Assembly (NCBI GenBank): GCA_903824185.1
Contig: CAIJVU010000082.1
Span: 1 to 64,000 of the forward strand
Source of the DNA: an uncultured Hyphomicrobiales bacterium
GTDB lineage: Bacteria; Pseudomonadota; Alphaproteobacteria; Rhizobiales; Beijerinckiaceae
DNA: 64,000 bases
Direction: 5' to 3'
Positions 1-64,000 of the stretch are shown piece after piece. The translations under genes and the position numbers were made by a program. The notes under the pieces are model-generated. The model ran no database searches, was not told the DNA's origin, and saw only the letters and a program-made list of their open reading frames with translations. The stretch's first letter is position 1, and every line of letters starts with the position of its first letter.

Positions 1-1
1 C

Positions 2-2305
2 AAGCTGGAACTCAATCAGATCGAAACAGGACTGGAGCGGCGGCAATTAACGGAGGTCATGCTCAGCAGTGCGCGGCAGAGGCTCGACGACATCAGTGCG
101 GATCTGCGCAAAATCAGTGATGAATTCTCTCCCCGTGCCGAAGCCTTGCGGTCGCGGTTGAAGGAATTGGGCCCTGAACCCGATGCCAAGAGCACGCCCG
201 AAAGCGCCGAGATCGCCAAAGAGCGCGCAGAGCGCGACAAAGGCCTGAAAGACGTTGATGAGCTTTTGAAATTGACGCGCAGCGCCTCGTTGCAAACATC
301 GCAACTGATCGACACGATTATTGAAAAACGCCGCGAAGCGTTTCAACGGCATTTGTTTGAACGCACAGCGAGCATTCTGGCGCCGGGCCTGTGGGTTGAT
401 GTCGTCATGGGCCTGCCCAAGGATATGATGGCCTTTGTCATTCTGACAACCGATACCATGGCGTTGATCCTGCAACAGCGCGGACTTTTCGCATTGGGTT
501 TGATGGCCGCCGGTTTGTTCGGTTTGTTTGGTGTCTTGCTGGCAACCCCGCGCTTTGCCCAAAATTTTGTGGCCGCTCGTTTTCCCGAAGCCCATCCCGA
601 AGCCTTTCGCAAAGCGTTGCGGGCGACCGTGTTTCCACTTGCGGGTCTTTTAATCCCTGCATTGTCGGGCTTGCTGCTCATCGAGATTTTACAAAGCTTG
701 GGCATGTTGCCGGTGCGTCTGGAAGGTTTGGTGGCGGCCTATGCCAAAGGCCTTGCCATGATCGGCTTTACATGGGGGCTTGTGACGGGCCTGACCTCAC
801 CCCTGCAACCGCAATGGCAATGGATTGCCATGCCGCCTGTGATGGCGCGGCGGTTGCGGCATTTGATCATGACCATTTTGGCCTTGGCCGTCATGGGCCA
901 GATCATGGATGCGGTGATGCAGACCATCGCTGCAGGCTGGCCGTTGATGTCGGCGGTGCGGGGTATGATTGCCGTTTTGATCGCTTTGTCCTTGGCGCAT
1001 GGCTTGCAAAATCTGGCTTTTGAACGTGCGCATAATGTGGTTGACGAACACGGTGACGAACTGGTGTCAACCAATGCGCTGGGCTTTGTTCGCCTTGTGA
1101 TGTGGCTGTCCTTGGTAGCTGTTATAGTAGCGGTGGTGTTTGGCTATATTGCCTTTGCCGCCTTCTTGATCGAGCAATTGATTCACGGCCTGCAACTCTT
1201 TGCAACCGTATTGCTGGTGATGCGCTTGGCAGAAGAAGGTCTGGCTTTGTTATTGGCGCCCACCTCGCCGCGGTTGCATTGGCTTGAGGTGACCATCGGC
1301 CTGCCGTCTCGCTCCATCATGCAATTGGGCGTGCTTGTTTCGGGTCTGGTGCAAATATTTCTGATCGGGTTTTCCCTGCTTCTGGTGATTGTGCCTTGGG
1401 GCGTGCAATCGGATGATCTGCTGTCCTCGATCAAGGCGGTCTTGTTCGGGCTGACCATCGGCGATATGACGCTTTCGCTGGCAACCGTTCTCTCGGCCAT
1501 TGCCTTTTTCGTGATTGCCATTGTCTTTACGCAGGCGGTGCAGCGGTTTTTGCGGCAACGCTATTTGCCGCTGACCCAACTTGATTCCGGCATTAAAAAT
1601 TCTCTCACAACCGGCATCGGCTATATCGGCTTTGTCGGTGCTGCGGCTGTTGCACTTTCCACGCTGGGCTTGAGCCTCGACAAGCTGGCATTGGTGGCCG
1701 GCGCCTTGTCTGTGGGTATCGGTTTTGGCTTGCAATCCATCGTCAATAATTTCGTCTCCGGTTTGATTTTGCTGTGGGAACGCAGCGTCAGGGTGGGGGA
1801 TCTTGTGGTCGTTGGCGAGGATCAGGGGCATGTGAAACGCATCAGCGTCAGAGCCACGGAGATCCAGACCTTTGACCGCTCTGTGGTGATTGTGCCCAAT
1901 TCCAATTTGATTTCGGGCGTTGTAAAAAACAAAGTCCATAGCGGGCGGCTGGGGCGTGTTCTCATCAGCTTGCCGATGCCGCGGGATATCGATGTCGATC
2001 AATTTGCCACGATGATCAAAGACCATGCGCTCTCCCATTCGGATGTGCTGGAAGATCCGGCACCGGTGGTATTTTTAAAGCAGATTACCGATTCAACTCT
2101 GGTGTTTGAACTGATCGGTTTTGTTGCGGATGTGGACAGTGTGGCCCGTGTGTCCAGTGATTTGTCCTTTGCGATCTGGCGCGATGTCAGGGCGCTGCAT
2201 CTCTTGCCTGCGGCACGCACGATTGTCACGATTGAGGGCTCGGCACAGACCGAAGCACTCGTTAAAAATGTGCTAAGTGAACAAACGCGGAAGGACAAAG
2301 CGTGA
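2..2305 (+). CDS. MscS-family mechanosensitive channel with DUF3772-like N-terminus (5' partial)
   Basis: This is a large inner-membrane small-conductance mechanosensitive channel that should vent solutes on hypo-osmotic shock. The frame stays open to the left edge: codons before the ATG at 59 read as more of the same charged helix (KLELNQIETGLERRQ), so the true start and any signal peptide lie outside the window. Numbering from the ATG at 59, residues 1-90 are a charged coiled-coil region typical of DUF3772 channels. About ten hydrophobic segments follow between residues 130 and 570. The MscS pore and beta-domain signature GALSVGIGFGLQSIVNNF then WERSVRVGDLVVV lies near residues 550-595, followed by the cytoplasmic C-terminal domain. 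The stop overlaps the GTG of the next gene, implying coupled translation. The family call is firm; the gating stimulus and physiological role are inferred. Confidence 0.88.
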   Translation, partial: KLELNQIETGLERRQLTEVMLSSARQRLDDISADLRKISDEFSPRAEALRSRLKELGPEPDAKSTPESAEIAKERAERDKGLKDVDELLKLTRSASLQTSQLIDTIIEKRREAFQRHLFERTASILAPGLWVDVVMGLPKDMMAFVILTTDTMALILQQRGLFALGLMAAGLFGLFGVLLATPRFAQNFVAARFPEAHPEAFRKALRATVFPLAGLLIPALSGLLLIEILQSLGMLPVRLEGLVAAYAKGLAMIGFTWGLVTGLTSPLQPQWQWIAMPPVMARRLRHLIMTILALAVMGQIMDAVMQTIAAGWPLMSAVRGMIAVLIALSLAHGLQNLAFERAHNVVDEHGDELVSTNALGFVRLVMWLSLVAVIVAVVFGYIAFAAFLIEQLIHGLQLFATVLLVMRLAEEGLALLLAPTSPRLHWLEVTIGLPSRSIMQLGVLVSGLVQIFLIGFSLLLVIVPWGVQSDDLLSSIKAVLFGLTIGDMTLSLATVLSAIAFFVIAIVFTQAVQRFLRQRYLPLTQLDSGIKNSLTTGIGYIGFVGAAAVALSTLGLSLDKLALVAGALSVGIGFGLQSIVNNFVSGLILLWERSVRVGDLVVVGEDQGHVKRISVRATEIQTFDRSVVIVPNSNLISGVVKNKVHSGRLGRVLISLPMPRDIDVDQFATMIKDHALSHSDVLEDPAPVVFLKQITDSTLVFELIGFVADVDSVARVSSDLSFAIWRDVRALHLLPAARTIVTIEGSAQTEALVKNVLSEQTRKDKA

Positions 2306-2778
2306 AGCGTATTTTTTCAATGGCCGTTGTATCCGTCGCGCTTGCTGCCTGTTCAACGCCGCCGCAACCGCAGGTGCAAGACACCTTATATGTCAGGTTG
2401 GAACAAGCGGGTGCACAATTGGATCCCGTTGCAGGTGCGTCATTGATCAATGCCTATCGGCGGGCCAATGGTCTGCCGCCTTTGCAGCTTGATGGCGAAT
2501 TGATGCGGGCAGCAGAGGTTGCAGCGGATCGGGCGGCGCGTGAAGATCGCTCCACCTTTGGCGAGATGCCGCAACTGCCCCTTTCAGCCGGTCGTCCCGC
2601 GCATGTGAAATTATCGGCGGGTTATCTGACCATGGCTGAGGCGTTTTCGGGCTGGCGTGATGTGCCGCTTTATAACAAGGCGTTGCTGTCGCGCGATGCG
2701 CGCAGTTTGGGCATAGCCGCCATCAGAGCCCCACAGGGCAAATATCGCGTTTATTGGGCTTTGGCGACCGACGGCTGA
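2302..2778 (+). CDS. CAP/SCP-domain lipoprotein
   Basis: A small secreted lipoprotein of 158 residues. The N-terminus is a lipoprotein signal peptide with lipobox LAAC (cysteine near residue 18), so it should be anchored in the periplasm, probably in the outer membrane. The rest resembles a bacterial CAP (cysteine-rich secretory protein/pathogenesis-related) domain: LINAYRRANGLPPLQLD, a helix of the AAEVAADRAA type, then PLYNKALLSRDARSLGIA and a closing GKYRVYWALA strand. The classical histidines of animal CAP proteins are not obvious, so no catalytic role is proposed. The GTG start overlaps the stop of the MscS-like gene by four bases, and the ABC exporter gene follows 19 bases on, so the three probably form one transcript. 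Bacterial CAP lipoproteins are mostly uncharacterised; a cell-wall or envelope role is a guess. Confidence 0.75.
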   Translation: MKRIFSMAVVSVALAACSTPPQPQVQDTLYVRLEQAGAQLDPVAGASLINAYRRANGLPPLQLDGELMRAAEVAADRAAREDRSTFGEMPQLPLSAGRPAHVKLSAGYLTMAEAFSGWRDVPLYNKALLSRDARSLGIAAIRAPQGKYRVYWALATDG

Positions 2779-2797
2779 GCCGAGAGAAGGAGCGGGC

Positions 2798-4555
2798 ATG
2801 TTAGCGCTTTACACGCGTGTTTTGGGGCTGTTGCGTGCGGAAGCGGGGTTGGCCGCACTTTTGGTCTTTGCCAATGCTTTTGTGGCGATTGCGCAATTTG
2901 CCGAGCCTTTATTGTTCGGGCGCATGATTGATTTAATGACCAAAGGGGCGGTGCAGGAAAACCAGGATTTTCTGACGACAGCCCAACCCATGGTCTATTG
3001 GCTGGGCGCTGCTTTTGTGTCGATTTTGGGCGGTGTGATGGTGTCGCTGCATGCCGACCGCTTGTCGCATCGCTCGCGGCTCTCTGTCATGGCTCATTTT
3101 TTCGCGCATGTTTTGTCATTGCCGCAGGCCTTTCACAACCGGCATCATTCCGGCCGGTTGTTGAAAATTCAATTTGACGGTGCAGGCAGCATGGCCTGGA
3201 TCTGGTTGTCGTTTTTCCGCGATCATTGTGCGACCTTGATGATGCTTGGCGTGTTGTTGCCGATGACATTATTCAGCAATTGGCGGCTGGCGGTGATCCT
3301 TGTCGGCCTGTTGTTGATCTTTGCGGTGCTGACGGCTTTGGTTGCCCGCAAAACCCATCATCTGCAAAATGCGGTCGAGACCTATCATTCCTCCATGGCC
3401 GAACATGCGGCGGATGCTATTGGCAATGTGTCTGTGGTGCAAAGCTTTACCCGTGTCGGGGCCGAAACCACCGCCTTGCGTCACTTGATCCATCATGTGT
3501 TGTCGGCACAAGTACCGGTTTTGACGTGGTGGGCCATGGCATCGATCATGACGCGCGCCGCAACGAGCCTGTCTCTTTTGCTGATTTTTGTGGTGGGTGT
3601 GACGTTGAACCGGCAGGGCCTCGCCAGTCTGGGTGATGTCGTGGCTTTCATGAGTCTGGCCGGCTTGCTGGTGGGCCGCATGGAGCAGGTGGTTTATTTT
3701 TTCAATCATCTGTTTTTGCAAACCCCCAAACTCGCTGAATTTTTTCAAGTGCTGGATTTGCGTCCGCAGGTCTCTGAGAAAGCGGATGCCATTGATCCCG
3801 TCCGTTTGCAGGGTGATGTGACCTTTGAGGATGTCTCGTTTTCCTATGACGGGCAGCGTCCTGCGGTGGAAGGCCTGTCTTTTCATGCGCGGCCAGGCGA
3901 GCGGATTGCGCTGGTGGGGACAACGGGCTCTGGCAAATCAACCACCATGTCTTTGCTCTATCGGGCCTTTGATCCTTCCAAAGGCAGGATCTTGATTGAC
4001 GGCATGGATTTGAAAGACATGACGCTGGAGGGATTGCGCCGCAATGTCGGTGTTGTCTTCCAAGAGCCGATGTTGTTTGCACGCTCCATCCGCGACAATG
4101 TGTTGATCGGTCGTCCCGATGCGAGGGAGGACGAGGTCTGGCAGGCCTTGCAGCGCGCGCAGGCGGATGATTTCGTCAAGCGTTCGCCCGAAGGTCTGGA
4201 AACAGTGATTGGCGAGCGCGGACGGTCTTTGTCAGGCGGAGAGCGTCAACGCATTGCCATTGCGCGGGCCTTGCTGAAAAATCCGCCGCTCTTGATTTTG
4301 GACGAGGCGACCGCGGCTCTTGATGCGGCGACAGAAGCGCGGCTGCAAAAGGCGCTGGATGATGTCATGCGTGACCGGACAACTTTTATCATTGCACATC
4401 GGCTGTCGACCATCAGGCAGGCTGATCGCATTTTTGTGCTGGAACATGGACGGATCATCGAGCAAGGCCATTTCGATGAATTGGTGGCAGCGCAAGGCGT
4501 GTTTGCGCAATTGGTTCGCACGCAATTTGGCGACACCCCGTCAGGCGCTCATTGA
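2798..4555 (+). CDS. ndvA: Cyclic beta-1,2-glucan type ABC exporter (NdvA/ChvA family)
   Basis: A fused permease-ATPase half-transporter of 585 residues, close to the usual length for NdvA/ChvA. The N-terminal 310 residues hold six predicted membrane helices beginning with an LLVFANAFVAIAQFAEPLLFG pattern similar to rhizobial NdvA. The ATPase domain has Walker A GTTGSGKST (about residue 375), signature LSGGERQR and Walker B LLILDEATAALD, followed by the IIAHRLST switch. In rhizobia this family exports cyclic beta-1,2-glucan to the periplasm for hypo-osmotic adaptation. The ATG has a GAGAAGGAG ribosome site just upstream. No glucan synthase (NdvB/ChvB) is in this window, so the substrate rests on family resemblance; a lipid or other glycan exporter is the alternative. 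Its place behind an MscS-type channel fits an osmotic-adaptation role. Confidence 0.8.
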   Translation: MLALYTRVLGLLRAEAGLAALLVFANAFVAIAQFAEPLLFGRMIDLMTKGAVQENQDFLTTAQPMVYWLGAAFVSILGGVMVSLHADRLSHRSRLSVMAHFFAHVLSLPQAFHNRHHSGRLLKIQFDGAGSMAWIWLSFFRDHCATLMMLGVLLPMTLFSNWRLAVILVGLLLIFAVLTALVARKTHHLQNAVETYHSSMAEHAADAIGNVSVVQSFTRVGAETTALRHLIHHVLSAQVPVLTWWAMASIMTRAATSLSLLLIFVVGVTLNRQGLASLGDVVAFMSLAGLLVGRMEQVVYFFNHLFLQTPKLAEFFQVLDLRPQVSEKADAIDPVRLQGDVTFEDVSFSYDGQRPAVEGLSFHARPGERIALVGTTGSGKSTTMSLLYRAFDPSKGRILIDGMDLKDMTLEGLRRNVGVVFQEPMLFARSIRDNVLIGRPDAREDEVWQALQRAQADDFVKRSPEGLETVIGERGRSLSGGERQRIAIARALLKNPPLLILDEATAALDAATEARLQKALDDVMRDRTTFIIAHRLSTIRQADRIFVLEHGRIIEQGHFDELVAAQGVFAQLVRTQFGDTPSGAH

Positions 4556-4565
4556 GCCTGCCTGA

Positions 4566-5891
4566 CTAGTCTGGTTTGGGTGTTTTGTCTGCACGCAATT
4601 TGCGCGAGGGTTTGAGCGGTGTAATGCGCAATTGCGTGATGCGGTTGCGTGACTTGCGCCGGACCTCGAAGCGGTGCCCGTGAAAGGTGAAGACCTGTCC
4701 GGTATCGGGAATGGTTTGCGCCTCGTGGATCACAAGGCCTGCAATGGTGGTGGCCTCTTCATCGGGCAGGTGCCAGTCGGTTGCGCGGTTGAGGTCGCGG
4801 ATCGGCACCGAGCCATCGACGATCAGGGAGCCGTCCGACTGGATGCGCACGCCTTGCACGGCCAGATCATGCTCGTCTTTGATGTCGCCGACGATTTCCT
4901 CTAAAATATCTTCCAGCGTCACCAGCCCCATCACCTCGCCATATTCATCCACCACCAGCGCGAAATGCGTTTTGCGGCTGAGGAAGGATTTGAGCTGTTC
5001 GGTCAGCGAGGTTGTGAGGGGGACAAACCATGGATCGAGGGCGATGGCGTCAAGATCGATTTTCGTGGCATCGCCGCCAGCGGCATCGAGCGCGCGCAGC
5101 AAATCCTTGGCATGCAGGACGCCGACAATATTGTCAGGCTCGCCTGACCACAGCGGCATGCGGGTATAGGGCGAGGCGAGGACTTCGCGCACCACATCGG
5201 CCATAGGCTGGTTGGTGGAGATGGTGCGCATTTTGGTGCGGTGGATCATCACGTCTTCGACTTCGAGATCCCCGAGATCAATCAAGCCGCCGATCATGTT
5301 GCGGGCTTCGCGTTCCACGCTGCCTTCGTGATGCAGCAAGGCGACGGCGCCGCGCAATTCATCGCTGGCGGAGAGGATGGACTGGTCCTCGCCGATGCGG
5401 ATGCCAAACGGCCGCAAGATCAATTTGACCACCCATTCAATCGCCATGGTCAGGGGGCCAAACAAGGCAACCGCCCATGACACCGGACGCGACAGCAACA
5501 AAGCGGCGCGGTCGGGCGCGTTGATCGCCAGCGTTTTCGGCAGCACTTCCGCAAACACGATCACCATCACCGACATCACGATGGTGGCGTATAAAATCCC
5601 TTCCGAGCCGAATAATTCCACCAGAATACCGGTAGCAAACGCCGAAACGCCGATATTGACCACCTGATTGCCGATCAGCATCGCGCCGATCAAGCGCTCC
5701 CGCATCCGCAACAGATGGTTGACCAAGGAGGCATTGCGGTTGCCCGCTTTTTCTAAGGCCAGCATGCGCGCGCGCGAAGCTGCCGTCAGCGCCGTTTCGG
5801 ATGCCGAAAAAAAGGCCGATAAAAGCAGACAGAAAATCACAATGGCAAAAGCCAGCCAGAGCGACGCATGAATGGAATAGTTCTCAATCAT
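4566..5891 (-). CDS. HlyC/CorC family membrane protein (DUF21-CBS-CorC)
   Basis: A 441-residue membrane protein with the standard three-part layout: an N-terminal DUF21 transmembrane domain (about residues 1-190, starting LLLSAFFSASETALTAASR), a paired CBS domain (about 205-335, with VEDVMIHR and LVTLEDILEEIVGDI), and a C-terminal CorC/HlyC domain (about 345-425). Members are implicated in divalent cation homeostasis, chiefly magnesium and cobalt, with CBS domains binding adenosine nucleotides; the direction of transport in this member is unknown. It is convergent with the exporter gene, with ten bases between the stops, and lies one base downstream of the aroKB stop. It is therefore probably the last gene of an aroKB-corC transcript, an order I recall as common in Alphaproteobacteria. 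Confidence 0.9.
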   Translation of the reverse strand: MIENYSIHASLWLAFAIVIFCLLLSAFFSASETALTAASRARMLALEKAGNRNASLVNHLLRMRERLIGAMLIGNQVVNIGVSAFATGILVELFGSEGILYATIVMSVMVIVFAEVLPKTLAINAPDRAALLLSRPVSWAVALFGPLTMAIEWVVKLILRPFGIRIGEDQSILSASDELRGAVALLHHEGSVEREARNMIGGLIDLGDLEVEDVMIHRTKMRTISTNQPMADVVREVLASPYTRMPLWSGEPDNIVGVLHAKDLLRALDAAGGDATKIDLDAIALDPWFVPLTTSLTEQLKSFLSRKTHFALVVDEYGEVMGLVTLEDILEEIVGDIKDEHDLAVQGVRIQSDGSLIVDGSVPIRDLNRATDWHLPDEEATTIAGLVIHEAQTIPDTGQVFTFHGHRFEVRRKSRNRITQLRITPLKPSRKLRADKTPKPD

Positions 5892-5892
5892 A

Positions 5893-7635
5893 TCAAGGGG
5901 CCTGTGTCATCGCGCTATCGAGATAAGAACGCACGTCACTGCTTGCAATACCGCGGGCAATAAAACTTTCGCCGATAGCCCGCGTTAAAATAAAGGTCAG
6001 CTGGCCGCGGCTGACTTTTTTGTCTTGCGCCATGGCCTCCAAAATATCATCCGACGTCGCCTTGAAGCCGGGAATATCGCGGATTTCAGTCGGTAATCCC
6101 ACTTGTTTGAGATGCTGGCTGACGCGCATCGCATCTTGACCCGAGCAATGCCCCAAAGCGACCGAGAAACGGAATGCCGCCACCAGACCGATCGAAACCG
6201 CCTCGCCATGCACCAGTCGTGCGCCGTCATAATCCACCAGCCGCTCGAAGGCATGCGCAAAAGTGTGACCGAGATTGAGCAAAGCGCGTTCGCCGTCTTC
6301 CCGCTCATCGCGGGCCACAATCGCTGCTTTGGCCTTGCAACTGGTTTCGATGGCCTGCAGCCGTGCCGGACCACCGGAAAAAATCTCGCGCCAGTTTTTC
6401 TCGAGCTGATTGAAAAACCCGACATCATTGATCAGGCCATATTTCACCACTTCCGCATAGCCCGCCCGGAATTCGCGTTCGGACAGGGTATCGAGCACGT
6501 CCGTATCCGCCAGCACCAGACGCGGTTGGTAGAAGGCACCGATCAGATTTTTGCCGTGTTTGGAATTGATGCCGGTTTTGCCGCCCACCGAACTGTCCAC
6601 CATCGCGAGCAGGCTTGTCGGGATTTGAATGAATTGCACACCGCGCCGCACAGAGGCCGCCGCAAAGCCTGCGAGATCACCGATCACACCGCCGCCCAAT
6701 GCGATCACGCAATCACCGCGTTCGATCTTGGCAGCGATGATGGCATCGCAGACCGTTTCAAACCAGGCATAGCTTTTGGATTTTTCCCCCGCCGGCACCA
6801 CGATGTGATGATGGCGCAAGCCCGCTTGATCGAGACTTTGTTGCAACGTGCCGAGATACAAGGCCGCCACATGGTCGTCGGTGACGATCATGCAGGCCGC
6901 ATGGGGCAGAACGTGATGGATCTTGTCTCCGGCCTGCGCAAGCTGCTGCGGCCCGATATCGATGAAATAGGCGCGATCCCCCAAGCCGACCTTGACCTTG
7001 GCCGTTTGCAGTTTGGCCGCGTCTTGCTCGGATGGCATGTCGGGTGAGAGGAGATGGCGTTCCAGTTCCAAAAGCAATTCATCAACAATGATGTCATGCG
7101 GCACGTCGCGCGACTGGATCGACAAATCCGCTTTGGCATAATTGGGGCCGCGATCATCCAAAAGGCGCTTGAGCGTGGCTTCGGGATCTTGCGTGTGCAG
7201 CATGGGCCGATTGGTGCGCTTGCGCACACGCCGCAACAAGATATCGACATCGGCTTTGAGCCAGACAGACACGGCTTTTTCAGCAATGCGTTGTCTGGTC
7301 TCCTCGGCCTGAAACGCGCCGCCGCCCGTGGCGATCACCATTTGCTCGTCATTGAGCAGGCGGGCAATAACCCGCCTTTCGCCTTTGCGGAACTCTTCTT
7401 CGCCATGCTGGGCAAAAATTTCGGGAATGGACATGCCGGCCGCCGATTCAATGGCGTTATCGGCGTCAGAAAAATTCAAGGCCAGACGTTGCGCCAAGCG
7501 ACGCCCGATCGAGCTTTTACCAGCCCCCATCATGCCGATCAAAACCACCGACCGGCCCTGCAATGCCTCTCGTACCCGCGTGGCCCTCAAAGCCTCGCCG
7601 GATTTATCCGTAGCGATTTTATTCACACCAGACAT
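5893..7635 (-). CDS. aroKB: Bifunctional shikimate kinase / 3-dehydroquinate synthase (AroK-AroB fusion)
   Basis: One continuous frame encodes two shikimate-pathway enzymes. Residues about 30-205 are shikimate kinase: Walker A GMMGAGKSS, DAD and FRKGE substrate motifs, and the ATGGGAF loop. Residues about 218-575 are 3-dehydroquinate synthase: NAD-binding ALGGGVIGDLAGF, TSLLAMVDSSVGGKTG, and zinc ligands in GYAEVVKYG, LGHTFAHAFE and LVHGEAVS. The two activities are steps five and two of chorismate synthesis. The linker reads LSPDMPSEQDAAKLQ and no stop or frameshift separates the halves. I chose the ATG at 7635 (MSGVNKIATD) because it gives the usual short leader before the P-loop; the longer frame to 7704 starts with GTG and adds an unlikely cysteine-rich stretch. 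In most relatives aroK and aroB are separate neighbouring genes. Divergent from xerD. Confidence 0.93.
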   Translation of the reverse strand: MSGVNKIATDKSGEALRATRVREALQGRSVVLIGMMGAGKSSIGRRLAQRLALNFSDADNAIESAAGMSIPEIFAQHGEEEFRKGERRVIARLLNDEQMVIATGGGAFQAEETRQRIAEKAVSVWLKADVDILLRRVRKRTNRPMLHTQDPEATLKRLLDDRGPNYAKADLSIQSRDVPHDIIVDELLLELERHLLSPDMPSEQDAAKLQTAKVKVGLGDRAYFIDIGPQQLAQAGDKIHHVLPHAACMIVTDDHVAALYLGTLQQSLDQAGLRHHHIVVPAGEKSKSYAWFETVCDAIIAAKIERGDCVIALGGGVIGDLAGFAAASVRRGVQFIQIPTSLLAMVDSSVGGKTGINSKHGKNLIGAFYQPRLVLADTDVLDTLSEREFRAGYAEVVKYGLINDVGFFNQLEKNWREIFSGGPARLQAIETSCKAKAAIVARDEREDGERALLNLGHTFAHAFERLVDYDGARLVHGEAVSIGLVAAFRFSVALGHCSGQDAMRVSQHLKQVGLPTEIRDIPGFKATSDDILEAMAQDKKVSRGQLTFILTRAIGESFIARGIASSDVRSYLDSAMTQAP

Positions 7636-7831
7636 CCAAAATCTAAGCGGATCGTGTCCGCACTCCTCTTTTCCATAGCATAAATTCCGCGCAAAGGTCA
7701 GCACCGTTTGGATTGGTCCATTTTTATCAAAAAGAGGGTTATTTTTTGTTTCGTTAACGAGTTCATGGCATTTTGGATCAATAAATCAGGTTTTTTGCCG
7801 AAAGGCGTCCTCATTTCAGGGATTAACCCGC

Positions 7832-8800
7832 GTGGTGGATCTGGAGCTGATCAGACGATTTCTTGATATGCTGGCAGCCGAACGGGGCGCCAGCCTGCAT
7901 ACGCTTGACGCCTACAGACGTGATCTCGAAGATGTCATGGCCTTTCTGGCGCAGCGCAAAGACAGTTTACTGACAGCCGATATCGAGGCCCTGCGGGCTT
8001 TTCTGGATGCTCTGGCCGCACGGCATATGGCGGCCTCGACGACGGCGCGTAAAATATCGGCGTTACGGCAATTTTATCGCTTTGTTTACGGCGAGGGATT
8101 GAGGCCCGATGATCCGTCTGGGCGTTTGAAAAGCCCCAAACAGGTGCGGCCTCTGCCCAAAGTGTTGAGCATTGATGATGTCTCGCGCCTTTTGGATCTG
8201 GCCAAGACAGAGGCCTATGCCGCGCATGAGAGCTTTATACGCCGCAATCAGGCCGCCCGCCTGCATGTCTTGTTGGAACTGCTCTATGCAACGGGTTTGC
8301 GTGTGTCTGAATTGGTGTCCTTGCCTGCGCAACTGGCCAAGAGCACAGACCGTTTGGTGATGGTCAAAGGCAAGGGCAATAAAGAGCGGTTGGTGCCGCT
8401 GACACAGGCTGCGCGCGACGCGTTGACACATTGGCGTGACATGCAAGCCGCACACAAGAAAGCGCTTGAAGAGAAAACACCATTGGCAAAGTCTGCCTCA
8501 ACAAGCAAAAGCAGCTGGCTGTTCCCATCCGATTCAGAAAGCGGCCATCTGACCCGTCAGGCTTTTGCGCGGGATTTAAAAGCCTTGGCCCAGCAAGCGG
8601 GTCTGCATCCCGATGCGGTCAGCCCCCATATTTTGCGCCATGCCTTTGCCTCGCATCTTTTGCAAAACGGGGCTGATTTGCGCATTGTGCAGCAATTATT
8701 GGGGCATGCGGATATATCAACCACGCAAATCTATACCCATGTCTTGGATGATCGGCTCAAAGGCATGGTGCGGGATTTGCACCCGCTTGCCGATAGCTGA
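7832..8800 (+). CDS. xerD: Tyrosine recombinase XerD
   Basis: A site-specific tyrosine recombinase that should act with XerC at dif to resolve chromosome dimers, under FtsK control at the septum. The N-terminal SAM-like core-binding domain covers about residues 3-88. The catalytic domain has all six active residues: R157 (YATGLRVSE), K181 (KGKGNKER), H266 and R269 (HILRH), H292 (LLGHADIS) and nucleophile Y301. At 322 residues it is slightly longer than usual XerD because of a serine/lysine-rich insertion at about residues 206-230, between the beta-hairpin lysine and the HxxR box. The start is a GTG. Its place opposite aroK/aroB favours XerD over XerC, an order I recall from rhizobia. No dif-like site was recognised nearby. 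Confidence 0.88.
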   Translation: MVDLELIRRFLDMLAAERGASLHTLDAYRRDLEDVMAFLAQRKDSLLTADIEALRAFLDALAARHMAASTTARKISALRQFYRFVYGEGLRPDDPSGRLKSPKQVRPLPKVLSIDDVSRLLDLAKTEAYAAHESFIRRNQAARLHVLLELLYATGLRVSELVSLPAQLAKSTDRLVMVKGKGNKERLVPLTQAARDALTHWRDMQAAHKKALEEKTPLAKSASTSKSSWLFPSDSESGHLTRQAFARDLKALAQQAGLHPDAVSPHILRHAFASHLLQNGADLRIVQQLLGHADISTTQIYTHVLDDRLKGMVRDLHPLADS

Positions 8801-8813
8801 AATATCAACCAAA

Positions 8814-8844
8814 CCACTGCATCCCGTGTAATCATGCAGGGTGG
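8814..8844. terminator. Possible bidirectional stem-loop between xerD and addA
   Basis: The 53-base gap between the converging xerD and addA genes contains an imperfect hairpin, CCACTGCAT pairing with ATGCAGGGTGG across an 11-base loop. There is no clear T-run on either side, so it is only a candidate terminator. Confidence 0.3.
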
Positions 8845-8853
8845 CTGGGCCGC

Positions 8854-11800
8854 CTAGCGCGCATAATGGCTGACAAGTTGCGCGAGACTTTTTTTGATCA
8901 CTGTTTCGGGAATTTCAAACATCACGCTGTTGGCCGTGTAAAGCAGACAGGCGATGACGTGGTGATCCGGATAGAGATCGCTCAGCAATGTCTGGTAGAG
9001 CGCGATTTGCGTGAGATGCGCCGGATGGATGGCATCAACGGATGAAGGGGGTGTGAGGCTCGTTTTGAAATCGCAAACCAGAACGGTTTTGTCTGTGATG
9101 GCGATGCGGTCGATTTGACCAATGACAGGCAAAGCCTGAGCCTTCTCACCCATCTGGATTTGCCCGCTGATGCTGACCTCGGCCTGACTGCGGGGCCCGA
9201 ACAAATCTGCAAATTGCGGATGAGAGAACAGAGTTGTGCAATCTTGCCAGAGTTTGTCTTGTTCCTCTGGCGTGAGAAAGGGGCCGCGCACAGAGATCAG
9301 TGATCGTGCGGCACTTTCGCGTTGATCGGGCGGCAGCGGCGGCAGCAATTCCAAGAGACGATGAAACAACGTGCCGCGCTGCTGGGCTTTGCGTTGCCAT
9401 GGGGTATCGAGCGCGCGTGCGCGATGATCGGCAGCGGTTAAGGCATTGGAGGGTTTGATCGGGGGTTGCGTCTCGCGTTCCGCGCGGACTGCTTGTCTCA
9501 GCCAATGCGGTGCAGGAGATTTGCCGCTGTCATCGGATACCAGCGGAGCGGATCGATCTGTCTCGCTGACTAGATCATGGCTATAGCGCCAAACAGAGGT
9601 TTCGGGATGATCGGGATCGATGGGATTGATCAGGGATGACAGGCCGGAGCGGATCATCGCATACCAGCAATTGTCCTTCAGCTCGTTTTTACCTTTGAAG
9701 CCTGCAATGACAAGACGTTCACGGGCGCGGGTCAGGGCCACATAGAGCAAGCGGCGGTATTCGTCGTGCTGGGCCTCAAGCGTCTCGTCCAAGGCTGTGC
9801 TGACGCGATCGGGATTGGTGTTTTTGCTCAAAGCCCATACGGGCAGCGAAACATCCCCGTTCTTCAGAAGAGGGAAATGGGTCAGCAATTTGCCATCGGG
9901 CATGCTGGTTGTATCAGGCAAAAAGACAATCGGCGCCTCAAGCCCCTTGGCCCCATGCACGGTCATGACCCTGACCTCGTTGCGGCCCGCTTCCATGTCA
10001 CGTTTGATTTCGGTTTGGGCCTGAATGAAGTCGTTGAGAAAATGATGCAGGCTGGGTGTTTTGCGGTATTCGTGATCTTGGGCCGCATTCAAAAACGCAT
10101 CAATCGCATCGGCGGCTTCAAGGCCCAAACGACTCAATAAGGCTTCACGGCCCAAGGCCTCGTTTAAAACCCGCGCATAAAAACCAAAGGGGCCCAAATC
10201 ACGCGCCCATTGCCTAAATGTTTCAAAGCGCGTGGTGGCGTCTTGATAATCGGGGTGGTCTTTTAAGGCCTGATAAAGCGAGGCTTGCCGCTTGGGCGCG
10301 AGTTTTAAAAGATCCTCATCATCAAGTAAAAACAAGGGGCTTTTCAGGGCACTGGCCAATGCCAGATCATCTTCGACCAGCAAGACCGCCTGACCGAGCG
10401 CGATCAGATCCTGAATGGCGATATGATCGATCAGGGATAATCTGTCCGCACCGGCAACAGGAATGGATTGATCTTTGAGGGCGCGGATCATGGCTTCGAA
10501 AAAAGCCGAGCGTTTGCGAACCAAAATCAAGATGTCGCCGGCTTTGATGGGACGGGCAACAACGCGCTGATCGGCATCGAGTTCGTGCACGCGTTCAAGG
10601 CTGTTTGGCGCGCACCATTGCGCAATGGTGGCGGCAATTTTTTGTGCCAAAGCAATGGAGGGCAAAGGCGGCGCATCTGTTTTCAGCGCAGGCACCCACT
10701 CCTCCACCTCTTCTTCTTTTTGCGCTTCAATCAGCGGCCAGATTTCAATTGAGCCGGGCAGATCGGCGCGGCGGGCTTCATGCGCGGGCGCTTTGGCGGA
10801 ATGTTCCAGTCCTTTGTGATGCTCTGGCTTTTGAAACACCGCATCGACCGCCCGCAAAATGGTTTCGGACGAGCGGAAGGAGAGTTGCAATTCAACCGGC
10901 ATAAAGCGTCCGCCGCGCGAGGGAGGCAAAGCGGAGATTTGTTTTTCGAAATGCTGTGCGGAAGACGAGAAAAATTCCGGTGCCGCCCCTTGGAACGAAT
11001 AAATCGATTGTTTGGGGTCACCCACGGCAAAGATGGTGCGCAAGCTGGATCTGCTGCTTTCACCGGCAAAAAAATCATCGGTCAGCAGTTTGAGAATATC
11101 CCATTGGATGGGGCTCGTGTCTTGGGCCTCATCCACCAACAGATGATCGATCCCTTGATCGAGCTTGAATAAAACCCATGCGGAATCGGATCGTTGTAAA
11201 AGCGACAGCGTGCGCTCGATCAAATCATCAAAATCCAACGCGCCGCGCATGGCTTTGGCGTTGTTGTAAAAATCGCCCACCGCAAGGCTTAACCGAAACA
11301 AAGAGAGGCTGCGCCTATAGGTTTGCACAAGTCGCAAGTCATGAAGGCATTGTTCTAGTCGGGCTGATTCCTCGAGGAGATATGTTTCAAGCGCAGGATA
11401 GGCTTTGGCGGTTTTACCCGTGATCAGTGAGGTTTTGCTGTAAAGGCCGCCATCGCTTTTTTGGAAAATATCGAGATAAGCGGGCAACCAGTCTTTGCTC
11501 TGTTCAAAGGCGCGCAGCACGGGTTCGATCCGCAATGCGGCCTTTTTTTCATTGGCACTGCCTTGCGAGAGAATATCATAGGCGCTGGCGAGTTGGCTGC
11601 GGGTCAGCGCTGAGGCCCGCAGGGTCTCTTCAACCCCTTGTTCCGTGGCATCCACGGGAATGCCCAAGGCGTCGGCCATCGAATGGGCAAGTGCCTCCAG
11701 CGTATCGCTGCTTGAGGGTGCGGGGTTGGTTTTGCGTAACACCGACCACGCCTCGTTGAGCAAGTCTGTCAGCGTGCTTTCACTGCGCAAGCTGGCAACA

Positions 11801-12384
11801 TCCTGCAGGGCTTTGGCCAGTGCGCTGTTTTGGTCACGCAAGGCCTCACGCAAGACATTGGCTTGCGCGTCTTTGATCAGCTCTTTGATTTGCACACTAT
11901 CGAGCACGTCAAATTGGGCAGCGACATTGGCCTCGAAGGGAAATAAATGCAGCAAGCGTTCACAAAAGGCATGGATGGTCTGGATCTTCAGGCCCCCCGG
12001 CGTTTCCACCGCGCGGGCAAATAATTGGCGTGCCTGACGCAAGGTGGCCGGATCTGATTGTGTGATGCCAAGCCCTGCAAGGGTTGTTTGCAACTGCGCG
12101 TCATCCAGTCCCACCCATTGCGCCAATGTATCGAAGACGCGCGTGGCCATATTGGCGGCCGCGGCCTTGGTATAGGTCAGGGCCAAAATTCTATTGGGCG
12201 CGACGCCTTCCAGCATCAAGCGGATGATGCGTTGGACAAGCACATGTGTTTTGCCGGAACCGGCATTGGCCGACACCCAGACAGAGGCTTGCGGATCGGA
12301 GGCCTGATGTTGCAAAGCTGTGGCCAGACCGATGCGGTTCTTGCCTTGGCCTGCGATTTTATCGGTGGAATTGGTGTTTATCAC
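8854..12384 (-). CDS. addA: Double-strand break repair helicase-nuclease AddA
   Basis: The AddA subunit of the AddAB helicase-nuclease, the RecBCD equivalent that resects double-strand breaks for RecA loading. It is a UvrD/Rep superfamily 1 helicase of 1176 residues. Visible motifs include Walker A SANAGSGKTHVL, DEAQDT (Walker B, in LLVDEAQDTSPIQW), GDPKQSIY, a VMTVHGAKGLEAP motif and RLLYVALTRARERL. The C-terminal RecB-like nuclease region has VCDFKT and QIALYQ, the PD-(D/E)XK signature. I chose the GTG at 12384 (reading MINTNST) because it overlaps the addB stop as GTGA and carries a near-perfect AGGAGGGAG ribosome site six bases upstream. The longer frame to 12414 has no such signal. It is translationally coupled to addB. 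Confidence 0.95.
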   Translation of the reverse strand: MINTNSTDKIAGQGKNRIGLATALQHQASDPQASVWVSANAGSGKTHVLVQRIIRLMLEGVAPNRILALTYTKAAAANMATRVFDTLAQWVGLDDAQLQTTLAGLGITQSDPATLRQARQLFARAVETPGGLKIQTIHAFCERLLHLFPFEANVAAQFDVLDSVQIKELIKDAQANVLREALRDQNSALAKALQDVASLRSESTLTDLLNEAWSVLRKTNPAPSSSDTLEALAHSMADALGIPVDATEQGVEETLRASALTRSQLASAYDILSQGSANEKKAALRIEPVLRAFEQSKDWLPAYLDIFQKSDGGLYSKTSLITGKTAKAYPALETYLLEESARLEQCLHDLRLVQTYRRSLSLFRLSLAVGDFYNNAKAMRGALDFDDLIERTLSLLQRSDSAWVLFKLDQGIDHLLVDEAQDTSPIQWDILKLLTDDFFAGESSRSSLRTIFAVGDPKQSIYSFQGAAPEFFSSSAQHFEKQISALPPSRGGRFMPVELQLSFRSSETILRAVDAVFQKPEHHKGLEHSAKAPAHEARRADLPGSIEIWPLIEAQKEEEVEEWVPALKTDAPPLPSIALAQKIAATIAQWCAPNSLERVHELDADQRVVARPIKAGDILILVRKRSAFFEAMIRALKDQSIPVAGADRLSLIDHIAIQDLIALGQAVLLVEDDLALASALKSPLFLLDDEDLLKLAPKRQASLYQALKDHPDYQDATTRFETFRQWARDLGPFGFYARVLNEALGREALLSRLGLEAADAIDAFLNAAQDHEYRKTPSLHHFLNDFIQAQTEIKRDMEAGRNEVRVMTVHGAKGLEAPIVFLPDTTSMPDGKLLTHFPLLKNGDVSLPVWALSKNTNPDRVSTALDETLEAQHDEYRRLLYVALTRARERLVIAGFKGKNELKDNCWYAMIRSGLSSLINPIDPDHPETSVWRYSHDLVSETDRSAPLVSDDSGKSPAPHWLRQAVRAERETQPPIKPSNALTAADHRARALDTPWQRKAQQRGTLFHRLLELLPPLPPDQRESAARSLISVRGPFLTPEEQDKLWQDCTTLFSHPQFADLFGPRSQAEVSISGQIQMGEKAQALPVIGQIDRIAITDKTVLVCDFKTSLTPPSSVDAIHPAHLTQIALYQTLLSDLYPDHHVIACLLYTANSVMFEIPETVIKKSLAQLVSHYAR

Positions 12385-15300
12385 AGCTCTCCCTCCTGTT
12401 CGCCCAATGTCCACTCTTTCACGCGGGCCAAATGGTCATAGGGTCCAAAGCGGTCGCGATGCGGGGGATAAAGCCGCGAGACAAAGCCGCGCCCCTCCAG
12501 CCAATGCGCTTTGATGAGGGCATGCAATCCGGCCCAATGCTGGCTGACAAGATCATCCAAGGGAATGTCGGTGAGTTTTGTGGCAAGGGCGCTTACGCTT
12601 CCGCCCTCTTCGCCCCCTAATTTGATATAATCAAAGTCGCGCAATTGGCGGTTGCCGATTTTGGCAAAGGCACCCTTTTGCAAAAGGGCCGTTGTGATGG
12701 TGAGCTGGGGTTCAAGCTTGGCTTTGATTTCTTTGGCCGAGGGAACGCGGCCCGTTTTGAAATCATAGAGCGAAAAGGTGCCATCGCGATGTTGCTCGAT
12801 CCGGTCCGCGCGTCCATGCACATCCACACTGAGATCAGGCGCAAGATGGATGGTTTCAAGCCCCGACTCTTCAGCAAAAATATGGCTTTTCTGGGCGCGT
12901 TGTTGCTGATCAAAATTGAAAAACCATTGCATGATGCGCAGATAGCGGGGCCACCAAAAGGCCGTGAATTCCGCCTCGCCACTCAAAGGTGCAAAAGCGC
13001 GGCGACCACTCTCCAGCAGATCGTCATAGGCGGAGGGCGGGAGTATGAGCGGATGGGCTTGGGTGAAACGGCCCAATGCCTCATGAATGGCGCTGCCCAG
13101 ATCACTCGCCATCACAGGACGGTTGACGGGCTCCAACGGATCAATCGCCAGAATGCGCTTGGCATAAATGGCATAGGGATCACGGCGTAGCGTCGCAATT
13201 TCGGTGATGCTGAGGCGCTTGGGCAAGAGATCGCGTGGCGGCACGGGACTGGGGCGTAAAGCCTGCGGCAAGGCCAACACGGGCGTATCGAGCAAGCGGG
13301 CCCAATCAAGATAGCATTGTCCGCGGGTGCGGATGGTTTGGGTTGCCTCTTTGCCGATCACCGCCTGCAAGCGTTGCAGAAAGCGCGAGCGCACCATGGG
13401 GTCGCCATTGCGTTTGCTGCTGCGGGTGAGAATGACATCTTCAACCCCCAATGCCTGACAGAAATCATGCGCGGTCTGACCAAGCCGTTGCTCGGGGCTT
13501 GGCAGGCCCAAAGCTTTGGCCATGGGGCGGTTCAGAAAGGCATCGGTTTCGGCAATCGGCGGCCAGACGCCCTCGTCACAGCCCCCCAAAATAATACGGT
13601 CTGTCGGCAGCAAACGCGCTTCCAGCAAACCCCAGATCCGCAAGCGCGGATGCATGTCGGGATCAGGTGGTATCAATCGTCCTTGCAACAGTCCTTCGAC
13701 AAAGCCGGGGAGATCATCAAGCTGCCCTTTCAGATCAACCCGTTCAATCTGATGCAGATCGTCAAAAAAGGTGGCCAGTTCCCGCAAGCCCGTGCTGCGG
13801 ACAAAGGGGGCTTCAAAAAGCGTGACCTGTTCGGCATCCACGCATAAATCATCCAGAATTCTTTCAAGGATCAGGCTTTGCTGTAACAAGGATTGGCCGG
13901 CACTTGCGGTTTGGAATGTGTCGAGAATATGCGCGAGTTTATCGAGAATGTGTCGGGCTGGCTCTTTGCCGCGCGTGTAAAGATCAAGCTGGGTCGGATT
14001 AAACCGACCCGTTGGCAAGTTCTCCAATTTGTCTAAAAGACCTTTCATGCTCGTATCAGGCAACAGGCCCCGCATCGCTAGAAGATCCAAAGCGGAACGG
14101 CCTCGTTCTTTTTCATCCGTTGTCAGACCAAGCTTGACGAAGGGATGATCGAGCAGGGCCAGCATGTGATGGGGATTTGTCGGCTTTGCCAGCCAGTCCG
14201 CGAGCACCAATATCAATCGCCCAGCCGGTGCGCGGCGCAAAGGCAGGCCCGATGAATCCTCGACATGGATCGCCCAACGTGCCAGCTCCCGCATCACCCG
14301 TTCTGCCAAGCCCCGATCGGGTGTGATCAAGGCCGCGGTTCCCTTTGGTGTTTCCAATTGCTCGCGCATGCACAAGGCAATGGCCAAGGCCTCTTCGCGT
14401 TCATCCTCGGCTTCCACCAAGGCCACGGATGACAGCGCATGGGTGATTTGCTCGTGCGAGAGGCGTTCGCTGCGGCGTGCCCATTCATGGGTGGTGATGG
14501 CTGGCCGCATGGCCTCTTGAATGAGCCGCTCGCGGTCTTTCAAAGCGGGCAGGGGATTGCCGAGAGAGGGAATGTGGTGTGGATCAGCGCCGATAAATTG
14601 CACCAGCCTGACCAGCAAATGCTGGGGATGGCTGGGCTCCTCGCCCGCCACAAGATGGGTCCAGCTTTGTTGATCCATCTGCGCATCAAAACCAGGCAAT
14701 ACGACACAGCCGCGCGGCAAATGCGCTATGGCGCGGATCAGTTCGGCTGTTGCGGGCATGGATCCGGTCGAACCAGCCACAATCATCGGCATGTCCGGGC
14801 GCATGGTCTGCAAACGCAGGGCTTCGCGCTTCAGGATCAGATGACGCCGTTGCGCACTGTCTTGCAGTCCTTTTTCCGCGCAAATATGGGGCCATTCTTT
14901 GACCGCAATATGCAAGAAACTTTGTGTGATCTGCCAATGCTCGGCAAGCTCGCCGGGAATCTCCTGATGGAGATCCTCAAAGCTTTTATCGTGGATGGCC
15001 AGCGTATCAATCAGATGTCCCAATGACTGAGCCAGAGCCAAGGCATCATGCGGGGTGGTGGCGGGCATGAAAGGCCGGTCGTCCTTTTGCAAAGCATCAA
15101 GACTGTGCGAGGATAAAAGATGCCCATCTGGCGTCATGGCCAGGATTTGATTTTGAATGGCTTCTTTCCATTTCATAATCAGCTGCGCCAGTGTCATGGT
15201 GCGAAAGAGCGGATCTGCCTCGGCACCAAGGCTTGCACCGTCCTCACCTGCGGGGAAATGCAAAAGTAGATTGTCTTCTGTCTCGCTGCTATCGCCCAAG

Positions 15301-15551
15301 GCAATGATACGGGGCAGCAAGACCGTTTGATGGCCTGATCGTTCGGCAAGCAGCGTGCTGAAACTTTGAACGGCGCGGCGGGTGGGCAGAAAAAAGGTGG
15401 CGCTGCTCATGGCCAGCGGGTCGGCCAGCGGATGGAGACCTGCAATCAATTCGCCCGATAAAAAAGCATCGGCGAGGGTTGCCAAAAAAGGGGTGCCCGA
15501 AGCAATTGTGAAGAGGCGGGGTGAATGGTCGGAGGGGACAGAGGTCACCAT
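12381..15551 (-). CDS. addB: Double-strand break repair protein AddB
   Basis: The second AddAB subunit, of the alphaproteobacterial type (1056 residues, typical length). It has an inactive helicase-like N-terminus (FFLPTRRAVQSFSTLLAE) that in the family scans for regulatory sites, and a C-terminal PD-(D/E)XK nuclease: a SDLGSAIHEALGRF stretch, the catalytic DRIEQHRDGTFSLYDFKTG region near residues 935-955, and LEPQLTITTALL. The four cysteines that bind an Fe-S cluster in Bacillus AddB are not arranged that way here, as expected for this clade. The ATG at 15551 is preceded by AAAGGAG. It lies 29 bases after murU and overlaps addA by four bases, so the order murU-addB-addA is one transcript. 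Confidence 0.95.
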   Translation of the reverse strand: MVTSVPSDHSPRLFTIASGTPFLATLADAFLSGELIAGLHPLADPLAMSSATFFLPTRRAVQSFSTLLAERSGHQTVLLPRIIALGDSSETEDNLLLHFPAGEDGASLGAEADPLFRTMTLAQLIMKWKEAIQNQILAMTPDGHLLSSHSLDALQKDDRPFMPATTPHDALALAQSLGHLIDTLAIHDKSFEDLHQEIPGELAEHWQITQSFLHIAVKEWPHICAEKGLQDSAQRRHLILKREALRLQTMRPDMPMIVAGSTGSMPATAELIRAIAHLPRGCVVLPGFDAQMDQQSWTHLVAGEEPSHPQHLLVRLVQFIGADPHHIPSLGNPLPALKDRERLIQEAMRPAITTHEWARRSERLSHEQITHALSSVALVEAEDEREEALAIALCMREQLETPKGTAALITPDRGLAERVMRELARWAIHVEDSSGLPLRRAPAGRLILVLADWLAKPTNPHHMLALLDHPFVKLGLTTDEKERGRSALDLLAMRGLLPDTSMKGLLDKLENLPTGRFNPTQLDLYTRGKEPARHILDKLAHILDTFQTASAGQSLLQQSLILERILDDLCVDAEQVTLFEAPFVRSTGLRELATFFDDLHQIERVDLKGQLDDLPGFVEGLLQGRLIPPDPDMHPRLRIWGLLEARLLPTDRIILGGCDEGVWPPIAETDAFLNRPMAKALGLPSPEQRLGQTAHDFCQALGVEDVILTRSSKRNGDPMVRSRFLQRLQAVIGKEATQTIRTRGQCYLDWARLLDTPVLALPQALRPSPVPPRDLLPKRLSITEIATLRRDPYAIYAKRILAIDPLEPVNRPVMASDLGSAIHEALGRFTQAHPLILPPSAYDDLLESGRRAFAPLSGEAEFTAFWWPRYLRIMQWFFNFDQQQRAQKSHIFAEESGLETIHLAPDLSVDVHGRADRIEQHRDGTFSLYDFKTGRVPSAKEIKAKLEPQLTITTALLQKGAFAKIGNRQLRDFDYIKLGGEEGGSVSALATKLTDIPLDDLVSQHWAGLHALIKAHWLEGRGFVSRLYPPHRDRFGPYDHLARVKEWTLGEQEGEL

Positions 15552-15580
15552 AATTCTCCTTTTTCAATCATTGCCCGCAC

Positions 15581-16309
15581 TCATGCGTTCAGGGTCTTCA
15601 GGCGTTGTTCGGTTTCTGTAATGGCCGCCACGGTCCCCACATGCATCCATGCGCCATCCAGCACGAGCCCGCATAATCTGTTTTGACTGGCCGCTTGGCG
15701 AAACAACATGGAGAGCGAGAAGGCGCCGTCAGGTGTGTGCGCAAATAGATCGGGTTTGAGAATCCCGCAGCCGGCATAGATATAGGGTGCTGCGGGCGCA
15801 TCACCCCGAAAGTTCAAACAACCATCGAGCGTCATGGTAAAATCACCCGCGCCCTCATAGCCGCTTGACTGGTCCCGTGTGGCCAACAAAAGCAGGATAT
15901 CCATGCGGGCGGGGTTCCAGTGCTGGGCTAACCGCTGCACATTGGGCTCGGCTCCATCAATCCAGAAACTATCGGCATTCAAAACATAGAAGGGATCAGA
16001 CCCTAAAAGCGGCAGGGCTTTTTTGATGCCGCCCCCTGAATCAAGCAGCGTCTCGCTTTCATCTGATAGAACGACTGACGGGTTGGCCAAGGCCTCGACA
16101 TAAGCCTGCATCTGATCGGCGAGATGATGGGCATTGATAACAATGCGAGAAAGTGCGACACCCAAAAGAGGATGCAAGACATGGGTCAAGAGAGGTTGGC
16201 CCGCAACCCGCACCAGAGGTTTGGGGGTTGTGAGGGTCAAGGGACGCATGCGCGTGCCAAGGCCCGCTGCCAGCACCATGGCCGTTTGCGGATGCCCCGC
16301 TTTGCTCAT
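15581..16309 (-). CDS. murU: Nucleotidyltransferase, probable N-acetylmuramate-1-phosphate uridylyltransferase MurU
   Basis: A 242-residue sugar nucleotidyltransferase. The signature MVLAAGLGTRMRPLT followed by PKPLVRVAGQPLL at the N-terminus is the nucleotide-binding site of this family; an NADSFWIDG motif near residue 115 supplies the metal-binding aspartate. In Pseudomonas putida and Caulobacter, MurU makes UDP-MurNAc from MurNAc-1-phosphate produced by the anomeric kinase AmgK, a peptidoglycan recycling route that bypasses de novo synthesis and fosfomycin. Here the gene overlaps the TsaE-AmgK fusion by ATGA, which strongly favours MurU over a mannose-1-phosphate guanylyltransferase, the generic annotation of such proteins. 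Substrate specificity is inferred from context and not provable from sequence alone. Confidence 0.82.
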   Translation of the reverse strand: MSKAGHPQTAMVLAAGLGTRMRPLTLTTPKPLVRVAGQPLLTHVLHPLLGVALSRIVINAHHLADQMQAYVEALANPSVVLSDESETLLDSGGGIKKALPLLGSDPFYVLNADSFWIDGAEPNVQRLAQHWNPARMDILLLLATRDQSSGYEGAGDFTMTLDGCLNFRGDAPAAPYIYAGCGILKPDLFAHTPDGAFSLSMLFRQAASQNRLCGLVLDGAWMHVGTVAAITETEQRLKTLNA

Positions 16310-17853
16310 GCATCCGGCTCCATCAATTTGGGCAGATTGGTTTGATACCAGTCTTGCAAGGCGGCCAGTGCGGGATGTTTCAGATTGCGCCGCAGATAGG
16401 CCTCGATATGGGGAATGTGACGCATATAATCGGGTTTGTGGTCGCGTTTATTGAGCCGCACGAAAATACCGAGAATTTTGGTGGCGCGTTGTGCCCCCAT
16501 AATCGCATAGCTTTGGACAAAATCCTTGAAATTAAATCCCATCTGCTTTGAGCGCCTGAGATCCACATAATGGCGCAGCAGCTTCATTTCCATGAGTTCT
16601 GAAATCGGCAAACGCGCATCTTGGAGCAAAGAGACAAGATCATAGGAGGGATGCCCCATGACCGCGTCCTGAAAATCAATGATGCCGATGCGTTTGTGTC
16701 CCTCGCGCGCAGGAAGCCACAATAAATTGGGAGAATGATAGTCGCGCAATGTCCATACCGGATCTTGTTCGGTCACCGGTGTCAGGGTTTCGCGCCACAA
16801 GGAAATAAAGCGACTGCGGGCATTGGCGCTGAGCTCTTTATTCACATGGTGGGGGATGTACCAATCGAGCAATAATTCTGTTTCAATCCCCAAAGCATCG
16901 AGATCATAGAGCGGCAGGACATGGTCTTCGCCGCCTGTCACAGGCAAACGCAAGGGCAGGGGATGACGATGCAAATCAGCCAGCACGTCAACCGCCGCCT
17001 GATAGCGCTCCTCATTGGCTTGCCCGGCCACCACAATCCCGTCATGGCCCAGATCCTCGACAATCAACAGGCCATGATCGAGGTCTTGCGCATAGATGTC
17101 GGGGGCGCTGAAACCGTATTTGCGCAGGCCGGCCGACATGGCCACAAAGGCGTGTACACTTTCCGACAGATGGGCCAGCGCCGAATAGCTTTTGCCCCAG
17201 CGGATGGGCGGACCGTCCGGACGTTTGGGGGCAATCATAAAGATGGCGCTTTTGTCTTCCCGTTCGAGGCGTTCATAAGCGCGGGTCGATGCATCGCCTT
17301 GGATCGGAATCCGGCGGGCTGTTTCAAATCCGGCGCGGTGCAGAAAATCCTGCAACCTATGGAAGGTTTGCAAGCGCTCCGCCCATTCCCCGTAACCGGT
17401 TACGGTCAGAATGCGCGTTTCGCTCTCTTCCTCGCTCAGGGTGAACGACAGATCAAGCCTGTTGCGCGGTGTGAGGGGGCCCAGACGATCTGGCCATTCA
17501 ACCAGCAAAAGCGCATCTTGTGCGGCCTCATCCCAACCCAGCTCTTCCAATTCTTCGGGGTCATTGATCCGATATAAATCCGCATGCACCACTGCCGTGG
17601 CCGGTGTGTCATAAATTTGCATCAGCGTGAAGGTCGGGCTCGGCACTTCCAACGTGCTGTCTTGGGCGAGTATCCGCAGCAAGGCGCGGGCAAAGGCGGT
17701 TTTACCGGTGCCCAATGTGCCATTGAGCGTCACCATATCGCCTTTGCGTAACAAGGGTGCCACGAGCCGTGCGATCTGATGGGTAGCCTCCAGATTGCGC
17801 AGGGTGCGGGTGAAGGCAAACGGGGTCAAAACTTCGGGCCCGACATCAAGCAT
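16306..17853 (-). CDS. tsaE: TsaE - AmgK-like fusion (t6A ATPase joined to sugar anomeric kinase)
   Basis: A 515-residue two-domain protein. Residues 1-150 are TsaE (YjeE), the ATPase of the complex making N6-threonylcarbamoyladenosine in tRNA: Walker A GTLGTGKTAFA (about 45-55), SPTFTLMQIYD, and VEWPDRLG. Residues about 165-515 are an aminoglycoside phosphotransferase-fold kinase with IEDLGHDG-like hinge (LIVEDLGHDG), catalytic loop DYHSPNLLW and metal-binding IIDFQDAVMGHPSYDL. This matches AmgK, the MurNAc/GlcNAc anomeric kinase, and its partner murU overlaps it downstream. The open frame extends to 18105, but the extra N-terminus is antisense-like and overlaps divL; the ATG at 17853 gives a normal TsaE start and overlaps the divL stop by eight bases. 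The fusion is, as I recall, common in Alphaproteobacteria. Confidence 0.9.
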   Translation of the reverse strand: MLDVGPEVLTPFAFTRTLRNLEATHQIARLVAPLLRKGDMVTLNGTLGTGKTAFARALLRILAQDSTLEVPSPTFTLMQIYDTPATAVVHADLYRINDPEELEELGWDEAAQDALLLVEWPDRLGPLTPRNRLDLSFTLSEEESETRILTVTGYGEWAERLQTFHRLQDFLHRAGFETARRIPIQGDASTRAYERLEREDKSAIFMIAPKRPDGPPIRWGKSYSALAHLSESVHAFVAMSAGLRKYGFSAPDIYAQDLDHGLLIVEDLGHDGIVVAGQANEERYQAAVDVLADLHRHPLPLRLPVTGGEDHVLPLYDLDALGIETELLLDWYIPHHVNKELSANARSRFISLWRETLTPVTEQDPVWTLRDYHSPNLLWLPAREGHKRIGIIDFQDAVMGHPSYDLVSLLQDARLPISELMEMKLLRHYVDLRRSKQMGFNFKDFVQSYAIMGAQRATKILGIFVRLNKRDHKPDYMRHIPHIEAYLRRNLKHPALAALQDWYQTNLPKLMEPDA

Positions 17854-20305
17854 GGGGTGTGTCTCGGTTGATGGAAGACTGTGTGAATGGGCTATGCGGG
17901 CCGTTGACGGGGAAACGGCAGGTGACATGCGTGCCTTCGCCCAGTTTCGATTGGATGCTGACCGATCCGCCGTGCAATTCCACAAAAGAGCGAACCAGCG
18001 AAAGGCCCAATCCGGCGCCGCGATGGCGTGAGCCTTGGGTATGGCTGTCAAATCTGTCGAAGACGCGGTCGATGATATCGTCCTCGATGCCGCGGCCGTG
18101 ATCAATCACATGCAGAAAGATCATATCCTCTTGGCGCGCAGCCGTGATCGCGATCACCTGACCGGGGTTGGAAAAGCCGATGGCATTCGACAACAGATTG
18201 AAAATGATTTGCCGCAGCCGGTGCGGATCGGCTCTGAACAGGCCAAGCTGTGGCGAGGTATCAATAGTCAAGATCAGATTTTGTTCGAGGATCCGGTCTT
18301 TCAAGCCTTCGGAGGCGCGCGTGATGACATCGGGCAAATCAACCTCGGAGAGTTCGAGGACAATGTCGCCGGTATCAATGGAGGCCAGATCAAGAATATC
18401 GTCAATGATGGCCAAAACAGAATTGGTCGAATGATTGATCAAAGATGCATATTCAAGCTGTTTGGGGTTGAGGGTGCCGATATGCCCCTCTGCCAGCATT
18501 TGCGAGAAGCCAATCACATTGGTCAAAGGCGAACGCAATTGATAGGAGACTTGATGGATGAAGTGATCACGCACCCGTCCGGCTTGCTCCAAGGCATCAT
18601 TGCGCTCTTTGAGGGCGCGTTCGACATTCACGCTTGCGGTGATGTCGGAGAAGGTGAACAGGGTTGAGCCATCGGGCAAAGGGGCGGTTGTGCATGTCAG
18701 CACGCTGCCATCATTGCGATCCATGCGGATGGAGAGGCCTTGCCGCTCTTCCGTCAGGCCTGTTGTCAATCCGCGGATCAGATCCCATGCCTGCTCGTTT
18801 TCATACAAGCCACGCGCCGCATGAATGACATCATCGATATGTGGCTCATGCGTCAGCAAGTCATTGGGCAAGGACCAAATCTGGCTGAAAGACGGATTGA
18901 AGAGTTTCAACCGCCCATTGGTGCCAAACACGGCCACGGCTTCGGTTAAGGTATCAACGGTTTCGGTTTGCACCCGCATGGCCGATTTGAAGCGGCTTTC
19001 AAGATTGAGTTTTTCCGTCAGGTCATCAAACAAATAGGTGACGCCGCCATTCGGGTTGGGATTGATAACCACGCGCAAGGTGCGACCATCGGGCAGGTGC
19101 CAGATGGTTTCATGGCCTTCAAGCGCCCGATAGGCCGCAAGCCATTGTTCTTTCCAGTTGCGGTAATCGGCTTGCTCAGGCAATTGCCGCTCGGTGTGCA
19201 GCCGGTCAAGAATTTCCGGATCGGACGGTTTTTGTTCGATGAAAGCATGATCGAAGCGCCATAAATTCAACCAGGCACTGTTACAGAAAGCCAATTGCAT
19301 GCGGCTGTCGAACACGGCAACGGCGGTGGGCAATTGATCCAATGTGCGCAGCTGGTTGTCGCGCAGCCGTTCGATGTCGCGGCGCGCCCGATCAAGCGCT
19401 GTGATGTCATAGGCGATGCCGAAGGTGGCATCGGCATGCGGATATTCGAAACTCTCAAACACATAAGGCTGGCCGCCGATCACACCGCTCATGCGCGATG
19501 TCCATGCCCGTTTTTCGCTGCGTGCTTGGCTTGCTTCGGCCCGCAGGCTTGTTTCCAGCACATCGGCTTGTGAGGTGATCACCGTTTCAAGATCAGGGGC
19601 ATCGAGCAAGCGCAAGGCCGCATGGTTGATATAAGTCAGCCTGCCTTTTTGATCCCGCATCCAGACGCAAGGGGTTATATGGTCCAGCAAATCCTTGAAG
19701 CCCGCGACATGCGCCCCCAGAGTTTGAGCCTCTTGGGTCAGGCGCACCATTTCCAGCTGATCGCGCGTGACGAAAGACAGGCGCAACACGGCCTGTCCCT
19801 GCAAAGGCAAGCCATAGGCGTCGATCGAATGCGTCTCATCGACTGTGAGGACCAGATGGAAATGCGTACCGGTTGCGCGTAGCTGGTTGACCGCTGCAGC
19901 AAGGGCTTCAGCGGGAGCGCTCGGCAACCAGCGATTAAAATCATGGGCCTGTGTCAGCGTGCCGCCCACCAGCAAAGGATCTCCGTAAACAAGCGGTTTC
20001 GTGGCTCCGGCGTCCCATGTCATGGTGATGGCAGGTTCGATGGTCAAAAGCTGTCGTGCCTGTTCGCGCTGAAAAGTAAGTTGGGCGATCTGTTCTTCAT
20101 AGGCGTGCTGCATCACCCGCCACTGTCCCCGCATCCGCATGAGACTGATCAGGCTGACCAGACCCGAAAGGGCTGCCAGACCCAGAAGCGTGAAAGCGAG
20201 CGGTGCCTGCAAGAGATCACCTTTGAGGAGAGCGCTCGGTATGGCGTGCACCAGCGCATGCCAGCGATCATGAAGGAATTCAAACAATTCAGTCTGGGTC
20301 ATCAT
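17846..20305 (-). CDS. divL: DivL-like PAS sensor kinase with tyrosine in the H-box
   Basis: A membrane-anchored multi-PAS signalling protein of about 819 residues. One membrane helix lies near residues 32-56. Three or four PAS-like modules follow (around 80-180, 200-300, 325-430 and 450-560), then a HisKA dimerisation helix and a complete HATPase with N-box NLLSNAIGFS, G1 DHGRGIEDD and G2 GAGLGLSLVR. The phosphoacceptor box reads FIHQVSYQLRSPLTNVIGF: tyrosine (residue 588, codon TAT at 18542-18544) stands where kinases have histidine. That replacement, the domain layout and the position beside tsaE/addB/ahcY match DivL, which in Caulobacter binds DivK and controls the CckA-CtrA cell-cycle relay. 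The ATG-ATG at 20305/20302 was chosen over an upstream start; the ribosome site is weak, so the start is uncertain by about ten residues. Confidence 0.85.
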   Translation of the reverse strand: MMTQTELFEFLHDRWHALVHAIPSALLKGDLLQAPLAFTLLGLAALSGLVSLISLMRMRGQWRVMQHAYEEQIAQLTFQREQARQLLTIEPAITMTWDAGATKPLVYGDPLLVGGTLTQAHDFNRWLPSAPAEALAAAVNQLRATGTHFHLVLTVDETHSIDAYGLPLQGQAVLRLSFVTRDQLEMVRLTQEAQTLGAHVAGFKDLLDHITPCVWMRDQKGRLTYINHAALRLLDAPDLETVITSQADVLETSLRAEASQARSEKRAWTSRMSGVIGGQPYVFESFEYPHADATFGIAYDITALDRARRDIERLRDNQLRTLDQLPTAVAVFDSRMQLAFCNSAWLNLWRFDHAFIEQKPSDPEILDRLHTERQLPEQADYRNWKEQWLAAYRALEGHETIWHLPDGRTLRVVINPNPNGGVTYLFDDLTEKLNLESRFKSAMRVQTETVDTLTEAVAVFGTNGRLKLFNPSFSQIWSLPNDLLTHEPHIDDVIHAARGLYENEQAWDLIRGLTTGLTEERQGLSIRMDRNDGSVLTCTTAPLPDGSTLFTFSDITASVNVERALKERNDALEQAGRVRDHFIHQVSYQLRSPLTNVIGFSQMLAEGHIGTLNPKQLEYASLINHSTNSVLAIIDDILDLASIDTGDIVLELSEVDLPDVITRASEGLKDRILEQNLILTIDTSPQLGLFRADPHRLRQIIFNLLSNAIGFSNPGQVIAITAARQEDMIFLHVIDHGRGIEDDIIDRVFDRFDSHTQGSRHRGAGLGLSLVRSFVELHGGSVSIQSKLGEGTHVTCRFPVNGPHSPFTQSSINRDTPHA

Positions 20306-20420
20306 CAAATCAGTTTGCGCCTTGCAAAAGATCAAGGAAAGAAAGCCGTAACACGTCGCATCGGCGCAGATTCGGGGATCAACAAACCGATGGCCTCCAT
20401 TCCTAGCGCATAAATCCTAA

Positions 20421-20456
20421 CCAAAAAAGAAAAGGCCCTGAAATTCAGGGCCTTTT
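20421..20456 (-). terminator. Rho-independent terminator of ahcY
   Basis: A perfect 12-base stem (AAAAGGCCCTGA with TCAGGGCCTTTT, loop of three) sits about 45 bases past the ahcY stop. On the minus strand it is followed by a T-rich tail (TTTTCTTTTTT). It separates ahcY from divL. Confidence 0.85.
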
Positions 20457-20500
20457 CCATGATCTTTTTGTCAAATTTTGTTTCGCAGGGAAACAAAAAA

Positions 20501-21907
20501 TCAATAGCGGTAATGCTCGGGCTTGAAGGGGCCGTTTTCCGGCAAACCGAGATAGTCCGCTTGCTTTTCGTTGAGCTTGGTCAGTTTGACGCCGATTTTT
20601 TCCAAATGCAGGAGCGCAACCTTCTCGTCGAGATGCTTGGGAAGGGTGTAAACCTTCTTTTCATAAGCGCCCGGCTTGGTCCACAATTCGATCTGGGCCA
20701 GCGTCTGGTTGGTGAAGGAGGCCGACATCACGAAGGACGGATGGCCTGTGGCATTGCCGAGATTGACCAGACGACCCTCCGACAACACGATGATGCGCTT
20801 GCCGTCGGGAAATTCGACTTCATCGACCTGCGGCTTCACATTGTGCCACTTATAGTTGCGCAATCCGGAGATTTGGATTTCTGAATCGAAATGCCCGATA
20901 TTGCAGATGATCGAGCGGTCTTTCATCATCCGCATATGGTCGACCGTCAGCACATCGACATTGCCGGTCGCGGTCACAAAAATATCCGCGCGCGGTGCGG
21001 CTTCTTCCATGGTGGTGACTTCATAGCCTTCCATGGCGGCCTGCAAGGCGCAAATCGGATCGATTTCCGAGACAATCACGCGGCAACCGGCATTGCGCAG
21101 CGAGGCTGCCGAACCCTTGCCGACATCACCGAAACCGGCAACCATGGCCACTTTACCGGCCATCATCACGTCCGTGCCACGGCGGATGCCGTCCACCAGC
21201 GATTCGCGGCAGCCATAGAGATTGTCGAATTTCGATTTTGTCACGGAGTCATTGACGTTGATGGCGGGGAACAGCAATTTGCCTTCCTGTGCCATCAGAT
21301 AAAGGCGATGCACGCCCGTGGTGGTTTCTTCGGTGACACCCTTGATGTTCACGCCATTGCGGCCATACCAGCCGGGATTGGATTTCAGGCGCTTTTTGAT
21401 CGCGGCGAAGAGAATTTCTTCTTCTTCATTGCCGGGGGTTTCCAGAAATGCGGTGTCGCCTGCTTCGGCGCGCATGCCGAGATGGATCAGCATGGTGGCA
21501 TCGCCGCCATCATCCAGAATCATATTGGGTGTGCCGCCATCCGACCATTCAAAGATTTTATGGGTGTAATCCCAGTAATCTTCGAGGCTCTCGCCCTTGA
21601 TCGCAAAAACCGGTGTTCCCTTCGCTGCAATGGCGGCTGCGGCCTGATCCTGCGTTGAATAGATATTGCAGGACGCCCAGCGCACATCGGCACCCAAGGC
21701 CTGCAGGGTTTCGATCAGCACGGCGGTTTGAATGGTCATATGCAAGGAACCGGCAATCCGCGCGCCTTTCAAAGGCTTGCTGGCGCCAAATTCGGCCCGT
21801 GTTGCCATCAGGCCGGGCATTTCGGTTTCGGCAATCGCAATTTCTTTGCGACCCCAGTCAGCGAGGCCGATATCGGCGATACGGTAATCATTGAAGTGCT
21901 GCGTCAT
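20501..21907 (-). CDS. ahcY: Adenosylhomocysteinase (S-adenosyl-L-homocysteine hydrolase)
   Basis: A cytoplasmic NAD-dependent enzyme that splits S-adenosylhomocysteine into adenosine and homocysteine, closing the activated methyl cycle. The 468 residues match the family length. Recognisable segments are [16 protein letters not shown] at the N-terminus, [16 protein letters not shown], the substrate region [19 protein letters not shown], the NAD-binding [19 protein letters not shown], and the C-terminal KPEHYRY that reaches the neighbouring subunit. The frame is open to 22018, but the ATG at 21907 gives the conserved [13 protein letters not shown] start; the upstream codons would begin almost at the predicted transcription start. 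Its own promoter and a palindrome lie upstream (21998-22052), and it ends in a strong terminator, so it is monocistronic. Confidence 0.96.
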
Positions 21908-21997
21908 CGATTTGAGATCCAAAAGCTGGCGGCGGCCTGCGGCCGTCGGGGGGGAAAAAATGGACGAGAGCATAGACATTCGCTCTGTGACGGGCGC

Positions 21998-22026
21998 TCT
22001 ATAGCAGTCTCCCGTCAAACGCGCAA
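21998..22026 (-). promoter_or_regulatory. ahcY: Sigma-70 type promoter of ahcY
   Basis: On the minus strand TTGCGC (22026-22021) and TATAGA (22003-21998) are separated by exactly 17 bases. This places transcription start near 21990 and gives ahcY a leader of about 85 bases. The leader is rich in C and G near its end but does not match the SAH riboswitch consensus that I know. Confidence 0.65.
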
Positions 22027-22030
22027 TAAA

Positions 22031-22052
22031 GATATAAAGAAATCTTTATATC
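22031..22052. promoter_or_regulatory. Palindromic operator next to the ahcY promoter
   Basis: A perfect inverted repeat, GATATAAAGA and TCTTTATATC with a two-base centre, ends four bases upstream of the ahcY -35 box. Its size and symmetry fit a dimeric winged-helix regulator. ArsR-family regulators of the S-adenosylhomocysteine cycle (SahR type) use AT-rich palindromes of this kind; that identity is inference. Confidence 0.6.
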
Positions 22053-22075
22053 AGCTTTGGATAAGCGGGTTCAGG

Positions 22076-22426
22076 CTATTCGCTTTCTCCAAAACGCTCA
22101 GCGACCAGCGTTTCAAGGGCTGTCAGTGCCTGTTCGGCTTGCGTGCCGCGCGCCGTGATGGTGATGAAGGACCCCATATAGGCACCCAAGGTCAGAATCC
22201 CCATGATGGAATTGCCGTTGACGGTTTCCCCGCAGCGCGTGACCGTGATCTCGGCATCAAACTGGTCGACACATTGCACGAATTTGGCCGTGGCACGTGC
22301 ATGCAGCCCTTTTTTGTTGATGATGGCCACTTCGCGCCACAAGGCCCCTTCAGGGATGGGGGCGGGGGGGCAATTTTCTTCGTTTGGGGTGTCAGACGAT
22401 GAGGACGGGTCGGGATTTTGGGTCAT
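22076..22426 (-). CDS. ptsH: HPr phosphocarrier protein
   Basis: A 116-residue HPr domain protein. The active histidine lies in KKGLHARATAKFV, and the regulatory serine in GNSIMGILTLGA, the site HPr kinase phosphorylates. About 28 extra residues rich in Pro, Asp and Ser precede the domain, so it is longer than the usual 85-95. In Alphaproteobacteria lacking sugar permeases, HPr passes phosphate from PtsP (EI-Ntr) to EIIA proteins and serves regulation rather than sugar uptake. The ATG at 22426 overlaps the EIIA stop by four bases (ATGA); the longer frame to 22510 lies inside EIIA. It is the last gene of the chvI-chvG-hprK-EIIA-ptsH set. Confidence 0.93.
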   Translation of the reverse strand: MTQNPDPSSSSDTPNEENCPPAPIPEGALWREVAIINKKGLHARATAKFVQCVDQFDAEITVTRCGETVNGNSIMGILTLGAYMGSFITITARGTQAEQALTALETLVAERFGESE

Positions 22427-22824
22427 TTGCTGGTCAAAACACGGCTGGCGACATTGATATATTTGCGTCCGGCCTCTTGGGCCTGCACCACCGCATTTTC
22501 CAGATCGCATTCCCCTCTGACACTGGCCAGCTTGATCAGCATAGGGAGATTGATACCGGCGACCACCTCGGTCCGCTGGCCGTCCATCACGGAAATCGCC
22601 AGATTGGAGGGGGTGCCGCCGAACATATCCGTCAAAATGGCCACTCCGCTGCCACTATCAACGGCTGCGACAGCCTTCACGATATCCTGACGGCGCTGTT
22701 CCATATCATCTTCGGGATCAATGGTAATGGTTTCACATTGTGTTTGGATACCCACGACATGTTCGAGGGCAGCCCGGAATTCCACGGCTAAACGCCCATG
22801 CGTCACAAGCACAATGCCGATCAT
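22423..22824 (-). CDS. manX: PTS EIIA component, mannose/fructose family
   Basis: A single-domain EIIA of the mannose class, 133 residues. The N-terminus MIGIVLVTHGRLAVEF carries the phosphorylated histidine (H9), and TDMFGGTPSNLAISVM is the second family signature. No IIB, IIC or IID partner is present, so the protein most likely receives phosphate from HPr and signals instead of transporting. The ATG at 22824 matches family starts; the frame upstream to 22845 adds seven unlikely residues. It overlaps ptsH by ATGA and lies about 150 bases downstream of hprK. Confidence 0.92.
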   Translation of the reverse strand: MIGIVLVTHGRLAVEFRAALEHVVGIQTQCETITIDPEDDMEQRRQDIVKAVAAVDSGSGVAILTDMFGGTPSNLAISVMDGQRTEVVAGINLPMLIKLASVRGECDLENAVVQAQEAGRKYINVASRVLTSK

Positions 22825-22973
22825 TGCCAACTCTTTTCGCAGCAAAGTTCATTGCCAGTGAAACGATTCATCGTCGCGTACGCTCCCCAAAAAACCAGCG
22901 GTTTGAAATCAACGCGGAACTCAAACCGAACGTGAAAATCCCAGATATCCATCCGTTCTTGTCTCTGAAAGAC

Positions 22974-23459
22974 TTAGGTTATGACGGTCTCGGCCCAGAG
23001 ATCAAGGCCCAGCGCGACCACAGCCGGATCATCACAGGCAAGGCTGCATAGAATACGGGGTCGTGACAGACCTGCAAGACTTATTGTTTGGTTTTCGGGG
23101 TCCGGCATGCGGCTTGGCGGTTCTTTTTGCAACTCGATCACCAGATCAATCCGCGCACAGGCTTCATGCATGGTTTTGATCAGGCCGCTGCCGCGCCGTT
23201 CGATCAATCCCGCCACTTCGAGATGCGGGCGGGCAATCAGATGATCCCCGTTTTGGCCATGTAACACGCTCACCAAAGTACGGTCATCACTGACAAGGGC
23301 TGCAAACCGCTTTTGTTGGCGGGCGCGCTGCATCAGCTTGATGGCCAATTGTGATTTGCCACTGCCCGATGCGCCCATAATCAACACGCCACATTCACCG
23401 ATGATGATACAGCCTGCATGCAGGGATAAGGGTTTTGTTGAGGCGAGGCGGTCGGTCAT
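22974..23459 (-). CDS. hprK: Short-form HPr kinase/phosphorylase
   Basis: The truncated alphaproteobacterial HprK, 161 residues instead of about 310 in Firmicutes, containing only the catalytic domain. Walker A GASGSGKSQLAIKLM is at about residues 29-43, and ALVSDDRTLV is the second conserved stretch. The enzyme phosphorylates HPr on serine, tuning flow through the PTS phosphorelay. The C-terminal K4 loop region of long HprK is reduced. The start overlaps chvG by ATGA, so kinase and sensor are co-translated. The 150 bases between hprK and the EIIA gene hold no recognisable signal. Confidence 0.9.
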   Translation of the reverse strand: MTDRLASTKPLSLHAGCIIIGECGVLIMGASGSGKSQLAIKLMQRARQQKRFAALVSDDRTLVSVLHGQNGDHLIARPHLEVAGLIERRGSGLIKTMHEACARIDLVIELQKEPPSRMPDPENQTISLAGLSRPRILCSLACDDPAVVALGLDLWAETVIT

Positions 23460-25216
23460 GTGAGGACAGGTAGAGTTAGAATGAAACTGGCACCAAGCAC
23501 CTTTGGCTCCTGCCCGTCTGCTGCTGGGTCGAGGCGGTTTTCGGCGCGGATGGTGCCGTAATGGGCCGCCACAATTTGCCGCGAGATCGACAGACCGAGG
23601 CCGGAATGCTGCCCAAAACCCTGATCGGGCCGGTCGGTGTAAAAGCGTTCGAAAATGCGCTCGAAGGCATGGGAGGGAATACCCGGCCCGTCATCCTCCA
23701 CCCTGATCTCCAGACGGTCGGTGGAACGGGTGAGCGAAATCCGCACTTCCCCAGTGGGCGGCGAGAAGGACCGCGCATTGGCAATCAGATTGTCAATGAC
23801 CTGACCCAAGCGGGATTCATGGCCCATGATCTGCGCCTTCAGCGGATTGAGTTTGAGGGCGGGATCAATCATCAGGCGCACAGGTGCCGTGTCGCTGCGG
23901 CCCACCGTTGCAACCTCTGTGACAATCTCCAAAAGCTTCACGAGGTCAATCGGTTGCATCTCTTTGCGGGCCAGTTCGGCATCAAGACGCGAGGCATCGG
24001 AAATATCGCTGATTAAACGGTCCAACCGCTTGATGTCATGCTGGATCACACTCAGAAGTCGTTCGCGCGACTGTTCGTTTTTGGCCAGCGGCAGTGTTTC
24101 CACCGCGCTGCGCAAAGAGGTCAGCGGGTTTTTTAATTCATGCGCGACATCGGCCGCAAAGCGTTCGATGGCCTCGATCCGGTCATAGAGCGCGCGCGTC
24201 ATATCCCGCAAAGAGCCCGACAAATGACCGATTTCATCAGAACGGTCGGTGAAATCCGGAATTTCCTCGCGCGCTTTCACCCCGCGCCTCACGCGATCCG
24301 CACCCGCCGACAAACGGCGGATCGGGCCTGCAATGGTCCCTGCAAACAACACAGAAATTACCACCATGCCAATGGCTGCCAGTGCAAAGCTGCGCAAAAT
24401 TGCCAGCCGCTCAGTCATCAATGCCCCGTCAATTTCACTGCCCTGTGTCGACAGCAGCAAGACGCCACGCACGGCGCGGAATTTTTGCACCGGCACAGCC
24501 ACAGAGACAATGGTTTCACCGCGCGCATTCATGCGGGTTGCGGTGGCGGCCACGCCATTGAGCGCATGCACGACCTCGGGCAGATTATGGCCGTTGGAGG
24601 CCGAAATTTCCTCTGCGAGATAAGAGGGCGCCCAACCCAGCCATTGTTTGAGGCTCAGCCATTGCCGCGCAAGGAAGGGCGTCTGTTTGAGATCGGGCGG
24701 CGGCAGATCAAGGCGCAAGACATCCCCGACCCGATAAAATCCCCGCGAATCCAAAAGCAATACGCCGTCGAGATCATAAATGCGCGCCCGTGTGCGGGTT
24801 GGTGTGACAACGCGGCGCAGAAGCGGGGCGATTTTTTCCGGATTGAGCGAAAATTCCAAAACCTGATCATCGCTGGTGATGAAGCTTTCACCGGTTTGCA
24901 ATTGCAGAAGCTTGTTGGGGTCAATGGTCAGATTATTGGTTTCGAGCGTGGCCGAGGCTGAAATGGCGGCGGCAATAATTTCGCCTTGTGTCAGCATGGA
25001 TTGCACGCGGGCATCGATCAGCCCCTCGCGATATTGGCTTAAGAACAAAAAGCCGATCAGTAGCGCAACCAATCCGGCCAAATTCAAAACGGCAATGCGT
25101 CGCACCAAGGAGGATGAGGCGCGCATCGTGACAATGCGCCACAACGCCCGCAAGCGGTCCGGTGCAATCAGCAGCCGGAGCCGGTCCATCCATGCATGGG
25201 GGTGCAAATCAGGCAT
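23456..25216 (-). CDS. chvG: ChvG/ExoS-type sensor histidine kinase
   Basis: A 586-residue membrane sensor kinase. Two membrane helices (about residues 40-62 and 267-290) enclose a periplasmic domain of roughly 200 residues, followed by HAMP, HisKA with H-box DVAHELKNPLTSLRSAVETL, and HATPase motifs IDNLIANARSF, VEDDGPGIPS and SGLGLSISR. The catalytic histidine is present. In Agrobacterium, Sinorhizobium and Brucella (BvrS), this kinase senses acid or envelope stress through ExoR and phosphorylates ChvI. exoR is not in the window. The gene lies 16 bases after chvI and overlaps hprK. Confidence 0.94.
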   Translation of the reverse strand: MPDLHPHAWMDRLRLLIAPDRLRALWRIVTMRASSSLVRRIAVLNLAGLVALLIGFLFLSQYREGLIDARVQSMLTQGEIIAAAISASATLETNNLTIDPNKLLQLQTGESFITSDDQVLEFSLNPEKIAPLLRRVVTPTRTRARIYDLDGVLLLDSRGFYRVGDVLRLDLPPPDLKQTPFLARQWLSLKQWLGWAPSYLAEEISASNGHNLPEVVHALNGVAATATRMNARGETIVSVAVPVQKFRAVRGVLLLSTQGSEIDGALMTERLAILRSFALAAIGMVVISVLFAGTIAGPIRRLSAGADRVRRGVKAREEIPDFTDRSDEIGHLSGSLRDMTRALYDRIEAIERFAADVAHELKNPLTSLRSAVETLPLAKNEQSRERLLSVIQHDIKRLDRLISDISDASRLDAELARKEMQPIDLVKLLEIVTEVATVGRSDTAPVRLMIDPALKLNPLKAQIMGHESRLGQVIDNLIANARSFSPPTGEVRISLTRSTDRLEIRVEDDGPGIPSHAFERIFERFYTDRPDQGFGQHSGLGLSISRQIVAAHYGTIRAENRLDPAADGQEPKVLGASFILTLPVLT

Positions 25217-25232
25217 GCGCGCTCAATTCCGA

Positions 25233-25931
25233 TTAGCCTTCACGGAAACGGTAGCCGACACCGTAAAGTGTTTCGATCATCTCGAAATCATCATCAACGG
25301 CTTTGAATTTTTTACGCAGCCGCTTGATGTGGCTGTCAATGGTGCGGTCATCCACATAGACTTGGTCATCATAGGCGGCATCCATCAGGGAATTTCGGCT
25401 TTTCACAACCCCTGGCCGTATCGCCAAGGCCTGCAGAATCAGAAATTCAGTGACGGTCAGGGTTACCGGCAGGCCTTTCCAAGTCGAGGCATGCCGTTCC
25501 GGATCCATGACAAGGTTGCCGCGCTCCAAAATGTTTTTACCGCTGTCTTTGGTGGCAGGGACATCCTTGATCTGGGCGCGCCGCAAAATGGCCTTGACCC
25601 GCTCCACCAGCAAACGCTGGGAAAAGGGCTTGCGGATAAAATCATCCGCGCCCATTTTGAGGCCGAACAGCTCGTCGATCTCCTCGTCTTTCGAGGTCAG
25701 GAAAATCACCGGCAGATCGGATTTTTGCCGCAACCGGCGCAGCAATTCCATTCCGTCCATGCGGGGCATCTTAATGTCGAAAATGGCAAGATCGGGCGGC
25801 GTCCGCGACAGACCCTCAAGAGCGGAAGCGCCGTCTGTATAGGTCTGGACACGATAGCCCTCATTTTCCAAAGCGATGGAAACTGAAGTCAGGATATTGC
25901 GGTCGTCATCGACAAGGGCAATGGTTGGCAT
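25233..25931 (-). CDS. chvI: ChvI response regulator
   Basis: An OmpR/PhoB-family regulator of 232 residues. The receiver has the acidic pocket VDDD (residues 7-10), phosphoacceptor D52 in [10 protein letters not shown], and LTSKDEE. The C-terminal winged helix includes [17 protein letters not shown] and [15 protein letters not shown], ending GVGYRFREG. ChvI (BvrR in Brucella) controls exopolysaccharide, motility and envelope genes. It is the first gene of the chvI-chvG-hprK-EIIA-ptsH cluster; its promoter must lie in 25932-26217, shared with the divergent gene at 26218. That gap shows no strong consensus promoter, only a 7-base inverted repeat AAAATCA/TGATTTT near 26146-26166. Confidence 0.95.
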
Positions 25932-26217
25932 GGCGTTCGGGTCTCCTGTTCCGGTCTAACAACCGTTAAGGCATCGCGCCTGACTGGCAGATGAACAAAG
26001 GCTTTTAACCTGAAACATCATTCGCGGTCTTGGCAGTGGCCTTGCGGGCAGTGTAGTCTCTAATGCTGGAACGAAGCGAGGCCAAATTGTGGCAATCGGT
26101 CGAAATAATGCGGAAATTGATAATATTCATGTCAAAATGACCCGATAAAATCAAAAATGATGATTTTGCGGGGCTTCCTTTATAGACTGGGTTGAGAAAA
26201 GAAACCGGAACTGGGTC

Positions 26218-26757
26218 ATGGACGAAAAAGTGACATCGAACAAAAAAGCGCCGTCACCGGTTTTGCCGCTGGATGACGAGGGCCGGATGTTGGCCAAGGA
26301 CATTCTGGCGCATGGCCGTTCGGGCGCGCTCGGAACCCTGACCGAAGCCCGCACCCCTTATGTCAGTCTGGTAGGCGTAGCACGCGGGGAGGCGGGTTCC
26401 TTTTATTTTCTGGTGTCGCGTCTCAGCCTGCATACCCAACATATGTTGGTGCGCCCGAATGTCTCTTTGCTGTTAGGCCAAGGGGGCAAGGGAGATCCCT
26501 TGGCCCATCCGCGGCTGAGCCTGTGGGGGGTGGTGGAAGGCATTTCGCGCGAGTCGAAAAAATCGGCTGCGGCCCGCGCCGCCTATCTCATCGATCATCC
26601 CAAAGCACAACTTTATATCGATTTTCCGGATTTTCTGTTTTTCAGAATGTCCGTGGATGGGGCCAGCCTGAATGGGGGATTTGGCAAGGCCTATCAATTC
26701 ACCAGCACCGATTTCCGCAAAATCTGTATCGATACCGCGACAAAGCCTGCCGCCTGA
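26218..26757 (+). CDS. HugZ-like pyridoxamine 5'-phosphate oxidase family protein
   Basis: A 179-residue protein with a split-barrel flavin/haem-binding fold. Typical segments are ILAHGRSGALGTLTEARTPYVSLV, FYFLVSRLSLHTQHMLVRPNVSLLL and RLSLWGVVEGISRE. HugZ-type relatives degrade or bind haem; others bind FMN. The C-terminal DUF2470 domain present in many HugZ proteins is missing, and the protein ends soon after the GFGKAYQFT motif. It is divergent from chvI and abuts the permease gene end to end (stops adjacent). The biochemical activity cannot be settled from sequence; the fold assignment is good. Confidence 0.8.
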   Translation: MDEKVTSNKKAPSPVLPLDDEGRMLAKDILAHGRSGALGTLTEARTPYVSLVGVARGEAGSFYFLVSRLSLHTQHMLVRPNVSLLLGQGGKGDPLAHPRLSLWGVVEGISRESKKSAAARAAYLIDHPKAQLYIDFPDFLFFRMSVDGASLNGGFGKAYQFTSTDFRKICIDTATKPAA

Positions 26758-28086
26758 TCAGAAATAGCGCAGCCAGACATAAAGATGGCTGATGGCGAGG
26801 CTGACCAGCATCAGCGGAAACGCCAATTTGCTATAGGTCCAGAAGCTGAAGCGAATGCCTTCGCGTTCGGCAATCCCTGCCACGGTTAAATTCGCGGAGG
26901 CGCCGATCAAGGTGCCATTGCCGCCCAGACAGGCCCCCAGCGACAAACACCACCACAAAGGCTCGATTTGCGCGGCGCCGCCAAGGGCCGGTGCCATATC
27001 TTTTACGAGCGGGATCATGGTGGCGACAAAGGGAATATTGTCGATAATCGCCGATAAAATCGCCGAGGCCCACAAAATCGCAAATCCCGTTTTGGCGAGA
27101 TCGCCGCCGGTGGCCGCAACCAGTTTTTCAGCCAAGAGATGCAACAGGCCGCCCACTTCAACCCCGTGCACGGTGATGAACAGGCCGATAAAGAAGAAGA
27201 TGGTGATCCATTCCACATCGGTGAAGGTTTTATGGACATTTTCGGCCTGTTTCTCGCTGTGATGCGCCCAATTATCCAGAAACATCAGAACCGTTGCACC
27301 GAGCATCGCGATGGTGCCGGGTTCAAGCTTCAAGGGGCGCGCGAAAATAAACCCGATAATCACCAAACCGATCACACCAATCGATTGCTTCAATAAGACG
27401 GGATCCTGAATTTCGTCAGCGGCCTTCAAAGACATGATGCGCGCACGCGCCTCGGCTGTGGCATGCATGTCCCGCCCCCAAAGGAGGTGGATCATCAGGG
27501 CCTGCACCGCCATGATCACGAGAATGATGGGGGTGAGATGGATCACAAAGGCATTAAAGGACAAATCAGCCAAAGAGCCGATCAGGATATTGGGCGGATC
27601 GCCGATCAGGGTCGCGGTGCCGCCGATATTGGAGGCAAAGATTTCCGAAAACAGAAAGGGATAGGCCGGAACATCCAGAGCCCGCGTAATCGCCAAGGTC
27701 ACGGGCACAACCAGCAAAACCGTTGTGACATTGTCGAGCAAAGCCGACAGCACGGCGGTGGTGATTTGCAAGATCAGCAAAATACCCCATGGGCTTGCCT
27801 TGGCCCGACGTGCGGACACAATCGCCAGATATTGAAACAGGCCTGAGCGCCGTGAAATGGACACCAAAATCATCATGCCGGTGAGCAGGCCGATGGTGTT
27901 GGCATCGATCGATTGCGTGGCCATGTCCTGCGTCAGAATGCCCGACACAATCATTGCGCAGGCACCGAGCAAGGACACGATCGCCCGATTGATCGTATCG
28001 GCAATCAAGGCCGCATAGACCAAAAGCAACAGCACGCTCGATAAAATCAAAGGATTGAGGCCCAACAAAACGGAGGGTGTCGGCAT
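26758..28086 (-). CDS. ArsB/NhaD-family (citrate-transporter-like) ion permease
   Basis: A polytopic inner-membrane protein of 442 residues with about eleven to twelve hydrophobic segments. The repeated family signatures are LLTGMMILVSISRRSG, LLDNVTTVLLVVPV and ASNIGGTATLIGDPPNILIG in the first half, and AIIDNIPFVATMIPLV with LGACLGGNGTLIGASANLTVAG in the second. This matches the ArsB/NhaD/P-protein permease group. Substrates in the group include arsenite, sodium/proton and dicarboxylates; without arsenic genes nearby arsenite is unlikely, and no substrate is proposed. The ATG at 28086 (MPTPSVLLG) was preferred to a TTG six codons upstream. Confidence 0.85.
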   Translation of the reverse strand: MPTPSVLLGLNPLILSSVLLLLVYAALIADTINRAIVSLLGACAMIVSGILTQDMATQSIDANTIGLLTGMMILVSISRRSGLFQYLAIVSARRAKASPWGILLILQITTAVLSALLDNVTTVLLVVPVTLAITRALDVPAYPFLFSEIFASNIGGTATLIGDPPNILIGSLADLSFNAFVIHLTPIILVIMAVQALMIHLLWGRDMHATAEARARIMSLKAADEIQDPVLLKQSIGVIGLVIIGFIFARPLKLEPGTIAMLGATVLMFLDNWAHHSEKQAENVHKTFTDVEWITIFFFIGLFITVHGVEVGGLLHLLAEKLVAATGGDLAKTGFAILWASAILSAIIDNIPFVATMIPLVKDMAPALGGAAQIEPLWWCLSLGACLGGNGTLIGASANLTVAGIAEREGIRFSFWTYSKLAFPLMLVSLAISHLYVWLRYF

Positions 28087-28276
28087 GGTTCTTGGCCTTC
28101 GCAACAGGTGGATGATGTCTGTGGTCTATGTTCTGGTTTGGGCCTCACAAGTCAAGCCTGCTCTTGTGTCGCCCCTCTTGTTGCGCTGCGAAGATAATTT
28201 TACTTGCCCGTGCCTTGTTTTATGTCAGACATAGAGAATAATTTTCTATTGATGATTTTGAAGGAGCGGGTCTGGC

Positions 28277-29065
28277 ATGTGTCGATTTTTGGCGTATCGC
28301 GGTGAAAAAGTCTTTATGGAAGAGCTGATCAGCGCGCCTTCCCATTCCCTTGTTCACCAATCCTTGCATGCGGAAGAAGCCAAAACAGAAACCAATGGCG
28401 ATGGCTTCGGGATCGGCTGGTATGGCGAGCGTCATGTGCCGGGCCTTTACCGCGAAGTGCATCCGGCCTGGTCGGATGAAAATCTGAAATCCTTGTGCAA
28501 TCAGGTGCGATCCTCTTTGTTTTTTGCGCATGTGCGGGCGGCCACCGGCACGGCCACCATGCGTTCCAACTGCCATCCCTTCGTGCATGGACGCTATATG
28601 TTTATGCATAACGGGCAGATCGGCGGCTGGTCGAAAATCCGCAGGCAGGTCGAGGCTTTGATTCCGGATGTCTATTACTCCTCGCGCATCGGCACCACCG
28701 ACAGCGAAGCGCTGTTTTTGATTGCGTTGGCGCATGGCTTGGAGACCGATCCCGTGATGGCCATGGCCAAAACCCTCGCCGCCGTGCGTGACATTATGGA
28801 GGAAGCTAATATCCAAGAGCCGTTGCGCCTGTCCGCTGCCTGCACCGATGGCGAGCATATTTATGCCTTCCGCTGGGCGTCCGATGACAAGCCGCCCACA
28901 CTTTACTGGCAGGAGCATGAGGGTGGTTTGACGGTTGTTTCAGAGCCCATCGACCATACCCATACGGGCTGGCACGAGGTGCCGATGGGCTCAGCGCTTG
29001 TGGCGCGGCGGGGCGAGAAAAACCACACCCGTTGCTTGAAAGAAGCGATCAAGGCCAGTCATTAA
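28277..29065 (+). CDS. Class II glutamine amidotransferase (YafJ-like)
   Basis: A stand-alone N-terminal-nucleophile glutamine amidotransferase domain of 262 residues. The protein begins MCRFLAYRG, so Cys2 becomes the catalytic N-terminal nucleophile after methionine removal. NGDGFGIGWYG, FAHVRAATGT, CHPFVHGRYMFMHNGQIG and GTTDSEALFLI are the family glutamine-binding stretches. No acceptor domain is attached, so the substrate receiving ammonia is unknown; related proteins include YafJ and the ergothioneine-pathway EgtC. No egtB or egtD is nearby. AAGGAG lies nine bases before the ATG, supporting this start, which the chemistry also demands. Confidence 0.87.
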   Translation: MCRFLAYRGEKVFMEELISAPSHSLVHQSLHAEEAKTETNGDGFGIGWYGERHVPGLYREVHPAWSDENLKSLCNQVRSSLFFAHVRAATGTATMRSNCHPFVHGRYMFMHNGQIGGWSKIRRQVEALIPDVYYSSRIGTTDSEALFLIALAHGLETDPVMAMAKTLAAVRDIMEEANIQEPLRLSAACTDGEHIYAFRWASDDKPPTLYWQEHEGGLTVVSEPIDHTHTGWHEVPMGSALVARRGEKNHTRCLKEAIKASH

Positions 29066-29070
29066 ACGTA

Positions 29071-29116
29071 TCAAGACACGCCGTCTGGAAACTTCACTTT
29101 TGATGGCGTGTCTTGA
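29071..29116. terminator. Stem-loop between converging amidotransferase and hisS genes
   Basis: A perfect 12-base inverted repeat (TCAAGACACGCC with GGCGTGTCTTGA) spans a 22-base loop, six bases from one stop and four from the other. There are no T-runs, so it may act as a bidirectional terminator or mRNA 3' end stabiliser. Confidence 0.5.
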
Positions 29117-29119
29117 GCC

Positions 29120-30628
29120 TTAGCCGCGCGCAAGCACCTTGCGGACGGCATCGACCATCAGTGCTTCGCTGACGGCAAATTGGGCTTCGGCTTGCGCCTT
29201 CAAATAGGCCTCGCGATCAGGCGCGGAGGACAAGGTGGCGCCCAAAACGAGATCCTTGATCAGCACCTCGCCGCGCTCCCGCTCATCCGAGCCTTGAATG
29301 ACCACGCAGCGCGCATGGCGGCGGTCGGCATATTTCATTTGCGCCTTCATGCCTGCATCGCCGAGATAAAGTTCGGCCCGCAAACCATTCTGCCGCAAGA
29401 TTGTCACCAGTTTTTGGTAATGGGCGATCTGGTCACGATCCATCACCAGCACCACGACGGGGGCGGGTGTTTTGTCGTGCTCGATCTTGCCCAGAAGCCG
29501 CAGGGCGGACAAAAGGCGGGATACGCCGATGGAAAAGCCCGTGGCCGGCACTGTTTCCCCGCGGAAACGCGAGACCAGACCGTCATAGCGTCCCCCGCCA
29601 GCCACAGAGCCAAACCGCACGGGGCGTCCGTCATCGCCTTTGACCGCAAAGGTCAGTTCCGCCTCGAAAACGGGGCCTGTGTAATATTCCAGACCCCGAA
29701 CCACAGAAGGGTCGATCAGGATACGGCTTTCATCATAGCCTGCAGCAGTAAACAGGCTTTGCATGGTTTCAAGCTCGGCAATGCCGTCTTGCCCCCGCTG
29801 TGACGTGCCGACGGCTTTGCGGAAATTTTCGAGACTTGCAGCGCTGTTGAGCGTGCCTTGCGGCGCACCGTCGCCCCAGCCCGTAAAAGCAATCACGCGT
29901 TCAATGGCCTCGGCATCAAGACCGGCGCCTTTGGTAAAATCACCACTTTCATCTTTGCGTCCGGCGCCCAGCAATTTGCGGATCTCGTCGGCCGGAAATT
30001 TATCCAGCTTGTCGATAGCGCGTAACACTGTCAGCCTGCGCGCGGCTTCCGCATCGCCGCCAAGACCGATCGCCTCCATCATGCCATCCAGCACTTTGCG
30101 ATTATTGACCTTGATCAGATAATCGCCGCGCGCAATGCCCACCGCTTCCAAAGTATCGGCCATCAACATCGCCACTTCGGCATCGGCTGCGATCGAGCCC
30201 GCGCCGACAATATCGGCATCGCATTGCATGAATTGGCGGAAACGGCCGGGGCCGGGTTTTTCATTGCGAAACACCCATCCGGCCCGCATCGACCGATAGG
30301 GCTTGGGCAGTTTGTCATAATGTTCAGCGACATGGCGGGCGAGCGGCGCTGTCAGATCATAGCGCAAAGACAACCATTGCTCGTCATCATCCTTGAACGA
30401 AAACACGCCTTCATTCGGGCGATCCTGATCAGGCAAAAATTTGCCCAGCGCCTCGGTAAATTCGATAAAAGGCGTTTCCAGCACGTCAAACCCGTAAAGC
30501 TCGTAAATGCTCCGGATCTTAGCCAGCATGGTTTCCGTGGCGGCCACGTCCACGGCATCACGATCGGCAAAGCCGCGTGGCAAATGGGCGTCGGGCAAAG
30601 GGCGGGCTGATGATGGGGTGTCGGTCAT
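29120..30628 (-). CDS. hisS: Histidyl-tRNA synthetase
   Basis: A class II aminoacyl-tRNA synthetase of 502 residues that charges tRNA-His. Visible motifs are motif 2 with [19 protein letters not shown], the HisRS-specific [14 protein letters not shown] (histidine A region), and motif 3 in [12 protein letters not shown], followed by an anticodon-binding domain with VVLVMDRDQ. The [17 protein letters not shown]-terminus is the alphaproteobacterial form, which differs from E. coli HisRS. In this clade tRNA-His is known to lack the usual extra G at position -1. I chose the ATG at 30628 ([10 protein letters not shown]) because the upstream frame to 30703 is arginine/alanine filler with no ribosome site. 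Confidence 0.95.
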
Positions 30629-30746
30629 GGGTGGGCGGGACGCTTTCTGGTGAGAAACAAGTCCCGCGCGTCCTAACGCGTTTGCCGCCGCACGGCAAGG
30701 CATGTTCGGACAGCTTCCCGCTCGGGGAGGCTTGTTCCGGACAAAG

Positions 30747-30770
30747 AAAAGGGCGCTGATGCGCCCTTTT
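30747..30770 (-). terminator. Rho-independent terminator of the omega-aminotransferase gene
   Basis: A 10-base stem (AAAAGGGCGC and GCGCCCTTTT, loop TGAT) lies five bases beyond the aminotransferase stop, with a T-rich tail on the minus strand. An imperfect inverted repeat at about 30709-30738 (CGGACAGCTTCCC with GGGGAGGCTTGTTCCG) precedes it, before hisS. Confidence 0.8.
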
Positions 30771-30775
30771 TTGAC

Positions 30776-32125
30776 TTAGGCGACGCTGAGAATGGTCTTT
30801 CTGAGTTTTTCGACCAATTCGTCAATCTGGGCATCGGAAATGACCAGCGGCGGGGTCACAGCCAGCGTATCGCCGGTGGAGCGCACCATCATGCCCTGCT
30901 GGTGGAAGGCATTGTCCATGGCGGTAAAGGCGCGTTTGCCGAACGCATCGGGGATGGAGGCCAGATCAATTGCCGCCACCAGACCGATGGTGCGGATATC
31001 CAGCACATTCGGCAGACCTTTGAGGGTCATAATGGCATCCATCCAGCGGCTTTCATTGGCTTTGGTGCGCTCGAACAGTTTTTCATCCCGATAGACGTCC
31101 AGCGTCGCCAAGGCCGCCGCACAAGCCAAAGGATGCGCCGAATAGGTGTAGCCATGGAACAATTCGATCACATGGTCCGGACCCTTCATAAAGGCATCGT
31201 AAATGCCTTTGCGGGCCACCACGCCGCCCATGGGCACGGTGCCGGAATTGACGCCTTTGGCAAAGGTCATCATGTCGGGCACAACGCCATAGCGTTCGGC
31301 GGCGAAAGGTGTGCCCAGACGGCCGAAGCCGGTGATGACTTCGTCGAAAATCAGCAAAATGCCGTATTTATCGCAGATATCGCGCAGGCGCTTTAAATAG
31401 CCTTTGGGGGCGGGCAATACGCCGGTTGATCCGGCCATCGGCTCAACCACAACAGCGGCAATGGTGGAGGCATCGTGCAAAGCCACAATGCGTTCCAATT
31501 CATCTGCCAAATGAGCGCCCCATTCCGGTTCGCCTTTGGTGAAGGCTTGCTCGCTGCGGTTATAGGTGTGGGGCAGATGATCAACGCCCGCCAGCATGGT
31601 GCCGAAGACTTTGCGGTTGGCGACAATCCCGCCGACAGAAATGCCGCCAAAGCCAACCCCGTGATAGCCGCGTTCGCGGCCAATCAAACGGGTGCGCTGG
31701 CCCTGACCCTTCGTATTCCAATAAGCAAGGGCAATCTTCAATGCGGTATCAATGGCTTCGGAACCGGAATTGACAAAAAACACATGGTCGAGATCGCCCG
31801 GTGCCAGATCAGCAATCCGGCTGGCCAGTTTGAAGCCGCCATTGTGTCCGAACTGGAAAGAGGGCGAAAAATCAAGCTCGGCCGCCTGTTTTTGGATGGC
31901 GGAGACAATCGGCTCACGCGCATGTCCCGCATTGCAGCACCACAGGCCTGCCGTGGCGTCGAGGATTTTTTTACCATCCGCGGTTGTGTAATGCATGTCC
32001 TTGGCACCGACCACCATGCGCGGGCTTTTTTTGAAGGCGCGGTTGGCGGTAAAGGGCATCCACCAGGCTTCAAGGTCATTCGGCGCATTCAGGGAATGAA
32101 CGGACTGGGAAGCGGTGGCACTCAT
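30776..32125 (-). CDS. Omega-amino acid:pyruvate aminotransferase (class III)
   Basis: A PLP-dependent class III aminotransferase of 449 residues. Early residues LEAWWMPFTANRAFK are typical of beta-alanine/omega-amino acid:pyruvate transaminases. The cofactor region includes NSGSEAIDTALKIALAYW, RERGYHGVGFGGISVGG, the IFDEVITGFGRLG box and the Schiff-base lysine in MTFAKGVNSGTVPMGG. Such enzymes move amino groups from beta-alanine, GABA or other omega-amines to pyruvate. A GGAGA site precedes the ATG at 32125. It is monocistronic, with a terminator after it; no amine transporter or partner dehydrogenase adjoins, so the physiological amine is unknown. Confidence 0.9.
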   Translation of the reverse strand: MSATASQSVHSLNAPNDLEAWWMPFTANRAFKKSPRMVVGAKDMHYTTADGKKILDATAGLWCCNAGHAREPIVSAIQKQAAELDFSPSFQFGHNGGFKLASRIADLAPGDLDHVFFVNSGSEAIDTALKIALAYWNTKGQGQRTRLIGRERGYHGVGFGGISVGGIVANRKVFGTMLAGVDHLPHTYNRSEQAFTKGEPEWGAHLADELERIVALHDASTIAAVVVEPMAGSTGVLPAPKGYLKRLRDICDKYGILLIFDEVITGFGRLGTPFAAERYGVVPDMMTFAKGVNSGTVPMGGVVARKGIYDAFMKGPDHVIELFHGYTYSAHPLACAAALATLDVYRDEKLFERTKANESRWMDAIMTLKGLPNVLDIRTIGLVAAIDLASIPDAFGKRAFTAMDNAFHQQGMMVRSTGDTLAVTPPLVISDAQIDELVEKLRKTILSVA

Positions 32126-32445
32126 GGGATGTCTCCAAGGATCAGATGCAAGGGGTCAAATTATCAAAACAGGATAACCCTTTTCAGGGCGTGAAAGAAA
32201 GAGGGGCTATCCAATCATGCGGATACGCCGTCAGGCCGTTTCGGAAGCCTTGGGCTTCAAAGACGGCAACAGAAAACTAACGCTTTTGGGCCAAGTTTAG
32301 CAAGAACCTTTCCGCATGAAGCCATAAACAGCATCAATTGTGCACATAATCTCTGATTTTGCGCGGTTTTTAATTGTTTCCAGGGCATAGTGAGACCTAT
32401 AATTGTGCTCGAACGATCTTTGCCCATGTTGTGTTCGATTTTGGG
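32126..32445. other. Divergent intergenic region upstream of aminotransferase and formylglutamate amidohydrolase genes
   Basis: These 320 bases separate two divergent genes and must hold both promoters. A weak hairpin (GCCTTGGGCTTCAAAGACGGC area near 32246-32268) is visible. I see no convincing operator, RNA or gene. Confidence 0.4.
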
Positions 32446-33348
32446 ATGGCCGCGCCTTCAATGCTGGATGACGAGACCCTTTTTTCCGAGACCCTTTTTT
32501 CATTGTCTGTGCGCGGCGGGTTTAAAACGCCGCTTTTGTTCAATTCGCCGCATTCGGGACGCCGTTACCATGATGCTTTTTTAGGGCAAGCGGTGCTTGA
32601 TCCCTCACGGTTGCGGCGCTCTGAGGATATGGCGGTGGATGAATTGTTCGCGCCCGTGGTTGATAAAGGCCATGCCTTGTTCAAAGCGCATTTTCCAAGG
32701 GCCTATGTCGATGTGAACCGCGAGCCCTATGAGCTTGATCCCCGCATGTTTGACGGCGATATGCCCGCTTATGCCAATACCAAATCCTTGCGGGTGGCCG
32801 CTGGACTGGGAACCATCGCCCGGGTTGTGGCGGATGGGGAGGAGATCTACGCCAAGAAATGGCCGGTCTCAGAGGCTTTGGCGCGGATTGAAACGATCTA
32901 TCATCCCTATCATGAGGCCTTGTCCTCACACCTTCTGTCCATCAAACAAAGCTCTGGCTTTGCGGTGCTGGTGGATTGTCATTCCATGCCCACGCTTTCG
33001 GCCTATCAGCAGGAGCGGCGGGCCGATATGGTCATTGGTGACCGTTTCGGAAAAAGCTGCGATCCCCTGTTATGCGATGTGATTGAAGAGCATCTCACAG
33101 GCTGCGGCTATAAGGTCAGACGCAATAAGCCCTTTGCAGGCGGCTTTATCACCGAACATTACGGACGGCCGCTGCAGGGACTACATGCGGTGCAAATTGA
33201 AATCAGTCGTGCGCTTTATATGGATGAGCATCATTACACACTCACGTCGGGTTTTGCGGATCTGCAAAAGGATTTGATGGGGATGGTGGACCAGCTGGGT
33301 GAGGCGGTGACGCTTTTAAGGCCTGTATGGGGATTGGCTGCGGAATAA
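32446..33348 (+). CDS. N-formylglutamate amidohydrolase family protein
   Basis: A 300-residue zinc-dependent hydrolase of the N-formylglutamate deformylase family, which releases formate from N-formyl-glutamate in one branch of histidine degradation. Key segments are LLFNSPHSGRRY, HFPRAYVDVNREPYELDPRMF, IYHPYHEAL, LVDCHSMP and the C-terminal GLHAVQIEISRALYMDE. No hut genes adjoin, so it may instead act on other formyl- or aspartyl-type amides. The start is uncertain: ATG at 32446 is preferred over a TTG at 32374 and over ATG at 32461, and no good ribosome site marks any. Near the N-terminus a 15-base tandem duplication gives the repeat ETLFSETLFS (32471-32500). Confidence 0.82.
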   Translation: MAAPSMLDDETLFSETLFSLSVRGGFKTPLLFNSPHSGRRYHDAFLGQAVLDPSRLRRSEDMAVDELFAPVVDKGHALFKAHFPRAYVDVNREPYELDPRMFDGDMPAYANTKSLRVAAGLGTIARVVADGEEIYAKKWPVSEALARIETIYHPYHEALSSHLLSIKQSSGFAVLVDCHSMPTLSAYQQERRADMVIGDRFGKSCDPLLCDVIEEHLTGCGYKVRRNKPFAGGFITEHYGRPLQGLHAVQIEISRALYMDEHHYTLTSGFADLQKDLMGMVDQLGEAVTLLRPVWGLAAE

Positions 33349-33387
33349 GGCTATAAATCCCCTGATCATCGAAAGAACGGATGCACC

Positions 33388-33416
33388 AAAAAAAAGGGCC
33401 GCCCAATCGGGCGGCC
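33388..33416 (-). terminator. Rho-independent terminator of the small RNA
   Basis: A perfect 8-base GC stem (GGCCGCCC with GGGCGGCC, loop of four) is followed on the minus strand by eight T residues. No minus-strand protein gene ends here, which is what pointed to an RNA gene. Confidence 0.88.
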
Positions 33417-33478
33417 AAGTCTAGGGAGGAAACGCCCAAGGAGGGCAACGGGATGTCGCGCAATGGCGCGATATCGCG
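33388..33478 (-). ncRNA. Candidate small RNA with anti-Shine-Dalgarno loop
   Basis: The 500-base gap before hisN contains a self-contained minus-strand transcription unit with no open frame. From a predicted start near 33478 the RNA would read a hairpin closed by GCAACG/CGTTGC, then a short hairpin GCCC-TCCTT-GGGC, whose loop region CCUCCUU equals the 16S anti-Shine-Dalgarno sequence, then single-stranded GTTTCCTCCCTAGACTT, then a strong terminator. Rhizobial alpha-r14/NfeR1 and cuckoo-type sRNAs also present CCUCC motifs in loops to block ribosome binding sites, and this resembles them in layout. Length is about 90 nucleotides. The family match is inference; the terminator and the loops are seen directly. 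Confidence 0.65.
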
Positions 33479-33483
33479 TTGCA

Positions 33484-33514
33484 ATAATATGCTCTTGCGT
33501 TGCACAAAAAGCAA
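33484..33514 (-). promoter_or_regulatory. Possible promoter of the small RNA
   Basis: On the minus strand TTGCTT (33514-33509) precedes TATTAT (33489-33484) with a 19-base spacer, slightly long. It places the start near 33478. Confidence 0.4.
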
Positions 33515-33864
33515 GATTTTTTTCAGAAAACATCAAAGGTTATTTTCTTAAACAAAAACAATAGTTTAATACCGTTAAAGAGGTCCATCAGCCCGTTTCA
33601 AGCTATGTTATAAACGCATGTCTTCTGTGTATCAGGCGCTTATTTAGCTTTTTTTAGCAAGGCTATGTTGCAACGCAGCATGAGAATCGAAGTCTTTGAC
33701 CGCCCTTTTCGGCCTCATCTGGGATGAAATGCCGGAGGATGGCGCTTAGGCAGTCGCCATGACCCCGCATCTTTGTTATGGAGGCATGTCGGGAAGACGG
33801 TATGTGTGTTCTTCAAAGACCATCTCCGTGGTCGCTTGAACATGGATACAAGAGGGGGGATTAA
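33515..33864. other. Intergenic region between the small RNA and hisN
   Basis: About 350 bases, AT-rich at its left end. They must carry the hisN promoter. A T7 run (33650-33656) and a GACCAT/GTGGTC mini-hairpin near 33818-33834 are the only visible structures; no gene is recognised. A long open frame across the right half on the minus strand is only antisense shadow of hisN. Confidence 0.4.
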
Positions 33865-34656
33865 ATGTCGGCGGTTGATTTTGCGTTTTTTGTTGATGAA
33901 TTGGCCAGCCGGTCCGGTGCGGCGATTCTTCCTTTTTTCAGAACCTCGCTGAGTACAATGGACAAGGCGCAAGGCGGTGCCTTTGATCCGGTGACCGAAG
34001 CCGACAAAGCCAGTGAGGCTGTGATGCGGCAATTGATTACCCGCACCTTCCCCGAACATGGTATCATCGGCGAGGAATATGGCAGCGAACGTGAAGACGC
34101 CGAATTTGTCTGGGTTCTGGATCCGATTGATGGCACGCGCGCCTTTATTTCCGGCCTGCCTGTGTGGGGGACGTTGATTGGTCTGACGCGCAATGGCCGT
34201 CCTTGCTATGGCATGATGAATCAGCCCTTCACGCGGGAACGCTTTTTCGGGGATGGCGGCATGGCCAAATGGCGCGGGCCCACAGGGGAGCGCGTGTTGA
34301 AAACCCGTCCTTGCGCTCAATTGTCCGATGCCACCTTGTCGACCACCACACCGGCCATGTTTGCGGGCGCGCAGGCCGACGCCTATCGGCGTGTCGAAGA
34401 GCAGGTGAAACTCGTGCGTTATGGCACGGATTGTTATGCCTATTGCATGGTAGCCGCCGGTCATATGGATTTGGTGATCGAAACGGCACTGAAACCCTAT
34501 GACATTGTGGCTTTGGTGCCGATTGTCGAAGGGGCAGGCGGGGTTGTCACAGATTGGCAGGGCGGCTCGCCTGCGCAAGGCGGCTCAGTGGTTGCGTCGG
34601 GCGATCATCGCTTGCATGAGCAAGCACTGCGCTATCTGCGTGATGTTGTCGCTTAA
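33865..34656 (+). CDS. hisN: Histidinol-phosphatase HisN (inositol monophosphatase family)
   Basis: A 263-residue magnesium-dependent phosphatase of the IMPase superfamily. Metal ligands lie in DPVTEADKASEAVM, GEEYG and WVLDPIDGTRAFISGLPVWGTLIGL, with the second-site ALKPYDIVALVPIVEGAGG near the C-terminus. The F-I-S-G-L-P variant after DPIDGT is typical of HisN, the phosphatase converting histidinol phosphate to histidinol in Alphaproteobacteria and Actinobacteria, rather than inositol phosphatase SuhB. The ATG follows AGAGGGGGG. No his operon lies here, so the substrate rests on family features; a broader sugar phosphatase is the alternative. Confidence 0.85.
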   Translation: MSAVDFAFFVDELASRSGAAILPFFRTSLSTMDKAQGGAFDPVTEADKASEAVMRQLITRTFPEHGIIGEEYGSEREDAEFVWVLDPIDGTRAFISGLPVWGTLIGLTRNGRPCYGMMNQPFTRERFFGDGGMAKWRGPTGERVLKTRPCAQLSDATLSTTTPAMFAGAQADAYRRVEEQVKLVRYGTDCYAYCMVAAGHMDLVIETALKPYDIVALVPIVEGAGGVVTDWQGGSPAQGGSVVASGDHRLHEQALRYLRDVVA

Positions 34657-35591
34657 AACAGCGGCAGAATTTTTTCTTCGACGGCTGACCAAAATTGCGC
34701 GCGGACCGCGTCATGTTCCATCAGCACTTCGTGTTCGATCTCGTTGATCTCAACCAATTCCACATGGTCCAAAGCGGCACAAAAGGATCGTGTCGCCTCG
34801 GACGCGGTCACCCGATCTTGTTGCGGTGCGATGACAAGCACGTGGCGGGGACCGCTTTGTTGTAAAGACGTGATGACCTGCGGCAAGTCATCAATGGCCC
34901 GCATGGCTTCCTTAAGCCAACCCAAAGTGGGCATGCCCAAAGCCAGATCCGGACGCGTTCTTAAAATCATTTGATTGCGTTCAAAGCGCGACCGGTTGCG
35001 GGTCAGCGGATTGCGCTCGAATTTCATGGTGAAGGGCGATTGCGAGCGGTGCAGCGGCGGATAGTGGTTTTTCATCCCGATCAAGCAACAGGTTGAAATA
35101 ACCGTCTTGAGCCAGCTTTGTTGCCGCAACAGCTGAATATCCAGCATGGGTGCTGTCATCACAGCGGCTTTTGTCAGATTAGGAGACGCTTTGAGGGCGC
35201 GCAGCAAGATCATGCCGCCCATCGAATGGGCGAAAGCCAGAACAGGCTGTTCAAGCAAATGGGCATAATAAGCGCGGATGGCCTGAAGGTCTTTTTGATA
35301 GTCCTCGAAGGCGTCGATATGACCCTTCATCGGGTCTTCCAGAAGCCGGTCTGATCCGCCTTGACCCCGCCAGTCAAAACAAATGACCGCAAAGCCCCAA
35401 TCCAGAAAGCGCGCAATGGTTTCGAAATATTTTTCAATAAATTCCGCGCGGCCCTGCAACATCAAAATCGTGCCGCGCTGTGGTCCTTGCGGCACCCAGC
35501 TGGCGCTGCGCAAACGCACACCGTCGGCGGTGGTCACCATGCCCGTCTGCGCACCGGCAGGGCACGGGTTTGACGTCATTTCCAGCAACAT
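34653..35591 (-). CDS. Alpha/beta hydrolase, lysophospholipase / monoacylglycerol lipase type
   Basis: A 312-residue serine hydrolase of the Hydrolase_4 (PldB-like) family. The oxyanion region GTILMLQGRAEFIEKY, the FDWRGQGGSDR turn and the nucleophile elbow LAFAHSMGGMILL (serine near residue 133) are clear. The first elbow residue is alanine, not the usual glycine. The catalytic aspartate (APQQDRVTASEA) and histidine (NEIEHEVLME) follow. It probably cleaves lysophospholipids or monoacylglycerols at the inner membrane face. The C-terminus overlaps the hisN stop region by four bases on the opposite strand. It lies 17 bases after ltaE on the same strand, so the two may be co-transcribed. The start is either 35591 or 35579. 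Confidence 0.85.
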   Translation of the reverse strand: MLLEMTSNPCPAGAQTGMVTTADGVRLRSASWVPQGPQRGTILMLQGRAEFIEKYFETIARFLDWGFAVICFDWRGQGGSDRLLEDPMKGHIDAFEDYQKDLQAIRAYYAHLLEQPVLAFAHSMGGMILLRALKASPNLTKAAVMTAPMLDIQLLRQQSWLKTVISTCCLIGMKNHYPPLHRSQSPFTMKFERNPLTRNRSRFERNQMILRTRPDLALGMPTLGWLKEAMRAIDDLPQVITSLQQSGPRHVLVIAPQQDRVTASEATRSFCAALDHVELVEINEIEHEVLMEHDAVRAQFWSAVEEKILPLF

Positions 35592-35608
35592 CGCGTGGGG
35601 ATCTCGGG

Positions 35609-36676
35609 TCAGGCTTTGAGGGTTGCGATCACGCGATCAATCTCGCTCGGCGTTGTTTTGAAGCTCAGCACAAAACGCAAAAAGGCATCCTCTGCGCCGA
35701 TTTCAAACTGGGCTGGCAGGCTGATGCTTTCCCAAGGGGCTGCACGGATACCGGCGTCACTCAAGGCCTTGGCTTTGGCTTTTGGCATAACCACAAAAAC
35801 TTCATTGGCTTGGGTCGGCCATGGCAGGCGTGCGAAACCCAGCGCGTTCAGGCCTTGGGTCAGCGCCTGCGCCATGGCATTGGCATGGCGGGCATTATGC
35901 AGCCAGTGATCATCTTCCAGATAACCGATCATCTGCGCCCCCAAAATGCGTCCCTTTGACACGGTGTGTCCACCGCGTTTGCGGCGGAAGGGCATGCTTT
36001 CGGACAAGGCTTTGTCGAAAAAGATAATGGCTTCACAGGCCAAGGCGCCGTTTTTGGTGGCACCAAATGTCACGACATCCACACCGGCTTTCCAGGTCAT
36101 TTCAGCAGGCGTTGCCCCGAGCGAGACCAGCGCATTGCCAAAGCGCGCCCCATCCAGATGCACTTTCAAATGCCGCTCATGGGCAAAGGCACACAAGGCT
36201 TTGATTTCCGAAAGCGTGTAAACAGTGCCGGCTTCCGTCACCTGTGAAATGGAGAGCGCGGCGGGTTGAACCGATTTAATCACACCGGGAACGAAATGAT
36301 CCACAACGGGCTTTAAAGCCGCAACAGTCAATTTGCCTGCTTCGCCTTTGACGCCGACCAGTTTCGCACCATCGGTGAACATTTCAGGGGCGCCGCATTC
36401 GTCATCGAGCACATGGCTTTCCTGATGACAGAAAATGGCTCCCCATGGCGGGGTCAGGGCGGCCAGCGCCAGCGCATTCGATCCCGTGCCTGTGGCCACC
36501 AGAGAGACGAACACTTCGTGTTCAAACACTTCGGCCAGCAGTTTTTCTGCTTTGGCCGTCCATTGATCCGCCCCATAGGCTGGTTCATTGCCCTCATTGG
36601 CCTTGATCAGAGCGGCCATGACCGCATCGCTCATACCGGTTACATTGTCGCTGGCGAGATTGAGGCTCGGTGTCAT
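35609..36676 (-). CDS. ltaE: Low-specificity L-threonine aldolase
   Basis: A PLP-dependent fold-type I lyase of 355 residues that splits threonine or allo-threonine to glycine and acetaldehyde. Family segments are NLASDNVTGMSDAVMAALIKANEG, GAIFCHQESHVLDDECGAPE, HLDGARFGNALVSLG and the lysine-containing VTFGATKNGALACEAIIFF. The length and start (MTPSLNLASDN) match the family. It is the first gene of a small unit with the hydrolase downstream. A GGCTTG...CAAGCC mini-hairpin lies just upstream, at about 36692-36713. Confidence 0.92.
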   Translation of the reverse strand: MTPSLNLASDNVTGMSDAVMAALIKANEGNEPAYGADQWTAKAEKLLAEVFEHEVFVSLVATGTGSNALALAALTPPWGAIFCHQESHVLDDECGAPEMFTDGAKLVGVKGEAGKLTVAALKPVVDHFVPGVIKSVQPAALSISQVTEAGTVYTLSEIKALCAFAHERHLKVHLDGARFGNALVSLGATPAEMTWKAGVDVVTFGATKNGALACEAIIFFDKALSESMPFRRKRGGHTVSKGRILGAQMIGYLEDDHWLHNARHANAMAQALTQGLNALGFARLPWPTQANEVFVVMPKAKAKALSDAGIRAAPWESISLPAQFEIGAEDAFLRFVLSFKTTPSEIDRVIATLKA

Positions 36677-37042
36677 CTAAGGGCTCCTGATCGGCTTGCG
36701 GGCGGAAACAAGCCTTGTACTCACATAAAAAAAGGGCTTCGCTGGGCTGGTTTAACGGATTACCGGCCAAAAGGCCAATCCTGTGATGGGCGTCGCAGGA
36801 GCGGTTTCAGGCTGAAGGTCAGGTTTTTACTGTTTGAAATCCTTGCAATTGGGTGAAATTGCGGCTTGTAAGCGATCAGATTTTCTGGCAGAGTCGAGGA
36901 ATAGGACAGTTATGCTGTCCCTTTTGTGGTGGATGAATGATCCGGCTTCGCCTTGTGTGGATGGACGCTCTCCCCATAGATGTAATCGAGCTTCTGCCCC
37001 TTACCAAATGGTGAGAGGGGCATGAAACGAGAGGGTATGACG

Positions 37043-37132
37043 ATGCACTGCTCTGGTACAGGTCTCAATATGATCGCAGCGAAAGCAGCGAAACGTAGCG
37101 CGACTAAACGTGCCGAGAAGGCGCGCAGCTGA
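37043..37132 (+). CDS. Possible 29-residue basic leader peptide upstream of gltB
   Basis: A short frame MHCSGTGLNMIAAKAAKR and onward ends in a lysine/arginine-rich tail. It has a GAGAGGG ribosome site seven bases before this ATG; in-frame ATGs at 37022 and 37037 are alternatives. No family is recognised and there is no run of one amino acid as in classical attenuators. It may be chance. Confidence 0.2.
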   Translation: MHCSGTGLNMIAAKAAKRSATKRAEKARS

Positions 37133-37228
37133 CGGGCGTTACCGGTCTCCTATTCCGGACGCCTGCTAGGGAAGCGGGCGCAACAGGGGGCGCGCTCGAA
37201 ACCCGATTAAAATTCAAGCCCCCGATCA

Positions 37229-37249
37229 GGCCGGATATCGGCCGTTTTT
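37229..37249 (+). terminator. Terminator-like hairpin before gltB
   Basis: GGCCG and CGGCC (loop of five) are followed by G and five T residues. The hairpin is short and ends 31 bases before the gltB ATG, so read-through must occur for gltB expression if the transcript starts upstream. Confidence 0.4.
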
Positions 37250-37280
37250 CAATGTGACCGGTCAGACCGGGCGCGAGGGC

Positions 37281-40200
37281 ATGATGGAACAGACAAACGG
37301 GATCGCCACATCTCTTTCCATGACACAGGATCAGTCCGCAAAGGGCCGTATCACGTTGGATCTGTCACGAAAAAAATCGGGTTTTAACGCACCTGCTCCC
37401 GTGCAGACCATGCGTGATCCGGGCCTGCCCGAAGCCGTGGGTCTTTATGATCCGGCCTTGGAAAAAGATTCCTGCGGTGTTGGTTTTGTCGCCGATATGA
37501 AGCGCGGCAAGTCCCATGACGTGGTGGAGATGGGTCTCAAGATCTTGCTCAATCTCGATCATCGCGGTGCCGTAGGCGCTGATCCCAAGGCGGGCGACGG
37601 CTGCGGCATGCTCGTGCAGATCCCGCATCGCTTCTTGTCCGAGGAATGTGCCAAACTTGGTTTTACCTTGCCCAATCCCGGTGATTATGCCGTGGGTCAC
37701 GTTTTCCTGCCGCGTGATCCGGAGGGCCGCAAGCTCTGTGTCGAGATCATCGAAAAGGTGGTGGCTGACGAGGGGCAGGTCTTTTTGGGTTGGCGCGATG
37801 TGCCGGTGGACAGTTCCTGCCTTGGCGAAAGCGTCAAGCCGACCGAGCCGCATCATTGCCAGATCTTCATTGGCAAAGGCGCGTCTGTTACCGACATTGA
37901 TAGTTTCGAACGCCGCTTGTTCCTTGTCCGCAAGGTGATTTCAAACACCATCTATACCTTGCACAATGAACACACTAAGGGCTTTTATCCCGCCTCTTTG
38001 TCGGCACGCACATTGGTTTACAAAGGCTTGTTGCTGGCCACCCAGCTTGGCGACTATTTCCCTGATTTGCGTGATCCGCGTTTTGAGTCTGCTTTGGCTC
38101 TGGTGCATCAGCGCTTCTCGACCAACACCTTCCCGACATGGTCGCTCTCCCATCCCTATCGCATGGTGGCCCATAACGGGGAAATCAACACCTTGCGCGG
38201 CAATGTGAACTGGATGGCGGCGCGTCAGGCCTCTGTCGACAGTGAATTGTTCGGCACGGAAATTTCCAAATTATGGCCCATCTCTTATGAAGGCCAGTCG
38301 GACACCGCCTGTTTTGACAATGCGCTGGAATTTCTGGTGCAAGGCGGCTATTCGCTCGCCCATGCCATGATGATGCTGATCCCCGAAGCATGGGCAGGCA
38401 ATCCGCTCATGAACGAGCAAAGACGCGCCTTCTATGAATATCATGCAGCGCTGATGGAACCATGGGATGGTCCGGCTGCGGTGGCCTTTACCGATGGCCG
38501 CCAGATCGGCGCGACACTCGACCGCAACGGATTGCGGCCTGCACGTTATTTTGTCACCGATGACGGGCTGGTGGTGATGGCATCCGAAATGGGTGTCTTG
38601 CCGATGCCGGAAGAAAAAATTGTCACCAAGTGGCGTTTGCAGCCGGGCAAGATGTTGCTGGTGGATCTGGAAGAGGGACGCATTGTCTCCGATGAGGAGA
38701 TCAAGGAAAGTCTGTCGACCGCCAGCCCCTATGCCGATTGGCTGAAAAATACCCAGATCGTTTTGGAAGATTTGCGCCCCGTTGAGCCGCGCGCGCCGCG
38801 CACGGATGTGTCCTTGCTTGATCGTCAGCAGGCCTTTGGCTATTCGCAGGAAGATCTGGCGATCTTGCTGGAGCCGATGGCTTTGACAGGACAGGAGGCC
38901 ATTGGCTCCATGGGAACCGATACGCCGATCTCGGCCATGTCGGACAAGTCCAAGCTGCTTTACACCTATTTCAAGCAGAACTTCGCGCAAGTCACCAATC
39001 CGCCGATTGATCCGATCCGCGAAGAACTGGTGATGAGCCTTGTCTCCTTCATCGGCCCCCGCCCCAATATTTTCGATCTTGAAGGCAATTCACGGCGCAA
39101 GCGTCTTGAAGTGCGTCAGCCGATCCTGACCAATGGGGATTTGGAAAAGATCCGCAGCATCGGTCATTTCGAAGACTCTTTCGACACCAAGACACTGGAC
39201 ATCACCTATCCCTCCGAGGCGGGCGCGGGTGGCATGGAAGGGGCGCTTGAGCGTTTGTGCGAACGCGCCGAAGCGGCGGTCAAGGGTCGTTACAATATCA
39301 TCGTCTTGTCTGACCGTATGGTGGGGTCTGATCGCATTCCGATTCCGGCTTTGCTGGCAACCGCTGCTGTTCATCACCATCTGATCCGCAAAGGTTTGCG
39401 CACATCGGTTGGTCTGGTGATCGAGACCGGTGAAGCCCGCGAAGTGCATCACTTTGCCTGCCTTGCCGGTTATGGCGCGGAAGCGATCAATCCCTATCTG
39501 GCCTTTGAAACTTTGTCCGCCATGGCCAAGGATTTCGATGAGAAGATCAGCGATTACGAAATCGAAAAGCGCTTCATCAAATCCATCGGCAAAGGCTTGC
39601 TGAAGGTCATGTCCAAAATGGGCATTTCGACCTATCAGTCTTATTGCGGGGCGCAGATTTTTGACGCCATCGGCCTGTCGGATGCTTTTGTCGCGCGCTA
39701 TTTCGCAGGGACCCATTCACGCATTGGCGGTGTGGGCTTGGCGGAAGTCTCAGAAGAAACCGTGTTGCGTCATGCGGATGCCTTCGGTGATGCGCCGATC
39801 TATCGCAAAGCCTTGGATGTGGGCGGCGAATATGCCTATCGCACCCGCGGCGAGGCGCATGCCTGGTCCCCGCAATCGGTCTCTTTGCTTCAACATGCCG
39901 TGCGTGGCAATGCGCAGGACAAATATCGGGCCTATGCGGACTTGTTGAACAACCAGTCCGAACGGTTGCTGACCGTGCGCGGCCTGTTCCGGATCAAGGA
40001 TGCGGCGGAAGATGGTCGCAAGCCCGTCCCGTTGAATGAGGTGGAATCGGCAGCTGACATCGTCAAGCGCTTTGCCACAGGCGCCATGTCCTTTGGCTCG
40101 ATCTCGCGCGAGGCGCATACCACTTTGGCCATTGCCATGAACCGGATCGGCGGCAAGTCGAATACAGGGGAAGGCGGGGAAGAGTCAGATCGCTTCAAGC

Positions 40201-42056
40201 CCATGGCCAATGGCGATACCATGCGTTCGGCCATCAAGCAGGTCGCATCGGGCCGCTTCGGTGTCACCACCGAATATCTGGTCAATTCCGATATGATCCA
40301 GATTAAAATGGCACAAGGCGCAAAGCCCGGTGAAGGCGGGCAGCTGCCCGGCCACAAGGTTGATGCCGTGATCGCCAAAGTGCGTCATTCGACACAAGGC
40401 GTGGGTTTGATTTCACCACCCCCCCACCATGACATCTATTCCATCGAGGATTTGGCGCAGCTCATTCATGATTTGAAAAACGTGAATTCAACAGCGGCCA
40501 TTTCCGTGAAGCTGGTGTCTGAAATCGGCGTGGGCACGGTGGCCGCAGGCGTATCAAAAGCCCGTGCGGATCATGTCACCATTTCCGGTTTTGAGGGCGG
40601 CACGGGGGCATCGCCTTTGTCCTCGATCAAACATGCGGGCTCGCCATGGGAAATCGGTCTTGCCGAAACCCATCAGACCCTTGTGATGAACGGCTTGCGT
40701 TCGCGCATCGCCGTGCAGGTCGATGGCGGGTTGCGCACAGGTCGCGATGTGGTGATCGGTGCCTTGTTGGGTGCGGATGAATTCGGCTTTGCGACAGCGC
40801 CTTTGATTGCCGCAGGCTGCATCATGATGCGCAAATGCCATCTCAATACCTGCCCTGTGGGTGTTGCGACCCAAGACCCTGTGCTGCGCAAGCGCTTTGT
40901 TGGCCAGCCCGAGCATGTGATCAATTTCTTCTTCTTCGTTGCCGAGGAAGTGCGCGAGATCATGGCCCAGCTTGGCTATCGCCATTTCAATGAAATGGTG
41001 GGCCAGATGCAGATGCTGGATCGCGATCAGGCCATTGCCCATTGGAAAGCCAAGGGGCTGGATTTCAGCCGTATGTTCCACAAGCCTGATCCGGTGTTCA
41101 AAGATACGATTTATCATTCGGGTATTCAGGATCACGGGCTTGATCATGTGCTCGATCGCGCCTTGATCGAACAGGCGGCGCCTGCCCTTGAAAAGCGGGA
41201 TCCTGTTCGCATCACAACACCGATCACCTCCGTCAATCGGGCCACGGGTGCCATGCTGTCTGGTGAAATCGCCAAGCGCTTCGGCCATCGCGGGCTGCCC
41301 AATGACACCGTGCATGTCGCCTTGAAAGGCACAGCGGGCCAAAGCTTCGGTGCATGGCTTGCGCATGGCGTGACATTGGAGCTTGAAGGCGAGGCCAATG
41401 ATTATGTCGGCAAGGGCTTGTCGGGTGGTCGCATTGTGATTTACCCGCCCAAAGAGGCCAAGCAGATCGTTCCTCATGAATCCATCATTGTCGGCAACAC
41501 CGTCATGTATGGTGCGATAGCCGGGGAATGCTATTTCCGCGGTGTGGCCGGCGAGCGCTTCGCGGTCCGCAATTCCGGCGCGGTCGCTGTTGTCGAAGGC
41601 ACAGGCGATCACGGCTGTGAATATATGACCGGCGGTGTGGTGGTTGTCATCGGGAAAACGGGACGCAATTTCGCGGCGGGCATGTCAGGCGGTATCGCTT
41701 ATGTGCTCGACGAGGAGGGTGATTTTGCCGATCGCTGCAATATGGCGATGGTTGAACTCGAGCCTGTTCCCGAAGAGGAAGAAAACAACCTCCGGATCAA
41801 CCATCAAGGCGGTGATCTCGTTGGTCACGGGCGTGTGGATGTGATGAAAGACATGACACGCCACGATGCAGAGCGCCTGCATCGTTTGATCAGCAATCAT
41901 GCCCGTTATACCGGATCCGAGCGTGCGCAGACGATCCTTGATCAATGGGACCATTACAAAACAAAATTCCGCAAGGTCATGCCGGTTGAATATCGGCGTG
42001 CGTTGCAGGAATTGATGCAGCAAAATTCCGGCCCTGTGGCCATTGCGGGAGAGTGA
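37281..42056 (+). CDS. gltB: Glutamate synthase (NADPH) large subunit
   Basis: The alpha subunit of bacterial NADPH-GOGAT, which transfers the glutamine amide to 2-oxoglutarate and so feeds ammonia into glutamate. The 1591-residue preprotein is cleaved before Cys65 in [13 protein letters not shown], the N-terminal nucleophile of the amidotransferase domain (to about residue 480). The central domain and the FMN-binding synthase domain follow, with [24 protein letters not shown] and the 3Fe-4S cysteines in [16 protein letters not shown]. The C-terminal GXGXG helix domain has [11 protein letters not shown] and [19 protein letters not shown] chose the first ATG of the pair at 37281 (GAGGGC upstream); a GTG at 37254 is possible. 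Its stop is two bases before the gltD ATG. Confidence 0.95.
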
Positions 42057-42058
42057 AG

Positions 42059-43477
42059 ATGGGTAAGGTCACAGGTTTTCTGGAAATCGACCGTCGCGAC
42101 CGGCGCTATGCGCCGGCATCAGACCGTATTCGCCACTACAAGGAATTCGTCATTCCTTTGTCAGAAGAGGCCACACGCGATCAGGCGGCGCGCTGCATGA
42201 ATTGCGGCATTCCTTACTGCCATAACGGCTGTCCGGTGAATAACCAGATTCCGGATTGGAATGATCTCGTCTATCACGGTGATTGGGAGGAGGCGCTGCG
42301 CAACCTCCATTCAACCAATAATTTCCCTGAATTCACGGGTCGTATTTGCCCCGCACCTTGCGAGGCTTCCTGTACGCTCAATCTCAATGATGCATCGGTG
42401 ACCATTAAATCCATCGAATGTGCGATCGTTGATCGGGGTTGGACTGAAGGCTGGATTGTTCCAGAGCCTGCTCAACACAAGACCGGCAAAAAAGTCGCTG
42501 TTGTGGGCTCGGGGCCAGCAGGCCTTGCCGCAGCCCAGCAGCTGGCGCGGGCGGGGCATGATGTGCATGTCTATGAAAAGCATGCCAAGCCCGGCGGTCT
42601 CTTGCGCTATGGCATCCCCGATTTCAAAATGGAAAAGACCTTGATCGACCGCCGCATCGACCAGATGAAAGCGGAAGGGATTCATTTCCATACCAATGTG
42701 GAAATCGGCAAGACACAATCCTTCAAGGATTTGTCGGATGGCTATGATGCGGTGATCTTGGCGGGCGGTTCGGAAAAGCCGCGTGACTTGACGGTGCCTG
42801 GCCGTGATTTGCATGGCGTGCACTTTGCCATGGACTTCTTGCCCCAGCAAAATCGCCGCGTCTCGCATGAGCCTCTGACATCCAACGAGCCGATCCTTGC
42901 TTCGGGCAAGCATGTGGTTGTGATTGGCGGCGGTGATACGGGCTCGGATTGCATCGGCACTTCCATTCGTCAGGGTGCGTTGTCGGTCACCCAAATCGAA
43001 ATCATGGCCATGCCGCCAGAAAAAGAAGACAAGCTTTTGACCTGGCCGAACTGGCCATTGAAAATGCGCACGTCCTCGTCTCAGGAAGAAGGGGCCGAGC
43101 GCGACTTTGCCGTCAACACCGTGGCTTTTTCGGGTGAAGACGGGCATGTCAAAGGCTTGGATTGCGTCAAAGTGGATGCGCAATTCAAACCGATTGCCGG
43201 AACCGAATTCACCCTGAAGGCGGATTTGGTTTTGCTCGCCATGGGTTTTGTGTCCCCCGTGACCGATGCCATGACGCAGGAGCTTGGGGTCAAGCTTGAT
43301 CCGCGTGGCAATGTGCAGGCGGATATGGTGGCCTATAAGACGAACAGCGAAAAAATCTTTGCCTGTGGCGATATGCGCCGCGGCCAATCCTTGGTTGTGT
43401 GGGCTATTCGCGAAGGCCGTCAGGCGGCCCATAGCGTTGATAAATATTTGATGGGGTCAACCACTTTGCCACGCTAA
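42059..43477 (+). CDS. gltD: Glutamate synthase (NADPH) small subunit
   Basis: The beta subunit of GOGAT (472 residues), supplying electrons from NADPH through FAD and two 4Fe-4S clusters to GltB. The N-terminal cluster cysteines are in [18 protein letters not shown] and [15 protein letters not shown] binding is in [17 protein letters not shown] and NADPH binding in [14 protein letters not shown]. It ends with a [17 protein letters not shown] motif typical of the family. The ATG at 42059 yields the conserved [12 protein letters not shown] start and has GGGAGAG upstream; a GTG two codons earlier overlaps the gltB stop. It is followed by a strong terminator. Confidence 0.96.
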
Positions 43478-43501
43478 GCGGGGCCTCAGATAAAGCCTTT
43501 T

Positions 43502-43530
43502 AAAAACGCTCCTTCGGGAGCGTTTTTTTT
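43502..43530. terminator. Bidirectional terminator between gltD and ruvB
   Basis: Stem ACGCTCC/GGAGCGT with a TTCG tetraloop is flanked by an A-run on the left and eight T residues on the right. It can serve both gltD and the converging ruvB. Confidence 0.92.
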
Positions 43531-43538
43531 ATCTCATC

Positions 43539-44582
43539 TCAGTCGTCATCCGTCTGATCGAACAAGGCAAATTGACCGGCTTCGCGCTTGGGCTCGGCCA
43601 AGCCCAAATGGCGGAAGGCCTGCGGGGTCAGCAAGCGCCCGCGCGGCGTGCGTTGCAAGAAACCCTGTTGCAATAAAAAAGGCTCGATGATGTCTTCAAT
43701 GGCATCGCGGGGTTCAGACAGAGCTGCGGCGATGGTTTCAATGCCCACCGGTCCGCCCCCGAAATTGATCGCCACCATATCCAGATAGCGGCGATCCATC
43801 AGATCCAGCCCGATGCGATCCACATCCAACAGGCTCAAAGAGCGATCGGCAATTTCGCGGGTGATTTCTTTGGCCTTGTCCACGATGGCGAAATCGCGCA
43901 CACGGCGCAACAAGCGTCCGGCAATGCGGGGTGTGCCGCGGGCGCGGCGGGCAATCTCGTTCGCGCCGTCATCGCTCATCGGAATATCAAGTACGCGGGC
44001 CCCGCGTTTGACGATGCTTTCCAATTCTTCAATGGTGTAAAAATTCAACCGGATCGGAATTCCGAAGCGATCCCGCAAAGGGGTTGTCAAAAGACCGGCC
44101 CGCGTCGTGGCGCCGACCAAGGTAAATTTGGGCAGATCGATTTTCACAGACCGTGCCGCAGGACCTTCGCCGATGATCAGATCAAGCTGGTAGTCTTCCA
44201 TCGCCGGATAGAGAATTTCCTCCACCGCCGGACTTAAGCGATGGATCTCGTCAATAAACAAAACGTCATTGTCTTCGAGATTGGTTAGCTGCGCTGCGAG
44301 ATCTCCCGCTTTGGCAATCACAGGGCCTGAGGTCGAGCGGAAATTCACGCCCATTTCACGAGCCACAATTTGCGCCAAAGTGGTTTTGCCGAGGCCGGGC
44401 GGCCCCACAAACAACACATGGTCAAGCGCATGTTTGCGCGTTTTGGCCGCTTCGATAAACACTTTCAAATTGGCGCGTGCGGCGGCCTGTCCGGTGAAGT
44501 CGTCGAGGGACAGCGGGCGAATGGACTGATCGATATCGTCACCGCGCCGCTCAGGGGAAATGAAGCGTGAGGATCCCGTCAT
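43539..44582 (-). CDS. ruvB: Holliday junction branch migration ATPase RuvB
   Basis: The hexameric AAA+ motor that drives Holliday junction branch migration with RuvA. In its 347 residues, Walker [12 protein letters not shown] (about residue 61), Walker [11 protein letters not shown], sensor 1 LVGATTRAG, and the arginine finger and lid region [13 protein letters not shown] are intact. The C-terminal winged helix includes [10 protein letters not shown] and [10 protein letters not shown]. It overlaps ruvA by ATGA and is the last gene of the ruv transcript. Confidence 0.97.
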
Positions 44583-45199
44583 TTCGCCATTTCCTTCAAG
44601 CCAAGGCGGATCAATTGTGCCGCTGCCAGATCCGCGCCGTCACGGTTGACGACGGCTGCAATGGCAGTGGCGGCTTGGGCCTGTGCATAGCCAAGATTAA
44701 CCAGCGCCGAAATCGCATCTTTGATGGGCGCCGGCATGGCCTTGCCTTCATCCACCGCGCCTGCAAGGCGGCTGACCAAGGGATCAATGCCACCGAAAGC
44801 CGGTGCTTTGTCTTTGAGTTCTGCAACAATGCGGGCGGCGAGTTTGGGGCCGACCCCGGGGGCGCGGGCCACCATCGCTTTATCAAGCGTGCCGATGGCA
44901 GTTGCCAATTCGCCCAATTCCAAAACAGTCAAAATGGCGAGCGCAACTTTGCTGCCCACCCCTTGCACGGATTGCAACAAGCGGAACCATTGGCGCTCCG
45001 CCTCTGAGCGAAAGCCATAAAGGCGGATCATGTCTTCGCGCACATGGGTTTCTATAATCAGGCTGGCGGCTTCTCCGACCGATGGCAGGGCTGTCAGCGT
45101 GCGGCCCGAACAATGGATCAAATAACCAACGCCCTGCACATCGAGGATCACGGTGTCATCGTCATAGCTGTCGATCACGCCCTTGAGTTTGCCGATCAT
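44579..45199 (-). CDS. ruvA: Holliday junction DNA-binding protein RuvA
   Basis: A tetrameric junction-binding protein (206 residues) that recruits RuvB. The OB domain [26 protein letters not shown] starts the protein. Helix-hairpin-helix motifs lie in [14 protein letters not shown] and [13 protein letters not shown]. The C-terminal domain III contacting RuvB has [12 protein letters not shown]. It overlaps ruvB at one end and the PaiB-like gene at the other, both by four bases. Confidence 0.96.
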
Positions 45200-45840
45200 G
45201 CCTTGGACTCCAGTGCTGTCTTGACCAGATCGGCCATCGCCAAGGCCTCAGCGTCTCCCTTTTGCGTGAGGCCGCTGATCACGCCAGCCCTGTCGGCCTC
45301 GCTGCGGTTCTGGCTGACTTTCCATTTGCCGCGCATGTCATGGATGGTGATTTCAATCCCGACAATGCCGCGGATCTGGGCATCAATGAAGGGCGGGGGT
45401 GCATCATCCACAGCCCACGGCTCGGGATAGCGTCCCTCCATCATCTGGGTCAGATCCCTGATTTGCTGGCCAAGCCAATGCGGGTCATCGTGTACTTGAG
45501 CACGACCGCGCACTTGCACCATGGCATAATTCCAAGTGGGCACAACTTTGCCGCTATCACGCTTTGTCTCATACCAGCCGGGATGGATGTAATGCTCGTG
45601 GTCTTGAAAAACCACCAAGGCCTCGCGCGGCTCTGTAAAGACTTTCCATTGCGGATTGGCGCGGGCCAGATGACAGCGCAGCACGCCGTGCTCGCCAGCC
45701 TGCGGATCCAGCAAAAACGGGATGGGGTTGGCCATAAGCTCGCCCTCATCCGCACTGATCAGCAAAGCCAATGGACGCGTCCGGATCAGGTCATGGCAGC
45801 GTGCTTGATCGGTTTCACGAAAGTGGGGAGGCTCATACAT
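45196..45840 (-). CDS. PaiB-like FMN-binding split-barrel protein
   Basis: A 214-residue protein of the PaiB family (FMN-binding negative transcriptional regulator). Recognised parts are MYEPPHFRE at the start, [35 protein letters not shown] with [13 protein letters not shown], and a C-terminal [13 protein letters not shown]. In Bacillus the family is linked to repression of sporulation and protease genes, but its molecular function is not settled; a flavin-binding role is more likely than DNA binding. The frame opens with TTG at 45843, but ATG at 45840 is the natural start. It sits between ruvC and ruvA and overlaps ruvA by ATGA, so it is translated as part of the ruv operon, which is unusual. 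Confidence 0.88.
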
Positions 45841-45967
45841 CAATCAAGGCTTTCTATGCGGGGCCCACACAGCAAAAGAAGATCAGGCCATGAATCGTTT
45901 CGTGTCTGTTCTATATCAGAATTGCCTCAGCCCCAATAAGGATGCCGCCCGCATCCCTAACAGGAGC

Positions 45968-46468
45968 TTAAAGAATGGCTTGCAGACGCTGGGATTTCCG
46001 ATGCTGCGCATGGGTTAGGGCCAAAGCCAGCGCATCGGCGGCATCGGGGGTTTGCGCATCCGATTTTGGCAACAGAACCTTCACCATCAGATGGATTTGT
46101 TGTTTTTCCGCATGTCCGGCACCCACCACGGTTTTTTTGACCAGATTGGGGGCGTATTCGGCCACTTTCAACCCTGCGCGTGCGGGCACCAGCATGGCAA
46201 TGCCGCGGGCCTGCCCGAGTTTCAGGGTGGCGCGGGCGTCTTTATTGACGAAGGTTTCTTCGACAGCGGCTTCGTGGGGCTGATAAAGATGCACCACTTC
46301 CGACAACCCATCGAATAATTGGCAGAGCCGGTCGGCCAGCGTCAATTTATCATTGGATTTGATCGTGCCGCAGGCCACAAAATGCAGATTGGATCCCTCG
46401 ACCTCGATCACGCCCCAGCCCATGTTGCGCAGGCCGGGATCAAGACCAAGAATGCGGACGGGTGCCAT
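45968..46468 (-). CDS. ruvC: Crossover junction endonuclease RuvC
   Basis: The resolvase that nicks Holliday junctions symmetrically (166 residues, usual length). Catalytic acidic residues are seen in [37 protein letters not shown] and the C-terminal [13 protein letters not shown]. The ATG at 46468 follows the yebC stop by one base, so the unit runs yebC-ruvC-paiB-ruvA-ruvB. The gap of about 127 bases after ruvC holds no other gene. Confidence 0.96.
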
Positions 46469-46469
46469 C

Positions 46470-47216
46470 CTACCCGCCTAATTTCGCCATCAGAGCATCC
46501 GAAAATTCGGCATTGGAATAGACGTGCTGCACATCGTCGTTTTCTTCCAAGGCATCCAAAAGCTTCATGATTTTTTCACCGGCTTCATCATCCACCGCAA
46601 TCATGTTTTGCGCCCGCCAGATCAGATTGGCTTTGCGGGGTTCGCCGAATTTACTTTCCATTGCTGTGGCGACATCGCGCAAGGCTTCCAATTCGGTGAT
46701 GATCTCATGGCCATGTTCATCGGTTGAGACATCATCGGCACCGGCCTCGATGGCGGCTTCCATCATGGTATCGGCATCGGCGGTTTTGGCATCAAATTCA
46801 ATGGCGCCGACATGGTCGAACATGAAGGATACGGCACCGGTTTCAGCAAGACTGCCGCCTGCTTTGGTGAAGTAGGAGCGGATTTCGGAGGCTGTGCGGT
46901 TGCGGTTGTCGGTCAGGGCTTCGATGATGACGGCAACACCGCCGGGCGCATAACCCTCGTAACGGATTTCATCATAATTTTCGCCGTCACTGCCTGCGGC
47001 TTTTTTGATGGCGCGTTCAATATTGTCTTTCGGCATATTTTCCGAGCGTGCCGCGATAATCGCGGCGCGTAAGCGGGCATTCATGGCCGGATCAGGCAGG
47101 CCCATCTTGGCCGATACGGTGATTTCGCGGGCCAGTTTGGAAAACAGCTTGGAGCGCATGGCATCCTGCCGGCCTTTGCGGTGCATGATGTTCTTAAATT
47201 GGGAATGACCGGCCAT
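46470..47216 (-). CDS. yebC: YebC/PmpR family regulatory or translation-assisting protein
   Basis: A 248-residue YebC/PmpR (TACO1) family protein. The start [19 protein letters not shown] is diagnostic, followed by [29 protein letters not shown] and [19 protein letters not shown]. The family has been described as transcriptional regulators, and more recently as ribosome-associated factors that ease translation of proline-rich stretches. The ATG at 47216 follows AAAGGAC; the open frame to 47258 adds 14 residues without support. It precedes ruvC by one base, a pairing common in bacteria. Confidence 0.94.
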
Positions 47217-47357
47217 GGTCTTGTCCTTTATCGATCGGGCGTATCCGTCACCGGACAACAGCCTCTTGTTCGTTGATGTCGGAGCCTTATAGGCTGACTG
47301 ATCGGAAAATTGAAGCCTATCCCAGATAAAGCGCCGGATAGACCCCGAAAAAACCGT

Positions 47358-48179
47358 CTATTCCCAGAAAGACGGCAGACTTTCCTCTAGATGAGGCCCT
47401 ATCCGCACCGCTTTGGCCTGTAATGCAAGGCCTGTGGCGGGATCGGTTTCAACGGCAAGACCGGCCAGCGTTCCCGGACCTGCGGCGGCTTCCAGTCGGG
47501 CGCCGGGGGTCTTTTGCAAAAACCGCCGCACCGGCTCCTCTTTGGTCATGCCGAGAATCGAATCATAATCGCCGCACATGCCGGCATCCGATTGATAGGC
47601 GGTACCCAAGGGCTGGATCCGCACATCGGAGGTGGGGACATGGGTATGTGTCCCCACGACAAAGGTTGTCCGTCCATCAAGATAGGCCCCCATGGCCTGT
47701 TTCTCGCTGGTGGCTTCGGCATGAAAATCAATCACCGCCGCATCGCAGCCCGATCCCAGCGGGCATTGCTCGAGCGCGCGATCAACGGCAGTAAAAGGAT
47801 CATCCATCGGATCCATGAACAAGCGCCCCATGGCATTGATCACCAGCACCATGCCGCCTTGGGGGGTTGGAACCACGGTTGCGCCGCGTCCGGGCGTGCC
47901 TTGCGGCATATTGATGGGCCGGAGCAAGCGCGGCTGGCGCTCGATAAAAACCAACGCGTCGCGCTGATCGAAAGAATGATTGCCCAAGGTGATGACATCG
48001 GCGCCTGCAGCCAGCAATTCCTCGCAAATCGACTCGGTAATTCCAAAGCCGCCGGCAGCATTTTCGCCATTGACGATCACACAATCCAAAGACCAGCGCT
48101 CCCTGAGGGAGGGAAGCAGATTTTGGATCGCCACACGACCGGGCCGCCCCACCACATCACCCAAAAACAGAAGCCTCAT
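47358..48179 (-). CDS. YmdB-type (TIGR00282) metallophosphoesterase
   Basis: A 273-residue calcineurin-like metallophosphoesterase of the TIGR00282/YmdB family; Bacillus YmdB hydrolyses 2',3'-cyclic nucleotides. Metal ligands are in MRLLFLGDVVGRPGR, VNGENAAGG, ITLGNHSFDQRD, VIDFHAEATSEK and VGTHTHVPTSD. The frame is open to 48302, but MRLLFLGD at 48179 is the family start and has AGGAG about ten bases upstream. It lies 13 bases downstream of the 5-FCL gene and is probably on the same transcript. Confidence 0.9.
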   Translation of the reverse strand: MRLLFLGDVVGRPGRVAIQNLLPSLRERWSLDCVIVNGENAAGGFGITESICEELLAAGADVITLGNHSFDQRDALVFIERQPRLLRPINMPQGTPGRGATVVPTPQGGMVLVINAMGRLFMDPMDDPFTAVDRALEQCPLGSGCDAAVIDFHAEATSEKQAMGAYLDGRTTFVVGTHTHVPTSDVRIQPLGTAYQSDAGMCGDYDSILGMTKEEPVRRFLQKTPGARLEAAAGPGTLAGLAVETDPATGLALQAKAVRIGPHLEESLPSFWE

Positions 48180-48192
48180 CGTGGTTGATCTC

Positions 48193-48771
48193 CTACCGGT
48201 CGGGATGTGGGGTGTAGATAGACTGTTCTGTGACCACCAGATCCAGTGGTTGATCATGCGGTTCAGCCGGAATGGTCTCGGCTCTTTGGCAGTCAAAAGC
48301 AAGGCCGATGCTCAAAACAGAGGTGTTTTTACGCAAATCAGCCAGTGTCCGGTCATAAAATCCGGCCCCTTGCCCCAATCGCCTGAGCCGGTGATCAAAA
48401 GCCAGAACAGGCACCAAAACCACTGCGGGACGGCAGTCAGGGTTATGGGGGCTCGGTTCCTGGGTCTGCAGGGGGCCCTGATGCAAGGGCTCGCCCATTT
48501 GATAGCTGCGAAACAACAGGCTTTGGTCGTTGATGACCGGCAAAGCGAGCCTGTGGCCGTTGTTCTCAAGTTTGATCAAAGCCGGTCTGAGATCGATTTC
48601 ACTGCCCATGGGCCAATAGCCCGCAATGATGCCGGAGGGCCAGTCTCGGGAGAGTGCGACAAGACGGGAGGCGAGGGTCTCGGCGGCTTGTACCCGTTCA
48701 GCGGGGGACAGTGCCTGTCGTATCCGGCGGAAAGTCTGGCGTAAACCCTGTTTTTTTTCAGAGAATGTCAC
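48193..48771 (-). CDS. 5-formyltetrahydrofolate cyclo-ligase
   Basis: A 192-residue enzyme (5-FCL, MTHFS, ygfA/fau) that uses ATP to convert 5-formyl-THF to 5,10-methenyl-THF. Motifs are KKQGLRQTFRRIR at the N-terminus, IAGYWPMGSEIDLRP, VLVPVLAFDHRLRRLGQGAGFYDRTL and GLAFDCQ. In many Proteobacteria it lies directly downstream of the 6S RNA gene, and that is so here (48836-48995), separated by a terminator-like hairpin. Read-through from the 6S promoter may supply some of its expression. Confidence 0.93.
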   Translation of the reverse strand: MTFSEKKQGLRQTFRRIRQALSPAERVQAAETLASRLVALSRDWPSGIIAGYWPMGSEIDLRPALIKLENNGHRLALPVINDQSLLFRSYQMGEPLHQGPLQTQEPSPHNPDCRPAVVLVPVLAFDHRLRRLGQGAGFYDRTLADLRKNTSVLSIGLAFDCQRAETIPAEPHDQPLDLVVTEQSIYTPHPDR

Positions 48772-48801
48772 GGATTTTTCATTCGGATAGACGTCAATTT
48801 A

Positions 48802-48833
48802 CAAAAAACAGTCAAAACAAAATCTTGTTTTGA
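48802..48833 (-). terminator. Terminator-like hairpin after 6S RNA
   Basis: A perfect 9-base stem (TCAAAACAA/TTGTTTTGA, loop of four) is followed on the minus strand by CTG and six T residues. It is AT-rich and so probably leaky, allowing read-through into 5-FCL. Confidence 0.6.
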
Positions 48834-48835
48834 GA

Positions 48836-48995
48836 AAGTGCGGAGCCACAATAGCCGTGGGACGGTCGATCCCGGGAACCTACAAAGTAGGTGGGCGCCG
48901 TGATGACCAAGTCCACGGACCTGGCCAGGGACAGCTCCCTTAAGGATCGATAAGGCCCCGGGAATTGCAGTTGTCCTCACGCACTCCGCAGCCCC
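48836..48995 (-). ncRNA. ssrS: 6S RNA
   Basis: A structured RNA of about 160 nucleotides that mimics an open promoter and binds sigma-70 RNA polymerase in stationary phase. On the minus strand the ends pair (TGCGGAG near the 5' end with CTCCGCA near the 3' end). Internal segments characteristic of alphaproteobacterial 6S are visible: GAGTGCGTGAGGAC, CTTAAGGGAGCTGTCCCTGG, GGACTTGGTCATCACGGCG and CCACCTACTTTGTAGGT. The position directly upstream of 5-FCL is the classic location. A possible -35 TTGCAC lies at 49026-49021; the -10 is weak. Exact ends are estimated. Confidence 0.85.
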
Positions 48996-48999
48996 GCCC

Positions 49000-49288
49000 A
49001 TACACGATAGGCCGATCTGCGTGCAATGACCAGATAATTTTGACGGTTTGAAAACGCCAGTCGAACCCAGATCATGACAGGTTTTGTCGGTGCTTCGTGA
49101 TAGAAAAAAGTATCGCAAAATTGAACTCAATGTTTTTTGATTTCTAATTTTTAGAAACCATAGATGTCATAATTAGAAAAGAGAGAAGCTCAACACCTAT
49201 CCAAAATTGAAATGAAATCGTAGCATGTAAACCAGCCAGTGAACCTCTTGTGCTTTTTTCATTGGTTTTCAGAGCATCGGTCCATTTG
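49000..49288. promoter_or_regulatory. AT-rich region upstream of the GntR gene
   Basis: Between the 6S RNA start and the regulator gene the DNA becomes strongly AT-rich, unlike its surroundings. It contains a perfect inverted repeat TTTCTAA-TTT-TTAGAAA at 49141-49157 and a nearby AATTAGAAA. This could be an autoregulatory operator for the GntR protein or mark a junction of acquired DNA. No gene is recognised. Confidence 0.45.
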
Positions 49289-49924
49289 ATGAATAAGCCA
49301 TTCGAACCCCGCAATTTGTCGAGCCACGCATATGACGCAGTTGTCGATTTGATCCGATGCAGAAAGCTCACAGCGGGTAGTGCCATCATCGAGACAAGAT
49401 TATCCGAAGCTTTGGGCATTTCCCGCACCCCCTTGCGCGAGGCGTTGCAACGGCTTGAAGGCGAGGGGATGATCCAGCGCGGCAAGGGCCGCTCTTATAC
49501 CGTCAGGCGCGTGGAACTGTCCGAATATCTGCAATGTTTCAAGGTGCGTGAAATTTTGGAAACCGAAGCGGCGGTCATGGCACTGGGCCGGATTCCCGCC
49601 TCCAAAATACAAAAGATCAAACAGGAATTGGAAGAGACCCTCGTGGCCGGTGAGGTGACTGTGCCGGTCCATTGGTTCACCGATGATGATGTGCATGGTC
49701 TTTATGTCAACCATTGCGGCAATCTGGTGATGCGCGATCTCATTCGCGCATTACGGGTAACCACCCGTTTGTTTGATATTGATAAATTGCCGCCACGGGT
49801 GAGGGAAGATTATATCGAGCATATGAAAATCGTCGATGCGCTGGAGCGCGGCGATCAAAGACTGGTTGTCAAAGCCATTAAAAGCCATTTCAAAAGCATC
49901 ATCGCGCACGCTTTATCTATCTGA
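49289..49924 (+). CDS. GntR-family transcriptional regulator (FCD type)
   Basis: A 211-residue regulator of the FadR/FCD subfamily. The winged helix (about residues 8-75) includes AYDAVVDLIR, RLSEALGISRTPLREALQRLEGEGMI and RSYTVRRV. The C-terminal all-helical effector domain has LQCFKVREILETEAAVMA and ends with HMKIVDALERGD...AIKSHF. Such regulators bind small carboxylates or sugar acids. The neighbouring MFS gene ends on the adjacent base in convergent orientation, so direct co-regulation is not implied. ATG at 49289 was preferred over a GTG at 49250, whose extra residues (MLFSLVFRASVHL) look unrelated to the family. Confidence 0.88.
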   Translation: MNKPFEPRNLSSHAYDAVVDLIRCRKLTAGSAIIETRLSEALGISRTPLREALQRLEGEGMIQRGKGRSYTVRRVELSEYLQCFKVREILETEAAVMALGRIPASKIQKIKQELEETLVAGEVTVPVHWFTDDDVHGLYVNHCGNLVMRDLIRALRVTTRLFDIDKLPPRVREDYIEHMKIVDALERGDQRLVVKAIKSHFKSIIAHALSI

Positions 49925-51151
49925 TTAACCATCATTTTTACGATGACGGGGCAAGAGCAGCGCCGCACAGGAAATGATGAGACAGGTGGTGATCAAGCCT
50001 GCTTCCACCCCACCTGTCAGGGTCATCAACGTGGCAAATCCGGCAGGGCCGATAATATATCCGCAAAATAAAATCAGCGTCGCACCGGATGAGGCTTCGC
50101 GCACATGCTCAATCGGCACAAGGCGAGCAATTTCAGCGATTTGGACGCCATTCCAGCTGGTCACCGTAATGCCTGCAACCCCGCATAACAGGGCAATCGA
50201 CCAGATGGGCCAGTCAGGCCCCAAAAAGAATAAAGCGATGGTGGTTAGGACCGACAAAACCGCATTCAGCCGCAAGGTTTCACGGCCCGATCCCAGACGA
50301 TCCGCCACAAAACCTAAGAGAATCCGCCCGAAAACCCCCGTGATTTGCATGATCGAGAAATACACACCGGCGGCGGTCAGGCTCATGCCGAGATTGCGCA
50401 CCAACAATGTCACGAGAAAAGCAATCCACACGCCCTGACCCACCGCAAGGCAGGTGCCGCTGAGGGCGAGTTTGAAAAGATCGGGATGGGATTTGAGGGC
50501 CAAAAACGGCTTTTTCAGATTATCGGGGGATAAAAAGGCTGTCATATTAAGGGCTTGGCTGTGATCGCGATCATGGTCCAGCCTGCGAAAGGGATTGATC
50601 AAGATGGCCGTGATCAGGGCAAACAGGCAGGAGGCCACAAGGCAGAGCTCGATCCCGCCAATGTCAATCAATTGCGGCAAAACCAGACCCGCCACAATGC
50701 CACCGGCAGGCACGCCCGCCTGTTTGATCGAGAAGATCAACACCCGATGTTGGGCGGGGGCGTGGCGTTGCAAAATATCACTGCCCGCCGGAGTCGAGGG
50801 GCCATAGCCAAGCCCCATCAGTAAAGTTCCCAGCAATAACAACGGGGTAAGCGGCAACATGAAAACCAAAGCGCCGAAGGCCCCTAAAAACAGACCGATT
50901 TGCAGGGAATGCACCGAGCCCAAGCGCCGCAACAAGGGCGCGCCGAGAACCAGAAACAAGATCGACCCACAGACATTGCCTGCCGAAAAATAGCCGATCA
51001 TTTGGGCTTGCAGGCCATGGGCATCCATCAAAGCCGGAGCGATGGTGGGCGGCATGCGTTGCAGGAAAGAACTCACGCTTTGCACCGCCAAAGTCATGAC
51101 GAGCGGGCCAATCCAGTCTTGGCGGCGGGAGCTGACGGGCAGGTCGGACAC
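49925..51151 (-). CDS. Major facilitator superfamily transporter
   Basis: A 12-helix MFS permease of about 408 residues, predicted to sit in the inner membrane. It starts with a short polar N-terminus and a first helix PLVMTLAVQSVSSFLQRMPPT, and has the loop signature GFVADRLGSGRETLRLN between the halves' helices. It resembles general or anion-type (CynX/NarK-like) MFS members, but no substrate is evident. The likely start is GTG at 51151, with GAGGG seven bases upstream; TTG at 51157 opens the frame but crowds that site. It is convergent with the GntR gene and monocistronic. Confidence 0.85.
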   Translation of the reverse strand: MSDLPVSSRRQDWIGPLVMTLAVQSVSSFLQRMPPTIAPALMDAHGLQAQMIGYFSAGNVCGSILFLVLGAPLLRRLGSVHSLQIGLFLGAFGALVFMLPLTPLLLLGTLLMGLGYGPSTPAGSDILQRHAPAQHRVLIFSIKQAGVPAGGIVAGLVLPQLIDIGGIELCLVASCLFALITAILINPFRRLDHDRDHSQALNMTAFLSPDNLKKPFLALKSHPDLFKLALSGTCLAVGQGVWIAFLVTLLVRNLGMSLTAAGVYFSIMQITGVFGRILLGFVADRLGSGRETLRLNAVLSVLTTIALFFLGPDWPIWSIALLCGVAGITVTSWNGVQIAEIARLVPIEHVREASSGATLILFCGYIIGPAGFATLMTLTGGVEAGLITTCLIISCAALLLPRHRKNDG

Positions 51152-51374
51152 GGGCAAACCCTCTGCTTGGCTTTATCAAAAAGCGCGGTAAATCCATCAT
51201 AAAATCAAGATGATAAAAGCTGCAAGCGATGCGGTGAGGAGCTGCCATGCATGCGGCCATGATCCGTGTTCGCGGGCGGCTGCGTGAAGGGGCAAGTTAA
51301 CGCAATTTTAAAGCCGTTGGGCGGATACTCGAGCCCGAATCAAGTCAGTTCGCCCTTTCAAGGAGTGATGCGCC

Positions 51375-51575
51375 GTGCCAACACCCAACCAAGCCCCGAC
51401 CGCCCCGCAAACTGCCGAGGAGGTTCAAGCCCATAATGACGAAGTGGCGTTGCTTGAGCATCAATTGGCTCTGCTCGATGACAAAATCATGCAGCTGAAA
51501 AAATTGCTGCCAAATCTCAAAAAAGAGAATTGGCAGACGGATTTCACCGCCGAACTTTTGAAAAAACGGGCCTAA
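51375..51575 (+). CDS. Small coiled-coil protein of unknown function
   Basis: A 66-residue soluble protein with a Pro/Thr-rich first 15 residues, then a single amphipathic helix or coiled coil (ALLEHQLALLDDKIMQLKKLL) and a basic tail. No family is recognised; it resembles DUF465-type small helical proteins only in general character. A clear AAGGAG lies nine bases before the GTG start, and two terminators follow, so it is a real, independently transcribed gene. Confidence 0.65.
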   Translation: MPTPNQAPTAPQTAEEVQAHNDEVALLEHQLALLDDKIMQLKKLLPNLKKENWQTDFTAELLKKRA

Positions 51576-51612
51576 GGGCTTCAAACAAGCGTTTATCCCG
51601 CTCTATCCGCGT

Positions 51613-51692
51613 AACAAACCGCATAAGATAGGGTTTGTTTTAGGGGTCTCTAGGACAATCCGGCCGTCCTTTCCGCGACGGCCGGATTTTTT
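51613..51692 (+). terminator. Tandem terminators after the small coiled-coil gene
   Basis: Two hairpins follow each other. The first, AACAAACC/GGTTTGTT (51613-51639), is followed by four T. The second is a perfect 12-base stem AATCCGGCCGTC/GACGGCCGGATT (51657-51688) with six T. The remaining 51693-51885, up to glpD, shows no clear signal apart from a 14-codon frame ending on the glpD start codon. Confidence 0.85.
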
Positions 51693-51885
51693 ATGTCCTG
51701 CGCCCGTGATCCCGCATCCCACAGCGTGCGTGGCGTTGTTGGGGATGGGGTGGGGGAGACCTGACCGGCTGCGACCCGTACGGGCTTTCATCGAGGCGTC
51801 ATAAAAACCGCACAAAGCCTTGCACTGGTCGGGCAAGGAAAGCTATGAGCAAAGATGCAATCGGGCATGGAACGGACGTGAGACG

Positions 51886-53379
51886 GTGAAGACGGAAATC
51901 TATGATCTTGCGGTGATTGGCGGCGGCATCAATGGCTGCGGGATCGCCCGCGATGCGGCAGGGCGGGGTCATCAAACCGTCTTGCTGGAACAAAATGATC
52001 TGGCCTCGGCCACCTCCTCCAATTCCACCAAATTGATCCATGGCGGTTTGCGGTATCTCGAACATTATGAATTTGCGCTGGTGCGCAAGGCGCTGATCGA
52101 ACGCGAAAAATTATGGTCGATTGCGCCCCATATCGCATGGCCGCTGAGGTTTTTATTGCCGCACCGCAAAGGCATGCGTCCGGCTTTGATTTTGCGGCTT
52201 GGTCTCTGGCTTTATGACCATTTGGGCGGGCGGCATTTGCTGCCGGCGACCACAACACGCTGGCGCAAACGCGATGCGCTTTTTGGCGCACTCGATGAGC
52301 ATCTGAGCATGGGCTTCGAATATTCGGATCTCTGGGTCGAGGATGCACGGCTTGTGGTTCTCAATGCCTTGTCCGCGCAACAGCATGGCGCGGATATTTT
52401 AACCCGCCATCGTGTCACGACGGTTTATCGTGAAGAGGGGCATTGGCGCATTGAGGGCTTGCAGGGAGACCAGTCTTTTACCATTCGTGCGCGGGTGCTG
52501 GTAAATGCCGCTGGGCCTTGGGCGGATCAGTTGTCGGGTGTGCGCGATATGTTGCCCGAGGGGGCGCGGCTGAGGCTGGTGCGCGGCAGCCATATCGTGG
52601 TGCCCAAACTCTATGATGATCCCCGTTGTTTCATTTTGCAAAATGATGACGGACGCATTGTCTTTGTCATTCCCTATCAAACTGATTTTTCTTTGATCGG
52701 TACAACCGATGTCGATCATCAAGGGTCAGCCGCGCATGCACAGGCCAGCGGCGAGGAGATCCGTTATCTCTGCGATGCGGTCAATACGCAGTTGAAGACA
52801 AAAGTGAACCCGCAAGACGTCGTGTGGTCTTATGCCGGTGTCAGACCTTTGCTAGATGACGGGGCAACAGCCGCACAAGAGGCAACGCGCGATTACAAAT
52901 TGGTGCGTTCGGACGCTGATAAAGGCGCTGTGGTCTTGTCGGTGATTGGTGGCAAGCTCACTACCTATCGGGTGCTGGCCGAAGAGGTGATGGACCAACT
53001 GGCCGATGTGCTCCACCATCAGCGCGGCTCATTCACCGCCGATGAAGTCTTGCCGGGCGGTGATTTTCCGGTCGCGGGTTTCGAGGCACTGTGCAAGACC
53101 TATCAGACAGACTATCCGCAACTGCCCCAAACCCTCTTATGGCGGGCGGTGCGGGCTTATGGCACACAGGCGCGGGCATGGCTGGGCCAAGCCAAGACGA
53201 TGGATGATTTGGGCCATTGCTACGGGGCTGATTTGACGCAAGCGGAAGTGGATTATCTTTGCCGTGTTGAATTTGCCCAAACGGCTGAGGATATTGTGTG
53301 GCGGCGCTCGAAATTGGGCTTGCGCATGACACAGGCGCACATCACCGCTTTGCAAGAAGCGTTGGATAAACGCATGTAA
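51886..53379 (+). CDS. glpD: Aerobic glycerol-3-phosphate dehydrogenase
   Basis: A membrane-associated FAD enzyme (497 residues) that oxidises sn-glycerol-3-phosphate to dihydroxyacetone phosphate and passes electrons to ubiquinone. The N-terminal FAD fold is YDLAVIGGGINGCGIARDAAGRG, followed by SSNSTKLIHGGLRYLE, VNAAGPWADQ and the C-terminal YAGVRPLLDDG and SVIGGKLTTYRVLAEE. I chose the GTG at 51886 (MKTEIYDL) by family alignment; the open frame continues to 51820 with unrelated codons. An upstream 14-codon frame (51845-51889) stops across this GTG and may couple translation. It precedes glpK and ugp genes on the same strand. Confidence 0.93.
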   Translation: MKTEIYDLAVIGGGINGCGIARDAAGRGHQTVLLEQNDLASATSSNSTKLIHGGLRYLEHYEFALVRKALIEREKLWSIAPHIAWPLRFLLPHRKGMRPALILRLGLWLYDHLGGRHLLPATTTRWRKRDALFGALDEHLSMGFEYSDLWVEDARLVVLNALSAQQHGADILTRHRVTTVYREEGHWRIEGLQGDQSFTIRARVLVNAAGPWADQLSGVRDMLPEGARLRLVRGSHIVVPKLYDDPRCFILQNDDGRIVFVIPYQTDFSLIGTTDVDHQGSAAHAQASGEEIRYLCDAVNTQLKTKVNPQDVVWSYAGVRPLLDDGATAAQEATRDYKLVRSDADKGAVVLSVIGGKLTTYRVLAEEVMDQLADVLHHQRGSFTADEVLPGGDFPVAGFEALCKTYQTDYPQLPQTLLWRAVRAYGTQARAWLGQAKTMDDLGHCYGADLTQAEVDYLCRVEFAQTAEDIVWRRSKLGLRMTQAHITALQEALDKRM

Positions 53380-53418
53380 CAAAGACAGCGATAAAACGAT
53401 AAATCAGGGGGGACGGCC

Positions 53419-54918
53419 ATGGGCATGATATTGGCGATTGATCAGGGGACAACCTCGTCGCGGGCCTTGTTGTTTGAAGGCGGCTCGCATGTGGTGGCCA
53501 TGGCGCAACAGGATTTCCAGCAGCATTATCCGGCCTCGGGCTGGGTCGAACATGCCCCCGATGATTTGTGGAAGACAACCCTGTTTGTGTGTCAGGATGT
53601 CATCAAAAAAGCCGGTATCACGGCCGCTTCCGTGGCGGCGATCGGCATCACCAATCAACGCGAAACCACCGTGGTCTGGGACCGCCAGACAGGGCGGGCC
53701 ATTCATCCCGCCATTGTCTGGCAAGACCGCCGCACGGCGGCAACCTGTACAAGCCTGAAAGCCCAAGGCCATGAAGCCATGGTGGCCGCCAAAACCGGAT
53801 TGTTGCTCGATCCCTATTTTTCCGCCACCAAATTGGCGTGGATTTTGGACAATGTGAAGGGCGCACGGGCGCGGGCTGAAAAAGGCGAACTGGCATTCGG
53901 CACCGTCGATACGTTTTTATTGTGGCATCTGACCGGCGGCAAGCAGCATCTCACCGATGCCACCAATGCCTCGCGCACGATGTTGTGCAATATCCATACA
54001 GGGCAATGGGACAAGGATTTGCTGCGCCTGTTTGATATTCCCGAAGCGCTGTTGCCGGAGATCAAAAATTCCGCCGATGATTTCGGCACAACCGACCCCG
54101 CTTTGTTTGGTGTGGCCATACCCATCCGCAGTCTGATCGGTGACCAGCAGGCGGCAACGGTGGGGCAGGCCTGTTTTGAACCGGGCATGATGAAATCAAC
54201 CTATGGCACGGGGTGTTTTGCTTTGCTCAATACGGGAAGCGATGCGGTCGCTTCCAAAAACCGCTTGCTGACCACCATTGCCTATCAGCTTGACGGACGG
54301 CGTACCTATGCGCTGGAAGGATCGATTTTTATTGCGGGCGCTGCCGTGCAATGGCTGCGTGATGGCATGGGCCTGATCGCCGATGCGGCAGAGAGCAATG
54401 TGTTGGCCCAACATGCCGATCCTGCGCAGAGCCTCTATCTGGTGCCGGCCTTTGTTGGCTTGGGGGCGCCTTACTGGAATGCGGATGCGCGCGGTGCTGT
54501 GTTTGGCCTGACGCGCAATTCCGGCCCCAAGGAATTTGCTTTGGCGGCCCTTGAATCGGTGGCTTTCCAGACCGAGGATCTGATGCAGGCCATGCGCGCC
54601 GATTGGCCAGAGGCGCAAGAGGCCCAGACGATTTTGCGCGTGGACGGAGGCATGACGGCGTCTGATTTTACCATGCAACGGCTGGCGGATATTTTGGCAG
54701 CACCCGTTGATCGGCCCTCTATCCGCGAAACCACCGCTTTGGGGGCGGCCTATCTTGCGGGCTATGCGGCGGGCCTTCTGCCCGAGCCCGCAGAATTTGC
54801 CAAAAAATGGCAATGCGAACGCCGGTTTGAAGCGGGGATGGAGGAGACGCAGCGCCAGTCGCGTCTGTCGGGATGGCGCAAGGCGGTGGCGGCTACCTTG
54901 CTGATGGCGCAAAATTGA
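53419..54918 (+). CDS. glpK: Glycerol kinase
   Basis: An FGGY-family kinase of 499 residues that makes sn-glycerol-3-phosphate from glycerol and ATP. Signatures are [77 protein letters not shown] and the C-terminal [11 protein letters not shown] with [10 protein letters not shown] strong AGGGGGGA ribosome site precedes the ATG. It follows glpD by 39 bases. No glycerol facilitator is in view; glycerol may enter by diffusion or come from phosphodiesters through ugpQ. Confidence 0.96.
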
Positions 54919-54975
54919 GGGTGTGCCCACATGCAAGGGGGGCTTGAAACCACAGGCGCGGCCTTGGTCATCAGG

Positions 54976-54993
54976 CTGTCATTAAAATTTCGT
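54976..54993 (+). promoter_or_regulatory. Candidate PHO box upstream of ugpB
   Basis: CTGTCAT, an exact PHO half-site, is followed 11 bases on by ATTTCGT, a degenerate second half (4 of 7 matches). PhoB control of ugp operons is well established. The site lies about 110 bases before the ugpB start. Confidence 0.45.
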
Positions 54994-55093
54994 TTTGCAT
55001 CAGGCTAGGCATCATGCTTGTCTGTCCTGATCAATCAAAAGACAGACGGCTGGTGATGGACATCAAGCGGTGAGACTCATGTGCGAGGAAAAG

Positions 55094-56428
55094 ATGATGC
55101 GCAAACAAACACGAAATGGCCTGATGGCGTCCGCCTGTGTGGCGGGGCTCTTTTTGGCGGCAGCGCCCATGGCGGCTCAGGCTCAAACGGAAATCCAGTG
55201 GTGGCACGCCATGACCGGTGCCAATAATGATGTCATCAACAAATTGGCCGATGATTTCAATGCAAGCCAGACAGACTACAAAGTCGTCGTCAGCTATAAA
55301 GGCAGCTATCCCGACACGCTGAATGCCGGTATTGCCGCTTTTAGGGCCGGAAACGCGCCGCATATCATTCAGGTTTTTGAAGTGGGCACGGCAACCATGA
55401 TGGCGGCCAAGGGCGCGATCAAGCCTGTGCAGGAGTTGATGAAAGAGGCGGGTGAAACCTTTGATCCGCAAAGCTATCTGCCCGCCATCACGGGCTATTA
55501 TTCCACCGCCAAAGGCGAGATGCTGTCTTTCCCCTTCAACTCCTCCTCTATGGTGATGTGGGTGAATAAAGATGCGTTGAAAAAAGCCAATATCACCGAC
55601 ATTCCCAAAACATGGCCGGATGTGTTTGAGGCCGCCAAAAAACTGAAAACAGCGGGTTATGCGACCTGCGGTTTTTCAACCGGATGGACCACATGGGCCA
55701 ATATCGAACAATTATCCGCCTGGCATAATCTGCCGCTGGCTACCAAGGCCAATGGGTTGGACGGCTTTGATACCGTGCTGACCTTCAACGGACCCGTACA
55801 GGTCCGGCATTTGCAAAATCTGGTCGAGTTGCAAAAGGATAAAACCTTTGATTATTCGGGCCGCACCAGCACCGGCGAGGGCCGCTTTACCTCGGGCGAA
55901 TGTCCGATTTTCCTGACCTCGTCGGGCTTTTTCGGCAATGTGAAAGCCAATGCCAAATTCGACTATGCCGCAGCCCCCATGCCTTATTATCCGGATGTGG
56001 CGGGCGCACCGCAAAATTCGATCATCGGCGGGGCGTCGCTTTGGGTGATGGGCGGCAAGAAATCCGATGAATATAAAGGGGTCGCCAAATTCCTGACCTT
56101 CTTGTCGGACACGGATCGTCAGGCCAAATTGCATATCGATTCCGGTTATTTGCCGATTACCAAAGCCGCCTATGCCAAGGTGAAGGCATCGGGCTTCTAT
56201 CAGCAAAATCCGGATCGCGAGACCCCCTTGCTGGAATTGACCCATAAGACACCGACCGACAATTCACGCGGTTTGCGCTTTGGCAATATGGTGCAGATGC
56301 GCGATGATTGGTCGGAGGAAATCGAGGCGGCTTTGGCGGGCAAGAAATCGGCCCAACAGGCGCTTGACGATGCGGTGGCCCGTGGCAACCAGACCTTGCG
56401 TCAATTCGAGCGCACGGCCAACCGTTAA
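55094..56428 (+). CDS. ugpB: sn-glycerol-3-phosphate / glycerophosphodiester ABC transporter, periplasmic binding protein
   Basis: The solute-binding protein of the Ugp importer (444 residues). A Sec signal peptide ends at about residue 31 (AAPMAAQAQT), and the mature protein begins with TEIQWWHAMTGANNDVINKLADDFN, as in UgpB. GYYSTAKGEMLSFPFNSSSMVMWVNKDAL and IGGASLWVMGGKK are further matches. GAGGAAAAG precedes the double ATG at 55094/55097; upstream codons in the open frame are not signal-peptide-like. A strong intercistronic hairpin follows, probably keeping ugpB message more abundant than the membrane genes. Confidence 0.94.
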   Translation: MMRKQTRNGLMASACVAGLFLAAAPMAAQAQTEIQWWHAMTGANNDVINKLADDFNASQTDYKVVVSYKGSYPDTLNAGIAAFRAGNAPHIIQVFEVGTATMMAAKGAIKPVQELMKEAGETFDPQSYLPAITGYYSTAKGEMLSFPFNSSSMVMWVNKDALKKANITDIPKTWPDVFEAAKKLKTAGYATCGFSTGWTTWANIEQLSAWHNLPLATKANGLDGFDTVLTFNGPVQVRHLQNLVELQKDKTFDYSGRTSTGEGRFTSGECPIFLTSSGFFGNVKANAKFDYAAAPMPYYPDVAGAPQNSIIGGASLWVMGGKKSDEYKGVAKFLTFLSDTDRQAKLHIDSGYLPITKAAYAKVKASGFYQQNPDRETPLLELTHKTPTDNSRGLRFGNMVQMRDDWSEEIEAALAGKKSAQQALDDAVARGNQTLRQFERTANR

Positions 56429-56440
56429 TCACTTTGCCTC

Positions 56441-56470
56441 AAAGGGGAGCGTTTTGCGACGCCCCCTTTT
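56441..56470 (+). promoter_or_regulatory. Intercistronic stem-loop between ugpB and ugpA
   Basis: AAAGGGGAGCGT pairs with ACGCCCCCTTTT apart from a single bulge, with a six-base loop and a T-run. Placed between binding-protein and permease genes, it likely acts as a partial terminator or 3' stabiliser that sets subunit ratios. Confidence 0.7.
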
Positions 56471-56488
56471 GAGCGACCGGATGCCGTG

Positions 56489-57370
56489 ATGGACAAACGC
56501 GTTTTTTTTCCTTCCAAGACCGTTCCGCTGCTGCTGCTCTTGCCTCAGCTTGTCATCACGCTGGTGTTTTTTTATTGGCCTGCGGTGCAGGCTGTTGTGA
56601 TGTCTTTCCAGATGGAAGACGCGTTTGGGACGACCAGCGAATTTGTCGGTTTTGAAAATTATACCGCGGTCTTTACCGACCCGTTTTATTACCGCGCGAT
56701 GGGTGTCACCGCGGTGTTTTCGACAGCGGTTGCTTTTTTATCTCTCTCTTTGTCTTTGCTCTTGGCGGTCATGGCTGATCGCGACATCAAAGGGGCGGGG
56801 CTTTATCGCACCTTGCTGATCTGGCCCTATGCCGTGGCACCCGCGATTGCCGGTGTGTTGTGGTATTTTATGTTTCAGCCCTCGCTGGGATTGTTTGCGC
56901 GTATGTTACGTGATTGGGGGATTGACTGGAACCCCTTGCTCAATGGCGATCATGCGATGATCCTTGTGGTGATGGCCGCGACGTGGAAACAGATCAGTTA
57001 TAATTTCTTGTTTTTTCTGGCAGGTCTGCAAGCCATTCCCAAAAGCCTGATCGAGGCTGCAGCCATTGACGGGGCGCGACCGTTCCGGCGCTTTTGGACC
57101 ATTGTCTTTCCTTTGTTGTCGCCCACGACGTTCTTTTTGTTTGTGGTCAATATCGTCTATGTGTTTTTCGACACCTTCGGCATTATCGATGCGGTGACAG
57201 GCGGCGGCCCCGCCAAAACCACCACGACATTGGTGTTCAAGGTTTATGCCGATGGTCGCTTGGGCGGCGATCTCGGGGGATCGGCGGCGCAATCGGTTGT
57301 GTTGATGGTGATGGTGATTGCGCTGACCGCGATACAGTTTCGCTTCATCGAACGTAAAGTGTCTTATTGA
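56489..57370 (+). CDS. ugpA: sn-glycerol-3-phosphate ABC transporter permease UgpA
   Basis: A membrane subunit of the Ugp importer (293 residues, six predicted helices). The protein starts with [27 protein letters not shown]. The coupling loop [24 protein letters not shown] is the EAA motif that docks to the ATPase UgpC. The [26 protein letters not shown] stretch is typical of UgpA/MalF-type permeases. ATG at 56489 is preferred to the GTG one codon before. It is followed by ugpE after 12 bases. Confidence 0.94.
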
Positions 57371-57382
57371 GGGCGTTGGGGA

Positions 57383-58234
57383 ATGGTTGAACATCGCCAC
57401 TGGAGCATGCATGTGCTGCCGCATTTGATTTTGGGGCTGGGTGTTCTGCTTGTGGTGTTTCCGGTCTATCTGGCTTTTGTCGGTGCCACATTGGACCCTG
57501 CAACCATTGCCAATGGGCAGATGGGCGTGGTGCCGGGCAACCGCTTCATCGAGAATATGTCACGGGTCTTGTTGGCCGGAGCTGGCGGCTCGACCCGCGA
57601 ACCGGTGTTGCATATGTTGTGGAACTCCTTTGTGATGGCCATGGTGATTGCCATCGGCAAAATCGTCATTTCGATTTTGAGCGCTTATGCGGTGGTCTAT
57701 TTCCGCTTTCCCTTGCGCAAGACGGCCTTCTGGGTGATTTTCATGACCTTGATGCTGCCGGTCGAAGTGCGCATTTATCCCACCTATAAAATTGTCGCCG
57801 ATCTCGGCATGCTGGATACGGTGGCGGGCCTGTGTATTCCCCTGATTGCTTCGGCGACCGGCACTTTGTTGTTCCGGCAATTTTTCATGACCATTCCCGA
57901 TGAATTGATCGAAGCCTCGCAGATGGACGGGGCTGGTCCGGTGCGGTTTTTTATCGATACGGTTTTGCCTTTGTCTCTGACAAGTATTGCGGCCTTGTTC
58001 GTGATCCAGTTCATCTACGGCTGGAACCAGTATTTATGGCCCTTGCTGATCACCTCGAAAGATTCGATGCAGACCATTGTCATCGGTATCAAGAAAATGA
58101 TTGTGACCCAAGACGCCCTGACCGAATGGCAGCTTGCTATGGCCACGGCCGTGCTGGCGATGCTGCCGCCGGTTCTGGTCGTGGTGGTGATGCAAAAACT
58201 GTTTGTGCGCGGCCTTGTGGAAACAGAAAAATAA
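57383..58234 (+). CDS. ugpE: sn-glycerol-3-phosphate ABC transporter permease UgpE
   Basis: The second permease subunit (283 residues, six helices). It carries the EAA coupling loop EASQMDGAGPVRFFIDTVLPLSLT and the closing QFIYGWNQYLWPLLIT, both typical of UgpE/MalG. PVYLAFVGATLDPATIANGQMGVVPG near the N-terminus matches UgpE. It pairs with UgpA to form the transmembrane channel; the ATPase gene follows 26 bases on. Confidence 0.94.
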   Translation: MVEHRHWSMHVLPHLILGLGVLLVVFPVYLAFVGATLDPATIANGQMGVVPGNRFIENMSRVLLAGAGGSTREPVLHMLWNSFVMAMVIAIGKIVISILSAYAVVYFRFPLRKTAFWVIFMTLMLPVEVRIYPTYKIVADLGMLDTVAGLCIPLIASATGTLLFRQFFMTIPDELIEASQMDGAGPVRFFIDTVLPLSLTSIAALFVIQFIYGWNQYLWPLLITSKDSMQTIVIGIKKMIVTQDALTEWQLAMATAVLAMLPPVLVVVVMQKLFVRGLVETEK

Positions 58235-58260
58235 GGGCGTCAGGATGAAAGAGGTGCAAC

Positions 58261-59337
58261 ATGGCTGATATCAGGCTTGATCATGTCGGCAAGACCTATG
58301 CCGGTGGTTTCGAGGCCGTGCGCGATCTCTCCTTGACGGTGCCGGACGGATGTTTTTGTGTGCTTGTCGGCCCATCGGGCTGTGGCAAATCAACCTTGCT
58401 GCGCATGGTGGCAGGGCTTGAAACCATCACTACAGGCACGGTGTCGCTGAATGCGCAGGTGGTCAATCATCTCGAACCCGCGCAGCGCGATATTGCGATG
58501 GTGTTTCAAAATTATGCGCTCTATCCGCATATGCGCGTTTACGACAATATGGCCTATGGCTTGCGCAATCGCGGTGTGCCCGAGGCCGAAATTGCCAGCC
58601 GCGTGGCCCATGCCGCGCAGATACTCGATCTCGAAGATTTGCTGACCCGCAAGCCGCGCGCGCTTTCGGGCGGGCAGCGGCAAAGGGTGGCGATGGGGCG
58701 GGCGATTGTGCGTAAGCCGCAGGTGTTTTTGTTCGACGAGCCCTTGTCCAATCTCGATGCCAAATTGCGGGTGCATATGCGGGTTGAAATCCGCAAATTA
58801 CAAAAGGCCTTGGGCGTCACCTCGCTCTATGTCACCCATGACCAGACCGAAGCCATGACCATGGCGGATCTGCTGGTGGTGATGAACAAAGGCGTGATCG
58901 AGCAGATAGGTGCGCCCATGGAGATTTACCGCACACCGATGAGCGTGTTTGTCGCCACCTTTATCGGCTCACCGCCGATGAATATTCTTGAGGCCACGTC
59001 TTTGGGCGATGGTGTTGTCAGCATTGAAGGGCATCGTCTTCTGATTGACCAAGCGCTTTCCTTGCCAGCCGGACATAAGGTCAAGATCGGCATCAGGCCC
59101 GAACATCTTTCGGTTCAGGCTGACGGCTTTACGATCCATGTGGAGCTCGTTGAATCTTTGGGGGCACACCAAATCATCCATGCCACATGGGGCCAGCAAA
59201 AATTGGCGATGCAGGTTGAAACAGACCGCGTGCCAGCGCAGTCGGGCCAAGCATTGGTTGTGGGCTGTGCGCCTCAGCATCTGCATGTCTTTGATGCGCA
59301 AACGGGACAACGCCTGTTGCGGGACAACGCCAGTTGA
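58261..59337 (+). CDS. ugpC: sn-glycerol-3-phosphate ABC transporter ATP-binding protein UgpC
   Basis: The ATPase subunit (358 residues, full length with TOBE domain). Walker [20 protein letters not shown]-loop [18 protein letters not shown], signature [15 protein letters not shown], Walker [17 protein letters not shown] and H-loop [12 protein letters not shown] are all intact. The C-terminal region from about residue 235 has [10 protein letters not shown] and the MalK/UgpC-type regulatory fold. An AGAGG site precedes the ATG. ugpQ follows 13 bases later. Confidence 0.95.
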
Positions 59338-59350
59338 AAGGGAGCCAGCA

Positions 59351-60103
59351 ATGAACCGTCCGCACTGGTTGATGGCGCGCCCTGTGGCGCATCGGGGTCT
59401 GCATGAAAAAGCGCAAGGCCTGATTGAAAATTCGCTGTCGGCGGCCAAAGCGGCGATCGCCAAAGACTGCGCCATTGAATGCGACATCCAGCTCTCGGCG
59501 GATGGCGAAGCCATGGTGTTTCATGATTTTACGCTGGATCGATTGACACACGGCACGGGCCGCGTCGATGGGGTGAGCGCGCATGATCTGGGCAAGCTAG
59601 AATTGACGGGCAGCCATGATCTTATACCGACTCTGGCTGATTTTTTGACGCTGATTGCCGCCCGCGTTCCGTTGATTTGTGAAATCAAAAGCCGGTTTGA
59701 CGGCGATCTGCGCTTGACCCAACGCGCCATTGACGTGGTGCGCGGCTATGACGGGCCTGTGGTGTTTAAAAGTTTTGATCCCGCCCTTGTCGCGGCCCTC
59801 AGACGCCTTGCGCCCGATATTCCGCGCGGCATTGTCTCGCAATCAAATTATCAGGAGCCGGGCTGGGAGATGCTCTCCCCCGCACAGCTCTTTGCCATGG
59901 AAAACCTCAATCACTGGGATGAGACCCAACCCGATTTTCTCTCTTGGAAGGTGCGGGATTTGCGCCATGCCGCGCCGTTTGTGGCACGGCGATTGGGGGG
60001 CGTGCCTTTGATGACATGGACGGTGCGCAGCGACGCCGATATTGCAGAAGGCCAGCGTTTCGCCGACCAGCTTGTGTTCGAGAATTGTCTGATCAGGCCT
60101 TGA
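59351..60103 (+). CDS. ugpQ: Glycerophosphodiester phosphodiesterase
   Basis: A cytoplasmic GDPD-family enzyme (250 residues) that releases glycerol-3-phosphate and an alcohol from imported glycerophosphodiesters. Catalytic parts are VAHRGLHEKAQGLIENS, ECDIQLSADGEAMVFHDFTLDRLT and ICEIKSR, with MTWTVRSDADI near the end. The open frame extends back into ugpC, but ATG at 59351 with AAGGGAG upstream is the true start. As the last gene of ugpBAEC-ugpQ it links uptake to glpD/glpK metabolism upstream. Confidence 0.94.
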   Translation: MNRPHWLMARPVAHRGLHEKAQGLIENSLSAAKAAIAKDCAIECDIQLSADGEAMVFHDFTLDRLTHGTGRVDGVSAHDLGKLELTGSHDLIPTLADFLTLIAARVPLICEIKSRFDGDLRLTQRAIDVVRGYDGPVVFKSFDPALVAALRRLAPDIPRGIVSQSNYQEPGWEMLSPAQLFAMENLNHWDETQPDFLSWKVRDLRHAAPFVARRLGGVPLMTWTVRSDADIAEGQRFADQLVFENCLIRP

Positions 60104-60129
60104 GTGCGGCCAGAGCGGCGCGCGAAAAA

Positions 60130-60462
60130 TTACTCTGAAAGAGGCAGGCTTTTGAGAGCTGTTGCGGCTTCCTCGAAAAAGGCATGCGCCTTGGGGCCCA
60201 ATTCCAGATTGCAGATGCCCTTGTCCCATTTTTCCGCCAAAATGCCCAATTTGCGCATGTCGGCAATCTTCCGATAGGTGGAACTGCGGCTTGTGAATTT
60301 GCAATCCACGAGGTTTTGATTGGTCATGGATTTGGACGCCCGTTGCGCCTCCATCACGGCAATCAGCACATCCCAATGCAAACTGTCGAGCTCGCCCATA
60401 TCATGGCGCTTTTCGAGGGTTGAGAGCAGGCTGACCACATTCATGGACATATTTTTGGACAT
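60130..60462 (-). CDS. Small winged-helix DNA-binding protein (MarR-like)
   Basis: A 110-residue protein whose central part reads as a winged helix: DSLHWDVLIAVMEAQRAS, SMTNQNLVDCKFTSRSSTYRKIADMRKLGIL (helix-turn-helix) and a short wing. No exact family is recognised; MarR-like is the nearest description. It is convergent with ugpQ and divergent from ompW, so it might regulate itself or ompW from the 392-base gap upstream. Start and length are supported by a GAG-type ribosome site only. Confidence 0.6.
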   Translation of the reverse strand: MSKNMSMNVVSLLSTLEKRHDMGELDSLHWDVLIAVMEAQRASKSMTNQNLVDCKFTSRSSTYRKIADMRKLGILAEKWDKGICNLELGPKAHAFFEEAATALKSLPLSE

Positions 60463-60744
60463 GATTCAAATCTCGCACACAAATCAGTTGCAGCAGTAAA
60501 CATGATCGATTGTCATTTGTATACAAAAAACACGGAGGTCGGATATTTTTAAACCGAATATTGTTTGTAAATCAAATGCTTAAGATTAAGGCGCTTTTGA
60601 ATATGCGAGAGCTTTTTCATGAAACTTTCATGAAAATTTGAACCGCCGTGCCATGATCGGGACGTCCCGTCCTTTATGGGTCAGGGCTGGGTGCGTGGCA
60701 TTCAAGTCACACTGGACCGACTTGTGACAGAGCAGTCGCGTTTT
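60463..60744. other. Upstream region of the small regulator and ompW
   Basis: AT-rich intergenic DNA between divergent genes. Apart from the tandem palindromes at 60615-60635 and the FNR-type promoter that follows, no gene or RNA is recognised. Confidence 0.45.
60615..60635. repeat. Tandem palindromic repeat TTTCATGAAA
   Basis: Two copies of the perfect palindrome TTTCATGAAA lie with their starts 11 bases apart, one helical turn. This is a typical arrangement for cooperative binding of a dimeric regulator. It lies about 153 bases upstream of the 60462 start and 220 bases upstream of ompW. Confidence 0.5.
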
Positions 60745-60784
60745 TTGATACAGATCAAAGAAAGCGCATTCGAGCGCGTTTTAA
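60745..60784 (+). promoter_or_regulatory. ompW: FNR/FixK-type box and promoter of ompW
   Basis: TTGATACAGATCAA at 60745-60758 is a perfect FNR/FixK/Anr consensus (TTGAT-N4-ATCAA). A -10-like TTTTAA lies at 60779-60784, putting transcription start near 60792 and the box centre at about -41, the classic class II activator position. It predicts induction of ompW under low oxygen. Confidence 0.7.
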
Positions 60785-60854
60785 CTCCTCCTCATGCAGA
60801 TGTTGGATCTGCCAGATTTTGGATCGGTCCTCTTTCAAACAGGAGTATTACGCG

Positions 60855-61586
60855 ATGTCATCTTTGGTCCGGACCCTTGTGGGTTCCCTCATGCTCTTGG
60901 CAACCAGCCTGAGCGTGCAAGCCGGTGAAACCGTCAAGAAAAAGAAAGTGAAAGCGGCGCCTGCGGCGGCCTCCAGCGCAATTGCCAAAACCCCCGCGGT
61001 CGAGCCGTTCAATCCCTTCATGATCCGCCTGCGTGCGATTGCCATTGTGCCCGATTCCTCGGCCAAAGTGTATGCGGGCGGCGCACAGGTTGCCGGTGCG
61101 TCCTTGCATGTCAGCAATTCCTATGTGCCGGAAGTGGATGTCAGCTATTTCTTCACGCCCAATCTCGCGGTTGAAGTCATTTGCTGCGTGGCACCCCATA
61201 CCGTCAAAGGGTCGGGTGCTTTGGCCGGTACGGGCAATCTCGGGGATACTTTGCTGTTTCCCCCGACCGTGCTCGCCCAGTATCACATCACCGATTTCGG
61301 TGCCTTCAAGCCCTATGTCGGCGTGGGCGTGAACTATACGCATTTCTTCAAAAATGGCGGCGCTGGTCCCAATTACGCCCATCTGAGCATCAAGGATTCT
61401 TGGGGCGTGGCGGGGCAGATCGGCTTTGATTACATGATCGACAAACATTGGGGCCTCAATTTTGACGTCAAGAAAATCATGATGGAGCCTAATGCCACCG
61501 TCACCTTGCTGCCCGCCACGGCCGTGACTGCCAAGGTCAAGATCAATCCGTGGATTGTCGGAACCGGTCTGACCTATAAATTCTGA
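60855..61586 (+). CDS. ompW: OmpW-family outer membrane beta-barrel protein
   Basis: A 243-residue precursor of an eight-stranded outer-membrane barrel. The signal peptide (LVGSLMLLATSLSVQAG) is followed by an unusual lysine/alanine-rich stretch (KKKKVKAAPAAASS) before the barrel begins at NPFMIRLRAIAIVP. Family features are YFFTPNLAVEVICCVAPH, FKPYVGVGVNYTHFF, DSWGVAGQIGFDYMIDKHWGLNFDVKK and a C-terminal phenylalanine (VGTGLTYKF) required for barrel insertion. OmpW proteins carry small hydrophobic compounds and are FNR-regulated in enterobacteria. AGGAG lies eight bases before this ATG; the upstream frame is not coding. A terminator follows. Confidence 0.92.
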   Translation: MSSLVRTLVGSLMLLATSLSVQAGETVKKKKVKAAPAAASSAIAKTPAVEPFNPFMIRLRAIAIVPDSSAKVYAGGAQVAGASLHVSNSYVPEVDVSYFFTPNLAVEVICCVAPHTVKGSGALAGTGNLGDTLLFPPTVLAQYHITDFGAFKPYVGVGVNYTHFFKNGGAGPNYAHLSIKDSWGVAGQIGFDYMIDKHWGLNFDVKKIMMEPNATVTLLPATAVTAKVKINPWIVGTGLTYKF

Positions 61587-61609
61587 TCCGGTTTAACCTG
61601 TGCTGGCTC

Positions 61610-61635
61610 AAAGCCCCGCTTGCGGCGGGGCTTTT
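61610..61635 (+). terminator. Rho-independent terminator of ompW
   Basis: Stem AAAGCCCCGC/GCGGGGCTTT with a five-base loop and four T residues lies 23 bases after the stop. The following 61636-61864 is the rpmJ upstream region, with no other gene seen. Confidence 0.9.
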
Positions 61636-61864
61636 ACCTGTCGGGGGGTAAAATCGGCCTCTTTATGCCTGTCTGGCCCCGATGAAGGGGGAAAAGGCTG
61701 AAATAAGTGGCTTTTCCTGACAATTTCTGTGATCGCCCCTTGCAATGCCCCTGTTTCCTCGTGTATGGGAACGCTTCAGATTTTTGAGGACGGGGCCGTC
61801 AAGGCCTTGTTTTCTTGGTGTTCAGGGCCTTCGATCGGCCTTTTTAGAAAAAGTGAGAAGAACG

Positions 61865-61990
61865 ATGAAGATCCGCAACAGCCTCAAGTCGCTGCGCAAT
61901 CGCCACCGCGACAATCAGCTGGTCCGTCGCAAGGGCCGCGTTTACATTATCAACAAGACCCAGCCTCGTTATAAGGCACGTCAGGGCTAA
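61865..61990 (+). CDS. rpmJ: 50S ribosomal protein L36 (zinc-free form)
   Basis: A 41-residue protein, [18 protein letters not shown] onward through [18 protein letters not shown]. It is the alphaproteobacterial L36 that lacks the C-C-C-H zinc ribbon. It binds 23S rRNA late in 50S assembly. The ATG at 61865 is fixed by family alignment; longer open frames starting upstream are spurious. It is transcribed alone, with a terminator 25 bases beyond its stop. Confidence 0.96.
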
Positions 61991-62014
61991 TCAGCCATTT
62001 GACGGGTTTTACGG

Positions 62015-62042
62015 AAAGCTCCGCTTTGGCGGGGCTTTTTTT
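62015..62042 (+). terminator. Rho-independent terminator of rpmJ
   Basis: Stem AAAGCTCCGC/GCGGGGCTTT (one G-U pair, loop of four) runs into seven T residues. Confidence 0.9.
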
Positions 62043-62079
62043 ATGTCAGGATTTTTTGTGTCACGCGCGGGAGGGGCGT

Positions 62080-62754
62080 TCAGCCCGTCGTGAAAGAGGC
62101 CGTGCTTTGCGTGCCCGTGCAGCGGCCACGATCAACAAAAACCACTTCATCGGCCAGTAACAAAACCTCTTCACGCCGGTGGGTGATGGTGATCATCGGC
62201 ACCAGAGCCGCAAGGCGCAGGCGTTTGAGATAGGCGATGATCTCGTCTTTGCGCGCCTCATCCAGTGCGGAAAGGGGTTCATCCAGCAGCAAAAGGCGGG
62301 GCTCGCTCATCAAAGCCCGTCCGATGGCCACGCGCTGGCCCTCGCCCCCTGACAGAGAGGGCGGATAGCGATCAAGCAAAGGGGCGAGATCAAGCAGATC
62401 CACGACATCCTCAAACGCAAGGGGGGAGGGGCCTCTGGGCTGCCACATGCGGCCATAGAGCAGATTGTTTTTGACGCTGAGATGCGGAAACAAGCGGGCA
62501 TCCTGAAACACATAGCCGATGCGGCGCTGCTGGGGGGGCAGATTGATCCCTGCCTGCGCATCAAACAAGGTCAGGCCGTTGAGCACAATCGAGCCGCGCT
62601 GGGGGGTGAGAAGACCCGCCAGCACATGCGCAAGGGTGGTTTTACCCGCTCCCGACGGGCCAAACAAAGCAAGCGCTGGGACATCGGTGTGCAGCAAAAA
62701 TTCAAGATCAAATTCACCGCGTTGATAGGAGACATCGAGCGCCAGAAAGGTCAT
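62080..62754 (-). CDS. modC: Molybdate ABC transporter ATP-binding protein ModC, short form
   Basis: An ABC ATPase of 224 residues. Walker A GPSGAGKTTLAHVLAGL, Q-loop GYVFQDARLFPHLSVKNNL, signature SLSGGEGQRVAIGRAL, Walker B LLLLDEPLSALDEARK and H-loop THRREEVLLLADEV are all present, and the PPQQRRIGYVFQDARLFPHL region is typical of ModC. Standard ModC has about 350 residues with a C-terminal TOBE/Mop domain that binds molybdate; here the protein ends shortly after the ATPase core and lacks it. No frameshift or Mop-like coding was seen in the 90 bases downstream, so it appears naturally short. It overlaps modB by four bases. Confidence 0.88.
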   Translation of the reverse strand: MTFLALDVSYQRGEFDLEFLLHTDVPALALFGPSGAGKTTLAHVLAGLLTPQRGSIVLNGLTLFDAQAGINLPPQQRRIGYVFQDARLFPHLSVKNNLLYGRMWQPRGPSPLAFEDVVDLLDLAPLLDRYPPSLSGGEGQRVAIGRALMSEPRLLLLDEPLSALDEARKDEIIAYLKRLRLAALVPMITITHRREEVLLLADEVVFVDRGRCTGTQSTASFTTG

Positions 62755-63452
62755 GGGGTGGCCTTTCTATGTCGGTTTAAGCGACGCATCAGCAGTTCAG
62801 AGAGCACCAGCGCCACAACGGAAATAGCGATGGAAATGCCCGCCAGCGCCAGAGCGGGCTCTTCGCCATCGGGGATCTGGGTATAGCCATAAATCGATGT
62901 GGCGATGGTGCGCGATTGGCCGGGAATATTGGAGACAAAGGTCATGGTGGCGCCAAATTCACCCAAGGCCTTGGCAAAGCCGATCAACAGGCCGGAGACC
63001 AGACCGGACATGGCAAGCGGCAGGGTGATGGTGAAAAAGATGGCCACAGGCGGGGCACCCAAAGAGGCGGCGGCTTGTTCCAGCCGTCCGTCGCCTTGCT
63101 CAAACGACACGCGGATGGTGCGCACCATCAGCGGAAAGGCCATGATGGCGGCCGCCAAGGCAGCGCCTGTCCAGCGGAAGGACAAAACAATCCCGCAACA
63201 GGCCTCAAGCATCTGGCCCAACGGGCCTTGGCGGCCAAACAGCAACAACAAGACATAGCCTGTCACCACAGGCGGCAGGACGAGTGGCAGATGCACCAAG
63301 ACATTGAGCAGCATCTGGCCGCGAAAGCGAAAGCGCGCCAGACAATAGGCCGTGGCAATGGCGAAGGGCAAAGAGGCAAGGCTTGCCACGCCGGCAATCT
63401 TGAGCGACAGCCCAATGGCTTGATAATCCTCGTGCCCCAAAGACGTCATCAC
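62751..63452 (-). CDS. modB: Molybdate ABC transporter permease ModB
   Basis: A five-helix inner-membrane permease of 233 residues. Characteristic segments are AIGLSLKIAGVASLASLPFAIATAY, VLVHLPLVLPPVVTGYVLLLLFG, the coupling loop EQAAASLGAPPVAIFFTITLPLA (EAA motif) and ALGEFGATMTFVSNIPGQSRT. It forms the channel for molybdate or tungstate with ModC. The start is either the GTG at 63452, with AGGAG eight bases upstream and overlapping the modA stop, or the ATG at 63449; the first is listed. Confidence 0.93.
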   Translation of the reverse strand: MMTSLGHEDYQAIGLSLKIAGVASLASLPFAIATAYCLARFRFRGQMLLNVLVHLPLVLPPVVTGYVLLLLFGRQGPLGQMLEACCGIVLSFRWTGAALAAAIMAFPLMVRTIRVSFEQGDGRLEQAAASLGAPPVAIFFTITLPLAMSGLVSGLLIGFAKALGEFGATMTFVSNIPGQSRTIATSIYGYTQIPDGEEPALALAGISIAISVVALVLSELLMRRLNRHRKATP

Positions 63453-64000
63453 GGCTTTTGCTCCTGATCCGGCACGCGCAGGAACCCTTCGTGTTCAAAC
63501 CGGATTTGCGCTTGCATGGATGACAGATAGGTCAGGAAGGCCACAGCCTCGGGATGGCGCGAGGGGGTGACAACCGCTGCCGGATAGAGAATGGGCGGAT
63601 GTGACCCTTTGGGGAAAGGCGCGAGGAGCCTGACTTTCGGCTCGGCCCGCAGATCGGTGCGATAGACAATGCCCAAAGGCGTTTCGCCCCGCGCCACAAA
63701 ATTCAAAACCGCCCTGACATGTTCAGCGGGAGCAAGAGAGGCGGCGACTTGATCCCACAGGCCCAAGTGTTCAAGGGCTGCTTTGCCATATTTGCCTGCG
63801 GGCACCACACGGGGATCGGCGATGGCGAGGCGTCCGCCTGCCAAGGCTTCGGACAAGGAGACGCCTTTTTCAAGGCGCAGTGTGAGGGGCGAGGACGCGC
63901 GTGTGATCAGCACCAATTCATTGCCCAGCAAGACGCGGCGCTGGCCCTCGCGTAGTTTGCCGCGCGCCTGCAGCCAGTCCATCCAGTCGAGATCGGCGGA
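63449..64000 (-). CDS. modA: Molybdate-binding periplasmic protein ModA (5' truncated by window edge)
   Basis: The C-terminal part of the ModA binding protein, continuing beyond the right edge: the frame upstream of the internal ATG at 63982 reads SADLDW and stays open. Visible family motifs are DWMDWLQARGKL, VLLGNELVLITRASS, RLAIADPRVVPAGKYGKAALEHLG, RGETPLGIVYRTDLRAE and FLTYLSSMQAQIRFEHEGF. The arrangement is typical of the class-II periplasmic molybdate/tungstate binders. It heads the modABC order and overlaps modB. The signal peptide and N-terminal lobe are outside the window. Confidence 0.92.
   Translation of the reverse strand, partial: SADLDWMDWLQARGKLREGQRRVLLGNELVLITRASSPLTLRLEKGVSLSEALAGGRLAIADPRVVPAGKYGKAALEHLGLWDQVAASLAPAEHVRAVLNFVARGETPLGIVYRTDLRAEPKVRLLAPFPKGSHPPILYPAAVVTPSRHPEAVAFLTYLSSMQAQIRFEHEGFLRVPDQEQKP

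What the first reader, a model, noticed from the sequence alone, without database searches (positions are those of the whole stretch)
33388..33514. Candidate small RNA with a CCUCCUU anti-Shine-Dalgarno loop
A minus-strand promoter, about 90 bases with no frame, and a perfect GC terminator with eight T stand alone in an intergenic region. The RNA would show the 16S anti-SD heptamer in one small hairpin loop and a second CCUCC in a single-stranded stretch. Rhizobial alpha-r14/NfeR1-type sRNAs use such loops to repress many ABC-transporter mRNAs. It could be a new member or a new family.
Basis: partly seen in the sequence, partly recalled or inferred. Interest (0 to 1): 0.7.

Follow-up and report, generated by a model that had tools for sequence, protein, structure and literature searches.

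The report
Known carbon-storage small RNA, alpha-r8/MmgR

Summary
Window 33388-33478, minus strand, is a small-RNA gene with a comparative promoter, about 90 nt and a GC terminator. It is neither alpha-r14/NfeR1-type nor a new family: it scores 70.5 bits (threshold 41) against Rfam RF00519 suhB/mmgR, the alpha-r8 family.

The CCUCCUU loop is common in the order (45 of 67 copies examined) but rare in other orders (2 of 98). At this locus it differs in the three congeners that have the linked copy, while 10-mer, promoter and hairpin stem are kept.

Added result: two PhaR-type operators 21 bp apart cover the -35/-10/start region. Such sites stand upstream of 61 of 67 copies in the order (shuffle mean 1.9) and 55 of 98 in other orders (shuffle mean 2.5). 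PhaR and alpha-r8 co-occur across genomes (not corrected for phylogeny). PhaR repression of mmgR is published for Sinorhizobium, so this extends a known circuit. Verdict: already known, modest extra interest.

The parts
33388..33478 (-). alpha-r8 (RF00519 suhB/mmgR) sRNA, about 90 nt; the 5' end is inferred from the -10 box, the 3' end from the T run
   Evidence: RF00519 match 33382-33453, 70.5 bits vs threshold 41; fold z -4.66; same-genus comparison
33397..33416 (-). rho-independent terminator stem-loop (8 GC pairs), followed by C and TTTTTTTT
   Evidence: terminator helix keeps pairing with changes on both sides in 5 of 7 pairs over 25 sequences
33423..33432 (-). family 10-mer UUUCCUCCCU, single-stranded anti-Shine-Dalgarno segment
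   Evidence: TTTCCTCCCT in 65 of 67 order-level and 87 of 98 other-order copies examined; published as the pairing core (PMC12559287 section 7)
33434..33446 (-). hairpin GCCC-UCCUU-GGGC with CCUCCUU at 33444-33438
   Evidence: a hairpin just 5' of the core in 66 of 66 order-level and 87 of 92 other-order copies that have TTTCCTCC; loop sequence varies in the genus
33486..33514 (-). predicted promoter: -35 TTGCTT (33514-33509), 17-nt spacer, -10 CATATT (33491-33486)
   Evidence: conserved block in window, L038, L042, L045; not an E. coli consensus promoter
33490..33510 (-). PhaR-type operator 1, TTTTTGTGCAACGCAAGAGCA, filling the -35/-10 spacer
   Evidence: 14.4 bits, 2nd best site in the 64-kb window
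33469..33489 (-). PhaR-type operator 2, TATTATTGCAACGCGATATCG, overlapping -10 and predicted start, 21 bp from operator 1
   Evidence: 11.7 bits, 10th best in the window; 24 neighbouring site pairs spaced exactly 21 in the 67-copy set
32374..33348 (+). convergent N-formylglutamate-amidohydrolase-like (FGase) gene; start codon uncertain
   Evidence: TIGR02017 111.6 bits, below its cut-off of 278.75; homologue convergent with the RNA in 42 of 67 copies
33865..34656 (+). divergent histidinol-phosphatase (hisN)/suhB-type gene upstream of the RNA
   Evidence: TIGR02067 332.3 bits, above its cut-off of 275.15; homologue upstream in 35 of 77 matches examined
33663..33683 (.). third PhaR-type site, best in the window, between the RNA promoter and hisN
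   Evidence: 19.9 bits; a site of 10 bits or more lies 80-450 nt upstream of the RNA in only 4 of 35 copies with the hisN-type neighbour, two of them explained by neighbouring tandem RNA copies, so probably lineage-specific

Best explanation
This is the alpha-r8 (RF00519; MmgR/SisA-type) trans-acting sRNA at its usual locus. Shown here: family membership, location, structure, and two PhaR-type sites over its promoter. Inferred: PhaR represses the gene when there is little polyhydroxybutyrate (PHB). When PHB accumulates and takes up PhaR, the RNA is made, binds Hfq by its U-rich 3' end, and pairs through UUUCCUCCCU (helped here perhaps by the CCUCCUU loop) with Shine-Dalgarno regions. This blocks translation of selected uptake and carbon-metabolism mRNAs, such as those of ABC-transporter solute-binding proteins, and so acts as a brake on carbon import and storage.
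For: RF00519 at 70.5 bits. Second copy at 66.4 bits and a third, below threshold, at 38.4 bits in the same genome. FGase homologue next to 42 of 67 copies. Helices keep pairing through double changes: covariation score 0.422 vs 0.165 shuffled, 0 of 500 shuffles as high. PhaR gene, two phasin genes and an hfq gene present. PhaR-type sites upstream of 61 of 67 order-level copies (shuffle mean 1.9) and 55 of 98 other-order copies (shuffle mean 2.5, largest 6 of 20 runs), and in front of both phasin genes of this genome at 16-24 bits. PhaR binds the mmgR promoter in S. meliloti (PMC12542648, passages and section 18 part 1). Pairing through the 10-mer is demonstrated for Caulobacter SisA with the sponge CrfA (PMC12559287 section 7).
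Against: No expression data. No sign of direct phasin pairing: 34 of 39 background start regions pair with the RNA at least as well as either phasin (rough choice of starts). The 9-mer complement is not enriched in the genome: 18 sites against 14 for the reversed pattern. PhaR-type sites are missing in 35 of 86 other-order copies from genomes that have PhaR, and present in 4 of 12 copies from genomes without a detected PhaR. The phaR start region itself has no site of 9 bits or more. Co-occurrence of PhaR and alpha-r8 is not corrected for genome size or phylogeny.
Confidence: 0.85

Rival explanations
1. An alpha-r14/NfeR1-type or a new anti-SD sRNA family, acting mainly through the CCUCCUU hairpin loop.
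For: Loop with the heptamer; ABC-transporter candidates; CCUCC in the hairpin of 46 of 66 order-level copies.
Against: No alpha-r14 model among 15 matches up to E = 10; RF00519 far above threshold; loop not kept at this locus in the genus and in only 2 of 98 other-order copies.
Confidence: 0.03
2. A cis-acting element: antisense or leader RNA for the neighbouring FGase or hisN genes rather than a trans-acting regulator.
For: FGase and hisN-type neighbours recur in relatives.
Against: The RNA ends about 40 nt short of the FGase stop codon and points away from hisN. 25 of 67 copies, including the second one in this genome, show no FGase homologue in the stretch examined (up to 1.5 kb each side, some cut by contig ends). 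Published relatives act in trans (PMC12559287).
Confidence: 0.04
3. The sRNA is real, but the dyads bind another regulator than PhaR (for example a nitrogen regulator, or an unrelated protein with a TTGCA-type dyad).
For: 35 of 86 other-order copies in PhaR-bearing genomes lack a site; 4 of 12 in genomes without a detected PhaR have one. A review says NtrC also acts on mmgR in S. meliloti (PMC8401924, passages).
Against: The matrix was built from sites of S. meliloti promoters bound efficiently by PhaR, mmgR left out, and it finds strong sites at both phasin genes of this genome.
Confidence: 0.13

Closest known systems
alpha-r8 family, Rfam RF00519 (suhB; MmgR of Sinorhizobium meliloti)
   Same: Covariance-model match, 10-mer, hairpin before it, terminator, FGase neighbour (for the family), a PhaR-type dyad between -35 and -10
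   Different: A second PhaR-type site 21 bp downstream (the paper read lists one site for mmgR); loop UCCUU where the Rfam consensus has UUCUU
SisA-D of Caulobacter crescentus (alpha-r8)
   Same: 10-mer UUUCCUCCCU, several copies per genome, SisA linked to an FGase gene
   Different: Copy number: two above threshold and one just below here. The sponge RNA CrfA was not searched for by its own sequence
NfeR1 / alpha-r14
   Same: Anti-SD motif in a loop; transporter mRNAs as targets (PMC7143759, passages)
   Different: No covariance-model match up to E = 10; the main anti-SD here is in a linker, not in every loop
AbcR1/2, alpha-r15
   Same: Anti-SD segments; a review states partial homology to SuhB (PMC7143759, passages)
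   Different: No match up to E = 10; shorter RNA, different locus

Membership tests
alpha-r8 / RF00519 (suhB, MmgR) | covariance-model score above the gathering threshold | tested here: met
   70.5 vs 41 bits, model positions 1-77 of 77
alpha-r8 / RF00519 (suhB, MmgR) | single-stranded 10-mer UUUCCUCCCU | tested here: met
   present and unpaired in the predicted fold of the 89-nt RNA
alpha-r8 / RF00519 (suhB, MmgR) | weak hairpin just upstream of the 10-mer, and rho-independent terminator | tested here: met
alpha-r8 / RF00519 (suhB, MmgR) | linkage to the FGase gene | tested here: met
   adjacent and convergent; TIGR02017-like but below that model's cut-off; same in 42 of 67 copies
alpha-r8 / RF00519 (suhB, MmgR) | PhaR/AniA dyad in the promoter (as in S. 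meliloti mmgR; not a family-wide criterion) | tested here: met
   two sites, 14.4 and 11.7 bits; binding itself not tested
alpha-r8 / RF00519 (suhB, MmgR) | Hfq binding | not testable with these tools
   an hfq gene is present; U-rich 3' end
alpha-r14 / NfeR1 | covariance-model match | tested here: not met
   no alpha-r14 entry among 15 matches up to E = 10 in 33200-33700; that the library holds such a model is recalled
alpha-r14 / NfeR1 | three hairpins with the anti-SD motif in every loop (PMC7143759) | tested here: not met
   anti-SD in one loop and one linker; the 5' hairpin and terminator loops lack it

The most novel reading that the evidence does not exclude
Control of alpha-r8 RNAs by the PHB-sensing repressor PhaR is an old circuit shared by many orders of Alphaproteobacteria rather than a Sinorhizobium feature. 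In this order the promoter is often built around two operators two helical turns apart, and the RNA has commonly gained a second anti-SD site in its hairpin loop, so that stored carbon directly sets a brake on nutrient-uptake mRNAs.
Probability: 0.45. Interest if true: 0.45.

Novelty: already known. Interest (0 to 1): 0.22.

Why it matters
It removes a supposed new sRNA family and places the locus in a known one with a studied role in carbon storage. If the operator pattern is confirmed by binding tests, it could explain why alpha-r8 RNAs and PhaR tend to occur together, and it would make carbon-storage sensing by this RNA testable in species outside Sinorhizobium.

Tried and rejected
Alpha-r14, alpha-r15 or a new family: rejected on the Rfam results. 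BjrC1505 (25.5 bits), SorY (20.7) and anti-hemB (20.0) are below their thresholds.

Heptamer as a chance-proof signal: rejected, 5 found and 5.16 expected in the window.

Direct pairing with phasin mRNAs: no support; 34 of 39 background start regions pair at least as well as either phasin (background starts were chosen by a rough rule). For phaA, 4 of 39 do; suggestive only.

Enrichment of the 9-mer complement GGGAGGAAA in the genome: none, 18 vs 14 for the reversed pattern. Four of the 18 are alpha-r8 or alpha-r8-like loci themselves. Of the other 14, two stand four bases before an ATG and one before a TTG inside a longer frame. Orthologues of the two ATG genes were sought in 14 of the 60 relatives and found in 1 and 3 of them. 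Their start regions keep GGGAGGA in 4 of 5 matches, which is also what a strong ribosome-binding site looks like.

RNAalifold did not recover the first hairpin on the 25-sequence alignment; it proposed three GGG/CCC pairs without compensatory change. The named hairpin shows compensatory changes in 3 of 4 pairs, but only 77% of its cells pair. One row (L211) was cut at wrong coordinates and dropped. The 25 sequences were my choice from the copies in hand.

Rows dropped before counts: ten weak matches (L003-L008, L040, L043, L046, L048) are left out of the 67-copy set. That set holds 66 of the 96 above-threshold matches (rows counted by eye) plus one below threshold (in L069); the other 30 were not fetched. 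The other-order set holds 98 copies from all 95 such genomes with a match, but not every copy of those genomes.

Named-genome check: only the 80 best FGase matches, rich in Bradyrhizobium, with one (L078) that looks like the same contig as a relative already counted. 73 of 80 loci have an alpha-r8-like RNA by a text pattern on one strand; 76 of 87 copies have a PhaR-type site of 10 bits or more, 53 of 87 a pair 19-22 bp apart. No shuffle control was run on this set.

Full report
Observation. The RNA folds into a 5' hairpin, a small hairpin GCCC-UCCUU-GGGC, an unpaired linker holding UUUCCUCCCU, and an 8-pair GC terminator followed by C and eight T. The fold is more stable than shuffles (89 nt, z = -4.66). 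The CCUCCUU heptamer as such is expected about five times in the window and is found five times, so its presence proves nothing by itself.

Identity. A scan of Rfam at its curated thresholds finds two RNAs in the window: 6S RNA at 48839-48997 and RF00519 (suhB, 'Makes More Granules Regulator RNA') at 33382-33453, minus strand, 70.5 bits against a threshold of 41, over the whole model. No alpha-r14 or alpha-r15 model is among the 15 matches up to E = 10 in 33200-33700 (that the library holds such models is recalled). MmgR of S. meliloti and SisA-D of Caulobacter are alpha-r8 RNAs (PMC7143759 passages; PMC12559287 section 7); Rfam's RF00519 bears the name mmgR. The neighbourhood also fits: PMC12559287 states that most species carry one copy next to an FGase gene. 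Here the convergent gene is N-formylglutamate-amidohydrolase-like (111.6 bits, below that model's cut-off) and the divergent gene is a histidinol phosphatase above its cut-off, with weaker matches to inositol-monophosphatase models.

Copies and conservation. The genome has a second copy above threshold (66.4 bits, C78), a match at 38.4 bits (C39, with the 10-mer and a 26.1-bit PhaR-type site) and weaker ones. Of 60 relatives, 55 have a match at E up to 0.001 and 49 one above threshold. I took 67 copies from the own genome and those relatives. TTTCCTCCCT is in 65 of 67; the loop CCTCCTT in 45 of 67 (30 of 42 FGase-linked, 15 of 25 not linked); an FGase homologue next to 42 of 67. In 98 copies from 95 genomes of other orders of the class the 10-mer is in 87 and CCTCCTT in 2. 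Next to the 80 best FGase matches in named genomes (many Bradyrhizobium) CCTCCTT is in 74 of 87 copies. So the loop heptamer is a lineage-specific variant, not a family hallmark. At the window's own locus the three congeners with the linked copy (G001, G002, G003; none found in G004) have loops TTCTT, TATCT and ACCTT where the window has TCCTT, while promoter, 10-mer and the hairpin stem are kept. The Rfam consensus has UUCUU. A review already mentions an anti-SD motif in the first loop of MmgR (PMC7143759, passages).

Structure. On 25 diverse sequences the named hairpin and terminator have 88.7% of cells paired against 75.3% shuffled, 36 cells with double changes against 9.2, and a covariation score of 0.422 against 0.165 (0 of 500 shuffles as high for these three). 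Sliding the partners destroys this. The first hairpin alone is weaker (77% paired), and RNAalifold did not pick it.

Promoter and PhaR. The simple promoter scan found nothing, but four same-genus sequences share TTGCTT-N17-CATATT and the following stretch almost letter for letter and diverge just upstream. I built a matrix from 19 sites of S. meliloti promoters bound efficiently by PhaR (PMC12542648 Table 3), leaving mmgR out. In the 64-kb window its 1st, 2nd and 10th best sites lie in this one intergenic region: 33663-33683 (19.9 bits), 33490-33510 (14.4) and 33469-33489 (11.7). The last two are 21 bp apart and cover the -35/-10 spacer and the -10/start region. Upstream of 67 copies a site of 10 bits or more occurs in 61; dinucleotide shuffles give a mean of 1.9 (largest 4 in 20 runs), and stretches elsewhere in the same loci give 0-3 of 64-67. 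Paired sites 19-22 bp apart occur in 31 of 67 (27 of 42 FGase-linked, 4 of 25 not linked); 24 neighbouring pairs are exactly 21 apart. In other orders 55 of 98 copies have a site; shuffles give a mean of 2.5 (largest 6 in 20 runs), other offsets 0-6 of 96-98. Split by PhaR: 51 of 86 copies in PhaR-bearing genomes, 4 of 12 in genomes without a detected PhaR. Both phasin genes of the genome have two strong sites each (16-24 bits); the phaR start region has none of 9 bits or more. PhaR is in 50 of 60 relatives. Against alpha-r8 above threshold the table is 46 both, 4 PhaR only, 3 alpha-r8 only, 7 neither (Fisher p = 8e-5). Across 191 class genomes (own genome not counted, alpha-r8 matches at E up to 1e-5) it is 87, 28, 10 and 66 (p = 3e-18). 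Genome size and shared ancestry are not corrected for and inflate both values.

What is known of this. PMC12542648 reports PhaR binding to the mmgR promoter and lists one site there; its table also lists two sites each for the phasin genes phaP1 and phaP2, so paired sites as such are known (passages and section 18 part 1). A review (PMC8401924, passages) says regulation relies on a conserved dyad between -35 and -10 and that NtrC activates. The first operator here is therefore the known one. In the passages read I saw no mention of a second site at the sRNA promoter or of the site outside Sinorhizobium. The most relevant papers (Lagares 2016 and 2017; Ceizel Borella 2018) were not read; one was looked up and is not held. 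So no claim of absence from print is made. Paper searches made.

Targets. The 9-mer complement GGGAGGAAA occurs 18 times in the genome, the reversed pattern 14 times. Four are alpha-r8 or alpha-r8-like loci. Of the other 14, two are ribosome-binding sites four bases before an ATG, and both genes encode solute-binding proteins of the ABC type (PF13458, 154.4 bits; PF13416, 84.6 bits). The start regions of orthologues, found in few of the 14 genomes searched, keep GGGAGGA in 4 of 5 matches. The phasin start regions pair poorly.

Mechanism. Shown: family, locus, structure, operator-like sites, presence of PhaR, phasins and Hfq. Inferred from published relatives: Hfq-dependent pairing of the 10-mer with Shine-Dalgarno regions, PhaR repression relieved by PHB, and a brake on uptake and storage.

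Verdict. The operator pattern across orders is the one item worth following.

Noticed in passing
window 48839-48997, minus strand: 6S RNA (RF00013, 83.4 bits).
   Followed up: no
window 33663-33683: Strongest PhaR-type site of the window lies between the sRNA promoter and hisN/suhB; rare at this position in relatives (4 of 35 including the window).
   Followed up: partly
L003 1501-1573 (own genome, C39): Probable third alpha-r8 copy just under the Rfam threshold (38.4 bits) with the 10-mer and a 26.1-bit PhaR-type site upstream.
   Followed up: partly
L006 1501-1611 (own genome, C19): Weak alpha-r8-like match (25.9 bits): GCCC hairpin followed by TTTCCTCCCC, but the T run lies much further away.
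   Followed up: no
L040, L043, L046, L048 near position 1501: In all four same-genus relatives a short sRNA-like element with TATCCTCCCAAGACTTC and a terminator-like end, 32-35 bits to RF00519, just downstream of a shared CTAGCATC.GGGG...GGGTCCACCA stretch that ARAGORN and the Rfam thresholds do not identify.
   Followed up: partly
L049 1461-2081: Three alpha-r8 copies within about 620 bp next to the FGase gene, each with at least one PhaR-type site, two of the three with a 21-bp pair.
   Followed up: no
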